From positions 62,001 through 126,000 of the forward strand of contig JAJDYE010000016.1 of NCBI GenBank assembly GCA_022822905.1: DNA of 64,000 nucleotides, in the 5' to 3' direction. Positions 1 through 64,000 of the stretch are shown here, piece by piece. The stretch is from Acidimicrobiia bacterium. GTDB lineage: Bacteria > Actinomycetota > Acidimicrobiia > Acidimicrobiales > Bin134. The stretch's first letter is position 1; every line of letters starts with the position of its first letter. The notes under the pieces were generated by a model that was not told where the DNA came from, searched no databases, and saw nothing but the letters and a program-made list of their open reading frames with translations. A program made the position numbers and the translations under genes.

Positions 1-1
1 C

Positions 2-208
2 GAGCACGACACCTCGCTGTACAGCTCGGACTTCGACCGCGGCCTGGCCGACATCCTGGTGAGCGCCGACCCGTTCCGGTTCGACGCTTCCGACCTCATG
101 CCCGGTGAAGTTGGCGCCGGCGAGTTCTGGCGCTCCGGTACCGACTACGTGTCGGGTTCAAAGACCGCCCAAGAGTTCGCTGACGACACCGAGAACGCGT
201 GGCCGTAG
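2..208 (+). CDS. Extracellular solute-binding protein of a sugar ABC importer, C-terminal end (partial)
   Basis: Reading from base 2 gives an open frame of 68 codons ending in TAG at 206-208; the start lies upstream of the window. The tail has the repeated short acidic and aromatic segments usual at the end of family 1 solute-binding proteins (residues such as GEFWRSGTDYVSG and the end ENAWP). The sequence alone is too short to prove the family. The call rests mainly on position: two MalF/MalG-type permeases follow on the same strand and an ATPase lies at 6,052. It would be the lipoprotein or periplasm-facing receptor that fixes substrate specificity, so the missing upstream part is the most informative piece for the transporter's substrate. 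Confidence 0.7.
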   Translation, partial: EHDTSLYSSDFDRGLADILVSADPFRFDASDLMPGEVGAGEFWRSGTDYVSGSKTAQEFADDTENAWP

Positions 209-252
209 GCGAACGCCGACAGACCAGTCGCTAGCGACTGGCCAACTCTGAC

Positions 253-284
253 CGTGGCCGGGGGCGTTTTGGCCCCCGGCCACG
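253..284 (+). promoter_or_regulatory. Perfect 13-bp intercistronic hairpin between binding protein and permease genes
   Basis: Bases 253-265 pair completely with 272-284 (13 bp, no mismatch), leaving the six-base loop GTTTTG. No T-run follows, so it is not a classical intrinsic terminator. Its place between the binding-protein gene and the first permease gene suggests it stabilises the upstream mRNA or partly terminates transcription, giving more receptor than permease, as known for other binding-protein operons. The function is inference; the hairpin is seen directly. Confidence 0.75.
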
Positions 285-331
285 TCGCGTTCACGCGGCG
301 ACGAATAGCCAGCGCGTAGGGTAAGGACGTC

Positions 332-1957
332 ATGGGCCAGATCGTCACCATGCTCATCAGCGTCGCCGGGGCTCTGGCCGTGACCGCGGTGCTGTTCATC
401 GGCGCCGACCGAACCGTCGATTCGGCCCTCAACCGGTGGGCTGCATTCACGGCCAGCATCGGCGGAGTGCTCGGCCTCATAGCCGGATCTGTGCTTCAGC
501 ACAACGGATGGGTGCCCCGAGGTCCAGGCCTCGGAGGCCCGTTTGACGACGGGTGGCTGGCAATCGTCATCGGTGGGCTCGTCGGCGCAGCCCTGGGCTC
601 CGCTGGCGGGCGCGCACTGGTCCCGGTGCTGGATCGGCGCATCCGCATAGAGGCCCGGCTGAGACCCTGGGTCTTCGTGGGCCCGGCCCTGCTGTTTGTC
701 ACCGGTGGGCTGGTCATTCCCGGATTTCGGACCATGTGGCTGTCGTTCAAAAATGGGTCGAGAGGCCGCGAACCCGGCTTCACCATCCAGCACTACGAGG
801 AGATCTTCACCGATGACACTTTCTTCTCTATCGACGGATGGGTTTCGATTTTCACCAGCCGCCTGTTCATCATCGGCTTGGCCGCCGCCGCGGTCGCAGT
901 AGTGGCCGCTTGGGCCAGCGCATCACGCATCGTCGGCGGACCGCTACGGGTCAAGGTGGCCCGACGCACCATGAAGGTGCTGGGCCTTGCGGCCGCCATC
1001 GTTGGGATGGCCACCCTGGCCAGCTTCGTGGAGTCACTGGTCCGCGAGCCAAACCGGTCGGAGATCGTGGATGTACTCACGGTGATGGTGTCGAGCCGGG
1101 TCACTCTGGTGATCGTCGCTGCGGTGGCCGCTGTTGTCGTGGGAGGCTGGCTCTGGGCCCGGTTGCGCAGCGGTGATGTGGAGATGGACTGGGGGTCGCC
1201 GACCTCATCCACGATGCTGGTCCTTGCCATCGGTCTAGGCATTTTCGGCGCGCTGTCCACTCTGCAAGGTGTGGTGTGGAACAACATCTGGTGGGTGGTC
1301 ACCGTGGCCGGGCTGTCCACCGTGCTGGGGCTGTTGCTGGCCATACTGGCTGAGCGGGCTCGGGGCGAGCGGGTGGCCAAGACCTTGATCTTCATGCCCA
1401 TGGCCATCTCTATGGTGGGCGCCGCGGTGATCTGGGACTTCATCTACGAGGTGCAGCCAACCGGCAACCAGACCGGGCTGCTCAACGCCATCCTCCAGGG
1501 AATCGGATTCCAACCCCGCGGATTCTTCATCAACTCGTCGATGATCCCGTGGAACAACTTCTGGATCATGTTCATCATGGTGTGGATCCAGACCGGGTTC
1601 GCCATGGTCGTTTTGTCGGCCGCCATCCGAGCGGTTCCCGAGGAACTCACCGAGGCGGCCCGGGTGGACGGGGCCAACGAGGTCCAGGTCTTTTGGCGGG
1701 TGATCGTCCCCCAGATCCGTCCCACCATCATCGTCGTGACCACCACGCTGATGGTGATCGTCACCAAGGTCTTCGACCTGGTAAAGGCCACCACCAACGG
1801 GGCGAACCGAACCAATGTGCTGGCCAACGAGATGTTCGACCAGCTCCGAGACCGCAACTTCACCTCCAGCAGCGCGTTCGCCGTGGTGCTGCTGGCCCTG
1901 GTGCTGCCGGTGATGATCTACAACATCCGCCGACTCCAATCGGAGCTGAAATCATGA
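332..1957 (+). CDS. Sugar ABC transporter permease, MalF type, enlarged with extra membrane segments
   Basis: Inner-membrane subunit of a carbohydrate importer (541 aa). The EAA loop that docks on the ATPase is clear at residues 439-465 (EELTEAARVDGANE, then the RVIVPQIRP end). The usual family length is about 290-320 aa. Here an N-terminal segment of about 110 residues with two or three hydrophobic stretches (around 5-25, 38-55, 76-100) precedes the first canonical helix near 112-138. A second insert at about 175-310 adds roughly four more hydrophobic stretches before the core resumes near 317. The start is ATG at 332, with a purine-rich AAGGA nearby. The gene is followed after 34 bases by the MalG-type partner. 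The ATPase partner is probably the gene at 6,052. Substrate is not visible from the permease; sulfoquinovose is suggested by the neighbours. Confidence 0.9.
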   Translation: MGQIVTMLISVAGALAVTAVLFIGADRTVDSALNRWAAFTASIGGVLGLIAGSVLQHNGWVPRGPGLGGPFDDGWLAIVIGGLVGAALGSAGGRALVPVLDRRIRIEARLRPWVFVGPALLFVTGGLVIPGFRTMWLSFKNGSRGREPGFTIQHYEEIFTDDTFFSIDGWVSIFTSRLFIIGLAAAAVAVVAAWASASRIVGGPLRVKVARRTMKVLGLAAAIVGMATLASFVESLVREPNRSEIVDVLTVMVSSRVTLVIVAAVAAVVVGGWLWARLRSGDVEMDWGSPTSSTMLVLAIGLGIFGALSTLQGVVWNNIWWVVTVAGLSTVLGLLLAILAERARGERVAKTLIFMPMAISMVGAAVIWDFIYEVQPTGNQTGLLNAILQGIGFQPRGFFINSSMIPWNNFWIMFIMVWIQTGFAMVVLSAAIRAVPEELTEAARVDGANEVQVFWRVIVPQIRPTIIVVTTTLMVIVTKVFDLVKATTNGANRTNVLANEMFDQLRDRNFTSSSAFAVVLLALVLPVMIYNIRRLQSELKS

Positions 1958-1991
1958 TCTGCGAGGCCACGCCTTGGCAGGGGGATCTGAA

Positions 1992-2927
1992 ATGAGCTCG
2001 GTTGAGACCGCGCTGATGCCCACCGGCCAGCGGCTGCGCCGACTGGCGGCCACCGCCCCCAGCTGGGTGATGTGGCTGATCGTGGTGGTCTGGACCGTGC
2101 CCACGTTCGGGCTGTTCATCTCGTCATTCCGAAAGGTGCCCGACATCAACAGCTCAGGCTGGTGGACATCGTGGAACGACCTCGACAACCTGACCCTCCA
2201 GAACTACCGCGACATCTTCCGGGAAAGCGCGGCGCAGCCGTCTATGTGGGAGTTCGCCCTGAACTCCCTCGCCATCGTGGTTCCGGCCACCATCATCCCC
2301 ATCGCCATCGCCGCCTTCGCCGCCTATGGGTTTGCGTGGATCGACTTCCGGGGCCGCAACTGGCTCTTCATCGCCCTGGTCTCGATGATCGCCCTGCCCA
2401 ACCAGATGGCCTTCGTGCCGCTGCTCCAGTTGTTCAATAACGGCGCCCGGCTCACCATCCCCGGACTGGACTGGACCTTCGTGCTGATTCCCGATGTCGG
2501 GGTGGCCAACACCGCAGCCGCGGTGTGGCTGACCCACACCGCGTTCGGGCTGCCGCTGGCCGTGCTGTTGCTGCACAACTTCGTCAGCCAACTCCCCCGC
2601 GAGGTGTTCGAGGCGGCCCGAATCGACGGCGCCAGCCATTTCACCATCTTCTGGCGGCTGGTGGTGCCCCTGGCCCGACCGGCGCTGGCCGCCTTCGCCG
2701 TCTTCCAGTTCCTGTGGACCTGGAACGACTACCTGATCGCCGCGGTGTTCCTCACCGACAACGAGCCGATGACGGTGGCACTGGTCAATCTGGTGGGCGA
2801 GCGGGGTTCCAACTTCCAGCTTCGCTTCGCCTCCGCGTTCGTGATCATGATTGTGCCGCTGATCGTGTTCTTCAGCCTTCAGCGCCACTTCGTCCGGGGA
2901 CTGCTGGCCGGCTCGGTTAAGGGCTGA
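1992..2927 (+). CDS. Sugar ABC transporter permease, MalG type
   Basis: Second membrane subunit of the importer, 311 aa from ATG 1992. I chose this start over an in-frame TTG at 1974 because AGGGGG at 1979-1984 sits seven bases upstream. The first helix is near residues 24-44, further helices are near 92-116, 124-146, 176-198, 232-254 and 282-300, and the EAA loop is at about 205-230 (EVFEAARIDGASH). Length and order are typical of the family. Its stop overlaps the end of the convergent Gfo/Idh gene by 11 bases, so the two transcripts share a 3-prime end. Confidence 0.92.
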   Translation: MSSVETALMPTGQRLRRLAATAPSWVMWLIVVVWTVPTFGLFISSFRKVPDINSSGWWTSWNDLDNLTLQNYRDIFRESAAQPSMWEFALNSLAIVVPATIIPIAIAAFAAYGFAWIDFRGRNWLFIALVSMIALPNQMAFVPLLQLFNNGARLTIPGLDWTFVLIPDVGVANTAAAVWLTHTAFGLPLAVLLLHNFVSQLPREVFEAARIDGASHFTIFWRLVVPLARPALAAFAVFQFLWTWNDYLIAAVFLTDNEPMTVALVNLVGERGSNFQLRFASAFVIMIVPLIVFFSLQRHFVRGLLAGSVKG

Positions 2928-4020
2928 CCCCGCTCTCCCCTGGCCGGAGAACGTCAGCCAACGCTGCCGGGACGCCCGTGGCCAATGAGCGCTGCCCGGC
3001 AACCCCCATAGCCACGCACAGCATGGCATCTTCGAGTGCCTGCAACGATCGGGCCTTGGCATCAGCGCACTCGACAGCGACAACGGCCTCCATAAACCTC
3101 TCGTGCTCCACATAGCTCGAACCGTGATGTAATCCTTCAAATGGCGCTTCGACCGGCGCAGGAAAGGTCTGGACATTGCCGATGGAATGCTCGCCTCGGC
3201 GCCCGATCCGCACAATGTGCTCCGGCACCAAGGCCTCAACCTTCCCGGCGTCGCCCATCACCGCGAATTCCTGCTGGTTGTGGGTGGCCTCGGCGAACAT
3301 GCACAAGTCGAGCATGGCCCGGGCGCCATCGTCGTACTCCACCACCACATAGGCATTGTCGTCGATGTCGGGGGTGCGGCCTCCATAGCGCTCATCCCGG
3401 TGGTTCACCGCCTGGCCTCCCGACGCGAAGACCCGCACGGGCCGCCCGGGCATCACCAGGTTCATCAAGTCGAAGAAATGGCAGCACTTCTCCACCAGTG
3501 TGCCGCCGGTGTTGTCAGAAAACCGGTTCCAGTCGTCCACCTTGGATAGGAACGGGAAGCGGTGCTCGCGCATCGAAACCATTCGCACCCGCCCCACTGC
3601 GCCTCCCGCCACTTCTTCGATCAGCCGGGCGAACGGCGCCATATACCGGTACTCCAACCCCACTCGTATAACCCCGCGGTGGTCTGCGGATGCGTCGATC
3701 ACCCGACGGCATTCGGCCACCGTGGTACACAGCGGCTTTTCGACCAGCACATGCAGATCGGCCCCCAATACGTCGCCGAGCACATCGGCATGGGTCATGT
3801 TGGGGGTGGCGATGACCACGGCATCGCAGATCTCTGCTTCCAGCAGACGGCGATAGTCCCCAAACCGCGCTGCTCCCGGCGCCATTCCCTCAGCGGTGCC
3901 CAAAGACACGGGGTGGGGATCGGCCAGTGCAGTAACCTCTGCTCCGGGAAGGTGGGCGATATTGGCAATGTGCTCCCGGCCCATCATGCCAGTCCCAATC
4001 ACCCCGTAACGGATCACCAT
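2917..4020 (-). CDS. Gfo/Idh/MocA family NAD-dependent oxidoreductase (candidate NAD-dependent sulfoquinovosidase)
   Basis: A 367-aa protein with an N-terminal Rossmann fold: GxGxxG at residues 9-14 (GTGMMG), the EKP motif at 94-96 and the family segment GGTLVEKCCHFFD near 172-184. The C-terminal part is the usual alpha/beta dimerisation and substrate domain. I took the ATG at 4020 because AAGGGG lies just upstream and the fold begins at once; a longer frame to 4176 would run into the divergent gene. Members oxidise sugars or, in glycoside hydrolase families 109 and 188, cleave glycosides through a transient NAD oxidation. Given the neighbouring SsuD-like enzyme and aldo/keto reductase, a GH188-like role (SqgA, freeing sulfoquinovose from its glycosides) is attractive, but it is inference. 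An inositol or sugar dehydrogenase is the alternative. Confidence 0.88.
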   Translation of the reverse strand: MVIRYGVIGTGMMGREHIANIAHLPGAEVTALADPHPVSLGTAEGMAPGAARFGDYRRLLEAEICDAVVIATPNMTHADVLGDVLGADLHVLVEKPLCTTVAECRRVIDASADHRGVIRVGLEYRYMAPFARLIEEVAGGAVGRVRMVSMREHRFPFLSKVDDWNRFSDNTGGTLVEKCCHFFDLMNLVMPGRPVRVFASGGQAVNHRDERYGGRTPDIDDNAYVVVEYDDGARAMLDLCMFAEATHNQQEFAVMGDAGKVEALVPEHIVRIGRRGEHSIGNVQTFPAPVEAPFEGLHHGSSYVEHERFMEAVVAVECADAKARSLQALEDAMLCVAMGVAGQRSLATGVPAALADVLRPGESGVSP

Positions 4021-4068
4021 TTCCCCTTGAACGACGCTGGCGGCGAGTTCACACGATAGCTTGATCCG

Positions 4069-4974
4069 ATGCCAAACAGCCTTGTCGACTCTGGTTCTGT
4101 CACTCTCGGCGCCGACTTCCGGGTCGGGCGGCTGGGGTTCGGATGCTGGCGCCTTGTCGGGCGCTCCGATTCCCAATACCAGGAGCTATTGGAGGCGGCT
4201 CTGGGGCTCGGCATGAACTTGGTGGACACCGCCGATGTGTACGGGCTCGACTGGGGCGGAACCGCCTTCGGCCAAGCCGAGGCCAACCTTGGCCGGGTCC
4301 TGGCCGCAGCCCCCGAACTGCGCAGCCGCATGGTGCTGGCCACCAAGGGAGGGATCGCTCCGCCCACGCCCTACAACTCGGGGGCCTCGGCCATTACTGC
4401 GGCCTGCGAGGCGTCGCTCACCCGCCTCGGCATCGATGTGATCGACCTATACCAGATTCATCGTCCCGACCTGTTCACCCATCCCGCGGAGTTGGCTGAG
4501 GCGCTGGCCGCGCTCCGTGATCAGGGCAAGATCCGCGAGGTGGGCATCTCCAATTTCACTCCCCCCCAGCATGAGTCCCTCGCCGCCCATCTGCCGTTCC
4601 CGCTGGCCTCCACCCAGCCCGAGTACTCGGCCGCAGAGCTGGGTGCGCTTCGGGACGGCACGCTGGATCTGTGCATGCGCGACGGCGTAGTCCCGCTGGC
4701 CTGGAGCCCGCTCGCGGGCGGGCGGCTGGCCACCGGCGCCGATGTGCGCCCCGAGTTGATCGCCGCACTGGACCAACTGGCCGAGCACCACGGCTCCAGC
4801 CGAACCGCGGTGGCGCTGGCCTTTGTCCTCGCCCATCCGTCCCGCCCAGTGGCATTGCTCGGCACCCAGAACTCCGAGCGGTTGGCTGATGCCGCCCAGG
4901 CCGCCGATGTTCCCCTCGACCGGGCCGACGTCTACACCATCATCGAGGCCTCCGAGGGCGTGCCGCTGCCATGA
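4069..4974 (+). CDS. Aldo/keto reductase (SmoB-like candidate)
   Basis: NAD(P)H-dependent carbonyl reductase, 301 aa, TIM-barrel. The catalytic tetrad is visible: D53 and Y58 in LVDTADVYG, K93 in ATKGG, H131 in QIHRPD. It starts 48 bases from the divergent Gfo/Idh gene, so the short gap 4,021-4,068 must hold both promoters. Its last four bases overlap the ATG of the SsuD-like monooxygenase (ATGA), showing translational coupling. In the oxidative sulfoquinovose route an aldo/keto reductase (SmoB) converts 6-oxo-glucose, the product of the monooxygenase, to glucose. The coupling here fits that role well, but substrate cannot be read from the sequence. Confidence 0.92.
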   Translation: MPNSLVDSGSVTLGADFRVGRLGFGCWRLVGRSDSQYQELLEAALGLGMNLVDTADVYGLDWGGTAFGQAEANLGRVLAAAPELRSRMVLATKGGIAPPTPYNSGASAITAACEASLTRLGIDVIDLYQIHRPDLFTHPAELAEALAALRDQGKIREVGISNFTPPQHESLAAHLPFPLASTQPEYSAAELGALRDGTLDLCMRDGVVPLAWSPLAGGRLATGADVRPELIAALDQLAEHHGSSRTAVALAFVLAHPSRPVALLGTQNSERLADAAQAADVPLDRADVYTIIEASEGVPLP

Positions 4975-6044
4975 GTGGGTCGGCACCGGTCGAAGTGGCC
5001 TGGTTCGCCGCCCTGTGCGACGACGACTACGAGTTCTTGGGTGTGGCCGATCCCGCGCTGGCCAGCAGCTGGGAGCACTGCCGCGACATCACACTGGCCG
5101 CTGATCGACACGGCTTCGACAACATCCTCCTTCCCTCGGGCTACACGCTGGGCATCGATTCCACCGCGTTCGCCGCCGCGGTGGCCCCGCACACCGGCCA
5201 GATCCAACTGCTGTTGGCGGTGCGGATGGGCGAGATGTGGCTTCCCCAGCTCGCTCGCCAACTGGCCACCATTGATCGAATCCTTGACGGTCGCCTCACC
5301 ATCAACATCATCTCCAGCGACATTCCCGGCCAGACACTCGAATCCGAGCCTCGCTATCGGAGAACGCTGGAGTGGATGCAGGTGCTGCGGACGCTGCTCG
5401 ACGGCCGTCCAGTGGACTTCCACGGCGAGTTCGTCGATCTGGCCCTCGACCCTCCTCGAGCCACCACGGTGTCGGGCCGCTGTCCCCCGTTCTACTTCGG
5501 CGGCTTCTCGGATGCGGCCAAGGAAACCGCCGCGGCCGCAGCCGATGTGTTCCTCACCTGGCCGGACACGGTGGGCGGCGTCGCCGACACTGTGGCCGAT
5601 ATGAGGACCCGCGCCGAACGACAGGGCCGCACCCTGCGATTCGGACTGCGGAGCCATGTCATCGTGCGCCCCACCCCGGCAGAAGCCCGAGCCGCGGCTG
5701 CTCGGCTCATCAGCCAGCTCGACGACGAGACAGGCAAGGCCATCCGGCAGCGATCACTGGACGCCGCCTCAGCGGGCGTCCACCGCCAAACCGAGCTTCG
5801 AGACCTCAGCGATGCCGACGGCTTTGTGGAAGACAATTTGTGGACCGGAATCGGTCGGGCGCGGTCCGGGGCGGGCGCGGCCATCGTGGGATCGCCCGAC
5901 GAAGTGCTGGCCAAGCTGAACGCCTACCGGCAGGCAGGCATCGACGCCTTCATCCTCTCCGGATACCCGCATCTGCCCGAGTGCAACCGGTTTGGCCAAA
6001 TGGTGCTGCCCAACCTCGACCACGGGCCGCTGGTCTGGAACTGA
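4971..6044 (+). CDS. SsuD-like FMNH2-dependent alkanesulfonate/sulfosugar monooxygenase (SmoC-like candidate)
   Basis: Bacterial luciferase-fold enzyme, 357 aa, close in layout to E. coli SsuD, which releases sulfite from C1-carbon sulfonates. Residues matching the SsuD active site are visible: R227 and H229 in FGLRSHVIVR, Y332 in LSGYPHLPE, and arginines 296/298 in the IGRARSG loop corresponding to the mobile loop with SsuD R297. The position of SsuD Cys54 has no Cys here; the local segment reads LPSGYT. The stretch YFGGFSDAAKETAAAAADVFLTW also follows SsuD. It is coupled to the upstream aldo/keto reductase by a four-base overlap. No flavin reductase (SsuE or SmoA type) lies in this window, so the FMNH2 source must be elsewhere. 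Confidence 0.9.
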   Translation: MSGSAPVEVAWFAALCDDDYEFLGVADPALASSWEHCRDITLAADRHGFDNILLPSGYTLGIDSTAFAAAVAPHTGQIQLLLAVRMGEMWLPQLARQLATIDRILDGRLTINIISSDIPGQTLESEPRYRRTLEWMQVLRTLLDGRPVDFHGEFVDLALDPPRATTVSGRCPPFYFGGFSDAAKETAAAAADVFLTWPDTVGGVADTVADMRTRAERQGRTLRFGLRSHVIVRPTPAEARAAAARLISQLDDETGKAIRQRSLDAASAGVHRQTELRDLSDADGFVEDNLWTGIGRARSGAGAAIVGSPDEVLAKLNAYRQAGIDAFILSGYPHLPECNRFGQMVLPNLDHGPLVWN

Positions 6045-6051
6045 CCTGAAC

Positions 6052-7236
6052 TCAGCGGCGGATAGCCAGCCCGGTATCCAGATCGAAGAAGTGCGCGTTC
6101 TCCACTGACACGGCCACTTCGATCGCGTCGTCGGGCTGTACCGACGTGGTGGGGTGGAACCGGGCGTGGACCCGGGTGGAGTCCTGGGCCGCGTCAGCCA
6201 TCTGATCCTCGGTCAGCTCCAACGCCTCTTGGGAGATGATCGGCTTGGCGTCCATTTCAAAGTAAGCGATCACCTCGTACCCGAGAGCCTCGATGTGGGA
6301 GACATGGGCCCTCACCCTCTGATCAGAAGGGTGATCGCTGACGAGGGCGGCGTCCTCAAAGTCCTTGGGCCGCAGGCCGACCGCCACTGTCGAGCCCAAG
6401 TAGCGTTCCAGGGCCGGACGCTGTCCGAGCACCGACTCGGGCACCGCCAACCTCTGGCTGCCCAGATCCATCGACAGTCCGGAGTCATTCCGGTGCAAGA
6501 CCGCCTCCATCAGGTTCATCGAGGGAGAGCCGATGAAGGCGGCAACAAAAATGTTGTCGGGCTCGTTGAACAGCTTCATCGGGCTGTCCACCTGTTGCAG
6601 GATCCCCCGGTTGATCACCGCAACCCGGTCGGCCATGGTCATGGCCTCCACCTGGTCGTGGGTGACATAGAAGGTTGTGACCCCCACTTCGCGTTGCAGC
6701 TCGGTGATCTCGGCTCGCATCTGCACCCGGAGCTTGGCGTCGAGATTCGACAACGGCTCGTCGAGGAGGAACACCCGGGGGCGGCGCACGATGGCCCGGC
6801 CCATGGCCACCCGCTGGCGCTGACCACCCGACAGCTGGGCCGGTCGCTTGTCGAGCTGATTCTCCAGCTCAAGAATGCGGGCCGCCTCGCCGACCCTCTG
6901 TCTGATCTCCGCCTTGGGTCGCTGCGCCAGCTTCAGCGAGAAGGCGATGTTGTCGAACACGTTCATATGGGGATACAGCGCATAGTTCTGGAACACCATG
7001 GCGATGTCGCGGTCTTTGGGGGCAAGGGTGTTGACCACCCGGTCTCCGATCTTGAGCGTCCCCGAGGTGATGTCCTCCAAACCGGCAATCATCCGCAGGG
7101 TGGTCGACTTTCCGCACCCCGACGGGCCCACCATCACCAGAAACTCGCCCTCATTGATCTCCAGGTTCAGGTCGGAGACCGCCACAAAGCCGTTGCTGTA
7201 TTCCTTGTTGACGTCCTCGAGAACGACATCAGCCAT
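6052..7236 (-). CDS. Sugar ABC transporter ATPase, MalK/UgpC/MsmK type
   Basis: Cytoplasmic motor of the importer, 394 aa. Walker A GPSGCGKS is at residues 37-44, the Q-loop is in MVFQNYALYPHM, the signature LSGGQRQRV is near 135-143, Walker B is VFLLDEPLSNLDAK near 155, and the switch His is in YVTHDQVEAMTMADR. About 150 C-terminal residues form the MOBE/TOBE-type regulatory domain typical of sugar importers. It is transcribed towards the SsuD-like gene, with only seven bases between the stops, and is probably the ATPase for the permeases at 332-2,927. ATPases of this family often serve several importers, so exclusive use is not certain. Confidence 0.93.
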   Translation of the reverse strand: MADVVLEDVNKEYSNGFVAVSDLNLEINEGEFLVMVGPSGCGKSTTLRMIAGLEDITSGTLKIGDRVVNTLAPKDRDIAMVFQNYALYPHMNVFDNIAFSLKLAQRPKAEIRQRVGEAARILELENQLDKRPAQLSGGQRQRVAMGRAIVRRPRVFLLDEPLSNLDAKLRVQMRAEITELQREVGVTTFYVTHDQVEAMTMADRVAVINRGILQQVDSPMKLFNEPDNIFVAAFIGSPSMNLMEAVLHRNDSGLSMDLGSQRLAVPESVLGQRPALERYLGSTVAVGLRPKDFEDAALVSDHPSDQRVRAHVSHIEALGYEVIAYFEMDAKPIISQEALELTEDQMADAAQDSTRVHARFHPTTSVQPDDAIEVAVSVENAHFFDLDTGLAIRR

Positions 7237-7294
7237 TTAGTCCCCCCAATGTTCCGCGCAGCAGTCCTGCGAACGGTCAGCCTAGCTTCTTGGA

Positions 7295-8404
7295 CTAGGC
7301 CCGGCGGACGGCCAGGATGGCCACGTCGTCGGTGATGGTGCCATCGGCGAAGTCTCGGGCGGCCTCCAACAGCGTCTTGCACAGCACATCGGGGGAAACG
7401 GTGGGGTCGCGGCGGAGGTGCTGGGCGATGCGGTCCTCGCCGAATTGGGCATCGCCGTAGCGCACCTCGGCCAGCCCGTCGGTGTACATGAGCACCATGT
7501 CCCCTTGATCCAGCGGAATCTCCCGGCTGAAGTAGGTGCTGTCGGGGTCGAGCATCAACAGCGCCCCGGTGGCCCGCAGCGGCTGCACCTCCCGCTCATG
7601 CCACAGCCAGGCCGCCGGGTGTCCGGCAGAGGCGTACCGCATGGTCTGGGCCTCGGTGTCGAACAACACGACCACCACAGAGATGAACTCCTCGGCCCTC
7701 TCGATGGACGACATCTGGGCGTTCAGCTCCTCGAGGGCTTGGGCCGGATCGCGGAACTGGCGCAAGAACACCCGAAGCAGGTACTTGGCCTGGAATGCGG
7801 TGATCGACGACTCGATGCCCCGACCGGCCACATCACCGATTACCGCGGCCACCCGGGTCGGGCCCACCCGGAACACGTCGAAGAAGTCCCCGGCCATCAC
7901 GCCCTCGCCCGCTTGGTACACCCGGCCCATCTCGTAGCCGGCGAAATCGGGCAAATCGTCGGGGGCCAGTCGCCCGGCCCAGGCCCGGGGGGCGAGATCG
8001 CCCTGGCTCAGGGTCTCCTCGGCCCGGCGCTCCATCTCGAACCGCTCTTGGGTGAGCCGGGCCTCGGCCACCGATCGCCTTCCCCACCACAGCGGGAACA
8101 GGGCGGGCACCACTACCAGAGCCAAGATGGCGGCAACCGCCCGGGACTCCAAAGCTGCGGTCATTGCCGCCACTACGGTCAGGGCCGCGTATAGCAAGGC
8201 AGAGTGGGCGTCCCGGCGGAAGCTGGACTGGGCCAGCGTGCGGGCCGCCTCGTAGGCGTCTTCGCCCTCTTCGTCATATCCCTCGCCCGCGTGGGTTCCC
8301 TCGATGCGGAGCAGGAACCGGTAGCGATGCCGGGCCGCTCGGGTGAACACGCCCGCAGCCACCGCGCAGACCCCCGCGGTCAGCACGAGGAGAAGGTTCT
8401 CCAT
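7295..8404 (-). CDS. Membrane-anchored PP2C-type (SpoIIE/RsbU-like) serine phosphatase
   Basis: A 369-aa protein with a hydrophobic N-terminal segment (residues 3-22) and a pair of further hydrophobic stretches near 76-110, then a linker helix. A SpoIIE-type PP2C domain runs from about 160 to the end. Metal-binding signatures are present: GDFFDV near 175, VIGDVAGRGIESS near 193 and GDMVLMYTDGLAEVR near 310, with TDDVAILAVRRA at the end. Such phosphatases act on anti-sigma-factor antagonists and so release stress sigma factors, or act in other partner-switch systems. No partner antagonist or anti-sigma gene is next to it. It sits between the ABC ATPase and der on the same strand. Confidence 0.9.
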   Translation of the reverse strand: MENLLLVLTAGVCAVAAGVFTRAARHRYRFLLRIEGTHAGEGYDEEGEDAYEAARTLAQSSFRRDAHSALLYAALTVVAAMTAALESRAVAAILALVVVPALFPLWWGRRSVAEARLTQERFEMERRAEETLSQGDLAPRAWAGRLAPDDLPDFAGYEMGRVYQAGEGVMAGDFFDVFRVGPTRVAAVIGDVAGRGIESSITAFQAKYLLRVFLRQFRDPAQALEELNAQMSSIERAEEFISVVVVLFDTEAQTMRYASAGHPAAWLWHEREVQPLRATGALLMLDPDSTYFSREIPLDQGDMVLMYTDGLAEVRYGDAQFGEDRIAQHLRRDPTVSPDVLCKTLLEAARDFADGTITDDVAILAVRRA

Positions 8405-8455
8405 TGCCGAAGGTTACCCCGCAAGATGGCGAAGTTCTTAGCGCTTTCTTGGCAA

Positions 8456-9829
8456 TTACTCCCCTGAGCGGCGGCGCACCCGCAGCTTGACCGGAACTGA
8501 TCCGAGGTCGAATGCCTCTCGCAGACGGCGCTCCAGATAGCGAAGATAGGTGCGGGGCAGAGTCCGGTTGGCAAACAGAGTGAAGGTGGGAGGATCGGCC
8601 GCCCCCTGGGTGGCGTACAGCACCCGGGCCCCGTCGGGGGCAGGATGGGCGGCCTGGGCGTCACGCAGCACCCGGTTCACCGCCTGGGTGGGAATGCGAC
8701 GCCGGTACTCGGCGATCACCCCCCGAAGCTCGGGCAAGAGCCGGTTCAGCCCCTTCCCCGACAAGGCGCTGACCCGGAGAACGGCCGCGTCGCCCAAAAA
8801 ATGCAGACGGTGGTCGATGTCGAGGGCAATCGCCTCCCGGGCCTCGGTGTCAAGCAAGTCCCACTTGTTGAGCAGCACCACGATGGGGCAGCCCGCGCCG
8901 TCGATGCGCTCGGCGAGGCGCTGGTCCTGGTGGGTTACGCCCACGGTGGCGTCGAGCACCAAAAGGGCGATGTCGGATCGGTCCACCGCGGCCAAGGCTC
9001 GCAGCAGGGAGTAGTACTCGGTGGCCTGGTCGATGCGGGCTCGACGCCGCATGCCCGCGGTGTCCACAAACCGAATCGGTCCCAACTCGGTTTCCACCAC
9101 GGTGTCGATGGCGTCGCGCGTCGTGCCCGGCTGATCGTGGACCACCGATCGGTCGTCGCCGATGAGGCGGTTGAACAAGGTGGACTTGCCCGCATTGGGC
9201 CGACCCACGATGGACACCGAGACCATGGGGTGATCTACCCCTGGCTGGCCAGACACCGAGACCATGCCGGCATCAGCCTCGGACTCGGTATCGGAGTCGG
9301 TTGCCCCGGCTGGCTCATCGGGCAGCACGGCCATCACCGCGTCCAGCAGATCGCCCACTCCCCGCCCGTGAAGCGCGCTAACCGGGAAGGGGTCGCCCAA
9401 GCCCAGGCGGATGAACTCCCAGATGAGGTCCTCGTGGGCCTCGTCGTCCACCTTGTTGACCGCCACCAGCACCGGCCCGGCCCGGCCCCGCAGTCGTCCC
9501 GCCACTCCTTCGTCGTCACCGGTGATGCCCGCATGCGAGTCCACCACCATCACCACGACGTCGGCGCCTTCCATGGACTTCTCGCTCTGGGCCGACACTT
9601 TGGCGTCCATCGAGGCGTTGTCGCCCGAACCCTGCGGTAGCCAGCCGCCGGTGTCCACCACCGTGAAGTCCCGCCCTTGCCAGCTGGCCGGCATCTCCTT
9701 GCGGTCCCTTGTCACGCCGGGCTGCTCGGCCACGATGGCCTCTCGGCGTCCAAGGACCCGGTTCATGAGCGTTGACTTGCCCACGTTAGGCCGTCCGACG
9801 ATCGCCACCGTGGGCAGGGAGCTAGCCAC
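8456..9829 (-). CDS. der: Ribosome-assembly GTPase Der (EngA)
   Basis: Essential 50S assembly GTPase, 457 aa, with two consecutive G domains and a C-terminal KH-like domain. The first G1 motif GRPNVGKST is at 12-20 and the second, GRPNAGKST, is near 208. DTGG and DTAG G3 motifs and NKVD / NKWD G4 motifs are present. The C-terminal KH-like part begins near 355 (NRVLRDAQAAHPAP). The gene overlaps the end of the upstream PDZ-radical SAM gene by eight bases, an arrangement I recall from actinobacterial genomes. Confidence 0.97.
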   Translation of the reverse strand: MASSLPTVAIVGRPNVGKSTLMNRVLGRREAIVAEQPGVTRDRKEMPASWQGRDFTVVDTGGWLPQGSGDNASMDAKVSAQSEKSMEGADVVVMVVDSHAGITGDDEGVAGRLRGRAGPVLVAVNKVDDEAHEDLIWEFIRLGLGDPFPVSALHGRGVGDLLDAVMAVLPDEPAGATDSDTESEADAGMVSVSGQPGVDHPMVSVSIVGRPNAGKSTLFNRLIGDDRSVVHDQPGTTRDAIDTVVETELGPIRFVDTAGMRRRARIDQATEYYSLLRALAAVDRSDIALLVLDATVGVTHQDQRLAERIDGAGCPIVVLLNKWDLLDTEAREAIALDIDHRLHFLGDAAVLRVSALSGKGLNRLLPELRGVIAEYRRRIPTQAVNRVLRDAQAAHPAPDGARVLYATQGAADPPTFTLFANRTLPRTYLRYLERRLREAFDLGSVPVKLRVRRRSGE

Positions 9830-11183
9830 CGAGCGCCCTTCGCAGTGCGATCCCGTCGGAGGGAACCACCTCCACAGGGCGGGGCAGGTCGTCGGGCCGG
9901 GTGCCGTCCAAGAACATCCCCTGCGACAGGCACACGTCGGGCAAAAGATAGCGGTGGCCCTCCGGCTGGTTGGACAACGTGTGGGCGATGTCCTCGCCCA
10001 CCAGCAGCCCAGCCACCGCGGTGGTCCCGCCGAAGAACCGGTTCTCCACCGGCACCACCCTCACATCGTCGCGGCCCAGAGACCTCAGCAGCGGGGCCAG
10101 CACCGCCGCCCCGTACTCCCCCGTGACCACCCCCACGGGAGCGCCTTTGCGGGGCCGCAGGCTAATCGGCGTCGATCCATCGAACCGGGGGGCCCGGTAC
10201 CCTTCGGCCGGAGCACCTTCCACCCAGGCAAAGAAGCCGGCCCGAGTCCCGGTTGCGCTATTCGCCTGGCCCGTGAACTCCATCTTCAGCGTGGTTGCCA
10301 TGCCCACCCCGTCCTCGTGCATGGGAAACCCCTCGTAGGCCTCCGGGTCGGGAAACTCGATCCCAGCCAGCAGGTAGTACTCGTCGGCGGCAAACACCAA
10401 GCGGCGACCCAGCATCTGTCGGTTGATCTTCTGCCACTCGTGCACTGCCTCTACCACCGCAATCGCCTCCGCCTTCGTGTGGGGCCTCAACCGGGGCTCG
10501 GAGGTGTGGCGAGACACCCCCAAAGGCACCACGCACACGCTGGCCAACTCGGGGTACTCGTCGGCAACCCCAGCCAGAGTGTCCTCCAGCACCTCCCCGT
10601 CGTTGACATCGGGGCACACCACCACTTGCCCGTGTATTTCAATGCGGTGGTCGAGCAACGCCCGCAGCCAGCGCAGGCTTGTTGCCCCCCGGCGGTTTCG
10701 GAGCATGGCGGCCCGCACATCGGGATCGGTGGCATGGATGCTCACGTTCAGCGGCGACAGCCGCTCGGTCACCACCCGCTCCAGGTCGGCTTCGGTGAAT
10801 CGGGTCAGAGTGGTGAAGTTCCCGTAGAGGAATGAGAGGCGGTAGTCGTCGTCCTTCAGATACAGGCTGGGCCGCAGGCCCGGCGGCAGTTGGTAGATGA
10901 AGCAGAACTCGCAGTGATTGTCACAAGTCTGCACCCGGTCGAACAGCGCCGAATCTACCTGGGCGCCCAGCGGCTCCCCGGCCCGCTTGAGCACCTCCAA
11001 CTCCAGCACCACGCCATCTCGGCGGATGTCCAGGCTCAGCTCAGGCTCGTCCACCAACTGCTGGTACTCGATCACGTCCTTGGGGACGCAGTCGTTGACG
11101 GCCAGCAGCTCGTCGCCAGGTCTCAAACCGAATCGCTGAGCCACCGACCCATCGGCCACTGCGGTGACCCGAGGCGCGGACAT
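9822..11183 (-). CDS. PDZ-domain radical SAM protein of the DUF512 family
   Basis: A 453-aa protein. An N-terminal PDZ-like segment (residues 5-65, RFGLRPGDELLAVN) precedes a radical-SAM-like iron-sulfur site with cysteines 87, 91 and 94 (CDNHCEFC). The rest follows the DUF512 layout (YLKDDDYRLSFLYGNFTTLT; MVSIHATDPDVR-type segments). The molecular reaction is not established for the family as far as I know. Eight-base overlap with der implies coupled translation and perhaps a role linked to ribosome assembly or RNA modification, which is inference. Confidence 0.9.
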   Translation of the reverse strand: MSAPRVTAVADGSVAQRFGLRPGDELLAVNDCVPKDVIEYQQLVDEPELSLDIRRDGVVLELEVLKRAGEPLGAQVDSALFDRVQTCDNHCEFCFIYQLPPGLRPSLYLKDDDYRLSFLYGNFTTLTRFTEADLERVVTERLSPLNVSIHATDPDVRAAMLRNRRGATSLRWLRALLDHRIEIHGQVVVCPDVNDGEVLEDTLAGVADEYPELASVCVVPLGVSRHTSEPRLRPHTKAEAIAVVEAVHEWQKINRQMLGRRLVFAADEYYLLAGIEFPDPEAYEGFPMHEDGVGMATTLKMEFTGQANSATGTRAGFFAWVEGAPAEGYRAPRFDGSTPISLRPRKGAPVGVVTGEYGAAVLAPLLRSLGRDDVRVVPVENRFFGGTTAVAGLLVGEDIAHTLSNQPEGHRYLLPDVCLSQGMFLDGTRPDDLPRPVEVVPSDGIALRRALGG

Positions 11184-11272
11184 GCCTGAAATGATACGAG
11201 GCCCGCAATGCCAGAGCAGACTGCTAAATCCACCTAGTCAAGGCTGAGAACATTATCCGCTAAATTGGCTCT

Positions 11273-12310
11273 GTGAACGTCGAGAAGGTGATCCTGGCCG
11301 CTCCCCGGGGGTTCTGTGCCGGAGTGGAGATGGCCATCAAGGCGCTGGCCTGGCTGGTCCGAACGTTTGACGGACCGGTGTACTGCTACCACGAGATCGT
11401 CCACAACAAGCTGGTGGTGCGTCGATTCGAGAAACTCGGCGTGGTGTTCGTAGACGACATCTCCGAGGTCCCCCCCGGATATCCGATCATGCTCTCCGCC
11501 CACGGTTCGGCGCCTGAGGTTGTGGCTGCGGCCACCGACCAGGCCAGCTACATGGTGGATGCAGTATGCCCGCTGGTAACCAAGGTCCACCATGAGGTCA
11601 AAGTGCGGGCCAACAAGGGCTACCGCATCATCTACGTGGGCCACGAGGACCACGAGGAGGCCGTGGGCACCATGGCAGTAGCCCCCATGGCGATCCACCC
11701 CGTGGAGGACATTGCCGGCGTGGAGGCACTGGCCGACTTCGAAGAGCCAGTAGCACTTCTGGCCCAGACCACCTTGTCGCACCGAGACTGGGAGGGGGTG
11801 CTGCACGCGGCCCAAGACCGGTTCCCCGACATGTGGACGCCGGGGCGCAGCGATCTGTGCTTCGCCACCACCAATCGCCAGGCTGCGCTGACCGCCATCG
11901 CCGAGCAATGCGACACCGTCGTCATCGTGGGCTCGGCCAACTCCTCCAACACCCGGGCTTTGGAGAAGCTGGCTGGAGAGCTGGGCTGCCAGCGTGTTTT
12001 CCGGGTCAACCGGGCGTCAGAGCTGCCCGACGACATCTCCGGCGTCGTGGGATTGACCGCCGGAGCCTCCGCTCCTGAAGAGCTGATCAACGAGGTGTTG
12101 GACCGACTCGACCCGGCCGAGGGCATCGAGGAGGTTTCGATCACCGACGAGGACGAGTACTTCCCTCCGCCCCGTAATCTTCGCGACCTGATCGAGGCCT
12201 CTGGAGCCCTGGCTTCTTTCAGCCTGGGCGGTCCACCGTCGCCCACCCCGATGGTGGATCGCAAGGTGGCAGCCAGCGACGTGCTCGACGGGCTGATCGC
12301 CAGCCGCTGA
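11273..12310 (+). CDS. ispH: 4-hydroxy-3-methylbut-2-enyl diphosphate reductase
   Basis: Last enzyme of the MEP isoprenoid pathway, making IPP and DMAPP. 345 aa, GTG start at 11273. The three iron-sulfur cysteines are at 15 (PRGFCAGV), 99 (VDAVCPLV) and 196 (SDLCFATTNRQ), and the conserved active-site segments SAHGSAPEV and VGHEDHEEA are present. It is divergent from the PDZ-radical SAM gene across an 89-base gap that must carry both promoters, and convergent with plsC (eight bases between stops). Confidence 0.97.
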   Translation: MNVEKVILAAPRGFCAGVEMAIKALAWLVRTFDGPVYCYHEIVHNKLVVRRFEKLGVVFVDDISEVPPGYPIMLSAHGSAPEVVAAATDQASYMVDAVCPLVTKVHHEVKVRANKGYRIIYVGHEDHEEAVGTMAVAPMAIHPVEDIAGVEALADFEEPVALLAQTTLSHRDWEGVLHAAQDRFPDMWTPGRSDLCFATTNRQAALTAIAEQCDTVVIVGSANSSNTRALEKLAGELGCQRVFRVNRASELPDDISGVVGLTAGASAPEELINEVLDRLDPAEGIEEVSITDEDEYFPPPRNLRDLIEASGALASFSLGGPPSPTPMVDRKVAASDVLDGLIASR

Positions 12311-12318
12311 GAGCAGCT

Positions 12319-13038
12319 CTACTCTGAATCGCCAGGATCCCAGCCAGGGATGCCCAGCTCCTGCTGCACCTCGTTGAACATGCCCTGAAGGGTCTCCCGC
12401 AGCTCTGTGGAGTAGTGGGCCAGGGCCTCCCGGCTCAACCGTCCTCGTTCGTCCACTTCGGGCGGGTCCAGGGGCTCACCCCACACGAAACGGACGGCAC
12501 GGGGACGGGGCATGCGGACGCCGATGCCCATGGCCCGCTCGGTGCCCCCAATGGCCACCGGCACCACCGGCACCTGCGACTTGGCTGCCAACCAGGCCGC
12601 CCCATCCAACAGAGGATGGATGCGGGGGCCCGACTTGCGCTCACCCTCGGGGAACACCACCAGTGGCTGTCCGGCCTCCAGCACCGACAAAGCGGCCTTC
12701 AAGGCGCTGCGGTCGACCATGTCCCTTCGAACGGGGAAAGCTCCCATACTCACCAATATCCATGTGGTAATCGGTCCTCGGAACAAGCCGCTCTTGGCGA
12801 AATAGCGCAGCGGACGCCCAGCCGATGCCCCGATCATCGGAGTGTCCAGATTGGAGCGGTGGGTTGGGGCGATGATCACCCCGCCTTTTGAAGGCAAGTT
12901 GCGTCGTCCCCGGGTGTAGCAGCGGAAATATGCGCCGAAAACCGCTCGAGCCAGTCGCTGCACAAAGAAGTGGAACACCACCCCTGCCAATCGCCCTTTG
13001 ACCTCCAGCTCCTCGGGATGCAACTCGGGCGGGTTCAC
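12319..13038 (-). CDS. plsC: 1-acyl-sn-glycerol-3-phosphate acyltransferase family protein
   Basis: Phospholipid synthesis acyltransferase, 239 aa, GTG start. The HX4D catalytic motif is H60-D65 (THRSNLDTP) and the glycerol-phosphate binding motif is FPEGERKSG near 126. A hydrophobic helix around 18-38 should anchor it at the membrane. It is the last gene of the long minus-strand core operon that begins with scpA and follows cmk after 37 bases. Which acyl-acceptor it uses (LPA or another glycerolipid) is not decided by sequence. Confidence 0.9.
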   Translation of the reverse strand: MNPPELHPEELEVKGRLAGVVFHFFVQRLARAVFGAYFRCYTRGRRNLPSKGGVIIAPTHRSNLDTPMIGASAGRPLRYFAKSGLFRGPITTWILVSMGAFPVRRDMVDRSALKAALSVLEAGQPLVVFPEGERKSGPRIHPLLDGAAWLAAKSQVPVVPVAIGGTERAMGIGVRMPRPRAVRFVWGEPLDPPEVDERGRLSREALAHYSTELRETLQGMFNEVQQELGIPGWDPGDSE

Positions 13039-13075
13039 GTGACCTACAACTCCTCGGGATGAAACTCGACTTGGC

Positions 13076-13798
13076 TCATCCCAATCGGGCGATCAGCTCG
13101 TCCACAACTTCGTCAACGGTGAGGTCGGTGGTGTCAATGTGTACTGCGTCGGGCGCCTGGGTCAGCGGGTCGTGTTGGCGGGACGTGTCGGCCGCATCCC
13201 GAGCCGCCAGGTCGGCGGCCACCGTCTCGTAGTCGAGCGCGCTCACCTCGCCCGCCCTCCGCTCGGCCCTGACCGCGGCCGACGCGCTCAGATACACCTT
13301 GAGCTCGGCGTTGGGAAATACCACAGTGCCGATGTCCCGACCCTCCAAAACCCCTCCGCCCCGTTCCACCACCCAGGCCTGCTGGCGCACCCGCAGCACC
13401 TCCCGCACCCCCGAGATAGCCGCCACCGTGCTCACCGATCGGGTCACTTCTGGGCCTCTGATCTGAGTGGTGGCGTCCACTCCGTCGACGATGACCGAGG
13501 TGTCGTCAACGTGGATATCGCTGGTTCGCGCCACCTCGACGATGGCGTCGCTGTCGGCCAAGTCCACCTCCCGAGCCATCGCGGCGAAAGCCACCGAGCG
13601 GTACATCGCCCCTGTGTCCAAATACTCCAGCCCCAGTCGCTCGGCCAGCCGCCGGGCCACCGTGGACTTGCCCGACCCGGCCGGCCCGTCGATGGCCACA
13701 ACCCTCAAACGCTCGGCCGCTTCGCCCATTTGCCCGGTGTCGGCGCTCACGAGGTCTGCCTCCCCCGTCTCTCCGGCGTCGGTGCTCACGGCGTCCAT
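13076..13798 (-). CDS. cmk: Cytidylate kinase
   Basis: Phosphorylates CMP/dCMP. The P-loop GPAGSGKST is at residues 38-46, followed by the CMP-binding segments YLDTGAMYRSVA and GRDIGTVVFPNA. The ATG at 13798 overlaps the aroA stop by 13 bases and gives 240 aa with a loose acidic N-terminal extension of about 30 residues. A second start, M24 at 13729, would give a tighter enzyme. I kept the coupled start, but either is possible. Confidence 0.95.
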   Translation of the reverse strand: MDAVSTDAGETGEADLVSADTGQMGEAAERLRVVAIDGPAGSGKSTVARRLAERLGLEYLDTGAMYRSVAFAAMAREVDLADSDAIVEVARTSDIHVDDTSVIVDGVDATTQIRGPEVTRSVSTVAAISGVREVLRVRQQAWVVERGGGVLEGRDIGTVVFPNAELKVYLSASAAVRAERRAGEVSALDYETVAADLAARDAADTSRQHDPLTQAPDAVHIDTTDLTVDEVVDELIARLG

Positions 13799-15057
13799 CC
13801 TGTGCTGTCGCTCAGATCGCGGGCAAAGCCCGGATAGCTGGTGGCCACCGCCTCGAAGCCCTCAACGGTCATCGAGCTGGAACCCGCGGCTCCGGCAATG
13901 GCCGCGGCCATGGCCATCCGATGATCCCCATGGGAATCCACGGTACCGCCATTCAGCCGTTCGACTCCCCCCACGGCCAAGACTTCACCGTCGATCTCGC
14001 TCTCGGCCCCAAGGACGTCGAGCATCTCGACGATGGCTGCTACTCGGTCGCTTTCTTTGACCCGCAGCTCGGCGATCCCCTCGAACACCGTGACCCCTTC
14101 GGCCACCGCTGCGGCCACCGCCAAGATAGGCACCTCATCAATGCAGCCCGGCAGCTCTTGGGAGGTCACCCGGGTAGCTCGCAGCTTGCTGGTGCGAGCC
14201 CGGATGTCGCCAGATTCCGAGTCGACCGAGATATCCGCCCCCATGCGACCCAGCACGTCGACGAAGCCGCCCCGGGCTGGGCCGAGGTAGACGTTCTCCA
14301 CCGTGAGGTCGCTCTCGGGGGCCACACAGGCTCCCACCAGCCAGAACGCGGCTTGCGAGGGGTCGCCGGCAACATCGATGTCGAGCGCCTCAACCTCGCC
14401 TGGCCACACCGTTGTCGAGCGGCCTTGCTGCTCAACCCTCACCCCGGCGTCGGCCAGCATTTCCTCGGTGTGGGTTCGGGTGATCGCAGGCTCGTGGACC
14501 GTGGTCGGCCCTTCAGCTTGCAGGGCCGCTAGCAGCACCGCGCTCTTCACTTGGGCTGAGGCCACAGGCAGGGTGTATTCGATGCCCTTCAGCGGGCGGC
14601 CCTCCACGATCAGGGGGGCCAGCGAACCGCTGTCCCCGCTGCCCCGAACCGATGCCCCCATGGCCGAGAGCGGCTCGATGATCCGATCCATTGGGCGACG
14701 GCGAATGGAGGTATCCCCGTCCAGCGTGGTGGTGAAGTCGAAGCCGGCTGTCAATCCGGCGAGCAACCGGATGCCGGTGCCTGAGTTCCCGAGATAAATG
14801 GGACCGGTAGCCCCGAGCAGTCCGCCGGTGACCGTTACATCCTCTGCGCTATGGACTTTGACCTGTGCCCCCAGAGCCTCGACCGCCCGACGGGTGTGGG
14901 CGACATCCTCGCCGTCGGACAGACCTCGGATAGCAGACGGACGATGGGCGAGCGCGGCCATCATCAGCGCCCGATGGGAGATCGACTTGTCTCCCGGCAC
15001 TCTCAGCCGCCCGGTGAACTGCTGCGACCCCTCGACAGTGATGGCGCTCACGGCCAC
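13786..15057 (-). CDS. aroA: 5-enolpyruvylshikimate-3-phosphate synthase
   Basis: Sixth step of the shikimate pathway. 423 aa with two beta/alpha domains. The PEP and shikimate-phosphate sites are visible: GDKSISHRALM near 23-33, LGNSGTGIRLLAGL near 93 and the C-terminal KESDRVAAIVEML and GDHRMAMAAA segments. It lies between tyrA and cmk, an order usual in actinobacterial cores, and overlaps cmk. Confidence 0.97.
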   Translation of the reverse strand: MAVSAITVEGSQQFTGRLRVPGDKSISHRALMMAALAHRPSAIRGLSDGEDVAHTRRAVEALGAQVKVHSAEDVTVTGGLLGATGPIYLGNSGTGIRLLAGLTAGFDFTTTLDGDTSIRRRPMDRIIEPLSAMGASVRGSGDSGSLAPLIVEGRPLKGIEYTLPVASAQVKSAVLLAALQAEGPTTVHEPAITRTHTEEMLADAGVRVEQQGRSTTVWPGEVEALDIDVAGDPSQAAFWLVGACVAPESDLTVENVYLGPARGGFVDVLGRMGADISVDSESGDIRARTSKLRATRVTSQELPGCIDEVPILAVAAAVAEGVTVFEGIAELRVKESDRVAAIVEMLDVLGAESEIDGEVLAVGGVERLNGGTVDSHGDHRMAMAAAIAGAAGSSSMTVEGFEAVATSYPGFARDLSDSTGWTP

Positions 15058-15088
15058 TCCCCTGCTTCTTGGCTGCCCCGCGGCGCAC

Positions 15089-16165
15089 TCACGACAGGGG
15101 TCTCGAAGACGGGGCGTAGCCCTGCTCCCTCAGGGCCTCCAACAGACTTGCCATCGCCTCGTCGTCCACCACCAATATGGCCACGCCCTGGCCTCCCTCC
15201 ACTGAGTGGGCGATCTCCAAGTCGTAGATGTTCACCCCGATATCGGTGGTCAAGCTGGTTATCCGGGCCAGCTCGCCGGGACGATCGAACACCGGCACCC
15301 TGACCTCTGCTAACGACACCTCTCGATCCAAGCCATACGGCAAGTGGGCCCGGGCATTTCGAGCCTGCTCCAACATCTCCAACAGGCCGCTCCGATTCCC
15401 GTCGGCCACCAGGGCGCGCACGTCGCCCAGAGCGGCGATGAACCGGTCCAACACCGAGCAGATGGCATCGGCGTTCTCCTCGCAGATGTCCGGCCAGATG
15501 CCGGGGTGCCCGGAGGCGATGCGGGTCATGTCTCGAAATCCGCCCGCGGCCAGCCGAAGCATTGCCCGGTGCTCCTCAGAGCGCTCATCGGCCAGCGCCA
15601 TGAGGGTGGCCGCGGTGAGATGGGGAACGTGCGATACCACCGCCACCAGCGCGTCATGCCGTTCGGGGGCCAGCGACACCACGTCGGCCCCGAGCGAGGC
15701 CACTGTTGAGCGAATCTGGACCAGCGAATCGTCATCGGTCTCATCGTTCGGGGTGAGCACCCACACCGCATTCTGGAACAGGTCGGCCCGGGCGCCGGCC
15801 ACTCCCTCCTGCTCACTGCCGGCCATGGGGTGACCGCCCACAAAGCGGCGGTCGGCCACTGCGGCCACAATGGGGGCCTTCACGCTGCCCACGTCGGTGA
15901 CCAGTCCATTCCCTGCGGCCAAGGCCTTGCGGGCCTCAGCCGCTGCCGACCCCACCGGGGTGGCCACGAACGTGATGTCGGCATCGGAGGGCGGTCCTAC
16001 CGCGTCGAGGGCACCTCGGCGCAGCGCCTCGGCGGCCACCGCCTCGTTTTGGTCAGTGCCGGTGACCCACCACCCCCGCTCCCGCAAGGCCAAGCCGATG
16101 GAGCCCCCGATGAGCCCGGTGCCGACGATGGCTGCCCGCTGAGGGGCCTCGCCAGCAGCCATCAC
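15089..16165 (-). CDS. tyrA: Prephenate dehydrogenase with C-terminal ACT domain
   Basis: Tyrosine branch enzyme, 358 aa. The N-terminal dinucleotide fold has GTGLIGGSIG at about 16-25; a conserved GGHPMAGSE active-site segment is near 112 and SHVPHLTA near 178. Residues from about 288 (RVPVFDRPGELARI) form an ACT domain, which commonly mediates feedback by tyrosine. It overlaps aroH by four bases (stop/start coupling), so chorismate is passed from mutase to dehydrogenase by products of adjacent cistrons. Confidence 0.95.
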   Translation of the reverse strand: MMAAGEAPQRAAIVGTGLIGGSIGLALRERGWWVTGTDQNEAVAAEALRRGALDAVGPPSDADITFVATPVGSAAAEARKALAAGNGLVTDVGSVKAPIVAAVADRRFVGGHPMAGSEQEGVAGARADLFQNAVWVLTPNDETDDDSLVQIRSTVASLGADVVSLAPERHDALVAVVSHVPHLTAATLMALADERSEEHRAMLRLAAGGFRDMTRIASGHPGIWPDICEENADAICSVLDRFIAALGDVRALVADGNRSGLLEMLEQARNARAHLPYGLDREVSLAEVRVPVFDRPGELARITSLTTDIGVNIYDLEIAHSVEGGQGVAILVVDDEAMASLLEALREQGYAPSSRPLS

Positions 16166-16530
16166 CCGGGAAGGTCATCGCGCAGACCTTGTGCGCCTTC
16201 CAGGTAGATGTGGTGCAGTTCGTCACGCCCCCGCTCCGTGGTCAGATGGACCAGCACGCGCAAACACAGCGGCGTTCCGTCGACGATGTCCAGCTCCTGG
16301 GCACAGAGCAGCGGCACATCGCCGAGACCGAATTTTCGAGCTGCGGCCGCGGGAAAGGCCGAGTTGATGTCAGAGGTGGCAGTGAAGATGATGCTGATCA
16401 AGTCATCGTGATGGATGTCGTTTCGATCGAACAGCTCGGTCAACAGCGCGATGATCCGCCCCTCGATGTGCTCGGGGAGATCGACATCGATCGTGGTGGC
16501 ACCCCGCAGGGCGCGCACGGCATTGCTCAC
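16162..16530 (-). CDS. aroH: Chorismate mutase, AroH type
   Basis: Converts chorismate to prephenate. 122 aa, the monofunctional trimeric AroH fold rather than the helical AroQ type. Recognisable residues are R7-equivalent in VRALRGATT, the CAQELDI segment carrying the catalytic Glu, the RVLVHL arginine, and the tyrosine in HHIYLEGAQ. It lies ten bases after rluB and overlaps tyrA. Confidence 0.95.
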   Translation of the reverse strand: MSNAVRALRGATTIDVDLPEHIEGRIIALLTELFDRNDIHHDDLISIIFTATSDINSAFPAAAARKFGLGDVPLLCAQELDIVDGTPLCLRVLVHLTTERGRDELHHIYLEGAQGLRDDLPG

Positions 16531-16540
16531 GGCCAGGATT

Positions 16541-17287
16541 TTACCGACCCCCGCTCCCGTCCCCGAACTCAGTTGACGGTTCAGTCCCGCTGCGTTCCAG
16601 TTCTCTGACCTCGCCCTGGGACAGCTCTCGCCACTGGCCTGGTGGAAGCTTGCGATCGACCAGCGGGCCGATCCGGGTGCGGACCAGACGGATCACAGGG
16701 TGGCCGACCGCCTCGCACATTCGTCGGACCAGCCGATTGCGGCCTTCATGAACCACGAGGCGAATGACCGACGGCTCGGGCCGCGACACCGCCTCTGCCC
16801 GGGCCTCGCCGTCCTCCAGATTCACTCCTTCCCGCAGCTGCCTCAGCGCACCGCGGCTGGGGCGACCCTGCACATGGGCGAGATATTCCTTGTCAACCCC
16901 GAAAGACGGGTGGGTCAAGCGGTGGGTCAGCTCCCCATCGTTGGTAAGGAGCAGCAGGCCCTCGCTGTCGGCATCCAGGCGACCCACCGGAAAGACCCGG
17001 GGGTTGTCGGGCACCATGGCCACCACAGTGGGCCGCCCCTGGGGGTCGGATGCGGTGGCGACCACGCCCGGCGGCTTGTTCAGCAGGTAGTACACTAAAT
17101 CGGCCCGCAGCCCCACCGGGTTGCCGTCCACCTCCACCGTGTCGTGCTCGGGATCGATCCGCTGGCCCAGCCGGGCGGGCTGCCCATTGACCGTGATGCG
17201 GCCCTCGGCCACCATCTCCTCCACCGCCCGGCGGCTGGCCACGCCGGCTGCGGCCAAGACCTTTTGGATCCGCTCAGCCTCGCTCAC
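16541..17287 (-). CDS. rluB: Ribosomal large subunit pseudouridine synthase, RluB/RsuA family
   Basis: 248 aa. An N-terminal S4 RNA-binding domain (residues 4-60, RIQKVLAAAGVASRRA) is followed by the RsuA-type catalytic domain. The catalytic Asp is in GRLDADSEGLLLLTNDG near 100; EGRNRLVRRMCEAVGHPV is a conserved closing segment. Genomic position next to scpB is conserved widely in Gram-positive bacteria. It overlaps scpB by four bases. Target uridine (likely 23S helix 89 region) is inferred from family. Confidence 0.95.
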   Translation of the reverse strand: MSEAERIQKVLAAAGVASRRAVEEMVAEGRITVNGQPARLGQRIDPEHDTVEVDGNPVGLRADLVYYLLNKPPGVVATASDPQGRPTVVAMVPDNPRVFPVGRLDADSEGLLLLTNDGELTHRLTHPSFGVDKEYLAHVQGRPSRGALRQLREGVNLEDGEARAEAVSRPEPSVIRLVVHEGRNRLVRRMCEAVGHPVIRLVRTRIGPLVDRKLPPGQWRELSQGEVRELERSGTEPSTEFGDGSGGR

Positions 17288-17976
17288 ACCGGCGGGGCAT
17301 CGCCGTTTTCGGAACCCGGATCCAAGCTGGGCGCGGGAACGCTGGGTTCCTGCCTTGGACCCGGCTCGTCTCGGCTATCGACTACTGCTGACCCTGATCG
17401 GCTGTCGGCCATGAGACTGGTCTCCAAAGCCTCGATGACCTCGGCACCGGGCACGAAATCCACCAGGGGAGGCAGCTCATCGATGGAGTCGAGACCCAGC
17501 CGCTCCAGGAATGCCGGGGTGGTGGCAAACAGCCGGGCCTGGCCGGGACCGGGGTCCCGACCCACCTCTTCCACGAGTCCTCGCTGCTGGAGTGTGCGCA
17601 TCGCCCCTTCGGCATTCACCCCTCGAATGGCCGAGACCTGGGCCCGTGACAACGGCTGTTTGTAGGCCACGATGGCCAGAGTCTCCAGCGCGGCCGCCGA
17701 CAGCCGAGCGCTCTGGCCGCTGACCACAAACCTCTTGACGTACGACTCGGCGTCGGGATGGCTGCGGAAGCGGTAGCCGCCGGCCGCCCGGACCAACTCG
17801 AAACCCCGGCCGTCAACTCGGTATTCGCCGGCCAGCTGGGTGCAGATGGCCTCCACCTGCTCGACGGGGATCTCGATGAGCTGAGCCATGAGCCCCGGAG
17901 CGACCGGCTCCTCGGCCACCATCACGATGGCCTCAACCGCCCGGCGGGCTTCTCGGTTCTCATCCCTCACGGGCAT
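17284..17976 (-). CDS. scpB: Segregation and condensation protein B
   Basis: Kite subunit of the SMC-ScpAB condensin, 230 aa, two winged-helix domains (about 8-90 and 95-175; core motif LSAAALETLAIVAYKQPLSRA). A disordered, Pro/Asp-rich tail follows residue 185. The start ATG at 17976 lies inside the second copy of a 41-base tandem duplication shared with the scpA end, so its first residues (MPVRDENREA) are recent in origin. Confidence 0.95.
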   Translation of the reverse strand: MPVRDENREARRAVEAIVMVAEEPVAPGLMAQLIEIPVEQVEAICTQLAGEYRVDGRGFELVRAAGGYRFRSHPDAESYVKRFVVSGQSARLSAAALETLAIVAYKQPLSRAQVSAIRGVNAEGAMRTLQQRGLVEEVGRDPGPGQARLFATTPAFLERLGLDSIDELPPLVDFVPGAEVIEALETSLMADSRSGSAVVDSRDEPGPRQEPSVPAPSLDPGSENGDAPPV

Positions 17977-18027
17977 TCACTCCCACCAATAGCTCGGTTC
18001 TCATCCCTCATAGGCGTCAACTCCCAC
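17952..18027. repeat. Imperfect 41-bp-period tandem duplication across the scpA/scpB junction
   Basis: Bases 17952-17986 and 17993-18027 match at 30 of 35 positions, offset by 41 bases. The copies code the last residues of ScpA (VGVDAYEG and stop) and the translation start zone of ScpB. 41 is not a multiple of three, so the duplication changed frame. It seems to have separated two cistrons that in relatives often overlap. Seen directly by alignment of the two stretches. Confidence 0.8.
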
Positions 18028-18810
18028 GAGCGGCTCGGCCAACTCGGTCCCGCCGCTCCACGTAATGGCAATACGGCCGAATGTGGAGGCCTGCGATACA
18101 TCCACCAGACCGCGTTTGAAGAGCTCAAGCACGGCGAGGAAATACACCACCACTTCGATACCGGTCTCCAAGTCCTCGGTCAGCTCCCGAAAACCCACGG
18201 TGCCGATGTCGGGTAGCCGGGCCATCAGGCCACTGGTCACTTCATCCACGCTGATGGGGATGTCGGTGATGTGAGCGATGTCTACCTGGGGCGCAGGCCG
18301 GGAGGTGGTGGCCCGCAAGAACGCAGCCCGGAGATCGTCGGGGCTCATCCCCTCCAAGAAGTCGGGCACCAGGTCGAGATAGCGCTCGTCGGGGCCAGCA
18401 AGGCGGGGATAGCTCCGACCGGCAACCGCAGCCAACTGCTCCAGAGCCTGAGCCGCCGCCTTGAAGGTCTGGCATTCCAGCAGGCGAGCCAGCAACAGAT
18501 CGCGCTCCGACCACAGGGCCAATTCCTCGTCCAGGTCCAACGACTCGCTGTCGGGCAGAAGACGGCTGCTCTTCAACTGAATCAGCGTGGCAGCGATAAG
18601 CAGAAACTCGGTGGCCACTTCCAGATTAAGCTGCTCCATGCGGTCGAGCTCAGCCAGATAGGCGTCCACGATGTCGCCCACCATCACCTCGTAGAGGTCA
18701 ACCTCGTCGCGCAGAATGAGGTGCAGCAGCAGATCGAGCGGGCCTTCAAATACTTCTGTTCGCACCTCGAACGGCGCCTTGAGCACCTCTGTTCTCGCCC
18801 CTGCGGTCAC
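18001..18810 (-). CDS. scpA: Segregation and condensation protein A
   Basis: Kleisin subunit of the SMC condensin, 269 aa. The N-terminal part (EVRTEVFEGPLDLLLHLIL) is the conserved SMC-neck binding segment, the middle is helical and binds ScpB, and the C-terminal winged helix (EVVVYFLAVLELFKRGLVDV) binds the SMC head. It is first in the minus-strand core operon running to plsC. Divergent from trpS over 96 bases. Confidence 0.95.
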   Translation of the reverse strand: MTAGARTEVLKAPFEVRTEVFEGPLDLLLHLILRDEVDLYEVMVGDIVDAYLAELDRMEQLNLEVATEFLLIAATLIQLKSSRLLPDSESLDLDEELALWSERDLLLARLLECQTFKAAAQALEQLAAVAGRSYPRLAGPDERYLDLVPDFLEGMSPDDLRAAFLRATTSRPAPQVDIAHITDIPISVDEVTSGLMARLPDIGTVGFRELTEDLETGIEVVVYFLAVLELFKRGLVDVSQASTFGRIAITWSGGTELAEPLVGVDAYEG

Positions 18811-18906
18811 CCGCCAAGTGTAGGACTCGCCTTCTGCTGGTTCGGGGTTTTGGGATCAAGGCTGGCACCTAGGGATTTCGGGATCGGGGCGGGTAGTTTG
18901 ACCGGC

Positions 18907-19893
18907 GTGGCTCGTGTGTTCTCAGGAATTCAGCCGTCCGGCGGCATGCACCTGGGCAACCTTTTGGGCGCGCTGCGCAACTGGGTGGCCTACCAGCACG
19001 AACACGACGCCGTGTATTGCGTAGTGGATCTCCACGCCCTTACCACTGCTCCCGATCCGGCTGAGTTGCGGAGCAACACCGTGGCCGCGGCCACCATGCT
19101 CATGTCGGTGGGCATCGACCCCGAGCGGTCCACGCTGTTTGTGCAGAGCTCGGTAAGCGAGCACGCCGAGCTGGCCTGGATGATGGAGTGCACCGTGGGC
19201 TTCGGGGAACTGCGCCGCATGACCCAGTTCAAGGACAAGTCCGACCGGACTGAATTCGTGTCGGCCGGCCTGTTCACCTACCCCGCCCTTCAAGCGTCCG
19301 ACATCTTGCTTTACGACACCGACTTGGTGCCGGTGGGAGACGATCAGCGCCAGCACATCGAGCTGTGCCGAGACATCGCCGAGCGGTTCAACCGTCGCTA
19401 CGGCGACACCTTCACAGTACCGGCCCACGTCATCCCCGACACGGGCGCCCGGGTCATGGACCTCCAGAACCCGGACGACAAGATGTCGAAGTCGCTGGAA
19501 TCGGCTGGCACCGTCGGGGTGCTGGAGGATCCCGAGAGCGTGGTCCGCAAGTTCAAGCGGGCGGTAACCGACAGCGACAACGAGGTGCGCTTCGACCCGG
19601 TGGCCAAGCCGGGGGTGTCCAACCTGCTCGGCATCCTGGCCGCAGCCACCGGGCAGAACCCGGTGTCGGTGGCCGACGAATACGCCCAATACGGACCGCT
19701 GAAGTCCGACACCGCCGACGCGGTGAACGAAATGCTCAACCCCATCCGGGATCGATTCGCTGAGCTGTCGTCCGACCCGGGTGAGATCGCCCGAGTACTG
19801 GCCACCGGCGCCGGCAAGGCCCGCACGGTGGCGGCAGCCACCTTGGAGCGGGCCAGAACCAACGCAGGCCTGATCCCCCGCTCCCCCGCCTAA
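18907..19893 (+). CDS. trpS: Tryptophanyl-tRNA synthetase
   Basis: Class I synthetase, 328 aa. The HIGH-type motif is HLGNL near residue 17 and the KMSKS loop is DDKMSKS near 197. GTG at 18907 was chosen because the conserved ARVFSGIQPSG start of bacterial TrpS follows at once. The frame remains open far upstream (to 18271), but that part is antisense to scpA and has no TrpS character. Confidence 0.97.
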   Translation: MARVFSGIQPSGGMHLGNLLGALRNWVAYQHEHDAVYCVVDLHALTTAPDPAELRSNTVAAATMLMSVGIDPERSTLFVQSSVSEHAELAWMMECTVGFGELRRMTQFKDKSDRTEFVSAGLFTYPALQASDILLYDTDLVPVGDDQRQHIELCRDIAERFNRRYGDTFTVPAHVIPDTGARVMDLQNPDDKMSKSLESAGTVGVLEDPESVVRKFKRAVTDSDNEVRFDPVAKPGVSNLLGILAAATGQNPVSVADEYAQYGPLKSDTADAVNEMLNPIRDRFAELSSDPGEIARVLATGAGKARTVAAATLERARTNAGLIPRSPA

Positions 19894-19919
19894 AGCCAAG
19901 CACCGACCCGAGGAGTCCC

Positions 19920-21050
19920 ATGTCCGAGATCACCCCGTTCACCGTCGAAATTTCCGATGCTGCGCTGGAAGACCTTCAACGCCGCTTGAGGGATGCCCGT
20001 TGGCCCGATCAGCTCCCCGACGCCGGCTGGGACTACGGCGCAGAGATGGGCTACATCCAGGAACTGGCCCGCTACTGGGCCGACGAGTACGACTGGCGGG
20101 CCGCGGAAGCGGAGTTGAACGAGCTCGACCACTTCACCACCACCATCGACGGCCAGAACATCCACTTCATCCACCAGCGCTCCTCCCATCCCGACGCCTA
20201 TCCGCTGATCATCAGCCACGGATGGCCCGGAACGGTGGTGGAGTTCCTCGACATCATCGGAATGCTGACCGAGCCGGATGACCCCGCCGATGCCTTCCAT
20301 GTGATCGCCCCGTCGCTTCCTGGCTACGGCTTTTCGGGGCCAACCGCCGATCGGGGATGGGACACCGTCCGCACTGCCAAGGCATTTTCTGAGCTGATGG
20401 GACGCTTGGGATACGACCGCTACGGGGCCCAGGGGGGTGATTGGGGCTCGATGGTCTCCCAGAACATTGGGCGCTATGACCCCGAACACTGTGAGGCCGT
20501 CCATGTGAACTTCTTGTTCGCCACAGCACCAGAGGATGGGCCCGGCGACCTCACCGAGGCCGAGCAGGCCGGGTTGGGCCGCGCCAACCTCTATTTCACC
20601 GAGGGCGCGGGCTATATGCAGATCCAGAGCACCAAGCCCCAGACTCTGGCCTATGGCCTGACCGACTCCGCCGTCGGGCAGCTGGCCTGGATAGCCGAGA
20701 AATTCCTGGCCTGGACCGACAACGACGGCACCATCGAATCGGCGGTGAGCCGGGACCGACTCCTCACCAACATCTCCCTGTACTGGTTCACGGCCACCGG
20801 AGGATCGTCGGCCCGCATGTACTACGAGACGTTGCGCCCTGGTGCAGCCGGATTGGGCGGCCCTCTCAGCACCCCTCTGGGGATGGCCAGCTTTCCCATG
20901 GAGATCATGCAGGCCCCTCGGCGCTGGTTGGAGGACAACTACAACATCGTCCACTGGTCCGACATGGCCGAGGGAGGGCACTTCGCCGCCATGGAGGAAC
21001 CCGAAGCGCTGGCGCAAGACATCCGCGAGTTCTTCCGACGCTTTCGGTAG
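19920..21050 (+). CDS. Epoxide hydrolase, EHN/microsomal type alpha/beta hydrolase
   Basis: 376 aa. An N-terminal EHN lid domain (residues 1-110, DLQRRLRDARWPDQ) precedes an alpha/beta hydrolase core. The oxyanion HGWPG motif is at 100-104, nucleophile D174 is in QGGDWGS and the probable catalytic His is H354 in EGGHFAAMEEPE. It opens epoxides to diols; natural substrates in environmental actinobacteria are often terpenoid or lipid epoxides. It is followed 12 bases later by murT, but a functional link is not obvious. Confidence 0.93.
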   Translation: MSEITPFTVEISDAALEDLQRRLRDARWPDQLPDAGWDYGAEMGYIQELARYWADEYDWRAAEAELNELDHFTTTIDGQNIHFIHQRSSHPDAYPLIISHGWPGTVVEFLDIIGMLTEPDDPADAFHVIAPSLPGYGFSGPTADRGWDTVRTAKAFSELMGRLGYDRYGAQGGDWGSMVSQNIGRYDPEHCEAVHVNFLFATAPEDGPGDLTEAEQAGLGRANLYFTEGAGYMQIQSTKPQTLAYGLTDSAVGQLAWIAEKFLAWTDNDGTIESAVSRDRLLTNISLYWFTATGGSSARMYYETLRPGAAGLGGPLSTPLGMASFPMEIMQAPRRWLEDNYNIVHWSDMAEGGHFAAMEEPEALAQDIREFFRRFR

Positions 21051-21062
21051 TAATACATAACT

Positions 21063-22448
21063 ATGAGGATGCCGTCGCTGCCTCAGGGATTGGCCGCCAG
21101 TGCGGCCCGAGGTGCAGGACGGCTGTCCCAGAAGCTTGGACGGGGCGGAGGCACCACCATTCCCGGTCTGCTGCTCAATCGATTGCGACCGGAGGCCACC
21201 GCAGAGATGGCCCTGGCCGTCCCCGGCGGCGTGGTCCTCCTTTCGGGAACCAACGGCAAGACCACCACCGCCCGGCTGGTTCGGGCCGCCCTCGACGCTT
21301 CGGGAACCCGAGTGGTGGCCAACACCGCCGGCTCCAATCTGGAACGGGGGGTGGCCACCGCACTGCTCAACGCCGAAGGGGCCGAATTAGCCCTGTTCGA
21401 AGTCGACGAAGCCGCCCTGCCGAGGCTGATGGCCCAGACCAGGCCGCGGATAGTCACCCTGATGAACCTCTTCCGGGACCAGCTCGACCGCTACGGCGAA
21501 CTCGAACACCTGGTGGACCGCTGGCGGGACGCAGTGGCCGAGCTCGACCCAGCCGCAACCGTGATCTACAACGCCGACGATCCTGCGGTGGCTGAAATTG
21601 CCGCCCGGCACCCCAACTCCGTGTCATACGGCATCGAAGACCCCCGGGTGGGCCGTGACCGCCTGCCTCACGCGGCCGATACCACCGAATGCCGCCACTG
21701 CGGCGCTTCGCTGCACTACGAAATGGTCACCATCGCCCACCTCGGCCGTTGGTCCTGTTCGGAGTGCGGTTTGGCCCGAGTCCAGCCTGATGTAAGAGCC
21801 ACCCGGGTGGAATTGCACGGGTTGGACGGCCAGCGGCTGGCCATCGCCACCCCTCAGGGCCCGATTGAGCTGTCGCTGCGCTTGCCGGGCATGCACAACT
21901 CCTACAACGCCCTCGCCGCCACCGCCACCGCGGTCGCCCTCAACCTGGCCCCAGAAACCATCGGCCCCGCGCTGGCCAAACGGGAGGCTGCATTCGGACG
22001 GGCCGAGCGTACCCAGGTGGGTTCGACGAGGGTGACCACGCTTCTGGCCAAGAACCCGGCCGGCGCCAACGAGAACATTCGCACCATGTTGCTGGAAGAC
22101 CACCCCCTGCACCTGTTGGTGCTGCTCAACGATCGCACCGCCGACGGGCAAGACGTTTCGTGGATCTGGGACGTTGACTACGAACTGCTGCTGGACGGCG
22201 GCCGGCTGGCGTCGCTCACGGTGAGCGGCGACCGGGCCTACGACATGGCGCTGCGATTCCGCTACGCCGGGTTGGAACCCGGCCAGCTGTCGGTGGTTCC
22301 CTCGGTACCCGCCGCTCTCAACGCCGCTTTGCAGTCCAGCAGTTCCACTGGCGATCTCTACGTGCTCCCCACCTACACCGCCCTGCTCGAGTTCCAGGCT
22401 GTGCTGGCCGACCGGGGGCTCGTCCCCTCCTTCTGGGAGGATCGATGA
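21063..22448 (+). CDS. murT: Lipid II isoglutaminyl synthase, Mur-ligase subunit MurT
   Basis: 461 aa. Mur-ligase ATP site GTNGKTTTARL near residues 62-72, a four-cysteine zinc ribbon (CRHCG near 215 and CSECG near 237) inserted in the central domain as in MurT, and a C-terminal DUF1727-type domain (from about 330) that contacts GatD. With GatD it amidates the alpha-carboxyl of D-Glu in lipid II. The last bases ATGA are shared with gatD. Confidence 0.95.
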   Translation: MRMPSLPQGLAASAARGAGRLSQKLGRGGGTTIPGLLLNRLRPEATAEMALAVPGGVVLLSGTNGKTTTARLVRAALDASGTRVVANTAGSNLERGVATALLNAEGAELALFEVDEAALPRLMAQTRPRIVTLMNLFRDQLDRYGELEHLVDRWRDAVAELDPAATVIYNADDPAVAEIAARHPNSVSYGIEDPRVGRDRLPHAADTTECRHCGASLHYEMVTIAHLGRWSCSECGLARVQPDVRATRVELHGLDGQRLAIATPQGPIELSLRLPGMHNSYNALAATATAVALNLAPETIGPALAKREAAFGRAERTQVGSTRVTTLLAKNPAGANENIRTMLLEDHPLHLLVLLNDRTADGQDVSWIWDVDYELLLDGGRLASLTVSGDRAYDMALRFRYAGLEPGQLSVVPSVPAALNAALQSSSSTGDLYVLPTYTALLEFQAVLADRGLVPSFWEDR

Positions 22449-23191
22449 GTACCGGCCAGCCCAGCGTCAGGCTTTGCCACCTGTACCCGGATCACCTGAA
22501 CATCTATGCCGACCGGGGGAACATCGCTGTGTTCCAACGCCGCCTGGAATGGCGGGTGCTGTTCCTGGAGGTGGTCGAAGTCGGGCTTGGTGATCCCATC
22601 CCCAGCGATTGCCATCTCTACTACCTGGGCGGTGGCCAAGACCGCGACCAGATGCTGGTGGCTGAGGACCTAGTCCAAAAGGCCGATCCGCTGCGCCACG
22701 CTGCCCACGACGGCGCCGTAGTGCTGGGAGTGTGCGGCGGCTATCAGCTCTTGGGCCACGGCTACTCCGGCGCCGACGGGCGGCCAATGCCCGGCATCGG
22801 GCTGTTGGACTTGGAGACCACTGCGGGAAGCAGCCGCCTCATCGGCGACGTCGTGCTGGACGTGACCCTGGGCGGTCAGACCCGCACGGTGGTCGGCTAT
22901 GAGAACCACGCCGGACGCACCCATCTGGGCGGGGGGTGTACGCCGCTTGGCCACGTGCGCCGGGGGCACGGCAACAACGGGGACGACCGTTGTGAGGGGG
23001 CGGTGGCCGGTCGGTGCCTCGGCACGTACCTGCACGGACCGCTCCTGCCCAAGAACCCCTGGCTGGCCGATACTCTGCTGGGCTGGGCTCTGGAGCACGC
23101 CGGCTTTGGGGTGGACTTGGAGCCTCTGGACGACGGACTTGAAACGGCAGCCCACGGGGCGGCCGCCACCAGAGCAGGACTAAGACGATGA
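22445..23191 (+). CDS. gatD: Lipid II isoglutaminyl synthase, glutaminase subunit GatD
   Basis: 248 aa, class I triad-type glutaminase resembling CobB/CobQ. Nucleophile C97 in GVCGGYQLLG and the catalytic His H197 in GTYLHGPLL are visible. It supplies ammonia to MurT; four-base overlaps on both sides couple it to murT and to the nucleoside hydrolase. The pair implies amidated peptidoglycan of Gram-positive type. Confidence 0.95.
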   Translation: MSTGQPSVRLCHLYPDHLNIYADRGNIAVFQRRLEWRVLFLEVVEVGLGDPIPSDCHLYYLGGGQDRDQMLVAEDLVQKADPLRHAAHDGAVVLGVCGGYQLLGHGYSGADGRPMPGIGLLDLETTAGSSRLIGDVVLDVTLGGQTRTVVGYENHAGRTHLGGGCTPLGHVRRGHGNNGDDRCEGAVAGRCLGTYLHGPLLPKNPWLADTLLGWALEHAGFGVDLEPLDDGLETAAHGAAATRAGLRR

Positions 23192-24144
23192 GCGACCACT
23201 CCACCATTCCCCGCCCGATCATCGTCGACACCGACCCTGGCCAAGACGACGCCATCGCCATCCTGGCCGCATTGGCCTCCCCCGAGCTCGAGGTGCTGGG
23301 AATCACCGCGGTGGCCGGAAACGTGCCCTTGGACCTGACAGCCCGCAACGCCCTCATCCTGGTGGAGCTGGCCGGTCGCCCCGACATCCCCGTGTTCGCC
23401 GGCTGCGATCGCCCGCTGCGCCGGGATCTGGTGACCGCTGAGCACGTCCACGGCAAAACCGGCATCGACGGTGCCGACCTGCCCGATCCCGTTACTCCAC
23501 TGCAACCCCAGCACGCGGTGGACTGGATGATCGAAACGCTCCTTGCCGCTGGAGAGCGGAAGATCACCATCTGCCCGGTGGGGCCGATGACCAATGTGGC
23601 CACCGTGCTGGAGACCGCCCCGGAGGCAGCCGAGCACATTCGGGAGATCGTGTGCATGGGCGGCGGGTTCTTCGGCGGGGGCAACACCACCCCCACCGCG
23701 GAGTTCAACGTGTTCGTCGACCCCGACGCCGCCCAAATCGTCCTCCACTGCGGTGCCCCGGTCACCATGCTTCCCCTCGACGTAACCCACAAGGCGCTGA
23801 TGACAGACGCTTGGATAAACCAGGTGCGGGCCCTGGGCACTCGTACCGGGGCAGCCGCCGCGGGAATGCTGGACTTCTACGAGCGCTTTGACGTGGACAA
23901 ATACGGCACCTTCGGCGGCCCCCTCCACGATCCCAATGTGATCGCCTACCTGCTGCGCCCCGACCTCTACGGCGGGCGCCACTGCAACGTGGAGGTGGAG
24001 ACCCAATCCCCCCTCACTATGGGCATGACCGTGGTGGACTGGTGGGATGTCACCGATCGACCCCCCAACTGCCAGTTCATCACCGAAGTGGACTCCGACG
24101 GCTTCTACGCTCTGCTCTTGGACCTCCTCGCCCGCCTGCCTTAG
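23188..24144 (+). CDS. Nucleoside hydrolase, IunH/RihA family
   Basis: Cleaves ribonucleosides to base and ribose. 318 aa; calcium-binding signature DTDPGQDDA at residues 14-22, a conserved GPMTNVATVLE segment near 132 and the C-terminal FGGPLHDPNVIAYLL with the substrate-binding Asp. Base preference (purine, pyrimidine or mixed) is not clear. Coupled to gatD by ATGA overlap; ends 12 bases before the convergent CaiB gene. Confidence 0.93.
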   Translation: MSDHSTIPRPIIVDTDPGQDDAIAILAALASPELEVLGITAVAGNVPLDLTARNALILVELAGRPDIPVFAGCDRPLRRDLVTAEHVHGKTGIDGADLPDPVTPLQPQHAVDWMIETLLAAGERKITICPVGPMTNVATVLETAPEAAEHIREIVCMGGGFFGGGNTTPTAEFNVFVDPDAAQIVLHCGAPVTMLPLDVTHKALMTDAWINQVRALGTRTGAAAAGMLDFYERFDVDKYGTFGGPLHDPNVIAYLLRPDLYGGRHCNVEVETQSPLTMGMTVVDWWDVTDRPPNCQFITEVDSDGFYALLLDLLARLP

Positions 24145-24156
24145 CCGCGGACAGGG

Positions 24157-25329
24157 TCAGTCAGTGCCGACTGTCAGCACATCTATCTCGGCGTCGTCGT
24201 AGCCCAGCTCGGCGAGGATCTCCTGCGTGTGGTGACCAGGGTGGACGGGACCGGCCCCCACCGCAGCCGGGGTGTCAGAGAAGGTGAGGGGAAGCCGCAG
24301 CACTGCCAGCTCGCCGCCATCGGGGTCGGGAACCATCGAGAAGATGTTAAGGTGCTCCACTTGAGGGTCGGCGAACGTCTCGTCCACCGCCAGCACCGGT
24401 CCGCAAGGGCACCCGGCGGCGTTGAGCCGCTCCACCCATTCGGCGGTGGTGGCGGTGGCCAAGCGCTGCTCGATGACCTCATCCAGTTCGATGCGGTGGG
24501 CCGTGCGGGCGTCGCGGTCGGCGAATCGGGGATCGGCCACCAGCTCGGGAGCGCCCAGCGCCTCGGCGAAGGTCTCCCAACGGGACATCGGGGCCACGTT
24601 GACGTGCCCGTCGGCAGTGGCGAACATGCCCATCGGCACGATGGTGGGATGGTTGTTGCCCTCCTGGGGCGGGACCTCGCCGTCGGTCAGCCAGCGCACC
24701 GCCTGGAAGTCCATGAAGTTGATGGCCGCCTCCAGCAGCGACGTGTGGACCCACTGGCCCCGCCCGGTGCGCTCCCGCGCCAACAGCGCGGCCAACACCC
24801 CCTGGGTGAGGAACGTTCCCGCCGCCGTGTCGGAGATGGCAATCCCCACCCGCCAGGGCCCGCTCCCCGGTGGCCCGGTCACGCTCATCAGCCCGCTCAG
24901 CCCTTGGGCGATCTGGTCCACTCCCGGGCGGTTGGCATACGGCCCTTCTTGTCCGAACCCCGACAGGCTGGCGTACACCAGTCGGGGGTTGCGGGCCGAC
25001 AGCACCTCGTATCCGATGCCCAGGCGGTCTTTCACCGCCGGCCGATAGTTCTCCACCACCACATCGGCCCGATCAGTCAGCCGGAAAAACGCCTCCCGGG
25101 CCCGGTCGTCGGTCAAGTCCAGGCCCATCGACCGCTTGTTGCGCTGAAGGTTGTAGGTGTCGGACCCGCCCAGGTAATAGGGACTGGGCTCGACGACGCG
25201 GATCACCTCGGCCCCCATGTCGGCCAGCTGTCGGGTGCAAGTCGGGCCGGCCCGGGCCCTGGTGAGATCGACCACCCGCAGGCCGGCCAGCGGCCCGTTT
25301 CCCACCTCGGCTCGGTCGTACAGGGCCAT
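24157..25329 (-). CDS. Family III (CaiB/BaiF) CoA-transferase
   Basis: Transfers CoA between acyl-CoA and a free acid. 390 aa with the family's opening GPLAGLRVVDLTRARAGP, the VENYRPAVKDRLG segment near 95 and the middle GIAISDTAAGTF region. The substrate acid is unknown. Divergent from an enoyl-CoA hydratase gene with only 17 bases between the two start codons, so the promoters must lie inside the opposite coding regions. The two genes are probably used together in acyl-CoA catabolism. Confidence 0.92.
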   Translation of the reverse strand: MALYDRAEVGNGPLAGLRVVDLTRARAGPTCTRQLADMGAEVIRVVEPSPYYLGGSDTYNLQRNKRSMGLDLTDDRAREAFFRLTDRADVVVENYRPAVKDRLGIGYEVLSARNPRLVYASLSGFGQEGPYANRPGVDQIAQGLSGLMSVTGPPGSGPWRVGIAISDTAAGTFLTQGVLAALLARERTGRGQWVHTSLLEAAINFMDFQAVRWLTDGEVPPQEGNNHPTIVPMGMFATADGHVNVAPMSRWETFAEALGAPELVADPRFADRDARTAHRIELDEVIEQRLATATTAEWVERLNAAGCPCGPVLAVDETFADPQVEHLNIFSMVPDPDGGELAVLRLPLTFSDTPAAVGAGPVHPGHHTQEILAELGYDDAEIDVLTVGTD

Positions 25330-25346
25330 CGTGCTACTACTACCCC

Positions 25347-26144
25347 ATGGGCCAGACTGTGGACACCGGAACCGACAAGCTGATCGCTGAGGTCGAGGGC
25401 GCGGTCGGCCGCATTGTGTTCAACAATCCTGAGCGGCACAACGCCATCACCACCGACATGTTCGCGGCGCTGGCCGCCGTTGTCGACGCCTACGAGCAAG
25501 ACCCGGAAATCCGGGTGGTGGTCATCTCCGGTGCGGGGGATCGGGCGTTCGCCTCCGGCGCCGACATTGGAAGCCTGGACTCCGCTCGGGGACCGAGCAG
25601 CAACCTCCCGCCCGAGGATGCCCGCACCAGCCGGGGACCGGCCGCGCTGGGCCGACTGACCAAGCCACTGATCGCCGCAGTGAACGGATACTGCCTCGGA
25701 GGGGGGCTGCTGGTGGCCCTCCACGCCGATCTGCTGGTGGCCACCGACCGCTCGCAGTTCGGCATCCCCGCGGCCCGTCTGGGAGTGGGCTATCCCATCG
25801 AGGGCGTCGAGCAGCTTGTGGGCCGGGTGGGCGATGCCAACGCGGCGCGCATCTTGATGACCGGGGACCGGATCAGCGCTGAGGAGGCGGCCCGCATGGG
25901 CCTTGCCCATTCAGTGGTGCCCGCCGACGAACTTCACCACGAGGTAGACAAGCTCTGCTCCCGCCTGATGGCCAACGCCCCGCTCACCCTGCGGGCCGTC
26001 AAGCTGTCCATCGCCGCGGCCACTGGCCGGGGCGATCGCCAGACAGCCTTGGATGCCATCGCCGATTGCTGGGCCAGCGAGGATTTTGCCGAGGGACGGG
26101 CCGCTTTCGCCGAGCACCGCGACCCCCGTTTTCAGGGGCGTTGA
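25347..26144 (+). CDS. Enoyl-CoA hydratase/isomerase family protein
   Basis: Crotonase fold, 265 aa. Oxyanion-hole segments VISGAGDRAFASGADIGSL (near 52-70) and the GGGLLVALHADLLVA segment near 117 are typical. The position of catalytic Glu164-type residue falls in a GYPIEG segment; the more usual catalytic Glu pair is not fully clear, so hydratase versus isomerase or thioesterase activity is open. Two genes of unknown function follow. Confidence 0.9.
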   Translation: MGQTVDTGTDKLIAEVEGAVGRIVFNNPERHNAITTDMFAALAAVVDAYEQDPEIRVVVISGAGDRAFASGADIGSLDSARGPSSNLPPEDARTSRGPAALGRLTKPLIAAVNGYCLGGGLLVALHADLLVATDRSQFGIPAARLGVGYPIEGVEQLVGRVGDANAARILMTGDRISAEEAARMGLAHSVVPADELHHEVDKLCSRLMANAPLTLRAVKLSIAAATGRGDRQTALDAIADCWASEDFAEGRAAFAEHRDPRFQGR

Positions 26145-26168
26145 GCGTAAAATCCAACCACTAGAGCT

Positions 26169-26804
26169 ATGTCCACAGTTGCCGCCTTCTTCGTCTTTCT
26201 GCTGATCATGCTGGCGTTGGCCACCTTGGCCATCATCTTGGACTGGATGGGCAAGCCCATCCGCCGCTCCTTTCGGCCCCGCACCACCGGCACGCCCGCC
26301 TGGCTGATGGTTGACGCCCCCATGCCTCCAGAGGCTCCCGACACCGCTTCAACGCCGAGTGCTCGCAGTGATCTGCCGGCGCTCCCCGCCGAATCCACCA
26401 CCATCCAACAGCCAGAGGTCTCCCTTGAGCCTCCCGCAGAACAGCCCACCGAGTATCCCGCTCCCGACCCTGTCCCTCAGTCAGAGGAGCCAACGTCGTC
26501 GGGACCTTGGCAGGCGGGTGAATCCATCTTCAAGCTCACCCCTCGGGGTACCCCGCCGTCGATCACCGCGGTGCGCCGCCGCTACTGGAAGAACCTGTCC
26601 GAGCGCCGATCCTCAGTGTTGTTCGGTGAGGACAATCGGACCCTGATGGCCGTAGGGCAAGCCCCCCAGCGCTTCAATCCCCGAACCAGCACTATTGAGG
26701 AGCTAGACCTGCCCGAGCCGATGCTGCGCTACTGCTGGGCCACCAAGCGCAAGCCCACCCCCACCTGGGGAGACAAGGGGCTCGACCCCTTCGCCCAGCC
26801 ATGA
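26169..26804 (+). CDS. Unknown single-pass membrane protein with Pro-rich linker
   Basis: 211 aa, not recognised. A hydrophobic helix at residues 4-27 (inner membrane anchor), a Pro/Glu/Ser-rich disordered stretch at about 45-115 and a basic, probably folded C-terminal segment from about 120 (SIFKLTPRGTPPSITAVRRRYWKN). The last four bases overlap the start of the next gene (ATGA), so the two products may act as a pair. The topology suggests a cytoplasmic C-terminal domain. Confidence 0.75.
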   Translation: MSTVAAFFVFLLIMLALATLAIILDWMGKPIRRSFRPRTTGTPAWLMVDAPMPPEAPDTASTPSARSDLPALPAESTTIQQPEVSLEPPAEQPTEYPAPDPVPQSEEPTSSGPWQAGESIFKLTPRGTPPSITAVRRRYWKNLSERRSSVLFGEDNRTLMAVGQAPQRFNPRTSTIEELDLPEPMLRYCWATKRKPTPTWGDKGLDPFAQP

Positions 26805-27259
26805 GCGCCACCCCCACGCTCAGCGATCAATTTGCCGACGGGGCCGAGACCGTGGTGCACCGGGGGCGAGACGTCCGGCCGCTGCTGCGGTTGGCGGTGT
26901 CGGAGGGCACCAGGGTGCGGATAGAGCGGATCGCCGCCCGCCCCGACCGCCGCCAAGCCCTCAAGCTGGCCGCAGTAAACGGTCTCCTCGAGGCCAATGA
27001 GGCTGTTTCTGAGGTCATCTCGCTGTGGTCCGACACCAGCCCGACCGAGGTGGAGCTGACCGTGCTCGGGGCTCAAGTCCGGCGCTTGGAGGTGTGGAAT
27101 GCCTGGGATCTGGGCGGACTGGAATCGGCGTGGCTGGGCAACGCCGGAATGATCGTGGAAACCGATGAGCGGCACTTGGCCCTGCATTGCAGCGACGGCC
27201 TCGGCCCGCCCAGCTTCACCGATCTGCAAATCCACCTTTCAGTGGCTCAGCCGGGCTGA
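26801..27259 (+). CDS. Conserved-looking protein of unknown function
   Basis: 152 aa, not recognised. Starts by ATGA overlap with the membrane-protein gene. Composition is that of a small soluble alpha/beta protein; no signal, no membrane helix, one cysteine near the end (HCSDG). Codon use is like the neighbours, with GC-rich third positions, which supports real coding. A partner role to the upstream membrane protein is only inferred from coupling. Confidence 0.72.
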   Translation: MSATPTLSDQFADGAETVVHRGRDVRPLLRLAVSEGTRVRIERIAARPDRRQALKLAAVNGLLEANEAVSEVISLWSDTSPTEVELTVLGAQVRRLEVWNAWDLGGLESAWLGNAGMIVETDERHLALHCSDGLGPPSFTDLQIHLSVAQPG

Positions 27260-27277
27260 TTCGCGGCAAGCTTAGAC

Positions 27278-28534
27278 ATGGCCATCTCGCTCGACGATCT
27301 CACTGCTGACACCTCCTTCACCCAGCACGTCAAGGGCCAAGTCACGTTTCTACCCGAGCCCGAGCGAGCCGACCGGTGGACGCCGATGGTCTCGGTGGAC
27401 GATCACATTGTGGAGCCTCTTGACGCCTTCACCGATCGATTCCCGGCCAAATATGCCGACGATGCTCCGCGGGTGGTCACGCTCGACGATGGATCGGAAA
27501 CCTGGCTGTACGCCGGGCACTCGCTGCCCAACGTGGGGTTCAACGCGGTGGTGGGCCGCCCGGTCAGCGAGTACAGCTTCGAACCCACCCGCTTCGAGGA
27601 CATGCGCCGGGGCTCATGGGACATCGACGCCCGGATCGCCGACATGGACCTCAACGGGGTCTACGCCTCGCTGTGCTTCCCGTCGTTCTTGCCCGGCTTC
27701 TGCGGACAGCGGTTCCAGCAGCTCACCGACGACCCCGACCTGGCCCTGGCCGCGGTGCGAGCCTGGAACGACTGGAACATCGAGGAGTGGTCCGGGGCCC
27801 GTCCCGACCGCATGATCCCCTGTCAGCTCACCTACTTCCTCGACCCCGAGGTGGGCGCGGCAGAGGTGTACCGCAACGCCGAGCGGGGCTACAAGGCCAT
27901 CAGCTTTTCCGAGGCCCCTCATTCTCTGGGGTTCCCCAGCCTGCACTCCGGCCATTGGGACCCGATCATGGCCGCCTGCGAGGAGACCGAGACCGTGGTG
28001 TGCCTGCACGTCGGCTCCTCGGGCACCTCGCCAGCCACCTCGCCCGACGCCCCCTCCGACACCGTGGGGGTGCTGTTCTTCGGCTACGCCATGTTCGCCG
28101 CGGTCGACTGGCTGTACTCCAAGATCCCGGTACGGTTCCCCAACATCAAGATAGCCCTCAGCGAGGGGGGCCTCGGCTGGGTAGCCGGTCTGTTGGACCG
28201 CCTGGAGCACGTCCGCAAGTACGACTCCATGTACGGCACCTGGAACGACGTGGAACTCTCCCCCGCCGACACCCTGCGCCGCAACTTCTGGTTCTGCGCC
28301 ATAGACGACCCCTCGGCCTTCGACCACCGCCACTACATCGGCCTGGAGAACCTGATGGTGGAGTCCGACTACCCCCACGCCGACTCCACCTGGCCCAACA
28401 CCCAGGAACTGCTCCGCAAACAGCTTGCCGGCATCCCCGCCGACGAGGTCGCCCGCATCTGCTGGGCCAACGCCAGCGACCTCTTCCGCCACCCCGTCCC
28501 CGACTCGGTGATCGCCGACCCCAACAGCTTCTGA
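27278..28534 (+). CDS. Amidohydrolase-family metal-dependent hydrolase (Amidohydro_2)
   Basis: 418 aa TIM-barrel hydrolase/decarboxylase of the ACMSD-like group. It begins with the metal-site segment VSVDDHIVEP near residue 38 and has the closing VESDYPHADSTWPNT near 365, plus HVGSSG near 247. Members decarboxylate or hydrolyse aromatic and cyclic acids. It is one of three such paralogues here (others at 39,390 and 58,295). Only four bases separate it from the acyl-CoA ligase gene, so a pathway that opens a ring or chain and then activates the acid with CoA is plausible. Confidence 0.9.
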   Translation: MAISLDDLTADTSFTQHVKGQVTFLPEPERADRWTPMVSVDDHIVEPLDAFTDRFPAKYADDAPRVVTLDDGSETWLYAGHSLPNVGFNAVVGRPVSEYSFEPTRFEDMRRGSWDIDARIADMDLNGVYASLCFPSFLPGFCGQRFQQLTDDPDLALAAVRAWNDWNIEEWSGARPDRMIPCQLTYFLDPEVGAAEVYRNAERGYKAISFSEAPHSLGFPSLHSGHWDPIMAACEETETVVCLHVGSSGTSPATSPDAPSDTVGVLFFGYAMFAAVDWLYSKIPVRFPNIKIALSEGGLGWVAGLLDRLEHVRKYDSMYGTWNDVELSPADTLRRNFWFCAIDDPSAFDHRHYIGLENLMVESDYPHADSTWPNTQELLRKQLAGIPADEVARICWANASDLFRHPVPDSVIADPNSF

Positions 28535-28538
28535 GACT

Positions 28539-30227
28539 GTGCCGAACGCGGCTGATCCTGAGGTGGCTGCCGCCTATATGGCGGCGGGTTGGTGGGGGCA
28601 TGAGACTCCTGCTGACCTGATTTGGCGCAATGCCGCCGAGCAGCCCGACGGCACCGCCTACGTCACGTGGAGCCGACCGCGAGACCCGGAGTCGCCGGGG
28701 ATCATCGACCGGACGACGTGGGCGGGTTACGACCGGTTATCCGACCGGGTGGCCGCTGCGCTGCTGGCCGCGGGGCTGGATCGGGGCGACCGGGTGGCGG
28801 TGATCCTGCCCGACAGCGCGGCGGTTCATGCCGCTTTCACCGGAGCCGACAAGGCGGGAGTGGTGGTAATGGGGATCGGCCACCGGGCTGGGTCGGCGGA
28901 GATCGCCCATCTGGTAGAGAAATCTGGGGCTCGGGCCATCATCACTGGCACCGACCGCCGGGAGCGCCCAGCCAACAACGCGGTGGCTGAATTGCGACGC
29001 AGCATTCCCGACCTGGCCCACCACATCACGATTGACGGCCCCGGCCAAGGGGCGGCCATCAGCCTCGACGGCCAGCCCGCCCCGTCTCCAGATTCGATCC
29101 TCAGCTTCGCCGAGGCCGTCGAGGCGCGTCGCCTAGGGGCCTCGGAGCTCTGCTTATTGAACTCCACGTCGGGCACAACCGGGCTGCCCAAGTGCGTCAT
29201 GCAGACCCACAACCGGTGGTTCTACTTCCATCAGAAGGCGGTGGAATACAGCGGGCTCGGTACCGACGAGGTGTTCTGCGTGCCGGTGCCGGCCCCGTTC
29301 GGCTTCGGGCTGTGGACCGCCCACTACACCCCCACCATCCTGGGTGTGCCCACTGTGGTGATGGCCGACTTCGACGCTGCCGCGCTGATCCGGCTCATCG
29401 AGGCGGAGCGGGTGACCGTTCTGTGCGCGGTCACCACCCAGTTCATCATGATGCTGAACTCGCCGGTGTTCGACGACCACGATTTGTCGTCGCTGCGGCT
29501 GATGTTCACCGGGGGCGAGGCCATTCCCTATCAGCGGGCATCCGAGTTCGAGGAGCGCACCGGCTGCACGGTGCTGAACTTCTACGGCTCCAACGAGACC
29601 GGGATGCTGAGCGGCACTCGTTTGGGCGATCCCCGGTCGGCCCGGCTGCGCTCCGGGGGCCGGTGCGAGCCAGAGATGGACTGTGCCCTCTACGACCCCG
29701 ATGACGGTTCCCTGCTTCCCGAGCTGCGAGGCCGGGGACAGCCCGCCTGCCGGGGACCGGCCACCGCCTTGGGCTACTACGACGATGCCAAGGCCAACAC
29801 CGAGCTGATGACCGACGATGGCCGGATGCTGATGGGCGACATCGTGGAGATCGACGACGACGGCTATCTGCGGGTGGTGGGGCGAACGTCGGACTTCATC
29901 ATCCGAGGGGGCAAGAACATCAGCGCCCCTGCGGTGGAAGACGAGGTGATGACCCACTCGGCAGTGGCCATGGTGGCCGCAGTGGCTGCCCCTGACCCGG
30001 TGTTCGGCGAGCGGGTGGCCGCCTACGTGGAGCTTGTGCCCAGCACCAGCCTGGATCTCGACGGATTACGAGAGCACCTGGCCAGCCGCGGAGTTTCCCG
30101 GGAGTGGTGGCCCGAGCACCTGTTCGTAGTCGACGCCCTCCCCCGGTCCTCGGGGGGCAAAGTAGCCAAGGGCCAGCTCAAAAAGGACGCCGCCGACCGG
30201 CTAAAGGCCGGGGAAGACCAGGCCTAG
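28539..30227 (+). CDS. AMP-dependent acyl-CoA synthetase/ligase
   Basis: 562 aa ANL-superfamily ligase; GTG start. The ATP P-loop is STSGTTGLPKCVMQTHN near 210, the A5 motif NFYGSNETG near 348, the hinge region in VGRTSDFIIRGGKNIS near 445 and the catalytic Lys in SSGGKVAKGQLKK close to the C-terminus. Substrate acid unknown. The last bases CTAG form stop codons for both this gene and the convergent gene. Confidence 0.93.
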   Translation: MPNAADPEVAAAYMAAGWWGHETPADLIWRNAAEQPDGTAYVTWSRPRDPESPGIIDRTTWAGYDRLSDRVAAALLAAGLDRGDRVAVILPDSAAVHAAFTGADKAGVVVMGIGHRAGSAEIAHLVEKSGARAIITGTDRRERPANNAVAELRRSIPDLAHHITIDGPGQGAAISLDGQPAPSPDSILSFAEAVEARRLGASELCLLNSTSGTTGLPKCVMQTHNRWFYFHQKAVEYSGLGTDEVFCVPVPAPFGFGLWTAHYTPTILGVPTVVMADFDAAALIRLIEAERVTVLCAVTTQFIMMLNSPVFDDHDLSSLRLMFTGGEAIPYQRASEFEERTGCTVLNFYGSNETGMLSGTRLGDPRSARLRSGGRCEPEMDCALYDPDDGSLLPELRGRGQPACRGPATALGYYDDAKANTELMTDDGRMLMGDIVEIDDDGYLRVVGRTSDFIIRGGKNISAPAVEDEVMTHSAVAMVAAVAAPDPVFGERVAAYVELVPSTSLDLDGLREHLASRGVSREWWPEHLFVVDALPRSSGGKVAKGQLKKDAADRLKAGEDQA

Positions 30228-30712
30228 CGCTGGGTCAGAACCATCGCCTGCCAGCGCCCGCTGAGTTGGAACTCCACGAGATTGGCCATGGCGTCAACCA
30301 GGAACTCCAACGCCACACGGGGGTCTTGACCTTCGGGCAGCTCGTACACCAAGCCCCGCTTGATGTGGTCTTGGCGCCGGTTCCAACCGTCGGGCTCGGC
30401 CACCCCCCGCTCCTCCAGCAGCTTGGAGGCGTGTCGCCCACCGGCGTGCTGCAAGCCCACCGAGGCGGGCTGCCACTTGTCCCGGTAATGGTGGCCCGGC
30501 ACCCAGGTGCCGAGCGGAACGGCCGGTCCCTTCGCGGTGAACAACTTGAATATGGGCGACTCGGGAGGCCGATCCTCATCGGCCACCAGCGGCTGCACGT
30601 TGATCCACCCCGACCCATCGCCCCGGGCGGCCAGGGTCAGCATCTCGTGGACCACTTCCTCCAGAGCCAGCCGCTCAAACCGGATGGGCCGCTTATCGAG
30701 CGCCATCTCCAC
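30224..30712 (-). CDS. Conserved-looking protein of unknown function
   Basis: 162 aa, not recognised. No signal or membrane helix. It has a compact polar composition with a GTWVPGHHYRDKWQP segment near 68-82 and a C-terminal helical part (EFLVDAMANLVEFQLSGRWQ). It shares the CTAG stop with the upstream ligase on the other strand. Two further minus-strand genes (SnoaL-like and cupin) lie upstream and may be cotranscribed, suggesting a catabolic context. Confidence 0.72.
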   Translation of the reverse strand: MEMALDKRPIRFERLALEEVVHEMLTLAARGDGSGWINVQPLVADEDRPPESPIFKLFTAKGPAVPLGTWVPGHHYRDKWQPASVGLQHAGGRHASKLLEERGVAEPDGWNRRQDHIKRGLVYELPEGQDPRVALEFLVDAMANLVEFQLSGRWQAMVLTQR

Positions 30713-30748
30713 TCCCAGGTTGCGAAGCCGCCTCGGCCCAGACGGGAA

Positions 30749-31288
30749 TCACCCCCGAGGCTCCCCCATCAGCCCTCGGCGGGTGTAGGTGATGTCGGAC
30801 CGATCCCGGTAGCCGATGGTGAAATCGTCGTCGTAGGGGAATGAGTAATTCAGCTCCAGGGTGTAGCGCCACTCGAATGCGCATATCCGGGTGGCGATCA
30901 GCCAGGGACCGCCGTCGCGCCGCTCGAACCGGTCCACGTAGCGCAGCCCCATGCGCATGTCGGAACCAGGACCCTCCTCGGTGGGGTGCACCACATGGTG
31001 GGCGTTGCAGTACGTCTCAACGTAAGCCACATCGCCCTCGAGCTGGATGCGGGACTGGCCCAGCAGGTGCTGGGTGTAGTCGAAGTGCACCAGCACCTCC
31101 AGCACCCAGTCGGCAAACTCCGTCGGGCTGCCACGAAAGTTGTTGTGGTCGTCGAAGCCGTCAGGGTGATAGCCGGAGACGATCAGCTCCTTGTCGAGCC
31201 GGTCGGTGCCCCGGGCCACCCGGTGGAGGGTGTCGGTGATCTCGTCTTTGTCCAGCAGCGCTTGGAGCCTCAGGTCGAGATCAGCCAT
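30749..31288 (-). CDS. SnoaL-like / NTF2-fold protein
   Basis: 179 aa. Begins with the SnoaL_4-type pattern LDLRLQALLDKDEITDTLHRVARGTDRLD, and has a VAYVETYCNAHHVVH beta stretch and RYVDRFERRDGGPWLIA near the middle. These NTF2-fold proteins include cyclases, dehydratases and small subunits of ring-hydroxylating dioxygenases; several act on polyketide or aromatic compounds. It overlaps the upstream cupin gene by eight bases, which argues for one pathway. Confidence 0.88.
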   Translation of the reverse strand: MADLDLRLQALLDKDEITDTLHRVARGTDRLDKELIVSGYHPDGFDDHNNFRGSPTEFADWVLEVLVHFDYTQHLLGQSRIQLEGDVAYVETYCNAHHVVHPTEEGPGSDMRMGLRYVDRFERRDGGPWLIATRICAFEWRYTLELNYSFPYDDDFTIGYRDRSDITYTRRGLMGEPRG

Positions 31289-32249
31289 CCCCCACCCCGA
31301 TCATCACCGCCGAGAGGGTGAACGGGCCGTCGCCGGTGTTGCGCCAGGCGTGCTCGGTGCCCCGCTGAATCACACAGTCGCCCGCGGTGAGATGCGTCGG
31401 AGGCTGGCCGGGCAGCTCCAAGTCCACCGTGCCCTGGGCGATCCGCACGAAGTCGATGGTGGGAGTTTGGTGCATCAACGCAGCCTGGTCGGCCATCGAC
31501 GCCGGGATGGTGACCTGCTTCCAGGTGACTCCTCCGCCAGGGGGATTGAGCTGCATCTCCGACTGGGGAGCGTCGCCGCCCTGGAACTCGCTGACCACGG
31601 GGGCGAAGGTGTGCCACAGCTCGGCGGTCAGCAGTCCGCCGTCGGACTGCGATGCGGTGGCCGGGGGGCCGTCGGCGCACACCCCGTCGCCGTCGGTCAC
31701 GATCCTGCGAGGTCCGACGGTGCCAACGGATGCCCCAGCGAAACCGGGATCAGCACCGTCGCCCACTCCCAGCATGCCTACTCCCAACATTGTCGCGCTG
31801 AATGTGCAGGGATCGTCGCCGATCACGATCCACCGATGCCACGTGCCCCGCTGAATAACACAGTCACCAGCGGCCAACTCCACCCAATGCTCGTTCAACT
31901 CCAACCGGATCTGCCCCGAGATGATCTCGATGAAGTCGATGGTGGGAGTGACGTGAAAGCCGACCCGGTCTTGGTCGAATCGGGGGTCATCGAGTGGGCC
32001 GATCGCCTTGCCTCCCGAGGGCTTCAATGTGAACAGCCGCCACGAGATCCCACCGGGCGGGGGAACGAAGTCCTTGCGATCGTCCGGCTCCTCTCCGCCG
32101 TCATCCACCGTGGCAGGACGCTGCCCGACGTACCACATGCTGGCCGTGCTCCGCCCCAAGAAGCTCGACGGTGCCTGCCCGTCGGAGATGATGACCGGTG
32201 CCCCGCTGTCGTCGTGCCCGGTAACGATTCGCCGCCATGTGAATGCCAT
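31281..32249 (-). CDS. Two-domain cupin protein
   Basis: 322 aa with an internal duplication. Cupin copy one is centred on residues 110-165 (TPTIDFIEIISGQIRLELN, then AAGDCVIQRGTWHRW) and copy two on about 262-315 (TPTIDFVRIAQGTVDLELP, then TAGDCVIQRGTEHAW). Both have the GDCVIQRGT..H core, but the usual first metal motif with two histidines is weak. It may bind a metal through few ligands or act as a non-enzymatic binder. It resembles bicupin dioxygenases in layout only. Divergent from the etf fusion across 85 bases. Confidence 0.85.
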   Translation of the reverse strand: MAFTWRRIVTGHDDSGAPVIISDGQAPSSFLGRSTASMWYVGQRPATVDDGGEEPDDRKDFVPPPGGISWRLFTLKPSGGKAIGPLDDPRFDQDRVGFHVTPTIDFIEIISGQIRLELNEHWVELAAGDCVIQRGTWHRWIVIGDDPCTFSATMLGVGMLGVGDGADPGFAGASVGTVGPRRIVTDGDGVCADGPPATASQSDGGLLTAELWHTFAPVVSEFQGGDAPQSEMQLNPPGGGVTWKQVTIPASMADQAALMHQTPTIDFVRIAQGTVDLELPGQPPTHLTAGDCVIQRGTEHAWRNTGDGPFTLSAVMIGVGDG

Positions 32250-32334
32250 CCGGCAACCGTAGCGGCCCGCAGCAACCCCGACGCACGTTGCCCAATCCGA
32301 AGAAGCACCACCCCACTAGGTAGCCTCGGAGCAG

Positions 32335-34173
32335 ATGTTTGACCCGCCTGATGACGTGATTGCGCCGGAACGCCCCCTTCGAGTGGCTGTATTGGTCAAG
32401 CAGATCCCGGTGTTTGAGGACATGGTTCTCGGGCCCGATGGCCGCATGGTGCGAGACGGCATCGACATGCACATGAACGACTACTGCCGCCGCGCCGTAG
32501 CCAAGGGCACCGAGGTGGCCCGGGCCAGCGGGGGCACGGTGACCGTGTTGACGCTGGGACCGCCGTCGGCCGAAAACGTGTGCCGGGAGGCCCTCCTTTT
32601 TGGGGTGGACGCTGGAATCCATATCTGCGACCCGGAGTTCGCCGGGTCCGACACTTGGGCCACCGCCAAAGCTCTGGCCGCCGCCCTGGAGAGGTTCGGA
32701 CCGTTCGACCTGGTGATGATGGGACGCAATTCGGTGGACTCCGACACCGGCCAGGTGCCACCGCAGTTGGCCGAGCTGATGAGCTTGCCGTTCGCCACCG
32801 GGGTTCGGCACTTCTCCCTTCACGGCGACCGCCTGGAGCTGCGGTTGGAACACGACGACGAGTGGGTCGACGTGGAAGTAGAGCTGCCCGCGGTGGTGTC
32901 ATGCGCCGAGCGATTGTGCGACCCGTGCAAGATCAAGGATCCGGAGGCCTGGGCCACGGTGGACAGCTCCCACATCCAGACGGTGAGCGCCGCCGACTTG
33001 GGCCCCGGTCCGTGGGGTCAGGAGGCCAGCCCCACCACGGTCGGGCCAGTTCAGATGATCGACGTAGAGCGCGGCCGTCAGATGATGACCGGCACGCTGG
33101 ACGAGCAGATCGATCAGGCGGTGGCCATCTTGGCCGACAAGGGGGCGCTGGCCTCCGGCTCGAGTGCCGAGCCTCCCCTGGTTCCCGAGCGGGTTATGGC
33201 TGGTGATGATGGTCCTGCCATTGCCGTGCTGGTGGAGCCCGGACGCGGACGGGTGAACCGGGAGCTCCTCGGAGCTGCCGCCGAACTGGCCGCAGAGATC
33301 GGCGGTTGGGTGGCCGCCATCGGTCCCGATCTGGACGACCCCGACGAGGATCTGAGCTCATGGGGAGCCGATGAGCAGATCGCTGTCGTGAATCACGACA
33401 ACGGCACATCGCTGGTCGAAGAAGACCTGGCGGCGGCCATGTCGGCGTGGGCAGCCGAGACCCAGCCATGGGCCGTGCTGGCACCGGGCACCGCTTGGGG
33501 CCGTGAGGTGGCCTCCCGTATGGCGGCAAGGCTGGGCGCTGGCCTCACCGGCGACGCGGTCGGGCTGAAGGTGGATGACCACGGGAAGCTGATCGCCTTG
33601 AAACCGGCTTTCGGGGGATGGCTGGTGGCCGAGATTCTCTGTGCTTCCCCCATCCAAATGGCCACGGTGCGCCCCGGGGTACTGCCCTTCCCCCGGCCCA
33701 ATACCGACCGCCCCCCGGCCCGCCGATTGTCGCTGAAATCTCCCGGCCAGAGCCGCCTGGAGATCATCCGGCGCTACCGGGACGACGACAGCGATGAGCT
33801 GGCCAACGCCTCGGTGGTGATCGGCGTGGGCCAAGGGGTGGATCCAACCGACTACCCCAAGCTGGAGAAGCATCAGGACGCCATAGGGGCCGCCCTGTGC
33901 GCCACCCGCAAGGTCACCGACTACGGCTGGATGCCCCGGGCCCGCCAAGTGGGCATCACCGGCCACAGCATCAGCCCGCGGCTCTACTTCGCTATCGGCA
34001 TGAGCGGAAAATTCAACCACACCGTGGGCGTCCGCAACGCCGGCACGGTGGTGGGCATCAACCCCGACCCCGACGCTCCCCTATGGGAGATCGTAGACAT
34101 CGGCTTTGTGGGCGACTGGGCCGAGGTGTTCGACGCGCTCATCCCCCGCCTGGCCGAAGCCCTGGCCGGCTGA
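32335..34173 (+). CDS. Fused electron transfer flavoprotein, EtfB-EtfA in one chain
   Basis: 612 aa. Residues about 17-265 are EtfB-like (VAVLVKQIPVFED at the start, GRNSVDSDTGQVPPQLAELM in the middle). After a linker, residues from about 293 are EtfA-like (IAVLVEPGRGRVNREL), ending with the FAD domain (VGITGHSISPRLYFAIGMSGKFNH, split around residues 540-565, and VVGINPDPDAPLW). Normally these are two genes. The heterodimer takes electrons from acyl-CoA and related dehydrogenases and passes them to the quinone pool; fusion should fix 1:1 stoichiometry. No Etf-QO is adjacent. Confidence 0.93.
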   Translation: MFDPPDDVIAPERPLRVAVLVKQIPVFEDMVLGPDGRMVRDGIDMHMNDYCRRAVAKGTEVARASGGTVTVLTLGPPSAENVCREALLFGVDAGIHICDPEFAGSDTWATAKALAAALERFGPFDLVMMGRNSVDSDTGQVPPQLAELMSLPFATGVRHFSLHGDRLELRLEHDDEWVDVEVELPAVVSCAERLCDPCKIKDPEAWATVDSSHIQTVSAADLGPGPWGQEASPTTVGPVQMIDVERGRQMMTGTLDEQIDQAVAILADKGALASGSSAEPPLVPERVMAGDDGPAIAVLVEPGRGRVNRELLGAAAELAAEIGGWVAAIGPDLDDPDEDLSSWGADEQIAVVNHDNGTSLVEEDLAAAMSAWAAETQPWAVLAPGTAWGREVASRMAARLGAGLTGDAVGLKVDDHGKLIALKPAFGGWLVAEILCASPIQMATVRPGVLPFPRPNTDRPPARRLSLKSPGQSRLEIIRRYRDDDSDELANASVVIGVGQGVDPTDYPKLEKHQDAIGAALCATRKVTDYGWMPRARQVGITGHSISPRLYFAIGMSGKFNHTVGVRNAGTVVGINPDPDAPLWEIVDIGFVGDWAEVFDALIPRLAEALAG

Positions 34174-34184
34174 CTCGCTCGCTA

Positions 34185-35009
34185 ATGGGCGCTGACGAGG
34201 CAACGTCGGCTGCTGCTGAGAGTTGGTTCACGAGGGCCGTTTCCCTAGCAAAGCAGTCCGCGTCGTGCTGGCGGGAGGGCGAAGGCGGCACCGGAGCAGC
34301 CGAGATCGCCTTCTGGTCAGCGGTATCGCTGTTTCCGGCCGCAGTGGCCGCGGCGGCCATCGCCTCCACAGTTCGGACTGTGTCTGATCGAATCGCCGAC
34401 CGGTTCAACGAGTGGCTGGCCGACGCCGGGCAGACCGCGCTCAGCGATGTGGACAGCACCATCGGCGAGGAGTTCGCCGACGTGGTCTCCGCTCCCCCGG
34501 CGGCCACGTCCATCGCCGCAGTGGTTGCAGTGTGGGGCACCATGCGGGCCGCAGCCGCCGCCTGTCGGGCCGTCCGCCGGGTGCGGGGCGCCCCCCGCCG
34601 GTCGTGGTGGCTGGAACGGTTCACCGGATTTTGGCTCCTGGTGGGCGCGCTTCCTCTGATCGCCGGACCCACCGCCATAGCGGTCTGGGTCGACCCCCGG
34701 CTGGCCCCAGTGGTCGGCTTCATATCTGCATTGGCCGTGTTCTCCCTGGTGCAGAAAATGTCCTGCCCCCACCAGCCATGGCGCCATCACCTGATCGGCG
34801 GCTTGGTGTCGGCCCTCTGGTTCTCTGTGGTTTCGGCCATCGCCGCGGTAGCCGTGAACTGGACCGTAGGCGGCACCGCCATCACCGTGGCCACCGCCGG
34901 AACCCTGGCCGCCCTCAGCTGGCTATGGGCCGCCGCCTGCGGCGTCACCGCCGGCGCCGCAGTCGCCGGCGCCCTCGGCCAGCGCTATGACGGGGGCTAT
35001 ACGAGTTGA
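34185..35009 (+). CDS. YihY/BrkB-like integral membrane protein
   Basis: 274 aa from ATG 34185. The opening AAEIAFWSAVSLFPAAVAAAAIA (residues near 42-62, in two parts) resembles the first helix of the YihY family, once mis-named ribonuclease BN. Five to six hydrophobic stretches follow (around 107-125, 144-165, 172-190, 200-225, 228-265). Identification is from pattern and is weaker than for enzymes. Starts 11 bases after the etf fusion; the longer frame from 33897 overlaps etf and is not coding. Confidence 0.65.
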   Translation: MGADEATSAAAESWFTRAVSLAKQSASCWREGEGGTGAAEIAFWSAVSLFPAAVAAAAIASTVRTVSDRIADRFNEWLADAGQTALSDVDSTIGEEFADVVSAPPAATSIAAVVAVWGTMRAAAAACRAVRRVRGAPRRSWWLERFTGFWLLVGALPLIAGPTAIAVWVDPRLAPVVGFISALAVFSLVQKMSCPHQPWRHHLIGGLVSALWFSVVSAIAAVAVNWTVGGTAITVATAGTLAALSWLWAAACGVTAGAAVAGALGQRYDGGYTS

Positions 35010-35069
35010 CTGGACTCTGAGTATTAGCTCAAAGCCTGCGAACCATCGAGCGTGGAGTACGGTCGGGCC

Positions 35070-35414
35070 ATGACCGAACCTCGTCAGCCCGATGTGCTCA
35101 GCCGCCTGCCCATTCCCGATGAAGTCCGCGATGACGTGATGGAAATGCTGAAAGTGGGACCGTCTGCTGTGTGGGGTCGGCCTGTGCTGAGCCGCCGGGA
35201 GCGCAGCCTGGCCACCATCGCCATGATGACCGCTCTGGGCAACGAGTTTGCCATCCGCGAGCACGTCATCATGGGCTTGGACTCTTTCGGCCTGAGCCGG
35301 GAAGAGATCTGCGAGGTCATGATCCAAGCCGCCATCTACGCCGGATTCCCCGCCGCCATGAAGGCCTTCGAAATCGCCACCGAGACCTTCGCCGAACGCG
35401 ATGTCACTGCTTGA
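35070..35414 (+). CDS. Carboxymuconolactone decarboxylase family protein, PcaC type
   Basis: 114 aa all-helical protein. It carries RERSLATIAMMTALGNEFAIREHVIMGL and the closing EEICEVMIQAAIYAGFPAAMKA typical of gamma-carboxymuconolactone decarboxylase; the CxxC of AhpD peroxidases is absent, so it is not a peroxidase. ATG 35070 follows GTCGGGCC, the same short leader seen before other genes here. Role in protocatechuate-type ring degradation is possible but no pca genes are near. A fragment of a similar gene lies downstream at 36,135. Confidence 0.9.
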   Translation: MTEPRQPDVLSRLPIPDEVRDDVMEMLKVGPSAVWGRPVLSRRERSLATIAMMTALGNEFAIREHVIMGLDSFGLSREEICEVMIQAAIYAGFPAAMKAFEIATETFAERDVTA

Positions 35415-35468
35415 GAGCAAGAACATCCAATAACCAGTTTATAGTATTTTCAGTATATTCTATGTATT

Positions 35469-35705
35469 GTGAATGCCACTGGGCGGCGTCGCCCACGACA
35501 TCCGAACAAGGACTTCGAGCTGCTCTTGAAGGCAGCAGAGAAGCGCGAATGGCGGATCATGCGACAGAAGCGCTACTTCCGAGCGCTTTGCCGTGAGCCT
35601 TGTCAGTGCTCGATATCAGTCATGCTTACGCCGTCTGGGTCTCGTACCCTGGTAAACACGCGCAAGCGCTTTGAGCGTTGCCTCGGTTGGCGGAAGGAGG
35701 GATAA
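35469..35705 (+). CDS. HicA-like small basic protein, putative toxin
   Basis: 78 aa, GTG start. Strongly basic. The RHPNKDF segment at residues 10-16, an AEKREWRI helix, clustered cysteines 41, 45 and 47 and a TPSGSRTLVNTRKRFERC end resemble a family of small proteins I know as HicA-like toxins that begin with RHPNK and pair with a downstream acidic partner. The gene ends two bases before the next start, and its last codons hold the partner's Shine-Dalgarno. A-plus-T content of the leader (35,430-35,470) is much higher than the surroundings, a sign of transfer. The activity is not shown. Confidence 0.65.
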   Translation: MNATGRRRPRHPNKDFELLLKAAEKREWRIMRQKRYFRALCREPCQCSISVMLTPSGSRTLVNTRKRFERCLGWRKEG

Positions 35706-35707
35706 CG

Positions 35708-36133
35708 GTGGGAACCACCCAAGTGGAGGTGACTTACGAGGGCGTTCTCATGGCTGTTGATAGCGACGCCGAGCGGCATCTGACCAGCGAAGAGTTCTCG
35801 GTTGCCTTCGAGCAGATGGCTGACAAGCTCTACGAGATAAGCGGCCTGGTGGATCCGAGCCTATGGGGCCAGGCCTCGAATGGCCAGATAGAACTGGAGT
35901 TCTGTTTGCCCAGTGCCTACAACACAGAGAAGGCGACAGCGCACGCTTTGGCGATAATCGCGGAAGTAAGCGCAGCCGGAGGGATCGAGATGGACTGGTG
36001 CAGCGAATCCGCCCAAAGTGCCGGGGAACCCACAACGCTCAAGGCCTCGAGGGCCGCGAACTCCGCCCCAGAGTGTCCCCGGCTTGTGCTGCATGGAGCG
36101 CACCGAATGACTGAGGTGCTGCCCAGTCCGTAG
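35708..36133 (+). CDS. Putative antitoxin-like partner of the HicA-like protein
   Basis: 141 aa. GTG at 35708 follows a perfect AAGGAGG (35694-35700) at seven bases spacing, which decides the start. Residues 1-105 look like a small alpha/beta fold, acidic, with VTYEGVLMAVDSDAERHLT at the start and an AHALAIIAEVSAAGGIEMDW end, a pattern I associate with partners of RHPNK proteins. The last 35 residues are unlike this and may have been added by readthrough into the flanking sequence. Function is inferred from the pair arrangement only. Confidence 0.62.
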   Translation: MGTTQVEVTYEGVLMAVDSDAERHLTSEEFSVAFEQMADKLYEISGLVDPSLWGQASNGQIELEFCLPSAYNTEKATAHALAIIAEVSAAGGIEMDWCSESAQSAGEPTTLKASRAANSAPECPRLVLHGAHRMTEVLPSP

Positions 36134-36134
36134 C

Positions 36135-36203
36135 TTCCCCTCCACCATGGAGGCCATCGACATCGCTACCGACTTACTCGCCGAAGGCGATGCCGCTGAT
36201 TGA
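36135..36203 (+). pseudogene. C-terminal fragment of a second carboxymuconolactone decarboxylase-like gene
   Basis: In frame from 36135 to TGA at 36201 the sequence reads FPSTMEAIDIATDLLAEGDAAD. It aligns without gaps to the end of the protein coded at 35,070 (FPAAMKAFEIATETFAERDVTA), about 10 identities in 22 and the stop in nearly the same place. No start or upstream homology is present: the similarity begins right after the stop zone of the antitoxin-like gene. It seems to be the rest of a gene whose 5-prime part was replaced or deleted when the toxin-antitoxin-like unit arrived. Confidence 0.55.
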
Positions 36204-36223
36204 GCGAACACCTGTGAGTAACA

Positions 36224-37129
36224 ATGGCGACTATGCGCCGCCACCCCGTAGGGACCCGGATTATGCGCCGGCTTCCGGAGAACTGGGAACCCGCCCAATT
36301 CCAGCGATTCGAGGTCTCACCGGTGGCCCCCACTATCGGCGCTGAGCTATCTGGCTTGTCTCTGGAAAATGTGGACGACAAGCTGTTCGCAGAACTCGAC
36401 CGGGCCTTGCTGGAGTGGAAGGTGCTCATCGTGCGAGGTCAGCCCATCGATGTCGCTGCCCAGGGAGCGCTGGCCCTTCGCTGGGGACCGCTGACCGACG
36501 ATCAGTTGATCCCCAATCCCGGCACCGCCGCCCAAACAGATGCCATCACCTTCGAGCGCAACGACACCGTGGTCGGACTGGAGAACATGTGGCACACCGA
36601 CGGCACGTTTCGAACCCACCCGCCGGTCTGCACCATCCTGAGAGCCATCGAGATTCCTTCTGTGGGGGGCGACACCCTGTTCGCCGACATGGCCGCCGCC
36701 TGGGACAACCTCGACCCTGACCTTCAAGACCGACTGACCTCCCTGTCAGCCCGCCACGACTGGAGCATCGGGGCCTACGCCGACAAGTACGGGGACGATC
36801 TGGACGAGCTGCGGGCCGAAGTTCCTCCCGCTGTCCACCCGGTGGCCCGCCCTCATCCCCGCACTGGACGGCTCACCCTGTTCGTGAACGCCGGCTTCAC
36901 TGCCGATTTGGTTGGTCGCGACGGCTCACCGGTTGACGACAGCGACGAGTTGCTCAACCTGCTCTGCCGCCAAGCCGAGATCCCCGAATACCACTGCCGG
37001 GTCCGCTGGGCCGCTGACACTGTGGTGATCTGGGACAACCAAGCCGTTCAGCACTACGGCGTCAACGACTACCACCCCACTCGCCGAGTAATGGCCCGCG
37101 CCTCGGTCGCGGGAAACAGCGTCAGCTGA
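36224..37129 (+). CDS. TauD/TfdA family Fe(II)/2-oxoglutarate dioxygenase
   Basis: 301 aa. Iron ligands H124 and D126 (WHTDGTF) and distal H277 (QHYGVNDYH), with the 2-oxoglutarate arginine in RRVMARAS near 288-292. VGGDTLFADMAAAWD near 146 is a conserved segment. The family oxidises sulfonates (taurine), aryloxyalkanoates and other carboxylates or sulfates. With a sulfonate-type gene set at the start of this window, a sulfonate substrate is thinkable but not supported by neighbours here. The first residues (MATMRRHPVGT) are uncertain; M4 or M14 could be the real start. Confidence 0.92.
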   Translation: MATMRRHPVGTRIMRRLPENWEPAQFQRFEVSPVAPTIGAELSGLSLENVDDKLFAELDRALLEWKVLIVRGQPIDVAAQGALALRWGPLTDDQLIPNPGTAAQTDAITFERNDTVVGLENMWHTDGTFRTHPPVCTILRAIEIPSVGGDTLFADMAAAWDNLDPDLQDRLTSLSARHDWSIGAYADKYGDDLDELRAEVPPAVHPVARPHPRTGRLTLFVNAGFTADLVGRDGSPVDDSDELLNLLCRQAEIPEYHCRVRWAADTVVIWDNQAVQHYGVNDYHPTRRVMARASVAGNSVS

Positions 37130-37442
37130 GGCCTATGGCCAGGATTGAGCCCCAGATCGTCACGGCGAATCCCACCAGCGTAAACACCATTGTGCGAGTT
37201 TGCTGGGCGAACATCTGCTTCATTTCGCCACGCAGATTCGTAAACTCTGCCTGGGCCCATTCCTTGAGGGCCCTGATGTCGTCTTTGGTGGCTCTGATGT
37301 CGTCTTTGGTGGCTAGGTTGTACCAATAGGTGGGGGGAAGGCTCTCCATAAGCGTTCTGGCCTCCTCCTCTCCTAGGACTTCGGTAAGACGCTGCATCAG
37401 CGCCAAACGCCGTTCCTCTCCAATGGGCTCACTCACAGGCAT
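37122..37442 (-). CDS. Small coiled-coil protein with C-terminal membrane anchor
   Basis: 106 aa from ATG 37442. This start has AAGGAGG six bases upstream, and is better than the longer frame to 37469. Order: a helical head (ERRLALMQRLTEVLGEEEARTLMESLPP), a coiled coil from about residue 44 with heptads ATKDDIR repeated twice, RGEMKQMFAQQ, and one hydrophobic helix at about 84-104. Such proteins resemble the DUF1640-like or CCDC90-like group in shape. Role unknown. The 3-prime end overlaps the convergent dioxygenase gene by eight bases. Confidence 0.82.
   Translation of the reverse strand: MPVSEPIGEERRLALMQRLTEVLGEEEARTLMESLPPTYWYNLATKDDIRATKDDIRALKEWAQAEFTNLRGEMKQMFAQQTRTMVFTLVGFAVTIWGSILAIGLS
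37273..37314. repeat. Perfect 21-bp tandem duplication coding one coiled-coil heptad
   Basis: Two identical 21-base units (37273-37293 and 37294-37314) inside the coiled-coil gene. Each codes ATKDDIR, exactly seven residues, so each added unit lengthens the coiled coil by one heptad without frame change. Perfect identity suggests a recent slip event. Confidence 0.92.
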
Positions 37443-37476
37443 GCCCTGCCTCCTTGGATTCTCTGTCACATTGGAG

Positions 37477-37498
37477 GGGGACCGCTTCCGCTGTCCCC
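37477..37498 (-). terminator. Possible hairpin after the MBL gene
   Basis: Six perfect pairs (37477-37482 with 37493-37498) around a ten-base loop, between the MBL hydrolase stop and the coiled-coil gene start on the minus strand. No T-run follows, so terminator function is a weak inference. Confidence 0.3.
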
Positions 37499-37559
37499 GA
37501 GCGATGACCCGACCCTACCGAGCATCAGGGTGTTTTACAACCACCTACTTTGGTGCTGG

Positions 37560-38417
37560 CTACGCCTTGACGGTGAAAACCCAGCGGCCGTCGGCGTTGG
37601 ACAGGTGGCCGCAGCTGGGGCCGGCGAAGTGGGTTCCGAAGATGAGGATGCCGGAGTCGGCGTAACGCTCGCGGAACTCCACTCGGGTGGCCGATGCCCG
37701 CGGTGGGTCGTCGTCGGCGGTCATCACCCATTCGGGGGCGGTGAACTGGATTGGGTGGTGGACAAGGTCGCCGGTGATCACCGCTTCTTGGCCCGCTGAA
37801 GAAATGCGCACACTCACATGGCCGGGGGTGTGGCCAGGTGAGGGCTCCAGGCTGATCTCGCCAGTGACTTGGTGATCGCTGTCCACCAGATCGGCCATCC
37901 CAGCATCGAACACCGGGCGCACGGCATCGCCGAAGGTGATGGCAGCACCTTCGGCACCGGAGTCCCAGTACTCGTACTCGGTGCGACCGAACAGGTAGCG
38001 GGCGTTGGGGAAGGTGGGCACCCACTGGTCGTAGACCAGGATCGTGTTCCAGCCGACGTGGTCGAAGTGCAGGTGGGTACACAGCACGATGTCGATGTCG
38101 CTGGGCTCACACCCAGCGGCAGCCAGCTCGTCAAGGAAGCCATTGCCCAAATGGCTCATCTGAGGAACCAGATCGATGGGGCGGTTGCCGATGCAGGTGT
38201 CCACCATGATGGTCTGGCCCTGCGATTCCAACACCAGGGCGTGGATGGACAGGGCCAGGTCGCCTGATTCATCCAAGAAGTGGGGGGCCAGCCAGTCGGA
38301 GTTGGCCTCGAATACCGCCATGTCGGGTTCCACATACATTCCCTCGGCCGGAACCGGTTGCAGGGTCTCCCGTACCAGCATCACCTTCACGTCACCGACT
38401 TGAGTGGTTAGTGCCAT
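37560..38417 (-). CDS. MBL-fold metallo-hydrolase
   Basis: 285 aa. The metal motif HxHxDH is H115-H117-D119-H120 in CTHLHFDHVG; further ligands appear in PGHTPGHVS (near 212) and GDLVHHPIQ (near 235). N-acyl homoserine lactonase-like and other lactone or ester hydrolases share this layout. Two bases separate it from the luciferase-like gene upstream (38,420), so the two are one operon. The substrate is unknown. Confidence 0.92.
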   Translation of the reverse strand: MALTTQVGDVKVMLVRETLQPVPAEGMYVEPDMAVFEANSDWLAPHFLDESGDLALSIHALVLESQGQTIMVDTCIGNRPIDLVPQMSHLGNGFLDELAAAGCEPSDIDIVLCTHLHFDHVGWNTILVYDQWVPTFPNARYLFGRTEYEYWDSGAEGAAITFGDAVRPVFDAGMADLVDSDHQVTGEISLEPSPGHTPGHVSVRISSAGQEAVITGDLVHHPIQFTAPEWVMTADDDPPRASATRVEFRERYADSGILIFGTHFAGPSCGHLSNADGRWVFTVKA

Positions 38418-38419
38418 AG

Positions 38420-39322
38420 CTATCCTCCGATCTTGTCCAGCACTTCAGCCTGGTAGCGGCCGACGAAGCGCCGGATGTCGTCTATGTCGGTGCTGCCCGA
38501 CTCGGCGGCCGACACGATGAGCCGGTCGAGGCCCGACTCGGCGTACTTCTCAATAAGGCCCATGTCGAACGACCCGCCCCGCTGGTAGCTCCCCGGCCAC
38601 ACCGTCATTTCAATGGCGTCGGGGTCCCGGTCGTGCTCGATGGCGGTAGCTCGGATGGTGGCCACCCGATCGGCATAATCCTCCGGCGAGATCACATAAG
38701 GGTAGAAGCCGTCGCCGATGCGTCCGGCTCGCCGGGCCGCCCTTCCAGTGCTGCCGCCGATGACGATGGGCGGGCCACCGGGCTGGGCCGGGTTGGGCAG
38801 GCTCTCGCACTCCGTGAAGCTCACCGCGTTGCTCTCGTAGGTGCGGTAGCCGGGGGCCCATAGCTCCCGCAGGGCGCCGATGCACTCGTCGAGCCGCTCG
38901 CCCCGGCCCTCATAGGGCACCCCGCAGGCGGCGTACTCCTCGATCTGCCAGCCGCTGCCCACTCCGAGTATCACCCGTCCGCCGCTGAGGGCGTCGAGGG
39001 TGGCCACCCGCTTGGCCATCACCGCCGGCGGGTGCAGGGGCAGCACCACCACCCCGGTGCCCAAGCGCACTCGCTCGGTGACCGAGGCCATGAAGGCCAG
39101 CATCTCCAGCGGGTCGGGCATCACCACGCCGGGGGCGCCGGGCATTCGACCCGACTCCGAGTACGAATAGCGGGGCTCGTAGTTGTTGGCCACCACCACG
39201 TGCTCCACCGTCCAGATCGACTCCACTCCCTCTTCGTCCATCGCCTGGGCGAACTGGGTGATCCAGCGGGCGTCGGTTACCACCGACTCGTGCATGTGGG
39301 GAAGAACTCCGAGACAGACCAT
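38420..39322 (-). CDS. Luciferase-like (LLM class) flavin/F420-dependent oxidoreductase
   Basis: About 300 aa from ATG 39322 (a longer frame to 39361 adds 13 unlikely residues). TIM-barrel. Segments VRLGTGVVVLPLHPPAVMAKRVATLD and GRVILGVGSGWQIEEY (in parts, near 80-125) are typical of F420-dependent members, as is GPPIVIGGSTGRAARRAGRIGDGF. It is coupled to the MBL gene. Divergent from the amidohydrolase at 39,390 across 67 bases. Confidence 0.9.
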   Translation of the reverse strand: MVCLGVLPHMHESVVTDARWITQFAQAMDEEGVESIWTVEHVVVANNYEPRYSYSESGRMPGAPGVVMPDPLEMLAFMASVTERVRLGTGVVVLPLHPPAVMAKRVATLDALSGGRVILGVGSGWQIEEYAACGVPYEGRGERLDECIGALRELWAPGYRTYESNAVSFTECESLPNPAQPGGPPIVIGGSTGRAARRAGRIGDGFYPYVISPEDYADRVATIRATAIEHDRDPDAIEMTVWPGSYQRGGSFDMGLIEKYAESGLDRLIVSAAESGSTDIDDIRRFVGRYQAEVLDKIGG

Positions 39323-39389
39323 GGGCGGAACATTACGCCCTGTCCGCCCGGCGCGGGCCACCGCCCGCCCGAGGGGTTAGCTTCATGGC

Positions 39390-40466
39390 ATGCCGGAGCA
39401 TCTGGTGATCGACGTGGACGGCCATGTGTTCGAGCCCGACGAGCTGTGGGAACAGTACCTTCCGGTCCAGTTCCACGAGCGGCGGCCCCGGCTGATCACC
39501 GATGAGCGGGGCACCACCCGCTATGTGATCGAGGGCAAGGTGATCCCCCCGGGCACCGGAGTGGGCGCCTGGGCTCCCGAGGGCATCCGAGAATCCACCA
39601 CCCTCCGGGAAGGCGGGGTCGACTCGGGGCTCCGGCTGGCCGACATGGACACCGAAGGCATCGACATCGCCGTGCTATACGGGGCGATGTCGCTCGGTCT
39701 GTACGCCGGAACCGACCAAGAGCTGACCGCGGCCTGCTGTCGGGCCTTCAACAACTGGCTGGCCGACTGGTGCTCGGCCGACCCCAAGCGCTTGCGGGGC
39801 ACCCCGGCGCTACCGCTGAAGTGGATGGGCGAGGCGGTGGCCGAGGCCGAGCGATGCGTGACAGAACTGGGATTCGTGTCCCTGACCGTCCCGTGTGCGG
39901 TGGGCGACCGCAATCCCGACCACCCCGACAACGACTCGCTCTACGACCTGGCTGAGCAGCTCGACGTGCCCTTGGGCTTCCACGCTGGCGGCTGCCGGTT
40001 CGCCAACGGCCGGTTCACCGACGCCTACGCCCAGCTACACGTGATCGAGTTCCCTTTCAACCTGATGTTCGCGGCCACCACGCTGATCTGCGGCGGGGTG
40101 TTTGAGCGGTTCAAGCGGCTGCGAGTGGCATTGCTGGAAGGCGGGGTGGGCTGGGTGCCCCACACCCTGGAGCGCCTCAACGAGCACTATGAATACCGGA
40201 GCCACGAGTTTGACGCCATCACCAAGCCGCCCGGCGAGTACCTGGCCGAGGGGCGGCTGTTCGTATCCACTGAGGGCGAACATGGCTTGCCCCAGGTGAT
40301 CGAGCAGATCGGCTGCGACATCATCGTGTGGGCATCGGACTACCCCCACTGGGACAGCGACTTCCCCACCAGTGTGACCGGCGTGGCCAACCGCCCCGAC
40401 CTGGCCGATGCCCACAAGCAGGCCATTTTCGAGACCAACCCCAAGCGGCTCTTCGGATGGGATTGA
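39390..40466 (+). CDS. Amidohydrolase-family protein (Amidohydro_2)
   Basis: 358 aa. Metal-site segment VIDVDGHVFEP at residues 4-14 has D-G-H in place of D-x-H variants; WASDYPHWDSDFP near 310 closes the site and VALLEGGVGWVPHTLERL is the usual middle segment. First gene of a three-gene run with the 346-aa protein at 40,471 and the selenoprotein at 41,530 (gaps of 4 and 18 bases), so the three should share a transcript. Confidence 0.9.
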   Translation: MPEHLVIDVDGHVFEPDELWEQYLPVQFHERRPRLITDERGTTRYVIEGKVIPPGTGVGAWAPEGIRESTTLREGGVDSGLRLADMDTEGIDIAVLYGAMSLGLYAGTDQELTAACCRAFNNWLADWCSADPKRLRGTPALPLKWMGEAVAEAERCVTELGFVSLTVPCAVGDRNPDHPDNDSLYDLAEQLDVPLGFHAGGCRFANGRFTDAYAQLHVIEFPFNLMFAATTLICGGVFERFKRLRVALLEGGVGWVPHTLERLNEHYEYRSHEFDAITKPPGEYLAEGRLFVSTEGEHGLPQVIEQIGCDIIVWASDYPHWDSDFPTSVTGVANRPDLADAHKQAIFETNPKRLFGWD

Positions 40467-40470
40467 GCAC

Positions 40471-41511
40471 ATGAGCCTGATCACGACTGCCGACACCATT
40501 GAAGAGTGGGTGGAGTTGGCCCATGCCGAAGGGCTGACTGACGGGTTGCCGGTGTATCCCCCCACCCGCGCCGCGGTTGACGCCTTGGTGGAGGCTTCGG
40601 GCCGCGATCACGGCCAGCTACTGGGGGCCATCCCCCCGAGGGGTGGGGCGGCCACAGTCGAGGTGGTGGCAGCCAACGCGGCCATGGCCGGCTGTCGGCC
40701 CGAGCACTTCGAGGTGGTGCTGACCGCCGTTGAGGCCATGCTGGAGGACCGCTTCAACCTGCGGGGGGTGGTCACCACCACCCATCCGTGCTGGCCGCTG
40801 GTCATAGTGTCGGGACCGATCGTGGAGCAGCTCGACATGGCCCATACCGAATCGGTGTTCAGCGGTGGCGGGGCCCATGCCAACGCGGCCATCGGCCGGG
40901 CCGTCAAGCTGCTGTTGTGGAACGTCGGCGGGGCCACCCCTGGCGAGCCGGTCAAAGAGGTGTTCGGCCACCCAGGCCGCTATGCCTTCTGCGTGGCCGA
41001 GTCGCCGGCCAGCCCGTGGCCTCCGCTGCACCAGGCCCGAGGCATCGACGCAGTCAGCGGGATCACCGTGTTCGCCTGCGAGTCCCCCACCAGCGTGGCC
41101 ATGTGGGGCGCCGACGACACGCCCGTCAACCGCCTGGCGCAGTTGGCCGACGCCATGGCCATCAAGGGGTGCAACAACACCCACACCATGGGCGAGACCC
41201 TGGTGGTGCTCACCCCCAATGAAGCCCGCCACATGGCCGAAAACGGCTACGACCGGGCCGCCGTGCAAGAGCAACTCTGGCAGCAGGCCCGGCGGCGCAT
41301 CGGCGACCTCCTTTCCCCCGGTGTTCCTCCCTATGCGTGGTGGCCCGACTGGGTGGACACCGGTGACCCCGACACGCTGGTGCCGGTCACCGAGAGGCCC
41401 GAGGACATCCACCTGATGGTCACCGGGGCCGAGTCCATCCCCTGGATGGCGGTGTGCGCCGGCTGGGGCAACCTGGGCGGCTACGCGGTGAGCCGAGCGC
41501 TGGATGGTTAG
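40471..41511 (+). CDS. Conserved protein encoded beside the UGSC selenoprotein
   Basis: 346 aa. I do not know an established function. Motifs that look conserved: GLPVYPPTRAAVDAL near 24-38, ANAAMAGCRPEHFEVV near 68, HPCWPLVIVSGPI near 103, ANAAIGRAVKLLLWNVGG near 130, and KGCNNTHTMGETLVVL near 232. From memory, similar proteins stand next to UGSC-family genes in other genomes. Three Cys near conserved motifs (C75, C105, C234 approximately) could meet the selenol/thiol of the partner. No signal peptide or membrane helix. ATG 40471 is four bases after the amidohydrolase stop. Confidence 0.8.
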   Translation: MSLITTADTIEEWVELAHAEGLTDGLPVYPPTRAAVDALVEASGRDHGQLLGAIPPRGGAATVEVVAANAAMAGCRPEHFEVVLTAVEAMLEDRFNLRGVVTTTHPCWPLVIVSGPIVEQLDMAHTESVFSGGGAHANAAIGRAVKLLLWNVGGATPGEPVKEVFGHPGRYAFCVAESPASPWPPLHQARGIDAVSGITVFACESPTSVAMWGADDTPVNRLAQLADAMAIKGCNNTHTMGETLVVLTPNEARHMAENGYDRAAVQEQLWQQARRRIGDLLSPGVPPYAWWPDWVDTGDPDTLVPVTERPEDIHLMVTGAESIPWMAVCAGWGNLGGYAVSRALDG

Positions 41512-41529
41512 AACTGGCAGGATTGGAGT

Positions 41530-42078
41530 GTGAAGTTGGTCGGCGAGCTAGTGGATCCCCGGGGCCAAGTGGTGGTCAACCAGGACGCTCTGGCGTCCCG
41601 TCGAGGCCACACCCAGGGGCCGCTGACCATCGGTTTCCTGGTCAACGAGTACAACCCCTCGTCTGGCCCCGACTTCACCCGCTACACCGAGGTGCTGGAG
41701 CAGGAGTTCCGCAACCGCCTGGACGTGGACGCGGTGGTCCGCCAGCACAAGCCGGTGCTCAGCCGCCCCGCGGGCGACGAGATGCTGGCCTCATTCCGGG
41801 CCTGCGCGGGGGTGGTCAACGGCCTGGCCAAATGAGGCTCATGCACGTCGGGCAGTGTGCTCGACGCCGTGAACCTGGAGAGGCTGGGCATCCCCACTGT
41901 CACCGTGGTGACTGAGCCCTTCACCGTGGCCGCCGACACCGTGGCCCGCTCCTTGGGCATGCCCGACGTCCCCCGGGTGGTGATCCCCCACGACTACCTA
42001 AGCGAGGACACCGACGCCATCGCCAAGAAGCTCGAGCCCCTGCTCGACGAGATTCTCGACCGGTTGCTGGTTCGCTGA
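41530..42078 (+). CDS. UGSC-family selenoprotein (TGA at 41833-41835 read as Sec102)
   Basis: 182 aa when the in-frame TGA is read as selenocysteine; a simple reading stops at 101 aa. GTG start at 41530. Around the TGA the protein reads CAGVVNGLAK-U-GSCTSGS, the U-G-S-C motif that names this family; the frame then runs on with good coding character (VLDAVNLERLGIPTVTVVTEPF, split here by nothing but sense codons) to TAG-free end at TGA 42076. A bacterial SECIS hairpin follows at the right distance (separate entry). The Sec and the Cys three residues later could form a selenenylsulfide redox pair. No signal peptide is visible, so a cytoplasmic redox or detoxification role with the 40,471 partner is the best guess. 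Confidence 0.9.
41846..41866 (+). promoter_or_regulatory. Bacterial SECIS element
   Basis: Hairpin of eight consecutive pairs: 41846-41853 with 41859-41866, all Watson-Crick but one G-U wobble (41851 with 41861), closing on the loop AGUGU (41854-41858). Counting U of the UGA as 1, the loop is nucleotides 22-26 and shows G23 and U24, the same positions contacted by SelB in the E. coli fdhF element. The bulged U17 of fdhF is not reproduced exactly. Confidence 0.85.
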
Positions 42079-42097
42079 ACGGCCGCTGGTTCGCCGA

Positions 42098-43306
42098 CTA
42101 CGAACTCTGCTCTTGGAATTCCTCGGGGCTGAGGATGCGGCCGCCGTCTTTGAACAAGATGTCGTTGTAGCCCTGGCCAGGGGGGATGAACTCGGCCCAG
42201 ATGGGCTTGTGGTAGCCCACATAGATGGTGCGGCGTCCGCCGGAGGCGGGGGCGGCAGTGGGAGGCGGGGCACCGTGCATGGTGTGGCCGTAGTGGACGG
42301 TGACATCGCCGGGCGAGGCGCTGATTGCCACCGTGGGCCAGTCATCGCGCACATGACGAGACCGACTGGACGAGTCGCTAGAACCAGCCAGGTAATGGAG
42401 CTGGCCGTTGGCCTCAGAGCACTCGTCAAGCTGGATGCCGATGCTCACCGTGGGACAGGTGATGGAGTGCCCGCCGGTGCCGCAGTCCCGGTGCCAGGGC
42501 AAGTCGGCCATGCCCTCCACGATGCTGGGCAGCTTGATGACCACCGAAACGCCGTCGCCCCTCTCGGGATAAGCGGCGAAGTCGTCTCCGCCCAGCGCGC
42601 CGATGGCATCCAGACGATGATCGCCGATCAGGCTGAGCATCAGCTCGCTGCGGTCGTCCATGTGGGTCACCCGGCAGCACACCTCCTCGCCATCGGCGTT
42701 GGTAGCCCACCAGGAGCGGTGGTCGTCGGGGGTGGCCTCGCTTCGCTGGCGCTCCACCTCGGCCCGCAAAGCGTCGATCTCCTCGGCGCTGAACACGCCA
42801 CGGATGTGGAGGAACCCGGCCTCGTTGAGGTACCGGCCCATCTCCTCGTGGTCGTCGTCGAGAGTGAAGCTGCGGGACAGGTCCACCGTGGGCTCCCATC
42901 CCTCGTACAGGGGACGGCCGTGGTACATGGCCAACAGCACCGGCTCGAAGTCCTCGAACAGCCCGAAATCGCCCCGAACCATCTCGGCAGCCTCGGAGTA
43001 AAGCAATCCGACCCAGGTCCACAGTTCGGCCACGTAGTTCGACCAGTTCTGCTCGCTGACCTCCACCACTAGCTCGGCGTCGTCACCGGGCCGGATCTCA
43101 ATCTCACCGTCGCCCACCACATAGGTCTCCGACCGGCCGTCGGTCAGCCGCCAAGCAAAGCTCTTGACCAAGGCGCCTGAGCCGATGCTCGCGGCCAACG
43201 CCCCGTTGCCCTCGGCCAAGAGCCGGGGCAGCTCCTCTGAATGGAATTGTTCGAAATCCAGGGTGTCAAACAGAGGAAGACGGGGAGCGTGATCCACTAC
43301 AGCCAT
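42098..43306 (-). CDS. Phytanoyl-CoA dioxygenase (PhyH)-like protein with SCP2-like N-terminal part
   Basis: 402 aa. Residues 1-140 resemble a sterol-carrier (SCP2-like) domain in pattern (FAWRLTDGRSETYVVGDGEIE; LLYSEAAEMVRGDFGLFEDFEPVL, both split at domain edges). Residues 150-395 are a PhyH-type Fe(II)/2-oxoglutarate oxygenase: iron ligands H272 and D274 (PWHRDCGTGG) and probable H344 (GHTMHGAPP). The fold predicts hydroxylation of a lipid or terpenoid held by the carrier domain; the SCP2 call is inference. Second gene of an operon after the SDR at 43,352; convergent with the selenoprotein. Confidence 0.85.
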   Translation of the reverse strand: MAVVDHAPRLPLFDTLDFEQFHSEELPRLLAEGNGALAASIGSGALVKSFAWRLTDGRSETYVVGDGEIEIRPGDDAELVVEVSEQNWSNYVAELWTWVGLLYSEAAEMVRGDFGLFEDFEPVLLAMYHGRPLYEGWEPTVDLSRSFTLDDDHEEMGRYLNEAGFLHIRGVFSAEEIDALRAEVERQRSEATPDDHRSWWATNADGEEVCCRVTHMDDRSELMLSLIGDHRLDAIGALGGDDFAAYPERGDGVSVVIKLPSIVEGMADLPWHRDCGTGGHSITCPTVSIGIQLDECSEANGQLHYLAGSSDSSSRSRHVRDDWPTVAISASPGDVTVHYGHTMHGAPPPTAAPASGGRRTIYVGYHKPIWAEFIPPGQGYNDILFKDGGRILSPEEFQEQSS

Positions 43307-43351
43307 GAAGAGAATTTAGTCCACCGCTACCCGAGGACCCCGAAGCGCCCG

Positions 43352-44185
43352 CTAGAACTCCATTCCCTCATAGGGATCGGTGGGGTTGCGGCGGGCCTCG
43401 ATGTCGGTGAAGCGAACTGCGGCCGCTTCGGGAGTGATGTCATGGGTGAATACCCAAAACCGGTCCTCAACAATGGCGCTGACCACGTTGGCGGCAACCT
43501 GGGAAGGGGCAATTCCCCGGGCACTGAGCATCTCCCGCATCGGGGTCATGATGGCGTTCTGGGTGGCGGTCAGCTCGGCATCATAAGGTCGGTTCCGCTC
43601 CGACTGAAAGATCTGGGTGTTCACTAAGTTGGGGCACAGGCAAGAGACCCCAACACCGAGAGGATGCACCTCCCGCCACAGCGACTCGCTCAACCCCACC
43701 ACGGCGTGTTTGGTGGCGCAGTACATGCCCAGGGCGCTGTTGGTGACCAATCCGGCCTCCGATGCAGTGTTCACTATGTGACCTTCCCCAGCCTCGGCCA
43801 GGATCGGACCGAACGTGATCACTCCGTGAGCCACCCCCATCACGTTGACCCCTACGATCCACTCCCACTCCTCGGCGGTGGTCTCCAGCATCAAGCCGCC
43901 AGGCCCCACCCCGGCGTTGTTGCACACCACATGCACTCCGCCGTATGCCGACAGGGTTTGGTCAGCCAGGTCTTTCACCGAGGCCGCGTCGCTCACATCG
44001 CACAGCACGCCCAACACATCGGCACCTTCGGACTGGACGTTTGAAGCCGACGCAGCCAGTGCCTCCTCCTCAACATCGGCCATCACCACCTGCATCCCCT
44101 CGGAGACGAACTGCTTGGTCATGGCCAAGCCGATCCCGCTGGCCGCCCCCGTTACCACCGCGACCTTGCCCTTGAGCTCCTTCAT
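43352..44185 (-). CDS. Short-chain dehydrogenase/reductase
   Basis: 277 aa from ATG 44185, where an AGAGAGG stands eight bases upstream and the Rossmann core begins (KVAVVTGAASGIG). Catalytic YxxxK is in MYCATKHAVVG near 155. A frame open to 44650 is only antisense to the next gene. Likely oxidises an alcohol on the same substrate as the PhyH protein that follows 45 bases later. Confidence 0.92.
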   Translation of the reverse strand: MKELKGKVAVVTGAASGIGLAMTKQFVSEGMQVVMADVEEEALAASASNVQSEGADVLGVLCDVSDAASVKDLADQTLSAYGGVHVVCNNAGVGPGGLMLETTAEEWEWIVGVNVMGVAHGVITFGPILAEAGEGHIVNTASEAGLVTNSALGMYCATKHAVVGLSESLWREVHPLGVGVSCLCPNLVNTQIFQSERNRPYDAELTATQNAIMTPMREMLSARGIAPSQVAANVVSAIVEDRFWVFTHDITPEAAAVRFTDIEARRNPTDPYEGMEF

Positions 44186-44297
44186 GACCTCGACCTCTCT
44201 TCTCTGCCTTCGGAGCCTCATATTGCCAGGGATAATTCGCAGTTGATGATTTCTGCGTGACTCAGCAGACAGGGCGACAAGCCGTAGGGTGAGGGGA

Positions 44298-45137
44298 ATG
44301 CTTGAGCCTGTTGTCGATCTCTCCGGTGCCGCTGTGATCGTTGCGGGAGCCGGAGGAGGAGGCATCGGCACTTGTTCCTGCGAGGCTGCTATGGCGGCTG
44401 GGGCCGAGGTCATAGCGGTGGAGCGGTCTCCAGAGGAGCTGGACAAGCTCGACTCGCTCACCCGCCCGGTGGTCAAGGTCCAAGCCGATCTCACCGCCCC
44501 CGATGCCCCGGCGGCTGTCGTGGATGCCGCGCTCAGCGCCCACGGCCGCATTGACGGATTGATCAACGTGGCCGGCGGCACCGGCATCGACGACTTCGGC
44601 CCCCTGGTGGACGTCGACCGCCAGGGCTGGGACCGGGTCATGGCCAACAACCTTCGCTATGTGGCATTCCTCAACCGCGAGGTGGCCCGAGCCATGATCG
44701 ACGCCGGAACCGGCGGGGCCATGGTCAACGTCTCCTCGGTGAGCAGCCTGGCCTCCCAGCCCTTCCTCGCCGCCTACGGTGCGGCCAAAGCCGGGCTCAA
44801 CTCGCTCACCCGCACCATGGCTGTGGAGTGGGGGGCCCACGGCATCCGGGTCAACGCCGTTGCTCCAGGCACCATCACCACCCCTCGGGCCGGTGATGAT
44901 GAGTCACTCGAGGCGGCTAAGCGGGCCATTCCCCTGGGGCGCCGGGGCCATCCTGCCGAGATCGCCGCCGCCGCGGTGTTTCTGCTCAGCCACCAGGCCA
45001 GCTACATAACCGGGCAGGTGCTGGCGGTGGACGGCGGCATGTCGGTGAAGCTGGCCATGCTGGGCGACGACAATGCCCCGGTCTTCGTCACCGATCCTGA
45101 GGTCAGGGCCCGAATGATGGGAAGCGATTCCCCATGA
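44298..45137 (+). CDS. Short-chain dehydrogenase/reductase
   Basis: 279 aa from ATG 44298, with GAGGGG as ribosome binding site (GTG 44289 is a less likely start). Cofactor motif GAGGGGIG near 20-27, NVAGG near 95, the catalytic YxxxK in AYGAAKAGLNSL near 160 and the closing YITGQVLAVDGG. Head of a coupled run: its last bases ATGA start the NUDIX gene. Divergent from the SDR-PhyH operon across 112 bases. Confidence 0.92.
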   Translation: MLEPVVDLSGAAVIVAGAGGGGIGTCSCEAAMAAGAEVIAVERSPEELDKLDSLTRPVVKVQADLTAPDAPAAVVDAALSAHGRIDGLINVAGGTGIDDFGPLVDVDRQGWDRVMANNLRYVAFLNREVARAMIDAGTGGAMVNVSSVSSLASQPFLAAYGAAKAGLNSLTRTMAVEWGAHGIRVNAVAPGTITTPRAGDDESLEAAKRAIPLGRRGHPAEIAAAAVFLLSHQASYITGQVLAVDGGMSVKLAMLGDDNAPVFVTDPEVRARMMGSDSP

Positions 45138-45865
45138 GCGACGACAGCAGCAAGCGCCATCGGTTCTCCGACTGGGCCGGCCAAGACGACGACGCCCCCG
45201 AGCTGGTGGCCGCGGCCACGGTGGTGCTTCTGCGCGATGCCCCCGGAGGGCTGGAGACCTTGATGATGCGGCGCAGCTCCAAACTCAGCTTCGGCGGCGG
45301 GATGTGGGTATTCCCCGGCGGTCGAGTGGACGACGACGACTACCCCGCGGAGCGGCCCGAGGACATATACGCCGCCAGCCGGACCGCAGCAGTGCGGGAG
45401 GCCGCAGAGGAGGCCGACCTGATCATCGCCGTCGAAGCTCTGGTGCCCTACTCCCACTGGGTGCCCCCCACCACCATCAACAAGCGGTTCGCCACCTGGT
45501 TCTTCCTCGCCCCTGCCCCCGCTGGCTCCGTAACCGTGGACGGCGGCGAGATCAAAGAGCACGCCTGGTGGCGCCCGACCGAAACTCTGGCCCGCCATGC
45601 CGCCGGCGAGATCGATATGGTCCCGCCCACCTTCATCACGCTGATGGAGTTGGCCGAACACTCCACCGTCGACCACGCCCTGGCCGCCGCCCGCAACCGG
45701 ACCAACGACATTCCCCACTACGAAACCCACATCGCCCTCGACGGTGAGGTCCCGGTGTCGCTGTGGCAAGGGGACGCCGGATACGACACCCATGACGCCG
45801 ATGCGCCCGGCCCCCGGCACCGCCTCACCATGCACGAGGGCGGCTGGCGGTTCGAGCGGACATGA
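45134..45865 (+). CDS. NUDIX hydrolase
   Basis: 243 aa. The Nudix box is present but relaxed: GGRVDDDDYP begins it and REAAEEADLII ends it, with D where the usual Gly is. It lies near residues 60-100. The region between has an insertion typical of the long actinobacterial NUDIX proteins that act on CoA or nucleotide-sugar derivatives. Start overlaps the SDR stop and its end overlaps the lipoprotein start, both by ATGA. Confidence 0.92.
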   Translation: MSDDSSKRHRFSDWAGQDDDAPELVAAATVVLLRDAPGGLETLMMRRSSKLSFGGGMWVFPGGRVDDDDYPAERPEDIYAASRTAAVREAAEEADLIIAVEALVPYSHWVPPTTINKRFATWFFLAPAPAGSVTVDGGEIKEHAWWRPTETLARHAAGEIDMVPPTFITLMELAEHSTVDHALAAARNRTNDIPHYETHIALDGEVPVSLWQGDAGYDTHDADAPGPRHRLTMHEGGWRFERT

Positions 45866-47229
45866 CCCGAGGCAACTTCCGCCGAATCGTGGTCACCAAG
45901 TGGGCGGTGGCCGTGGTCACCCTGGTAATCACGGCTCCCATCGCCGCCTGCGGGTCCAGCACCTCCCCTCAGGCCACTCCCACCGCCACGCCAGCTATCT
46001 CCCAACCCCCGACTACCGCCACCCCGCCTCCCGACCCAGGTCCGGTGACCTATGTCGATCCCGTCTACCAACCCGACGGCAACCGTATAGCCGACGGCTC
46101 CGGCCTGGGCACCGGGTTCATCCAGCAAATCACCACCAAGGACATCAACCTGGGCGACATCCCGACCTGGGTCACCGGCACCAGCACCCTCGACGGAGAT
46201 GTCTGGGTGGTGGCCTTGGCCGACGGAACGGTATACGGCTATCAGATCCCCATTGGGGGCCAGCCCTCCCCCATCGAGGTCCCCGGTGGCCGACTGGCCC
46301 CCGGCCAGTCGCCGGTGCTGGCCGTACAGGGAAACTCGGTGCGCCTGGCCACCACCCCGGCCAACGCATCGCCCAACAGCGTGCCGGTGTATCTGACTGG
46401 CAATCGAGCCGCCTACGTGGACAACCTTCAGCGACTCACCGTGCTGGAGCCCGACGGCACGCTGTGGCGCCCCGATCTGAAAGTGCTTCCCGACACCCGG
46501 GTCATCCAGATCAGCCCCGAAAAGGTGCTGGTGCTAGCCGGTCCCACCGACCGCTTCCCCCATTCCGCATTGGGCGACAACCTGGAAGCCACCTCCGTGG
46601 TGGTGGTCACCGTTGGAGTGAACGAGGTGGAGACCGTCTACCGGTCTGAGGACGACGTGATCGAGTCGGTGGCCCCTCTGCTGGCCGATGTCGACGGCGA
46701 CGGCATCAACGACGTGGTGCTTACCCTCAGCAACGACCGCGAGGTTTGGATCGTGGTGGCCTCGAGCACCGGCGGCGGTGTGGTGGCGATCAGCGACCCG
46801 GTAGACCGATTGCTGGGCTGGCGCCACTTGGTGGCGGTGGGACCGCTCGGCCCCAGCGGCCAAACCGAGATCGCCGAAGTTCTCTACCCCGACGCCCAGG
46901 GATCGCTGAGGTTTCTGAGCCTGAGCGGGAACAGATTGGGGGTTGTTGCGACACGGACGGGCTATCGGTCCCACGAATTCGGCACCCGCAACTTCGAGCA
47001 GGCCGTGGCCGCTGATGTCGACCGGGACGGCCGTGTCGAGGTGATCCTCCCCACCCTCGACCGCCAGCACATCGCCGGGGTCCTCCATGGCCCTGACGGG
47101 GCGGTGGACATGTGGAGTCGTCCACTCGGGGGCACGCTGGCCACCAACATCGCGGTGCTCATCCGCCCCGACGGCACCCTGTCGGTGGCCGCTGCCACGG
47201 TTGAGGGCTCGCTTCGCATCTGGCAGTAA
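45862..47229 (+). CDS. FG-GAP/VCBS-like repeat lipoprotein
   Basis: 455 aa. A signal peptide with lipobox (TAPIAAC, Cys near residue 30) is followed by a Thr/Pro/Ala linker to about 65, then a beta-propeller-like body. Calcium-type repeats are clear: DVDGDGINDVVL near 280 and DVDRDGRVEVIL near 390. It should sit on the outer face of the membrane. It is placed in an operon between a NUDIX hydrolase and a cation pump; a sensor or adhesin role is only a guess. Confidence 0.85.
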   Translation: MTRGNFRRIVVTKWAVAVVTLVITAPIAACGSSTSPQATPTATPAISQPPTTATPPPDPGPVTYVDPVYQPDGNRIADGSGLGTGFIQQITTKDINLGDIPTWVTGTSTLDGDVWVVALADGTVYGYQIPIGGQPSPIEVPGGRLAPGQSPVLAVQGNSVRLATTPANASPNSVPVYLTGNRAAYVDNLQRLTVLEPDGTLWRPDLKVLPDTRVIQISPEKVLVLAGPTDRFPHSALGDNLEATSVVVVTVGVNEVETVYRSEDDVIESVAPLLADVDGDGINDVVLTLSNDREVWIVVASSTGGGVVAISDPVDRLLGWRHLVAVGPLGPSGQTEIAEVLYPDAQGSLRFLSLSGNRLGVVATRTGYRSHEFGTRNFEQAVAADVDRDGRVEVILPTLDRQHIAGVLHGPDGAVDMWSRPLGGTLATNIAVLIRPDGTLSVAAATVEGSLRIWQ

Positions 47230-47301
47230 ATGGTTGGGCGGCTCGTCTGGCCGCTGGCGAATCCTCCTGTTTCGATTTCCAGCCGGTAACTTCGGAGCCT
47301 G

Positions 47302-49683
47302 ATGGCTCCTGACACCGCCGCAACCCCGGCCACCGAAGTCGATCCGGCGCGGGGCCTCACCGCCGAGCAGGTGGCCGAGCGGGTGGCCGCCGGGCACACC
47401 AATCAGGTGCCCGACGCCCCGGTGCGCACGCTGCCCCAGATCCTGCGGGCCAACGTGTTCTCGCCGGTGAATGGGATCATGCTGGCGCTGTTCGCCGCCA
47501 TCTTGGTGGCCGGGTTTCCCCGCGACGGCCTGTTCGTAGGGGTGGTGGTGTCCAATGCCGTCATCGGCGTGGCCCAGGAGATACGGGCCAAACGGGAACT
47601 GGATAAGCTGGCGGTGCTCAGCGCCCCCAAAGCCCGGGTGGTGCGCGACGGGGATGTGGCCGAAGTCGTCGTCAGCGAGGTAGTGGCCGACGAAGTGCTG
47701 GAGCTGGTCCCCGGGGACCAGGTGGTGGTAGACGGGATGGTCCTCACCTCTGCTGGGCTGGAGGCCGACGAGTCTCTGCTAACCGGGGAAGCCGACCCCA
47801 TCGAAAAAGAGAGCGGCGACGAGCTGCTGTCGGGCAGCTTCGTGGCTGCGGGCAGCGGTCGCTACCAGGCCACCCGCATCGGCGCGGAGTCGTACGCCAG
47901 CTCGCTGTCGGAGGAGGCCAAGCGCTTCACCCTGGTCAACAGCGAGCTGCGCCGGGGCATCGACACCGTGCTGCGCTGGCTGATCATCATCATTCCCCCC
48001 GCCTCTGCCCTGCTCATCCTGGTGCTGCTCGACACCGAGGACCGCTGGCAGAACGCGCTTCAGGGCACGGTGGCCGCCGCGGTGGCCATGGTTCCCGACG
48101 GGCTGGTGCTGCTCACCAGCCTCTCCTTCGTGGCTGGGGTGGTCGCTCTGGCCCGCCGCCGGGCGCTGGCCAAAGAGCTAGCCACTGTGGAGCTATTGGC
48201 CCGCACCGACGTGCTGTGCCTGGACAAGACTGGCACCATCACCACCGGCCACATCAGCTTCGGCGATGTGGAAGCGCTGCCCGGTGTCGATCCCGCTTTG
48301 GTGGCCACCGCCTTAGGGGCCATGGCCCACGCCGACGAGGCCCCCAACGCCACCATGCTGGCGGTGCGCGACGCCTATCCCGCGCCCGACGACGGCGACG
48401 GCGACACCGGCGGCTGGACACCGGTGGGAACCACCCCGTTTTCCAGCGCCCGCAAGTGGTCGGCCATGGAGTTCCGCAGCCACGGCGCCTTCTACTTCGG
48501 AGCCCCCGACGTGATCGCCGGCGATCTCCCCGCGGTAATGGAACAGGTGGCGGTCCACGCCGAAGCGGGACGCCGCACCCTGTTGTTGGCCCGAAGCCCT
48601 GAGCCGCTGGCCGATGAGACCATGCCCGAGAGCCGGACACCTCTGGCCCTGATCTTGCTGGAGGACACCATCCGCCCCGATGCCCCCGAGATCTTGGCCT
48701 TCTTCCGGGAGCAGGGGGTGAACCTCAAGGTGATCTCCGGCGACCACACCGCCACGGTGGCCGCGGTGGCCCAGCGGGCCGGCATTCCCAACGCCCACAA
48801 CCATATGGACGCTCGGGAATTGCCTGAAGACACCGATGAGATGGCCGCCGCCCTGGCCGAAAACGCCGTGTTCGGCCGGGTCACCCCCCAGCAGAAGCGG
48901 TCCATGGTGGACGCGCTCCAGTCGAGGGGCCACACCGTGGCCATGACCGGCGACGGCGTCAACGACGTGCTGGCCCTCAAGACCGCCGACATGGGCATCG
49001 CCATGGGCAGCGGCTCGGCGTCCACCCGGGCGGTGGCCCAACTCGTGCTGCTCGACAACTCTTTCGCCACCCTGCCCGAGGTACTGGCCCAGGGGCGCAA
49101 GGTGATCAACAACGTGGAGCGGGTGGCCAACCTGTTCGTGACCAAGGCGGCCTACGCCGTGCTGCTCACCGTGCTGGTGGGGATTTTCACGGTGGAATAC
49201 CCGTTCCTCCCCCGCCATCTCACCCTGGTGGGCACCTTCTCCATAGGCGTGCCCGGCCTGTTCTTGGCCCTGGCCCCCAGCACCGAGCTGATCCGTCCTG
49301 GTTTCTTGGCCCGGGTGCTGCGGTTCTCCATCCCCGCCGGGGTGCTGGCCGCGGTGGCTTCATTCTTCGTCTACGAGATCGCCCGCCGCCACGATGAAGT
49401 CACCCTGCCCGAGGCCCGCACCGTGGCCACGTTCACCCTGCTGGGGGTGGGCCTGGTGATCTTGGTGGTGATCAGCCGCCCGCTGCGGCCGTGGAAGGTC
49501 GGCCTGGCCGCGGCCATGGGCGGGTCGTATCTGATCGTGATGGTGTGGACGTGGGCCCGGAATTTCTTCGAGCTGGACGTGCCCCCGGCATGGATGTGGA
49601 TCCCCACCATCGCCGCCGTCATGATCGCCGGTTGCGGGGTAGTCACAATCCCCCGAGCCTTGAGGAGATACCAGGACCAGTGA
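47302..49683 (+). CDS. P-type cation-transporting ATPase, CtpE-like
   Basis: 793 aa. The actuator TGE loop is in DESLLTGEADP near 155, phosphorylated D308 is in CLDKTGTITTG, the nucleotide domain includes FSSARKWSAM, and the hinge TGDGVNDVLALKTADMGIAMG is near 550. Helix M4 has the sequence VAMVPDGLVLLTS, close to mycobacterial CtpE (VPEGL type), a calcium-linked pump. About ten membrane helices are expected. Its TGA overlaps the GTG of the next gene by four bases. Ion specificity is not settled by sequence. Confidence 0.92.
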   Translation: MAPDTAATPATEVDPARGLTAEQVAERVAAGHTNQVPDAPVRTLPQILRANVFSPVNGIMLALFAAILVAGFPRDGLFVGVVVSNAVIGVAQEIRAKRELDKLAVLSAPKARVVRDGDVAEVVVSEVVADEVLELVPGDQVVVDGMVLTSAGLEADESLLTGEADPIEKESGDELLSGSFVAAGSGRYQATRIGAESYASSLSEEAKRFTLVNSELRRGIDTVLRWLIIIIPPASALLILVLLDTEDRWQNALQGTVAAAVAMVPDGLVLLTSLSFVAGVVALARRRALAKELATVELLARTDVLCLDKTGTITTGHISFGDVEALPGVDPALVATALGAMAHADEAPNATMLAVRDAYPAPDDGDGDTGGWTPVGTTPFSSARKWSAMEFRSHGAFYFGAPDVIAGDLPAVMEQVAVHAEAGRRTLLLARSPEPLADETMPESRTPLALILLEDTIRPDAPEILAFFREQGVNLKVISGDHTATVAAVAQRAGIPNAHNHMDARELPEDTDEMAAALAENAVFGRVTPQQKRSMVDALQSRGHTVAMTGDGVNDVLALKTADMGIAMGSGSASTRAVAQLVLLDNSFATLPEVLAQGRKVINNVERVANLFVTKAAYAVLLTVLVGIFTVEYPFLPRHLTLVGTFSIGVPGLFLALAPSTELIRPGFLARVLRFSIPAGVLAAVASFFVYEIARRHDEVTLPEARTVATFTLLGVGLVILVVISRPLRPWKVGLAAAMGGSYLIVMVWTWARNFFELDVPPAWMWIPTIAAVMIAGCGVVTIPRALRRYQDQ

Positions 49684-50513
49684 CCGACCACTACCAAGAC
49701 ATCGCCTATTCAGTGGACGACCGGGTGGCGGTGATCACGCTGAACCGACCCGAGAAGCTCAACGCCTTCAGCACGCTGATGGGCACCGAGCTGGCCGACG
49801 CCCTGCGCCGCAGCGATGCCGACGAGGAGGTGCGGGCGGTGGTCATCACCGGCGCCGGCCGCGCCTTTTGCGCGGGGGCCGACTTCTCCGGCGGACCAGG
49901 AGTGTTCGGCACCCCCAACCCCGACAGCTTCCGCTCTGACGCCCTGGAGTTCCACCCCTGGGACGTGCGCAAGCCGGTCATCGCCGCCATCAACGGCCAT
50001 GCGGTGGGCCTGGGCATGACTATGGCCCTTCAATGCGACATCCGCTACATCGCCACCGACGCCCGCTGGGGCATCGTGCAGAACCGCCGGGGAGTGCTTC
50101 CCGACTTCCGCTCCCACTGGACCCTGCCCCGCACCGTGGGCCACGCCAAAGCGCTCGAGATTCTGCTCACCGGCCAGATGTACACCGGCGAAGAGGCTGC
50201 CCAGATGGGGCTGGCCACCGCCGCCCTGCCCGCCGAAGAGGTATTGCCCACCGCCTTGGAAACGGCCAAGGACATCGCTGTCAACGTTGCCCCGGTGTCG
50301 GTTGCCCTCAGCAAGCGCCTGCTGTGGACTACCTCACCCGGCGACCAAGGGGTGATCAACGAGATGGAGCGCCGCATCCACCTCCACGTCATGGGCCAGC
50401 CAGACGCCACCGAGGGAGTCATGGCCTTTCTGGAGAAGCGCCCCCCGGAATGGTCACTCACCCTGGCCGACCACTGGCCCGACTGGATGCCCCCTGCTAC
50501 AGAGGACGAGTAG
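49680..50513 (+). CDS. Enoyl-CoA hydratase/isomerase family protein
   Basis: 277 aa from GTG 49680 (GTGA overlap with the pump gene). Crotonase fold with VVITGAGRAFCAGADFSGG near 56-74 and HAVGLGMTMALQCDIRYIA near 108-126. An Asp/Glu pair at RRGVLPDFRSHWTL is in the second catalytic region, suggesting a subfamily apart from classical hydratases. Follows no obvious beta-oxidation partner; the operon continues with a luciferase-like gene. Confidence 0.92.
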   Translation: MTDHYQDIAYSVDDRVAVITLNRPEKLNAFSTLMGTELADALRRSDADEEVRAVVITGAGRAFCAGADFSGGPGVFGTPNPDSFRSDALEFHPWDVRKPVIAAINGHAVGLGMTMALQCDIRYIATDARWGIVQNRRGVLPDFRSHWTLPRTVGHAKALEILLTGQMYTGEEAAQMGLATAALPAEEVLPTALETAKDIAVNVAPVSVALSKRLLWTTSPGDQGVINEMERRIHLHVMGQPDATEGVMAFLEKRPPEWSLTLADHWPDWMPPATEDE

Positions 50514-50560
50514 AGGCACCCAAGACGAATAGAGCCGCTGAAGATCAGTAGGGTCGGGCC

Positions 50561-51532
50561 ATGCGCATAGGCATCTACATGGACCTGCGGAACCCACCGG
50601 AGTGGCAAAAGCCCTGGCCAGACTTCTATCGGCAGTCGCTGGAGCTGGCCGCCCAGGCTGAGGAGTGGGGGGCCGACTCGGTGTGGCTCAGCGAGCACCA
50701 CTTCTTCGAAGACGGCTATCTGCCCCAGCCCCTCACCTTCGCCGCCGCGGTGGCGGCACGAACTGAGCGCGTCAGGATCGGCACCGCGGTGCTGCTGGCT
50801 CCGCTGCGCCTCGCTCCCCAGATCGCCGAGGAGGCCGCGGTGGCCGACCAGATCAGCAACGGCCGGATCGACCTGGGGCTAGGTGCGGGCTACGTGTACG
50901 ACGAGTTCGAGGCCTACGGGGCCGACCTGTCCAAGCGCTACACCACCACCGACCAGCGGGTGCGGGAGGTACGGGAGTTGATGGACGGCGGCGTCGTCAC
51001 ACCGCCGGCGGTGCAGAACCCCTTCCCCATCTGGCTGGGGTACAACGGTCCTCAGGGCGCCCGCCGAGCCGGACGGCTGGGCTGCGGCCTGCTGTCGATC
51101 AACCCGGCTTCGCTGGAGCCCTACACCGAGGGCCTGACCGAGGGCGGTCACGATCCGGGTATCGCCCAGATGGCCGGGGTGGTGAGCATGGTGGTGGCCG
51201 ACGACCCCGAGGAAGCCTACGAGCGCATCCTTCCCCACCTGGCCTGGCAGCTCAACACTTACCGGGCCGCGGGGGCATCGGGCACCGGCAAGACCCCCAG
51301 CCCGCTCACGGTGGAGAAGCTGCGGGAGCGGCGCAGCACCATGGGGGTCATCTCCCCGATGGAGGTGTTGACCCCCGACGAGGCCATAGCCCATTTGGGC
51401 CGCTTGTCGGAGGGCATCCCCATGGTGGAGGCCTACTGCTGGACCAGCATCGCCGGCATGCCCGACGACTTGGCCCATCGCCATACCGAACTGCTGTGTA
51501 CTGCGGTGCGCGAAGGAGTAGCCGACCTATGA
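50561..51532 (+). CDS. Luciferase-like (LLM class) flavin-dependent oxidoreductase
   Basis: 323 aa TIM-barrel. Begins MRIGIYMDLRNPPEW, then WGADSVWLSEHHFFEDGY near 38 as in LuxA-type and F420-type members; RVRIGTAVLLAPLRLAP near 70 and GRIDLGLGAGYVYDEFEAYG near 102 are diagnostic. Shares ATGA with the next SDR gene, suggesting successive oxidation of one substrate. FMN versus F420 use is not decided. Confidence 0.92.
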   Translation: MRIGIYMDLRNPPEWQKPWPDFYRQSLELAAQAEEWGADSVWLSEHHFFEDGYLPQPLTFAAAVAARTERVRIGTAVLLAPLRLAPQIAEEAAVADQISNGRIDLGLGAGYVYDEFEAYGADLSKRYTTTDQRVREVRELMDGGVVTPPAVQNPFPIWLGYNGPQGARRAGRLGCGLLSINPASLEPYTEGLTEGGHDPGIAQMAGVVSMVVADDPEEAYERILPHLAWQLNTYRAAGASGTGKTPSPLTVEKLRERRSTMGVISPMEVLTPDEAIAHLGRLSEGIPMVEAYCWTSIAGMPDDLAHRHTELLCTAVREGVADL

Positions 51533-52356
51533 GCAACCCGTCTGAGAATCTGCCGCTGGCCGGTATGGCCGCCCTGGTCACCGGGGGTGCCGGCGGCATC
51601 GGCCGATCCACCGCCCGGCTTCTGGTGGCGGACGGCGCCCATGTGGTGATCGCCAGCCGCAGCGCGGGCCATCTCCAAGAGGTTTCCGACGAGCTCGGAC
51701 CGCTGGCCGCCGAGGCAGGCGGCTCGATCCGCTGGACGGCCTGCGACGCCACCGACAGCGATCAAGTCCTGGCCGCGGTGGTGCTGGCCGCCGAGCCCAC
51801 CGGGCGGCTCGACATGGCGGTTTCGGTCCCCGGCGGGGGCGCCATGGCCGCGGTGCTCGACTACGAGCCCGAGCAGGTGGCGGAGACGGTCAGCTTCAAC
51901 GTGGTGGTGCCGTTCATCATGATCAAGCACGCCGGAAAGCACATGGCCGACGCCGGAGGAGGCTCCATCGTGGCGGTGTCGTCCACCTCGGCCATCCAGT
52001 CGTGCCGCTTCTTGGCCCCTTACTGCGCGGGCAAAGCCGGCGTGGACGCCCTGGTGCGGGTGGCCGCCGACGAGCTGGGAGCCCTTGGCGTCCGAGTCAA
52101 TGCGGTGCGCCCAGGGCTGACCGCAACCGACACCACCCAGGGTCTGGTGAACAACGACTCGGTAGTGGCCCAGTACCTCGATCAGCAGCCCCTCCAGCGC
52201 ATCGGCCGACCTGACGATGTCGCCGGAGCCATCCGCTACCTGGCCGGACCGGAGTCGAGCTTCACCACCGGCCAGTTCATCACCGTTGACGGGGGCCACA
52301 CGCTGCGCTCGTTCGTGGACTTCACCGACGTGGTGGCCGCCCGCTCTTCCTCCTAG
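51529..52356 (+). CDS. Short-chain dehydrogenase/reductase
   Basis: 275 aa from ATG 51529 (coupled by overlap to the LLM gene). Cofactor motif TGGAGGIG near 17-24; catalytic YxxxK in PYCAGKAGVDAL near 160; closing TTGQFITVDGGHTL. The conserved Asn-Ala-Gly is altered to VSVPGGG near 95, a variation seen in divergent SDRs. Fourth SDR-type step in the neighbourhood. Confidence 0.92.
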   Translation: MSNPSENLPLAGMAALVTGGAGGIGRSTARLLVADGAHVVIASRSAGHLQEVSDELGPLAAEAGGSIRWTACDATDSDQVLAAVVLAAEPTGRLDMAVSVPGGGAMAAVLDYEPEQVAETVSFNVVVPFIMIKHAGKHMADAGGGSIVAVSSTSAIQSCRFLAPYCAGKAGVDALVRVAADELGALGVRVNAVRPGLTATDTTQGLVNNDSVVAQYLDQQPLQRIGRPDDVAGAIRYLAGPESSFTTGQFITVDGGHTLRSFVDFTDVVAARSSS

Positions 52357-52360
52357 TGGC

Positions 52361-53227
52361 GTGTCACAGAGGCAGGCGCTAATCCAAAGAACCGCAGCTG
52401 GCCGTCTGGCGCTGACCATTGCGGTGATCGCAGTCTTGTTGGCAGCCTGCAATGTCGATGAACCCGCCTCCTCTGGAGAACGCTTCACCGCCGTGGCCGC
52501 CGGCAAAGATCATTCGTGCGGCATCCGCGAAGACAGCACTGTCCAATGCTGGCGGGCCGGCGGGAACGACCCCGGCTGGGCCGTCTACCTCAGCGGCAAC
52601 TTCACCGTCATCTCCGCGGGAAGCGGCTACTCCTGCGGGATTCGGGATAACGGTGCTGCCGACTGCTGGGAGGACGACTACCAAGCCGGCGTGGATCCAC
52701 CAGATGGGCGCTTCGCCGCCATCTCGGTCGGAGTGCAGAGCACCTGTGGGATTCGAGGCGACGGCACGCTCCGTTGCTGGGGAAACCGGGTCGGCGATCC
52801 CGAGCCCGCAAGTCCCCCAGAAGGGCGCTTTGCCGCCATCTCCGCCGGCTGGGGCGATACGTCGTGCGGATTGCGAGAAGAAGGCACTGCGGAGTGCTGG
52901 GGAGCAGGGAGTTGGGCAGATCCGCCCGAGGGACGGTTTGCCGCCATCTCCGTCGGCCTGTCCCACGCTTGCGGGCTCCGAGACGATGGCACCGCCCAAT
53001 GCTGGGGTGACAACACCGCTGGACAGGCCGATCCCCCGCTCAGCCTCTATACCGCCATCGCAGCCGGTGCCAGCTTCACCTGCGGCATCCGCGACGACCA
53101 AACAGTTCGATGCTGGGGCCGCGGCGGGGTCGTCGATCCTCCTGGAGACCGCTTCATCGCCCTTTCCGCCGGACTCAGCCACGCCTGCGCCTTGCGCGAC
53201 GATTACAAAGTCCGGTGCTGGGATTGA
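52361..53227 (+). CDS. Seven-repeat RCC1-like lipoprotein
   Basis: 288 aa from GTG 52361. Signal peptide with lipobox LLAAC (Cys near 28). The body is seven repeats of about 35-40 residues, each ending in a CGIR-DGT-xCW pattern (from HSCGIREDSTVQCW to HACALRDDYKVRCW), paired with FAAISAG-type strands. Seven repeats are what an RCC1 propeller needs to close, and each repeat holds two cysteines suited to a disulfide. Exported, so not a chromatin factor; carbohydrate or partner binding at the cell surface is likely. Confidence 0.88.
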   Translation: MSQRQALIQRTAAGRLALTIAVIAVLLAACNVDEPASSGERFTAVAAGKDHSCGIREDSTVQCWRAGGNDPGWAVYLSGNFTVISAGSGYSCGIRDNGAADCWEDDYQAGVDPPDGRFAAISVGVQSTCGIRGDGTLRCWGNRVGDPEPASPPEGRFAAISAGWGDTSCGLREEGTAECWGAGSWADPPEGRFAAISVGLSHACGLRDDGTAQCWGDNTAGQADPPLSLYTAIAAGASFTCGIRDDQTVRCWGRGGVVDPPGDRFIALSAGLSHACALRDDYKVRCWD

Positions 53228-53266
53228 GTCACGCGGCCTGACGACCAGTCGATAGTGTCTCGGCCC

Positions 53267-54208
53267 ATGCGAGCAGTTGGAGTCATCGAATACGGCGGGC
53301 CGGAGGCCCTGGAGGTTGTGGAGTTGCCCACGCCCGAGGCCGGTCCTGGCCAGGTGAGGATTCGGGTGCGGGCCACCGCAGTCAGCCCCACCGACACCCA
53401 TGTGAGGGCCGGCACTCGGGCCGAGCAGCAGGCCAAGACCGGGCCGCCGCCTTATGTCCCGGGCATGGACGTGGCCGGGGTGCTGGACCAGATCGGAGAG
53501 GGCGCCCAAACCGACCTACAAGTGGGCGATCATGTGATGGCCATGGTGGTGCCCATGGGATCGCACGGGGCCTACTCCGAATATGTGGTGCTGTCGGCGG
53601 AATCAGTGGCCCGGATGCCGGCAGGCTCATCGTTCGCCGAGGCCAGCACCCTGCCCATGAACGGCCTCACCGCCCGTCTCAGCCTCGACCAGCTCGCCCT
53701 CCAGCCCGGCCAGACCCTGGCGGTGACCGGGGCGGCCGGGTGCTACGGCGGCTACATGGTGGAGTTGGCCAAGGCCGACGGCCTCCGGGTAATCGCCGAT
53801 TCGTCGGAGGCTGACGAAGAGCTGGTGGCCTCATTCGGCGCCGACGTGATTGTGCGCCGGGGCGACGACGTGGCCGACCGCATCCGAGAGCACGCCCCCG
53901 ACGGCGTGGACGGCCTGGCCGACGGATCGGTGCAGATGGAGCCGCTGGTGGCCGCGGTGCGCGACGGCGGAGGCTTCGCCTCGGTGCGGGGGTGGCCGGG
54001 CAACGGCGAGCGAGGCATCCGGTTCCACATCACCTGGGTGTTCGCATACGACAAGGACTACGCCCGCCTCGACCGCCTGCGCCAACAGGCCGAAGACGGC
54101 CAGGTGTCCCTGCGGGTGGCGGGCACGGTTCCTATGGAGAACGCCTCAGAAGCTCACGCCCGCTTGGAAGCCGGCGGCACCCGCGGCCGATGGGTCATCG
54201 AGTTCTGA
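53267..54208 (+). CDS. MDR-family NADPH:quinone/enone oxidoreductase
   Basis: 313 aa from ATG 53267 (GTG 53255 is an alternative). Zinc-free medium-chain reductase: GroES-like N-terminal part to about 120 (PGMDVAGVLDQIGEGA) and a Rossmann part with VTGAAGCYGGYMVELAKADG near 155. The last segment (GGTRGRWVIEF) is the family end. No structural zinc cysteines. Reduces quinones or enones; substrate unknown. Confidence 0.92.
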   Translation: MRAVGVIEYGGPEALEVVELPTPEAGPGQVRIRVRATAVSPTDTHVRAGTRAEQQAKTGPPPYVPGMDVAGVLDQIGEGAQTDLQVGDHVMAMVVPMGSHGAYSEYVVLSAESVARMPAGSSFAEASTLPMNGLTARLSLDQLALQPGQTLAVTGAAGCYGGYMVELAKADGLRVIADSSEADEELVASFGADVIVRRGDDVADRIREHAPDGVDGLADGSVQMEPLVAAVRDGGGFASVRGWPGNGERGIRFHITWVFAYDKDYARLDRLRQQAEDGQVSLRVAGTVPMENASEAHARLEAGGTRGRWVIEF

Positions 54209-54227
54209 GCAGCTCCCAAAGAGCTGC
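54209..54227 (+). terminator. Hairpin between convergent genes
   Basis: Perfect seven-pair stem (54209-54215 with 54221-54227), five-base loop CCAAA, right after the MDR gene stop and before the stop of the selenoprotein peroxiredoxin gene on the other strand. A bidirectional terminator is likely, though there is no real T-run. Confidence 0.5.
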
Positions 54228-54235
54228 CTTAGGGG

Positions 54236-54706
54236 CTAGCTCAGCGCTTTGATGTCGGCGATGATCACGGCGGCGTGCTCAGCCAAGTCCTGACCCTCAA
54301 GGTCATAGGCCTTGGCCACCATGCCATCCGGTGAGATCAGGTAGCTGATCCGCCGGGGCAAGCCGTATTCGAAGTAAGGCTCACCCTCGGCCCGCTCGGC
54401 GTCATAGGCCCGTCCCACAGTCCGGTCGGGGTCGGAGATCAGCGTGAACGGGAAGCTCTCGCCGTCGACGAAGCCCTTCTGGTCCTCCACGGAGTCGAAC
54501 GACGCCCCCACCACTACGGCGTTCAGGGCCTCAAACTCGGAGATTCGATCACGGAATCCCTGTCCCTGAATCGTTCAACCCTTGGTAGAAGCCTTCGGAT
54601 ACCACCAAAACGCCACCCAGTTCCCCCGCAAATCCGCCAGCGACAAATCGTTGCCATCCTGGTCCGGCGCAGTGAACTCCGGCGCCTTCGTTCCTTCACT
54701 CAACAT
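54236..54706 (-). CDS. Selenocysteine peroxiredoxin, BCP/AhpC-TSA type (TGA at 54577-54575 read as Sec44)
   Basis: 156 aa from ATG 54706 when TGA is read as selenocysteine. Before it: MLSEGTKAPEFTAPDQDG, then FWWYPKASTKG; after it TIQGQGFRDRISEFEAL and the rest of a normal thioredoxin-fold peroxiredoxin (SFPFTLISDPD; LISPDGMVAKAYD). The TGA falls exactly on the peroxidatic cysteine of the family motif (usually YPKxxTPGCT). The partner Cys of 2-Cys BCP, five residues on, is absent (Q instead), so it is 1-Cys (1-Sec) type. It reduces hydroperoxides. A simple reading yields only the 92-aa C-terminal piece. Confidence 0.9.
54547..54572 (-). promoter_or_regulatory. Candidate SECIS hairpin of the peroxiredoxin gene
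   Basis: Nucleotides 6-31 after the U of UGA can fold as a stem with one bulge and one G-G mismatch (pairs 6-31, 7-30, 9-29, 10-28, 11-27, 13-25, 14-24, 15-23), closing on loop CAGGGAU with three G. A repeated CAGGGA allows another fold, so the structure is less certain than the UGSC element. Confidence 0.5.
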
Positions 54707-54730
54707 GAGTGGCGACCCTAGTCGCAGTCA

Positions 54731-54832
54731 TCAGCAATAGATGATTTCCTCTTCGAGAATCATGCGCTTGGGATCTGGCCGTCCTGAGCCCCCAATTGTG
54801 CCGTCGGGCAACAAGTACTGGTGAACAAGCAC
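54731..54832 (-). pseudogene. Fragment of a small PDPKR-type conserved protein
   Basis: The minus strand codes, from GTG 54832 to TGA, 33 residues reading HQYLLPDGTIGGSGRPDPKR then MILEEEIIYC. A motif of this shape (LPDGxxxGSGxPDPKR) occurs in a group of small proteins of unknown function that I recall. There is no start farther upstream before a TAG at 54902-54904, so it is either a very short gene or a remnant. It overlaps the start of the plus-strand frame at 54,821. Confidence 0.3.
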
Positions 54833-55114
54833 AAGTTTCTGACCGTCTTGGACGCACGCTCGCGTAGGATTCTTCCCGTGGAAGCAATCGATGCCGAGAG
54901 CCTAGATCAACTCAAACTGCTTGGAAATGGCCGATTGACCGTTTTCGAGTTCGAAGACTGGCATGTGGGCCGTACATGGGGCAGCCACTCCAGGCTGATC
55001 GCCGAAATTGACCACACTCTGGCCGAGAAGTCCCTGCTCACCGAGGAGCAACTCATCAGCCAACTCATCTCCCACGCAAGGGCCGCCGTGCTAAAGCCTG
55101 CCCCGTCCGGATGA
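54821..55114 (+). CDS. Small hypothetical protein
   Basis: 97 aa from GTG, not recognised. Third-position GC is lower than in most genes here. The sequence is polar, with an acidic middle (EAIDAESLDQLKLL) and a Leu-rich helical C-terminus (LTEEQLISQLISHARAAVL). No clear ribosome binding site. It may be real but could be chance; the surrounding stretch 54,707-55,154 otherwise holds only the remnant on the opposite strand. Confidence 0.35.
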   Translation: MNKHKFLTVLDARSRRILPVEAIDAESLDQLKLLGNGRLTVFEFEDWHVGRTWGSHSRLIAEIDHTLAEKSLLTEEQLISQLISHARAAVLKPAPSG

Positions 55115-55154
55115 GACTCAGGTATCGGGGCTTGGCCGCTCTGAGCAGCTCTGA

Positions 55155-55481
55155 CTACTCGTCTGCGGCGTCCGTGCCGAGTTCGATGGAGCGGTCTCCG
55201 ACGCGCACCTCGATGTGGAGGGTTCCTCCGAGGGCTTCGGTGAGCTTGCGCATCGTGGAGAGCTTGGGGTCGGTGGACCGTTCTAGCTTGGAGACGCCAG
55301 CCTGAGATATGCCTAGCCGCTCGGCCAAATCGGTCTGGCTGATCCCCAGACCTTGGCGCAGATCGACCAGCTTGCACGCGAAGAGCTCAGCTTCCATGTC
55401 ACGCTTGTGCCGCTCAATTTGCTCCCGAGACTTGGGATCGGAGTAAAGGGGTGCCGCGAGGTCTTTGAACTTCTTGGCCAT
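55155..55481 (-). CDS. HigA-like XRE-family antitoxin
   Basis: 108 aa with helix-turn-helix at about 45-70 (GISQTDLAERLGISQAGVSKLER). N-terminal helical part (AAPLYSDPKSREQIERHKRDM) is usual for antitoxins paired with Gp49-like toxins. Its ATG shares one base with the toxin's stop (TGATG), the usual toxin-first order of higBA. It should bind the toxin and the operator at 55,851. Confidence 0.92.
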   Translation of the reverse strand: MAKKFKDLAAPLYSDPKSREQIERHKRDMEAELFACKLVDLRQGLGISQTDLAERLGISQAGVSKLERSTDPKLSTMRKLTEALGGTLHIEVRVGDRSIELGTDAADE

Positions 55482-55828
55482 CAGATCAATCCTTCTCCTC
55501 GCAGGGATACCAGGTGCTGGTCGTAGAGGTCATCAGCTCGACGGATAGCCCGTGGGTACCACCGGGTCCATTGTCCGGACTTGTCCCCGCCTAACAGGAG
55601 GATCGCTCTCCGCAACGGGTCGAAGGCGAAGAGAATCCGAAGCGTGCTTACCCGAAGCTCCTTCATATTGGAGTGCCGACTGCGGGCGACGGTGTCCACA
55701 AAGGGACGGCCCAGGCTGGGACCGTCGCGTATGAGCAGATCGACAGCCGCTGAGATCCGGCGCTGTTGGCCTATAGCCAGCTTGCCCCACCAATGCTCGA
55801 ACTGGTCGGTGTACTCGACCTCCCACAT
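55481..55828 (-). CDS. HigB/Gp49-like RelE-superfamily toxin
   Basis: 115 aa. Begins WEVEYTDQFEHWWGKL, followed by LGRPFVDTVARSRHSNMKELR and ILFAFDPLRRAILLLGGDKSGQW, the phage Gp49-like pattern (PF05973 type) of ribosome-dependent mRNA interferases. Precedes its antitoxin with a one-base overlap. Confidence 0.92.
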   Translation of the reverse strand: MWEVEYTDQFEHWWGKLAIGQQRRISAAVDLLIRDGPSLGRPFVDTVARSRHSNMKELRVSTLRILFAFDPLRRAILLLGGDKSGQWTRWYPRAIRRADDLYDQHLVSLRGEGLI

Positions 55829-55850
55829 TTGGACCCTACTTCCAGCTAAT

Positions 55851-55866
55851 ACAACTTACAAGTTGT
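55851..55866. promoter_or_regulatory. Operator-like palindrome of the higBA-type operon
   Basis: Perfect inverted repeat of seven bases each side of AC (ACAACTT and AAGTTGT), 23 bases upstream of the toxin start on the minus strand. Low GC and position fit an autoregulatory operator for the HTH antitoxin; binding is inference. Confidence 0.65.
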
Positions 55867-55946
55867 TATTCGAGGGGCCGGATAGGCCGAAGCACGGGCC
55901 TCACAAGGCCGATATCCCCCAAGTCTACTGGCCGCGGAGTGGATCC

Positions 55947-56735
55947 CTAACGGAGGGCAGTAGCGAAATTGTGGTGGTTGTCGTTCCACCAGCGGCGTCG
56001 GCGGTGGTAGCGCTCGGCGCCGTCGGTCTGGTTCCACATTTCGACGAAGTTGGGGTCACCGGCTTCCAATCTGCGGCGGACGAACTCCTCGCCGCGGGCG
56101 AGGGCGACGTCGATTGCGGTCATCAGTTCCTTGCGGCCGTCTCGGCCTAGACCGTAGGCATCGGCAACCAGCCGCAGCCGCGCCGGCCGATCAGCTGGCT
56201 GCCACCCGAGGCGGGCTTGGTCGAAGTCGTTCTCGATCGGCACGCACAACCGGGCCAGTTGGGCCAAGTCGAATACGGGGCGTCCAGGAGCCGCGAACTC
56301 AAAGTCGAGCAAGGCAATGGCGATGCCATCGCGAAATACAACGTTCTCCGAGCACACGTCGTTGTGGCATACCACCGTCCCGCCCGCCGGGTCCGCCAAG
56401 CTGTCGTTCCAGGTGAAATCCGTAGGGTCGAAGCCCTTGGCGGCGTCGTGGAAGCCGCGCAGCAGCTCGGCCAGGGATGCCAAAGCGTTATCCGACTGGC
56501 TCCACTCCGGAAATGGCGCTATCGGAACCTCGCCTTCGATGAACACGAGCCGCTCGCGGCCATCGTCATCAATGCCGACCAGTTCGGGAACGCCCTCAAA
56601 TCCGGTGCGTCTCACCGCGCGCAGAAGAGCATGAACCGAACCTGAGTGAGGACCCGACGGGCGAAGTACATGCGGGCCGACCCGGACTACCTGCCCAGCG
56701 TTCGCAATCCCCCCGCCAAGGGGCTCCTCAACCAC
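55947..56735 (-). CDS. Aminoglycoside phosphotransferase (APH) family kinase
   Basis: 262 aa, protein-kinase-like fold. Catalytic loop VCHNDVCSENVV (Asp base in HND, Asn four on) near 123 and the metal DFE in LLDFEFAAPGRPVFDLAQL near 141. A nucleotide loop GGGIANAGQVVRV is at the N-terminus. The family includes antibiotic kinases, but most environmental members phosphorylate other small molecules, so resistance should not be assumed. Confidence 0.9.
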   Translation of the reverse strand: MVEEPLGGGIANAGQVVRVGPHVLRPSGPHSGSVHALLRAVRRTGFEGVPELVGIDDDGRERLVFIEGEVPIAPFPEWSQSDNALASLAELLRGFHDAAKGFDPTDFTWNDSLADPAGGTVVCHNDVCSENVVFRDGIAIALLDFEFAAPGRPVFDLAQLARLCVPIENDFDQARLGWQPADRPARLRLVADAYGLGRDGRKELMTAIDVALARGEEFVRRRLEAGDPNFVEMWNQTDGAERYHRRRRWWNDNHHNFATALR

Positions 56736-56762
56736 GCCAATCAGTGTGCCGCCAAAAAGCAG

Positions 56763-58250
56763 CTAGCTAGACACCCAGCTGAGGGCTTGGAGTTCGCTGT
56801 AGGCGTGGAGGCCGAAGACGCCTCGGTCGCGGCCGATGCCGCTCATCTTGAAGCCGCCGAAGGGGGCGTGGACGTGGGGGGCCAGTGAGTTGATGCCGAC
56901 GTTGCCCGATTGGATGCGCTGGCCGATCTCGAAGGCTCGGGCGGGGCTGTCGGCGAACACGTAGCTGAACAAGCCGTAGCGGCTGCTGTTGGCCAACTCC
57001 ACCGCGTGGTCGTCGTCGTCGTGGGCCATTACCGCCACCACCGGCCCGAAGATCTCCTCGGTCACCACCCGCATGTCCGGCTCGCAATCCGCCAGCAGGG
57101 TTGGGGCCACAAAGTAACCGGGCAAGTCAGGGCGCTCCCCGCCGCACAGCATGGTGGCCCCATCGGCCACGCCGCTGGCGATGAAGTGCTCCACCCGGTT
57201 GCGGTGCAGCTCGGTGATGACCGGGCCGACAATCGTCTCTCGGTCGAGCGCGTCGCCCACCTTGAGCATCCCGGCCACCGCGGTCAGCTTGTCCACCAGC
57301 TCGTCGTAGCGGGAGCGGTGGACGATAACCCGGGTGGGCGCAGTGCAGATCTGCCCGCTGTGGAGCCCCCATACCGAGGCGATGGCCCCCACCGCGGCAT
57401 CCACGTTGCAGTCGTCGGTGAGCACGCAAGCCCCCTTGCCGCCCAGCTCCATGAGTAGGCGCTTCATGGTGGCTGCTCCGGCCCTCATGATCTTGACCCC
57501 CACCGCGGACGAACCGGTGAAGCTCACCATGTTCACGTCGGGCGATCCCACGAGTCCGGCCCCCGCTGCCGCCCCCGAACCGGTGATGATGTTGACCACG
57601 CCGGGGGGAAATCCGGCCTCCTCGATGATCTCCACCACCTTGATCATGGCCAGAGGATCCTGAGGCGCTGGCTTGATCACCACGGTGTTGCCCATAGCCA
57701 GCGCAGGGGCGACCTTGCCCGACACGTTGACCAGAGGGAAGTTGTACGAGGTGATGCAGGCCACCACCCCCACCGGCTGGCGGATGACATGGGCACCGGC
57801 CAAGCCGCCCGGCCCCAGCGGGTTGGCCTCCACCGGGTAGGGCGCCATTGACTCGTCCAGGTCCACCGGAATCTCGTACTGGCGGAACCGGTCACCGCAC
57901 GCGGGAAGCTGAACCGCCTCGGTGATGTTGATGGTGGCCCCGGTCTCCCCCTGAAGCAGCCCGGTCAGGCCGCCGATCCGCTCGTCGATCAGGCCAGCAG
58001 CCCGACCCAAGAGGGCACACCGCTCGGCCATCGGCGTGTCCCGCCAGCCCGGCAGAGCCGCCTTGGCCGCGGCGGCAGCGTCGTTCACCTGGGAGACGGA
58101 CGCCTCGGGAGCATGGCCGATCACCTGGGTGGTGTTGGGATCGACGATCTCGTAGGTGCCCGCCTCCGGGGTCACCCAGTCGCCTCCGATTAGCAGGCGA
58201 TACTCCTCGTCGACGTTCAGCGGTTCCATTTCGGCCAGTGCCATGGACAT
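56763..58250 (-). CDS. NAD(P)-dependent aldehyde dehydrogenase
   Basis: 495 aa. Catalytic C302 (SGQICTAPT) and general base E268 (LMELGGKGA) stand at the canonical numbers; N170 in SYNFPL and the NAD segment FTGSSAVG near 245 are present. Closing NVGINSLAPHVHAPFGGFKMSGIGRD is divided over residues 455-480. It oxidises an unknown aldehyde; the next gene upstream (amidohydrolase 58,295) is on the same strand 44 bases away and may share a transcript. Confidence 0.95.
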   Translation of the reverse strand: MSMALAEMEPLNVDEEYRLLIGGDWVTPEAGTYEIVDPNTTQVIGHAPEASVSQVNDAAAAAKAALPGWRDTPMAERCALLGRAAGLIDERIGGLTGLLQGETGATINITEAVQLPACGDRFRQYEIPVDLDESMAPYPVEANPLGPGGLAGAHVIRQPVGVVACITSYNFPLVNVSGKVAPALAMGNTVVIKPAPQDPLAMIKVVEIIEEAGFPPGVVNIITGSGAAAGAGLVGSPDVNMVSFTGSSAVGVKIMRAGAATMKRLLMELGGKGACVLTDDCNVDAAVGAIASVWGLHSGQICTAPTRVIVHRSRYDELVDKLTAVAGMLKVGDALDRETIVGPVITELHRNRVEHFIASGVADGATMLCGGERPDLPGYFVAPTLLADCEPDMRVVTEEIFGPVVAVMAHDDDDHAVELANSSRYGLFSYVFADSPARAFEIGQRIQSGNVGINSLAPHVHAPFGGFKMSGIGRDRGVFGLHAYSELQALSWVSS

Positions 58251-58294
58251 CTCCCCCTTGCCGGAATGCTCGCAACCCCAAACGGTTGGCTTGG

Positions 58295-59515
58295 CTACGC
58301 GGCGATTCCGTACTTCTCCAGGCTGTACAGCTCGATGGCGTTGCCCCGCAGCAGCTTGTAGGCCTCCTCATCATCGAGTCCGGCCTGGGTCACGATCCTG
58401 GTGGCGATTTCCTTGGTGTGAGGGAACGTGGAGTCGGCGTGGGGGTAGTCCACTTCGAAGGTGATCTGGTCTATGCCGATCAGGTCGCGGTTCCGGAGCC
58501 CCACCTCGTCGTCGAACATGCAGCCCCAAACGTGGCCGGCGATGTAAGACGACGGCGGGTTGGGCAGGTTCACCCCGAAATCGCCGTCATCGTCGTTGAT
58601 CCGCTCTTCCCACAGCTTGTCCATGCGCTCGATCACATAGGGCATCCACCCCACCTGGCCCTCGCTGTAGGCCACCCGCAGGCCGGGATACCGCTCGAAC
58701 ACCCCGGAGAGGATGTAGTCGCACATCGAGCCCATGGCGTTGCTGAAGGTGATGGTAGAGCTGACCGCGAACGGCGCGTCGGGCGACGTGGTCGGCATCT
58801 TCGAGGAGGAGCCGATGTGCATGTTCACCACCGTCCCGGTCTCCTCACAGGCGGCGAAGAACGGCTCCCAGAACCCGCTGGGATCGTGGATCGACGGCAG
58901 ACCCAGGTGATAGGGGTTCTCGGAGAAGGCCACCGCGAAGCTGCCCTTGTCGGCGCAACGCTGGATCTCCTCAGCGGCCAGATGGGCGTCCCACAACGGG
59001 ATGATGGTCAGCGGGATCAGCCTCCCCTTGCCGTCCCCGGCACACCACTCGTCGATCATCCAGTCGTTGTAGGCCTTCACGCACAAAAGGGCCAGCTCCT
59101 TGTCCTCCCGCTCGTGGAAGGTCTGGCCGCAGAACCGGGGCAGCACGTTGGGAAAGCAGATCGACGCCTCCACGTGGTTGGCCTCCATGTCCTCGAGGCG
59201 CTCCTTCTGCTTCCAGCACCCCGGCAGGATCTCGTCGAACGTAACCGGGGTATTGGTGAGCGGCTCGAACCCGATGGCCGCCGAGAGCTTGGGGAAGGGG
59301 TAGATCAGATCGTCGTAGAGCCACCAGTCGCCCCATGTGCCGTCGGGCGACCCCTTCTCGTAGCTGAACACCCCGCCCTCGAAGTGGAACGTGGCCTTGT
59401 CGCGCTCAACCCGAGGGCAGCGATCGTGGTACTTGCGGGGAAGCCGCTCGGTCCACAAGTCGGGCGGCTCTACCACGTGGTCGTCCACGGAGATAATGCG
59501 GGGGATCTCAGCCAT
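58295..59515 (-). CDS. Amidohydrolase-family protein (Amidohydro_2)
   Basis: 406 aa from ATG 59515, next to the conserved start RIISVDDHVVEPPDLW; ATG 59551 is possible. VDYPHADSTFPHT near 375 and HIGSSSKMPTTSPDAP near 235 mirror the paralogue at 27,278 (HVGSSGTSPATSPDAP), so these two are closest to each other. The metal site D-x-H is in VDDHV. Probably a ring or amide hydrolase/decarboxylase acting ahead of the aldehyde dehydrogenase. The gap 59,516-59,641 separates it from the divergent deacylase. Confidence 0.9.
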   Translation of the reverse strand: MAEIPRIISVDDHVVEPPDLWTERLPRKYHDRCPRVERDKATFHFEGGVFSYEKGSPDGTWGDWWLYDDLIYPFPKLSAAIGFEPLTNTPVTFDEILPGCWKQKERLEDMEANHVEASICFPNVLPRFCGQTFHEREDKELALLCVKAYNDWMIDEWCAGDGKGRLIPLTIIPLWDAHLAAEEIQRCADKGSFAVAFSENPYHLGLPSIHDPSGFWEPFFAACEETGTVVNMHIGSSSKMPTTSPDAPFAVSSTITFSNAMGSMCDYILSGVFERYPGLRVAYSEGQVGWMPYVIERMDKLWEERINDDDGDFGVNLPNPPSSYIAGHVWGCMFDDEVGLRNRDLIGIDQITFEVDYPHADSTFPHTKEIATRIVTQAGLDDEEAYKLLRGNAIELYSLEKYGIAA

Positions 59516-59641
59516 GGGCAGGAAGCTTACCGATGCTTCAGCCCAAGCCATTCACCCAACGCCCGGTTCTTCGCCAACGAACCCAGGCATCGCCTAGATT
59601 GTTGGCCGAGCGTGCGAACCAGCGCGCACAAGGGGCGAACC

Positions 59642-61360
59642 ATGTTTGACACCATCATCAAGGGCGGAGACATTGTCGACGGCACCGGCAGCCCTCGCTA
59701 TCGGGGCGACCTGGGCCTGCAAGGAGGCCGAATCTCCGCCATCGGCGATCTGAGCGCGGCTGAGGCCGCCAACACGGTGGACGCATCTGGCAAGGCGGTG
59801 TGCCCCGGCTTCATCGACGTGCACACCCACCTCGACGCCCAGGTGTTCTGGGACACCACGCTGAGCCCGTCGCCCCTGCACGGGGTGACCAGCGTGATCG
59901 GGGGCAACTGCGGGTTCACCATCGCCCCGCTCACCGACGATCCCGCCGATGGCGAGTACTTGATGCAGATGCTGGCCCGAGTGGAGGGCATGCCTCTGGA
60001 GTCGCTCCAGGTCGGCGTGCCGTGGAACTGGCGCTCCACCGCCGAATACTTCGACGCCTTCGACGGCACCCTGGCGATCAACACCGCCTTCAAGGTGGGC
60101 CACTCCGCGCTGCGCCGGGTGGTCATGGGGCCGGAATGCGTCAAGCGGGAGGCCACCCCCGAGGAGCTGGCCCAGATGCAGGACCTGCTCCGGGCCGGCT
60201 TGGAGGCCGGTGCGCTGGGGTTCTCCTCCTCCTACGCCCGCACCCACAACGATCCGTTCGGCAACATGGTGCCCAGTCGCTACGCCAGCCGGGAGGAGCT
60301 GGTGGAGCTGGCCCGGGTGTGCTCGGAGTACCCGGGCACCTCCCTAGAGCTGATTCCCTGTGTCGGTCCGTTCGACGATGCCGCCATCAACCTGATGACC
60401 GACATGTCTGTGGCCGCCCAGACCCAGCTCAACTGGAACGTGATGACCGTGGCTGAGGGCAACCTGGACGAGTGCTACGCCAAGCTGGAGGCCAGCGACC
60501 ATGCCAAGGCCAACGGCGGCAAGGTAGTGGCGCTCACCGTGCCGATGGCCTTCTCGGTTCGCCTCAGCATGGCCGGCGGCTTCGTGCTCGATGCCCTGCC
60601 CGACTGGGAGGGCGCCATGCTCGCCCCGCCTGCCGAGAAGTTGGCGCTGCTGGCCGACCAGGCCGAGCGCGATCGCCTCGCCGAGCTGGCCCAGCAGCCC
60701 GGACCCCTCAAGGGCTTGGCCGACTGGTCCACCAAGATCATCTTCGACACGTTCGCCCCCGAGAACGAGCAGTACCGGGGCCGCACCGTGGGACAGATTG
60801 CCGAGGACGAGGGCAAGAAGCCGTTCGACGCCCTGTGCGACATCGTGGTGGCCGACGAGCTGAAGACCTCCTTCGGCACCCCGCCGCCGGTCTCATCCGC
60901 CGACGACTGGAAGGCCCGCATGGAGATCTGGCGGGACGGCCGGGCAGTGATCGGCGCCTCCGACGCCGGGGCCCACCTCGACCTGTTCATGACCGCCAAC
61001 TACGCCACTTCAATGCTGGGCCAGTGCATGCGAGAGCGGGAGCTCATCTCCATGGAAGAGGCCATTCACCTGATGACCGACGTGCAGGCCCAGCTGTACG
61101 GCCTCAAGGAGCGGGGCCAGCTCCAAGAGGGCTGGCACGGCGACGTCGTGGTGATCGACGAGTCCCAAGTGGGGGCCAAGCCCCTCACCGTGGTGGCCGA
61201 CCTGCCCGCCGGCGCTCCCCGCCTGTACGGAGAGGCCGACGGCATCGACCACGTGTTCTGCAACGGCGAGGAGATTGTCCGAGACGGGCAATTCACCGAC
61301 GCCCGACCGGGCAAGCACCTCCGCAGCGGAACAGATACCGAGCGAGTAGACCTCTCCTAA
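59642..61360 (+). CDS. N-acyl-D-amino-acid deacylase family amidohydrolase
   Basis: 572 aa from ATG 59642. N-terminal beta-sandwich start (MFDTIIKGGDIVDGTG), metal motif H61-T-H63 in GFIDVHTHLDAQ, GGNCGFTIAPL near 95 and the closing SDAGAHLD near 441. Members split N-acyl D-amino acids or dihydropyrimidine-like rings. The frame is open 1.4 kb upstream to 58238, but that portion is antisense to two good genes and lacks family character. Followed by a thiolase after 72 bases. Confidence 0.93.
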   Translation: MFDTIIKGGDIVDGTGSPRYRGDLGLQGGRISAIGDLSAAEAANTVDASGKAVCPGFIDVHTHLDAQVFWDTTLSPSPLHGVTSVIGGNCGFTIAPLTDDPADGEYLMQMLARVEGMPLESLQVGVPWNWRSTAEYFDAFDGTLAINTAFKVGHSALRRVVMGPECVKREATPEELAQMQDLLRAGLEAGALGFSSSYARTHNDPFGNMVPSRYASREELVELARVCSEYPGTSLELIPCVGPFDDAAINLMTDMSVAAQTQLNWNVMTVAEGNLDECYAKLEASDHAKANGGKVVALTVPMAFSVRLSMAGGFVLDALPDWEGAMLAPPAEKLALLADQAERDRLAELAQQPGPLKGLADWSTKIIFDTFAPENEQYRGRTVGQIAEDEGKKPFDALCDIVVADELKTSFGTPPPVSSADDWKARMEIWRDGRAVIGASDAGAHLDLFMTANYATSMLGQCMRERELISMEEAIHLMTDVQAQLYGLKERGQLQEGWHGDVVVIDESQVGAKPLTVVADLPAGAPRLYGEADGIDHVFCNGEEIVRDGQFTDARPGKHLRSGTDTERVDLS

Positions 61361-61432
61361 ACTCCGGACTTCCCTTCCAAATCGGCCCCAGGGCCCCAAA
61401 CCCAATTGATCAATAGCTAACCAGGAGCAACC

Positions 61433-62635
61433 ATGCCCGAAGCAGTAATCGTCGCCACCTCCCGCACGCCCATCGGGCGAGCGGTCAAGGGATCGCTGGT
61501 CGATGTCCGCCCCGACGACATGTCGGCGTTCATCATCGGCGACGTTCTCGGCAAAGTCCCCCAGATCGATGGGGCCGATGTCGAGGACGTGATGTGGGGC
61601 TGCGCCCAGCCCGCGGGCGAGGCCGGCTACAACATCGCCCGGCTGTCGGGGTTGTTGGCCGGCCTCGACGTGCCCGGCGTGACCGTCAACCGCTACTGCT
61701 CCTCGTCGCTTCAAACCATCCGCATGGCGGCCCACGCAGTGCGGGCCGGTGAGGGCGACGTGTTCGTGTCGGGCGGGGTGGAGTGCGTGAGCCGCTTCGC
61801 GGCGGGCGCATCCGACCGAGGCGGCAAGAACGACAAGTTTGCCGACGCCGAGGCCCGCTCAGCCGAGCGCAGCGGCGAGGGCACCCCGGCGTGGGAGCCC
61901 CCGGAGGGCCTGCCCGACATCTACATCGCCATGGGCCAGACCGCCGAGAACGTGGCCCAGGCCTGGAATGTGAGCCGCGAGCGCCAAGACGAGTTCGGGG
62001 TGAGGTCGCAGAACCGGGCCGAGGCCGCCCAGGAGCGGGGCTTCTTCGAGCGGGAGATCACCCCCTTCCCCTTGGCCGACGGCACGCTGGTGACCAAGGA
62101 CGACGGCATCCGGGCCGGCACCGTCATCGAGAAGGTGTCCCAGCTCAACCCGGTGTTCCGTCCCGACGGCACCGTCACTGCGGGCAATGCCTGCCCGCTC
62201 AACGACGGGGCCGCTGCGGTGGTGGTGATGAGCGACACCAAGGCCGCCGAGTTGGGCGTCAAGCCGCTGGCCCGGATCGTGGCCTCCGGAGTGGCTGCGG
62301 TAAACCCCGAGATCATGGGCCTCGGCCCCATCCCGGCCATCACCCAGGTACTGGACCGGGCCGGTATGACCATCGACGACGTCGATCTGGTGGAGATCAA
62401 CGAGGCCTTCGCCGCCCAAGTGATCCCCTCAGCCGACGAGCTGGGCATCGACTACGACAAGCTCAACGTGAACGGCGGGGCCATCGCCTTGGGCCACCCC
62501 TTCGGCATGACCGGCGCCCGCATCATGGGAACCCTGCTCAATGGCCTGGAAGACGCCGACAAGACCATCGGCGTCGAGAGCATGTGCGTGGGCGGCGGCC
62601 AGGGCATGGCCATGATCGTGGAGCGCTTGAGTTAG
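61433..62635 (+). CDS. Thiolase (acetyl-CoA acetyl/acyltransferase)
   Basis: 400 aa. Nucleophile C89 in NRYCSSSLQ, H355 in GHPFGMTG and base C385 in SMCVGGGQG. NEAFAAQVIP near 322 is the family signature. An AGGAG stands six bases before ATG 61433. Breaks beta-ketoacyl-CoA or builds acetoacetyl-CoA; beta-oxidation is more likely given several enoyl-CoA hydratase genes. Confidence 0.96.
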   Translation: MPEAVIVATSRTPIGRAVKGSLVDVRPDDMSAFIIGDVLGKVPQIDGADVEDVMWGCAQPAGEAGYNIARLSGLLAGLDVPGVTVNRYCSSSLQTIRMAAHAVRAGEGDVFVSGGVECVSRFAAGASDRGGKNDKFADAEARSAERSGEGTPAWEPPEGLPDIYIAMGQTAENVAQAWNVSRERQDEFGVRSQNRAEAAQERGFFEREITPFPLADGTLVTKDDGIRAGTVIEKVSQLNPVFRPDGTVTAGNACPLNDGAAAVVVMSDTKAAELGVKPLARIVASGVAAVNPEIMGLGPIPAITQVLDRAGMTIDDVDLVEINEAFAAQVIPSADELGIDYDKLNVNGGAIALGHPFGMTGARIMGTLLNGLEDADKTIGVESMCVGGGQGMAMIVERLS

Positions 62636-62668
62636 GCCCCACACCCATCGGCCAGACCTGATAGGCCC

Positions 62669-63940
62669 TCAAGCAAAGGGGTCGGCTGCGCCCACGCGGA
62701 TCCCAGGGGTGAACACGACCGGCATCGACACCACGCCGGTCATCAGCAGATTGCCCGGATAGGGCTTGAACCCGTCGAGGTTGATCTCGTAGTCGCCGAT
62801 GCGGGCAAGAACGTCTCGCAGCATGAGCTCCGACTCGATGCGGGCGATCGACGAGCCGATGCAGCGATGACCGCCCAGCCCGAATGCCAAGTGCTTGTTC
62901 ACCTCGCGGTCGATGCGCACCTCGTCGGGAGCATCGAACACCGCCGGATCGTGGTTGGCCGTCACCCAGCTGATGAACACGATGTCGCCCCGGCGGATCT
63001 GACGGCCGCCCAATTCCACGTCGCGGGTGGCGGTGCGGGTGAGGGTCTCGCTGGGGCTGTAATGGCGCAAGAACTCTTCCACCGCAGCCGGGATCAGGCC
63101 CGGATTCTCGATGAGCCGGGAGCGGTCCTCGGGATGGGTGCCCAGGTGGTGCAGGCCCCACGACACCAGCGATGTGGTGGTGTCGAGACCACCCGCTACC
63201 AGGTTCCACATGATGGCAGTGATCTCGTCGTCGCTCAGCATCCGGCCATCCAGCGGGGACGACACCAATGCCGTAGTGACATCGTCGGCCGGGTTGTCCC
63301 GACGAAATGCGGCGAAGTCGCGGAGCTCCTCCCACATGTCCGGTTGGTGGGCGATTGCGCTGAGGTACCGCTCGTCAGTGGGCTCATACGAGGAGGTGGC
63401 ATGAAAGAAGTCGGCGTAGTGCCGCCAGTTGGATGAGACCATGCCCATCATCTCCAGCGTCAGCACCGCGGGCACCGGCGTGGTGTAGTCGAGCACCAAG
63501 TCGGCTTCGCCCGACTCGACGATCTCGTCGAGGAACCATGCCGACACCGCCTCCATGCGGGGGCGGTTGCTCTCGACTGCGTTGATGGTCATGAGCGGAT
63601 TCAGCACCCGCCGCAGGTCGGCGTGTTCGGGACCGTCGATCTCGGACACTCCTTGGCGGGGGATGTAGCCCGGGCGAGGCACTCCGCAGATGCCCATATA
63701 GGAGATACCGTCGGGGGCGTCGGGCTCGTACTTGTGGGCGAACGTCTCGTTATCGCGGGCTACTTGGGCCACCGACTCGTAATCGGTGACCATCCAGAAC
63801 CCGCCATAGTGCTCGTTGAACACCACCGGGCAGCTCTCCCGCAACTCGTGGTAGCGGCTATGGCGCTCGGCGACGAACTCCGGCGTCTGATGATCGATAT
63901 CTACTTTGTCAGAAGTGGCATCTGATGTCTCGGCGTCCAC
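62669..63940 (-). CDS. Cytochrome P450
   Basis: 423 aa. Heme ligand C360 in FGLGGHRCIGSS, the I-helix oxygen-binding motif AGGLDTTTS near 252, and the K-helix ExxR type in EEFLRHYSPSE region. Soluble bacterial class I P450 (no membrane anchor); no ferredoxin gene beside it. Hydroxylates an unknown lipid, terpene or steroid. Convergent with the thiolase, 33 bases between stops. Confidence 0.96.
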   Translation of the reverse strand: MDAETSDATSDKVDIDHQTPEFVAERHSRYHELRESCPVVFNEHYGGFWMVTDYESVAQVARDNETFAHKYEPDAPDGISYMGICGVPRPGYIPRQGVSEIDGPEHADLRRVLNPLMTINAVESNRPRMEAVSAWFLDEIVESGEADLVLDYTTPVPAVLTLEMMGMVSSNWRHYADFFHATSSYEPTDERYLSAIAHQPDMWEELRDFAAFRRDNPADDVTTALVSSPLDGRMLSDDEITAIMWNLVAGGLDTTTSLVSWGLHHLGTHPEDRSRLIENPGLIPAAVEEFLRHYSPSETLTRTATRDVELGGRQIRRGDIVFISWVTANHDPAVFDAPDEVRIDREVNKHLAFGLGGHRCIGSSIARIESELMLRDVLARIGDYEINLDGFKPYPGNLLMTGVVSMPVVFTPGIRVGAADPFA

Positions 63941-64000
63941 GCCCGCAGCGTAGTGGCCGAGTGCGGCGGCTCCTGCCCCTATGAGCCGTAGACCAGCACT

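Follow-up and report, generated by a model that had tools for sequence, protein, structure and literature searches.

A UGSC-family selenoprotein gene of an Acidimicrobiia bacterium and the gene that accompanies it

Does the in-frame TGA at position 41833 end a gene or encode selenocysteine (Sec), and what would a selenoprotein do at this locus? The TGA lies in a window of 64,000 nucleotides, the whole stretch of DNA that was analysed. A standard ORF list cuts the locus in two, 41530-41835 (101 aa) and 41857-42078 (73 aa), as the sequence-only reading made earlier had expected of a gene caller. The frame from 41530 to 42078 on the plus strand is open both 5' and 3' of the TGA (41833-41835), and read-through gives a product of 182 residues, which starts at a GTG (41530), consistent with the family alignment, and ends at a TGA stop (42076-42078). 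The codons TGA-GGC-TCA-TGC from 41833 form the motif U-G-S-C at residues 102-105, with the predicted Sec at residue 102. The product matched the UGSC family PF24696 (E = 6.4e-35, 121.3 bits, cut-off 25) from residue 6 to 179, corresponding to positions 1-170 of 172 in the profile, and this match runs across the TGA. The match to NCBIfam NF041046 (E = 3.3e-26, 92.1 bits) was below the curated equivalog cut-off of 125; this model may be narrow because the Pfam UGSC model matches 27 of 27 aligned family members. The flanking coding sequence, the motif and the family named in the sequence-only reading all agree with these results. That reading had also given UGSC proteins as a published selenoprotein family from Sargasso Sea metagenome work. 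The family is published: the Global Ocean Sampling paper of 2008 (PMC2398784) has it among its five largest, but the name UGSC is absent from the text of the 2005 paper on the Sargasso Sea. Members are recognised by the motif [U/C]-G-[S/A/G]-C with an in-frame TGA or a Cys codon, which the window gene carries. Judged by its sequence, it is a new, ordinary member of the known UGSC selenoprotein family (PF24696).

Sec decoding requires support from the genome, which was searched as 3.8 Mb in 42 contigs (95.65% complete). A tRNA-Sec with the anticodon TCA was found at 67.5 bits, above the cut-off. The selA (402 bits) and selB (302 bits) genes adjoin each other on contig 12 and exceed their curated cut-offs, and selD was found with E = 9e-107. 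The set of SelA, SelB, SelC and SelD is complete, which bears out the earlier supposition that the organism decodes Sec. The selD gene (C5:52458-53402, minus strand) itself has one in-frame TGA, near the N-terminus in the context GAG-U-AGK, which we take to be the usual Sec/Cys site of SelD. SelD of this genome is probably a selenoprotein too.

Comparison with related genes also speaks for decoding. Exactly one TGA is present in each of the genome's six UGSC genes. The orthologue from a second species of the genus (L062) keeps the TGA. The 81 codons 3' of it show 16 synonymous and no non-synonymous differences, and the codons 5' of it show 23 synonymous and 9 non-synonymous ones. This pattern of codon differences shows purifying selection on the protein part beyond the UGA. 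SelB scored above its cut-off in all 20 tested genomes with a TGA-type UGSC gene, in 2 of 10 with only the Cys type and in 3 of 10 without UGSC. Two smaller genomes of the same genus (G181 and G242) have SelB, and both the UGSC gene and its partner gene, described below, are absent from them; the UGSC/partner module seems to have been gained or lost as a whole within the genus.

The sequence-only reading had described an eight-pair hairpin starting 14 nt from the UGA. With the U of the UGA as base 1, bases 14-21 (CGUCGGGC, 41846-41853) pair with bases 27-34 (GCUCGACG, 41859-41866) in eight pairs including one G-U, and enclose the loop AGUGU (bases 22-26, 41854-41858), in which G23 is at 41855 and U24 at 41856. 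RNAfold returned the same hairpin (41846-41866, plus strand) at -19.9 kcal/mol, with A22-U26 additionally closed. The z-score of the hairpin was -2.27 (43-mer) or -2.53 (66-mer) against dinucleotide shuffles and -2.83 against codon-preserving shuffles of the window gene, 2 of 200 of which were as stable. The bacterial SECIS (bSECIS) model (PMC13188914) has a loop of 3-9 nt with a G in the first two loop positions, mostly followed by G or U, a stem of 4-16 bp, a distance of 16-37 nt from the UGA and a minimum free energy of at most -7.5 kcal/mol. With its AGUGU loop, eight pairs, 18 nt from the UGA to the loop and -19.9 kcal/mol, the window hairpin lies within every one of these constraints. 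An Rfam scan of the 64,000-nt window gave no match at gathering scores.

Is the hairpin conserved as a SECIS? Folding energy against codon shuffles was tried as a test over the homologues and rejected as too weak, with mean z values of -0.95 (TGA-type genes) and -0.94 (four Cys-type genes). Because folding stability fails to separate the two types, codon and covariation tests were used instead. Bases 23-24 are GU in 101 of 115 distinct TGA-type sites from many phyla, which share common ancestry, so that the counts are not independent events. In the same set, the 21-27 pair is C-G in 61 sites and G-C in 47. Since base 27 occupies the wobble position of a Val codon, a swap of this pair is silent on that side of the stem. 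In 41 of 41 cases with C at base 21, base 27 is G, and in 28 of 32 cases with G at base 21 it is C. The Ser codon in the loop is AGT in 89 of 93 cases, whereas outside the loop these genes use AGT for 4.9% of their Ser codons; Cys-type genes with Ser at the loop position use AGC (4/4). Over 40 representative sites, six of the eight stem pairs changed on both sides, with a covariation score of 0.298, which none of 500 shuffles reached and which compares with 0.016-0.115 for slid versions. The lower three pairs (14-34, 15-33 and 16-32) are less conserved. These codon and covariation patterns show that the hairpin just 3' of the UGA at 41833 is a conserved bacterial SECIS.

Two other readings of the TGA were considered. 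It might be a sequencing error or a genuine stop, so that the locus would be a broken gene or two short genes; assembled metagenome-type sequence carries this risk in general, and a gene caller would split the gene in just this way. Against this, the same TGA stands in the same-genus orthologue with no non-synonymous change 3' of it, and it recurs in six of six paralogues and in the 115 distinct relatives together with the covarying SECIS. We regard an error or a stop as refuted for practical purposes and give it hardly any weight. The TGA might also be recoded genome-wide to another amino acid, e.g. Trp or Gly, but no support for such recoding was found. Ordinary genes here end in TGA, including the window UGSC gene and other UGSC copies. 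TGA is read through only at a site where relatives have Cys and where a SECIS follows, and the genome encodes SelA, SelB, SelC and SelD, which makes recoding just as improbable. Because the Sec apparatus is complete, the SECIS is conserved and selection is purifying 3' of the UGA, we are nearly certain that the UGA at 41833 is read through to 42076 via Sec-tRNA delivered by SelB. Five independent lines, namely the machinery, the TGA in six paralogues, the codons of the orthologue, the SelB profile and the SECIS, indicate that this TGA almost certainly encodes Sec.

What the selenoprotein does is a separate question, and here the neighbouring gene is informative. A gene for a protein of 346 aa (40471-41511, plus strand), which we call the partner, ends 18 bases upstream of the UGSC gene. 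The sequence-only reading missed that the genome has five more UGSC genes besides the window gene and that each of the six has a conserved neighbour. All six adjoin their own copy of the partner, of about 345 aa, three upstream and three downstream, and no further partner copies were found in the genome. A search of the partner and its relatives against Pfam and NCBIfam with E up to 10 gave no family, apart from single chance matches among the relatives, and PDB sequence searches with UGSC and with the partner gave nothing usable.

The pairing extends well beyond this genome. Public genomes were searched with the partner alone, and 70 of 80 named loci, from many phyla including Chloroflexota, Pseudomonadota, Rokubacteria, Acidobacteriota, Actinomycetota and one haloarchaeon, have a UGSC gene in the stretch around the partner. 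A UGSC match was missing at the other 10 loci, some of which are incomplete. TGA is carried by 73 of the 75 UGSC motifs recognised at partner loci, and the two Cys-type ones belong to Natrialba asiatica and to a Sphingomonas. When all loci are taken together, 125 partner copies have a same-strand UGSC gene no more than 300 nt away, with both gene orders represented. In 28 pairs the two genes are in a single open frame with no stop between them, and these are natural fusions or candidates for such. Of 296 genomes from the class, 106 contain UGSC and 107 the partner, and the two sets are nearly identical. These gene-level counts show that the UGSC gene is paired almost without exception with an adjacent gene of about 345 aa. 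A literature search did not find the near-obligate pairing, the six-fold expansion with partners or the GrdB link discussed below described. The tie to one specific protein family, sometimes in the same chain, offers a concrete handle: the pair should be purified, not the selenoprotein alone. A Cys form of the pair is present in the isolates Variovorax sp. SRS16, Arthrobacter sp. ERGS1:01 and Natrinema zhouii, in which the partner is automatically annotated as a hypothetical protein; these isolates permit tests of the pair without selenium.

Other neighbours are less constant. An amidohydrolase gene (PF04909, 39390-40466, plus strand) ends 4 bases before the partner gene and is probably in the same operon as the partner and UGSC; in the same-genus relative L062, the gene that precedes the partner was not recognised as an amidohydrolase. 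Downstream, on the minus strand, there is a PhyH-type dioxygenase gene (42098-43306). In L062, a protein with the same N-terminal start is at the corresponding place. Genes for thioredoxin and thioredoxin reductase were found near the pair at 1 and 2 of 106 loci, respectively, and such a neighbourhood was rejected as a rule because it occurs at no more than 2 of the 106 other loci. Neighbours of this type were seen in Arthrobacter (trxB-trxA-partner-UGSC) and Variovorax. On a plasmid of Arthrobacter sp. ERGS1:01 (L192, 1725-5869), an apparent operon comprises a phosphosulfolactate synthase homologue, trxB, trxA, the partner and a Cys-type UGSC gene, and a phosphosulfolactate synthase homologue is also near the pair in Natrinema zhouii (L193). 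These may be a hint of an organosulfur substrate. TctC-type carboxylate-binding proteins were found in 15 of 106 neighbourhoods, and other neighbour families were scattered. TctC-type genes are common in betaproteobacteria, and since the TctC-bearing loci are mostly betaproteobacterial, we did not use them as a clue to the substrate.

Structure models were predicted for both proteins. Strands and helices alternate in the UGSC model (pLDDT 90, pTM 0.85); Sec102 directly follows the third strand, where helix 103-118 begins, and Cys105 is one helix turn beyond it. In the model, this would be the usual geometry of a selenol nucleophile and a resolving thiol. The structural neighbours of the UGSC model are receiver, Ras-like and flavodoxin-like domains, with no thioredoxin among the matches listed. 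Such common alpha/beta matches show no function, and they lend no support to a thioredoxin-like fold, which the protein might still have. The partner model (pLDDT 94, pTM 0.93) had no clear match when compared with PDB structures by Foldseek and VIA-align (best Z 5.4, best E 3.4e-3). High-ranking entries included class I fumarases and cyanuric acid hydrolases, but their TM-scores were below 0.35 and no fold is claimed from them.

A distant similarity to a known selenoprotein was found at the profile level. With hhalign, UGSC aligned to the C-terminal Sec region of glycine reductase selenoprotein B (GrdB) with Prob 83 and a score of 44.1 over 81 columns, Sec to Sec; the best score among 100 column-shuffled profiles was 24.7. 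PF07355 (GrdB) was not found among the families matched by 27 UGSC members with E up to 10. Because the likeness appears only in profile-profile comparison, UGSC is not classed as GrdB. The partner was also considered as a GrdE homologue, which was rejected (Prob 0.2); because the partner is unlike GrdE, the pyruvoyl-type mechanism of glycine reductase cannot be carried over. The window's own genome has a GrdB/PrdB-like gene (L032, C6:9709-10128, minus strand) with an in-frame TGA in the motif U-P-L-C (...ILTPV-U-PLCTRT...), and similar genes with the TGA at the same place are present in other genomes of the phylum. On its sequence, this gene would be a second type of selenoprotein gene in the genome. 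Genomes of the same phylum also contain full-length GrdB genes (L163-L174, e.g. L164) with the motif U-G-T-G-T-R-C, which adjoin GrdE-like genes, and open frames of the DVKNFCAAP... type just 3' of these GrdB genes look like further operon members.

From the gene pairing and the models, we lean towards the view that UGSC and its partner of about 345 aa constitute a two-component selenol-dependent reductase. UGSC and the partner would form one enzyme. Substrate binding would fall to the larger partner, and the bound substrate would be attacked or reduced by Sec102. The selenenyl intermediate would then be resolved by Cys105, and the selenol restored by a cellular dithiol, e.g. thioredoxin. The distant likeness of the Sec domain to GrdB favours a reductive cleavage of a small organic substrate, and the presence of six diverged pairs in a single genome suggests that there are several substrates. 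Alternatively, UGSC might act alone as a thioredoxin-like UxxC thiol/selenol oxidoreductase, with the neighbour merely in the same operon. The literature gives UGSC a likely Trx-like fold and a redox role from its UxxC (PMC2398784, PMC13188914), but the best neighbours of our UGSC model are receiver, Ras-like and flavodoxin-like domains, and the partner is too constant for a mere operon neighbour, up to the 28 pairs in one open frame. We consider that UGSC acting alone is unlikely. UGSC and the partner may tentatively be seen as an undescribed selenoenzyme class, a proposal that we hold at somewhat less than even confidence. In such a class, a relative of the GrdB Sec domain that stands by itself would be joined by a substrate-binding protein of an unseen fold; the pair would have spread over many phyla and been duplicated, each copy with its own substrate, and this genome would have six such copies.

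How does the pair compare with known systems? With the UGSC family (PF24696/NF041046), the window gene shares the whole-length match, the UGSC motif, the Sec at the conserved position and the SECIS just 3' of the UGA. There is no categorical difference; what sets the window gene apart is a score short of the NCBIfam cut-off and the presence of five further copies in its genome. A fusion of UGSC with an unknown conserved domain, Unknown_1, has been noted (PMC2398784), and Unknown_1 was given as limited to some aquatic organisms, whereas the pairing of UGSC and partner is the rule in our data. Unknown_1 is possibly the same as the partner, which is in frame with UGSC at 28 loci here. Compared with GrdB (PF07355), UGSC lacks the long N-terminal part and the PF07355 match, and its partner is unlike GrdE. 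What UGSC appears to share with GrdB, together with the proline reductase PrdB, is a distant likeness in the C-terminal Sec region and the arrangement of a Sec subunit acting together with another protein.
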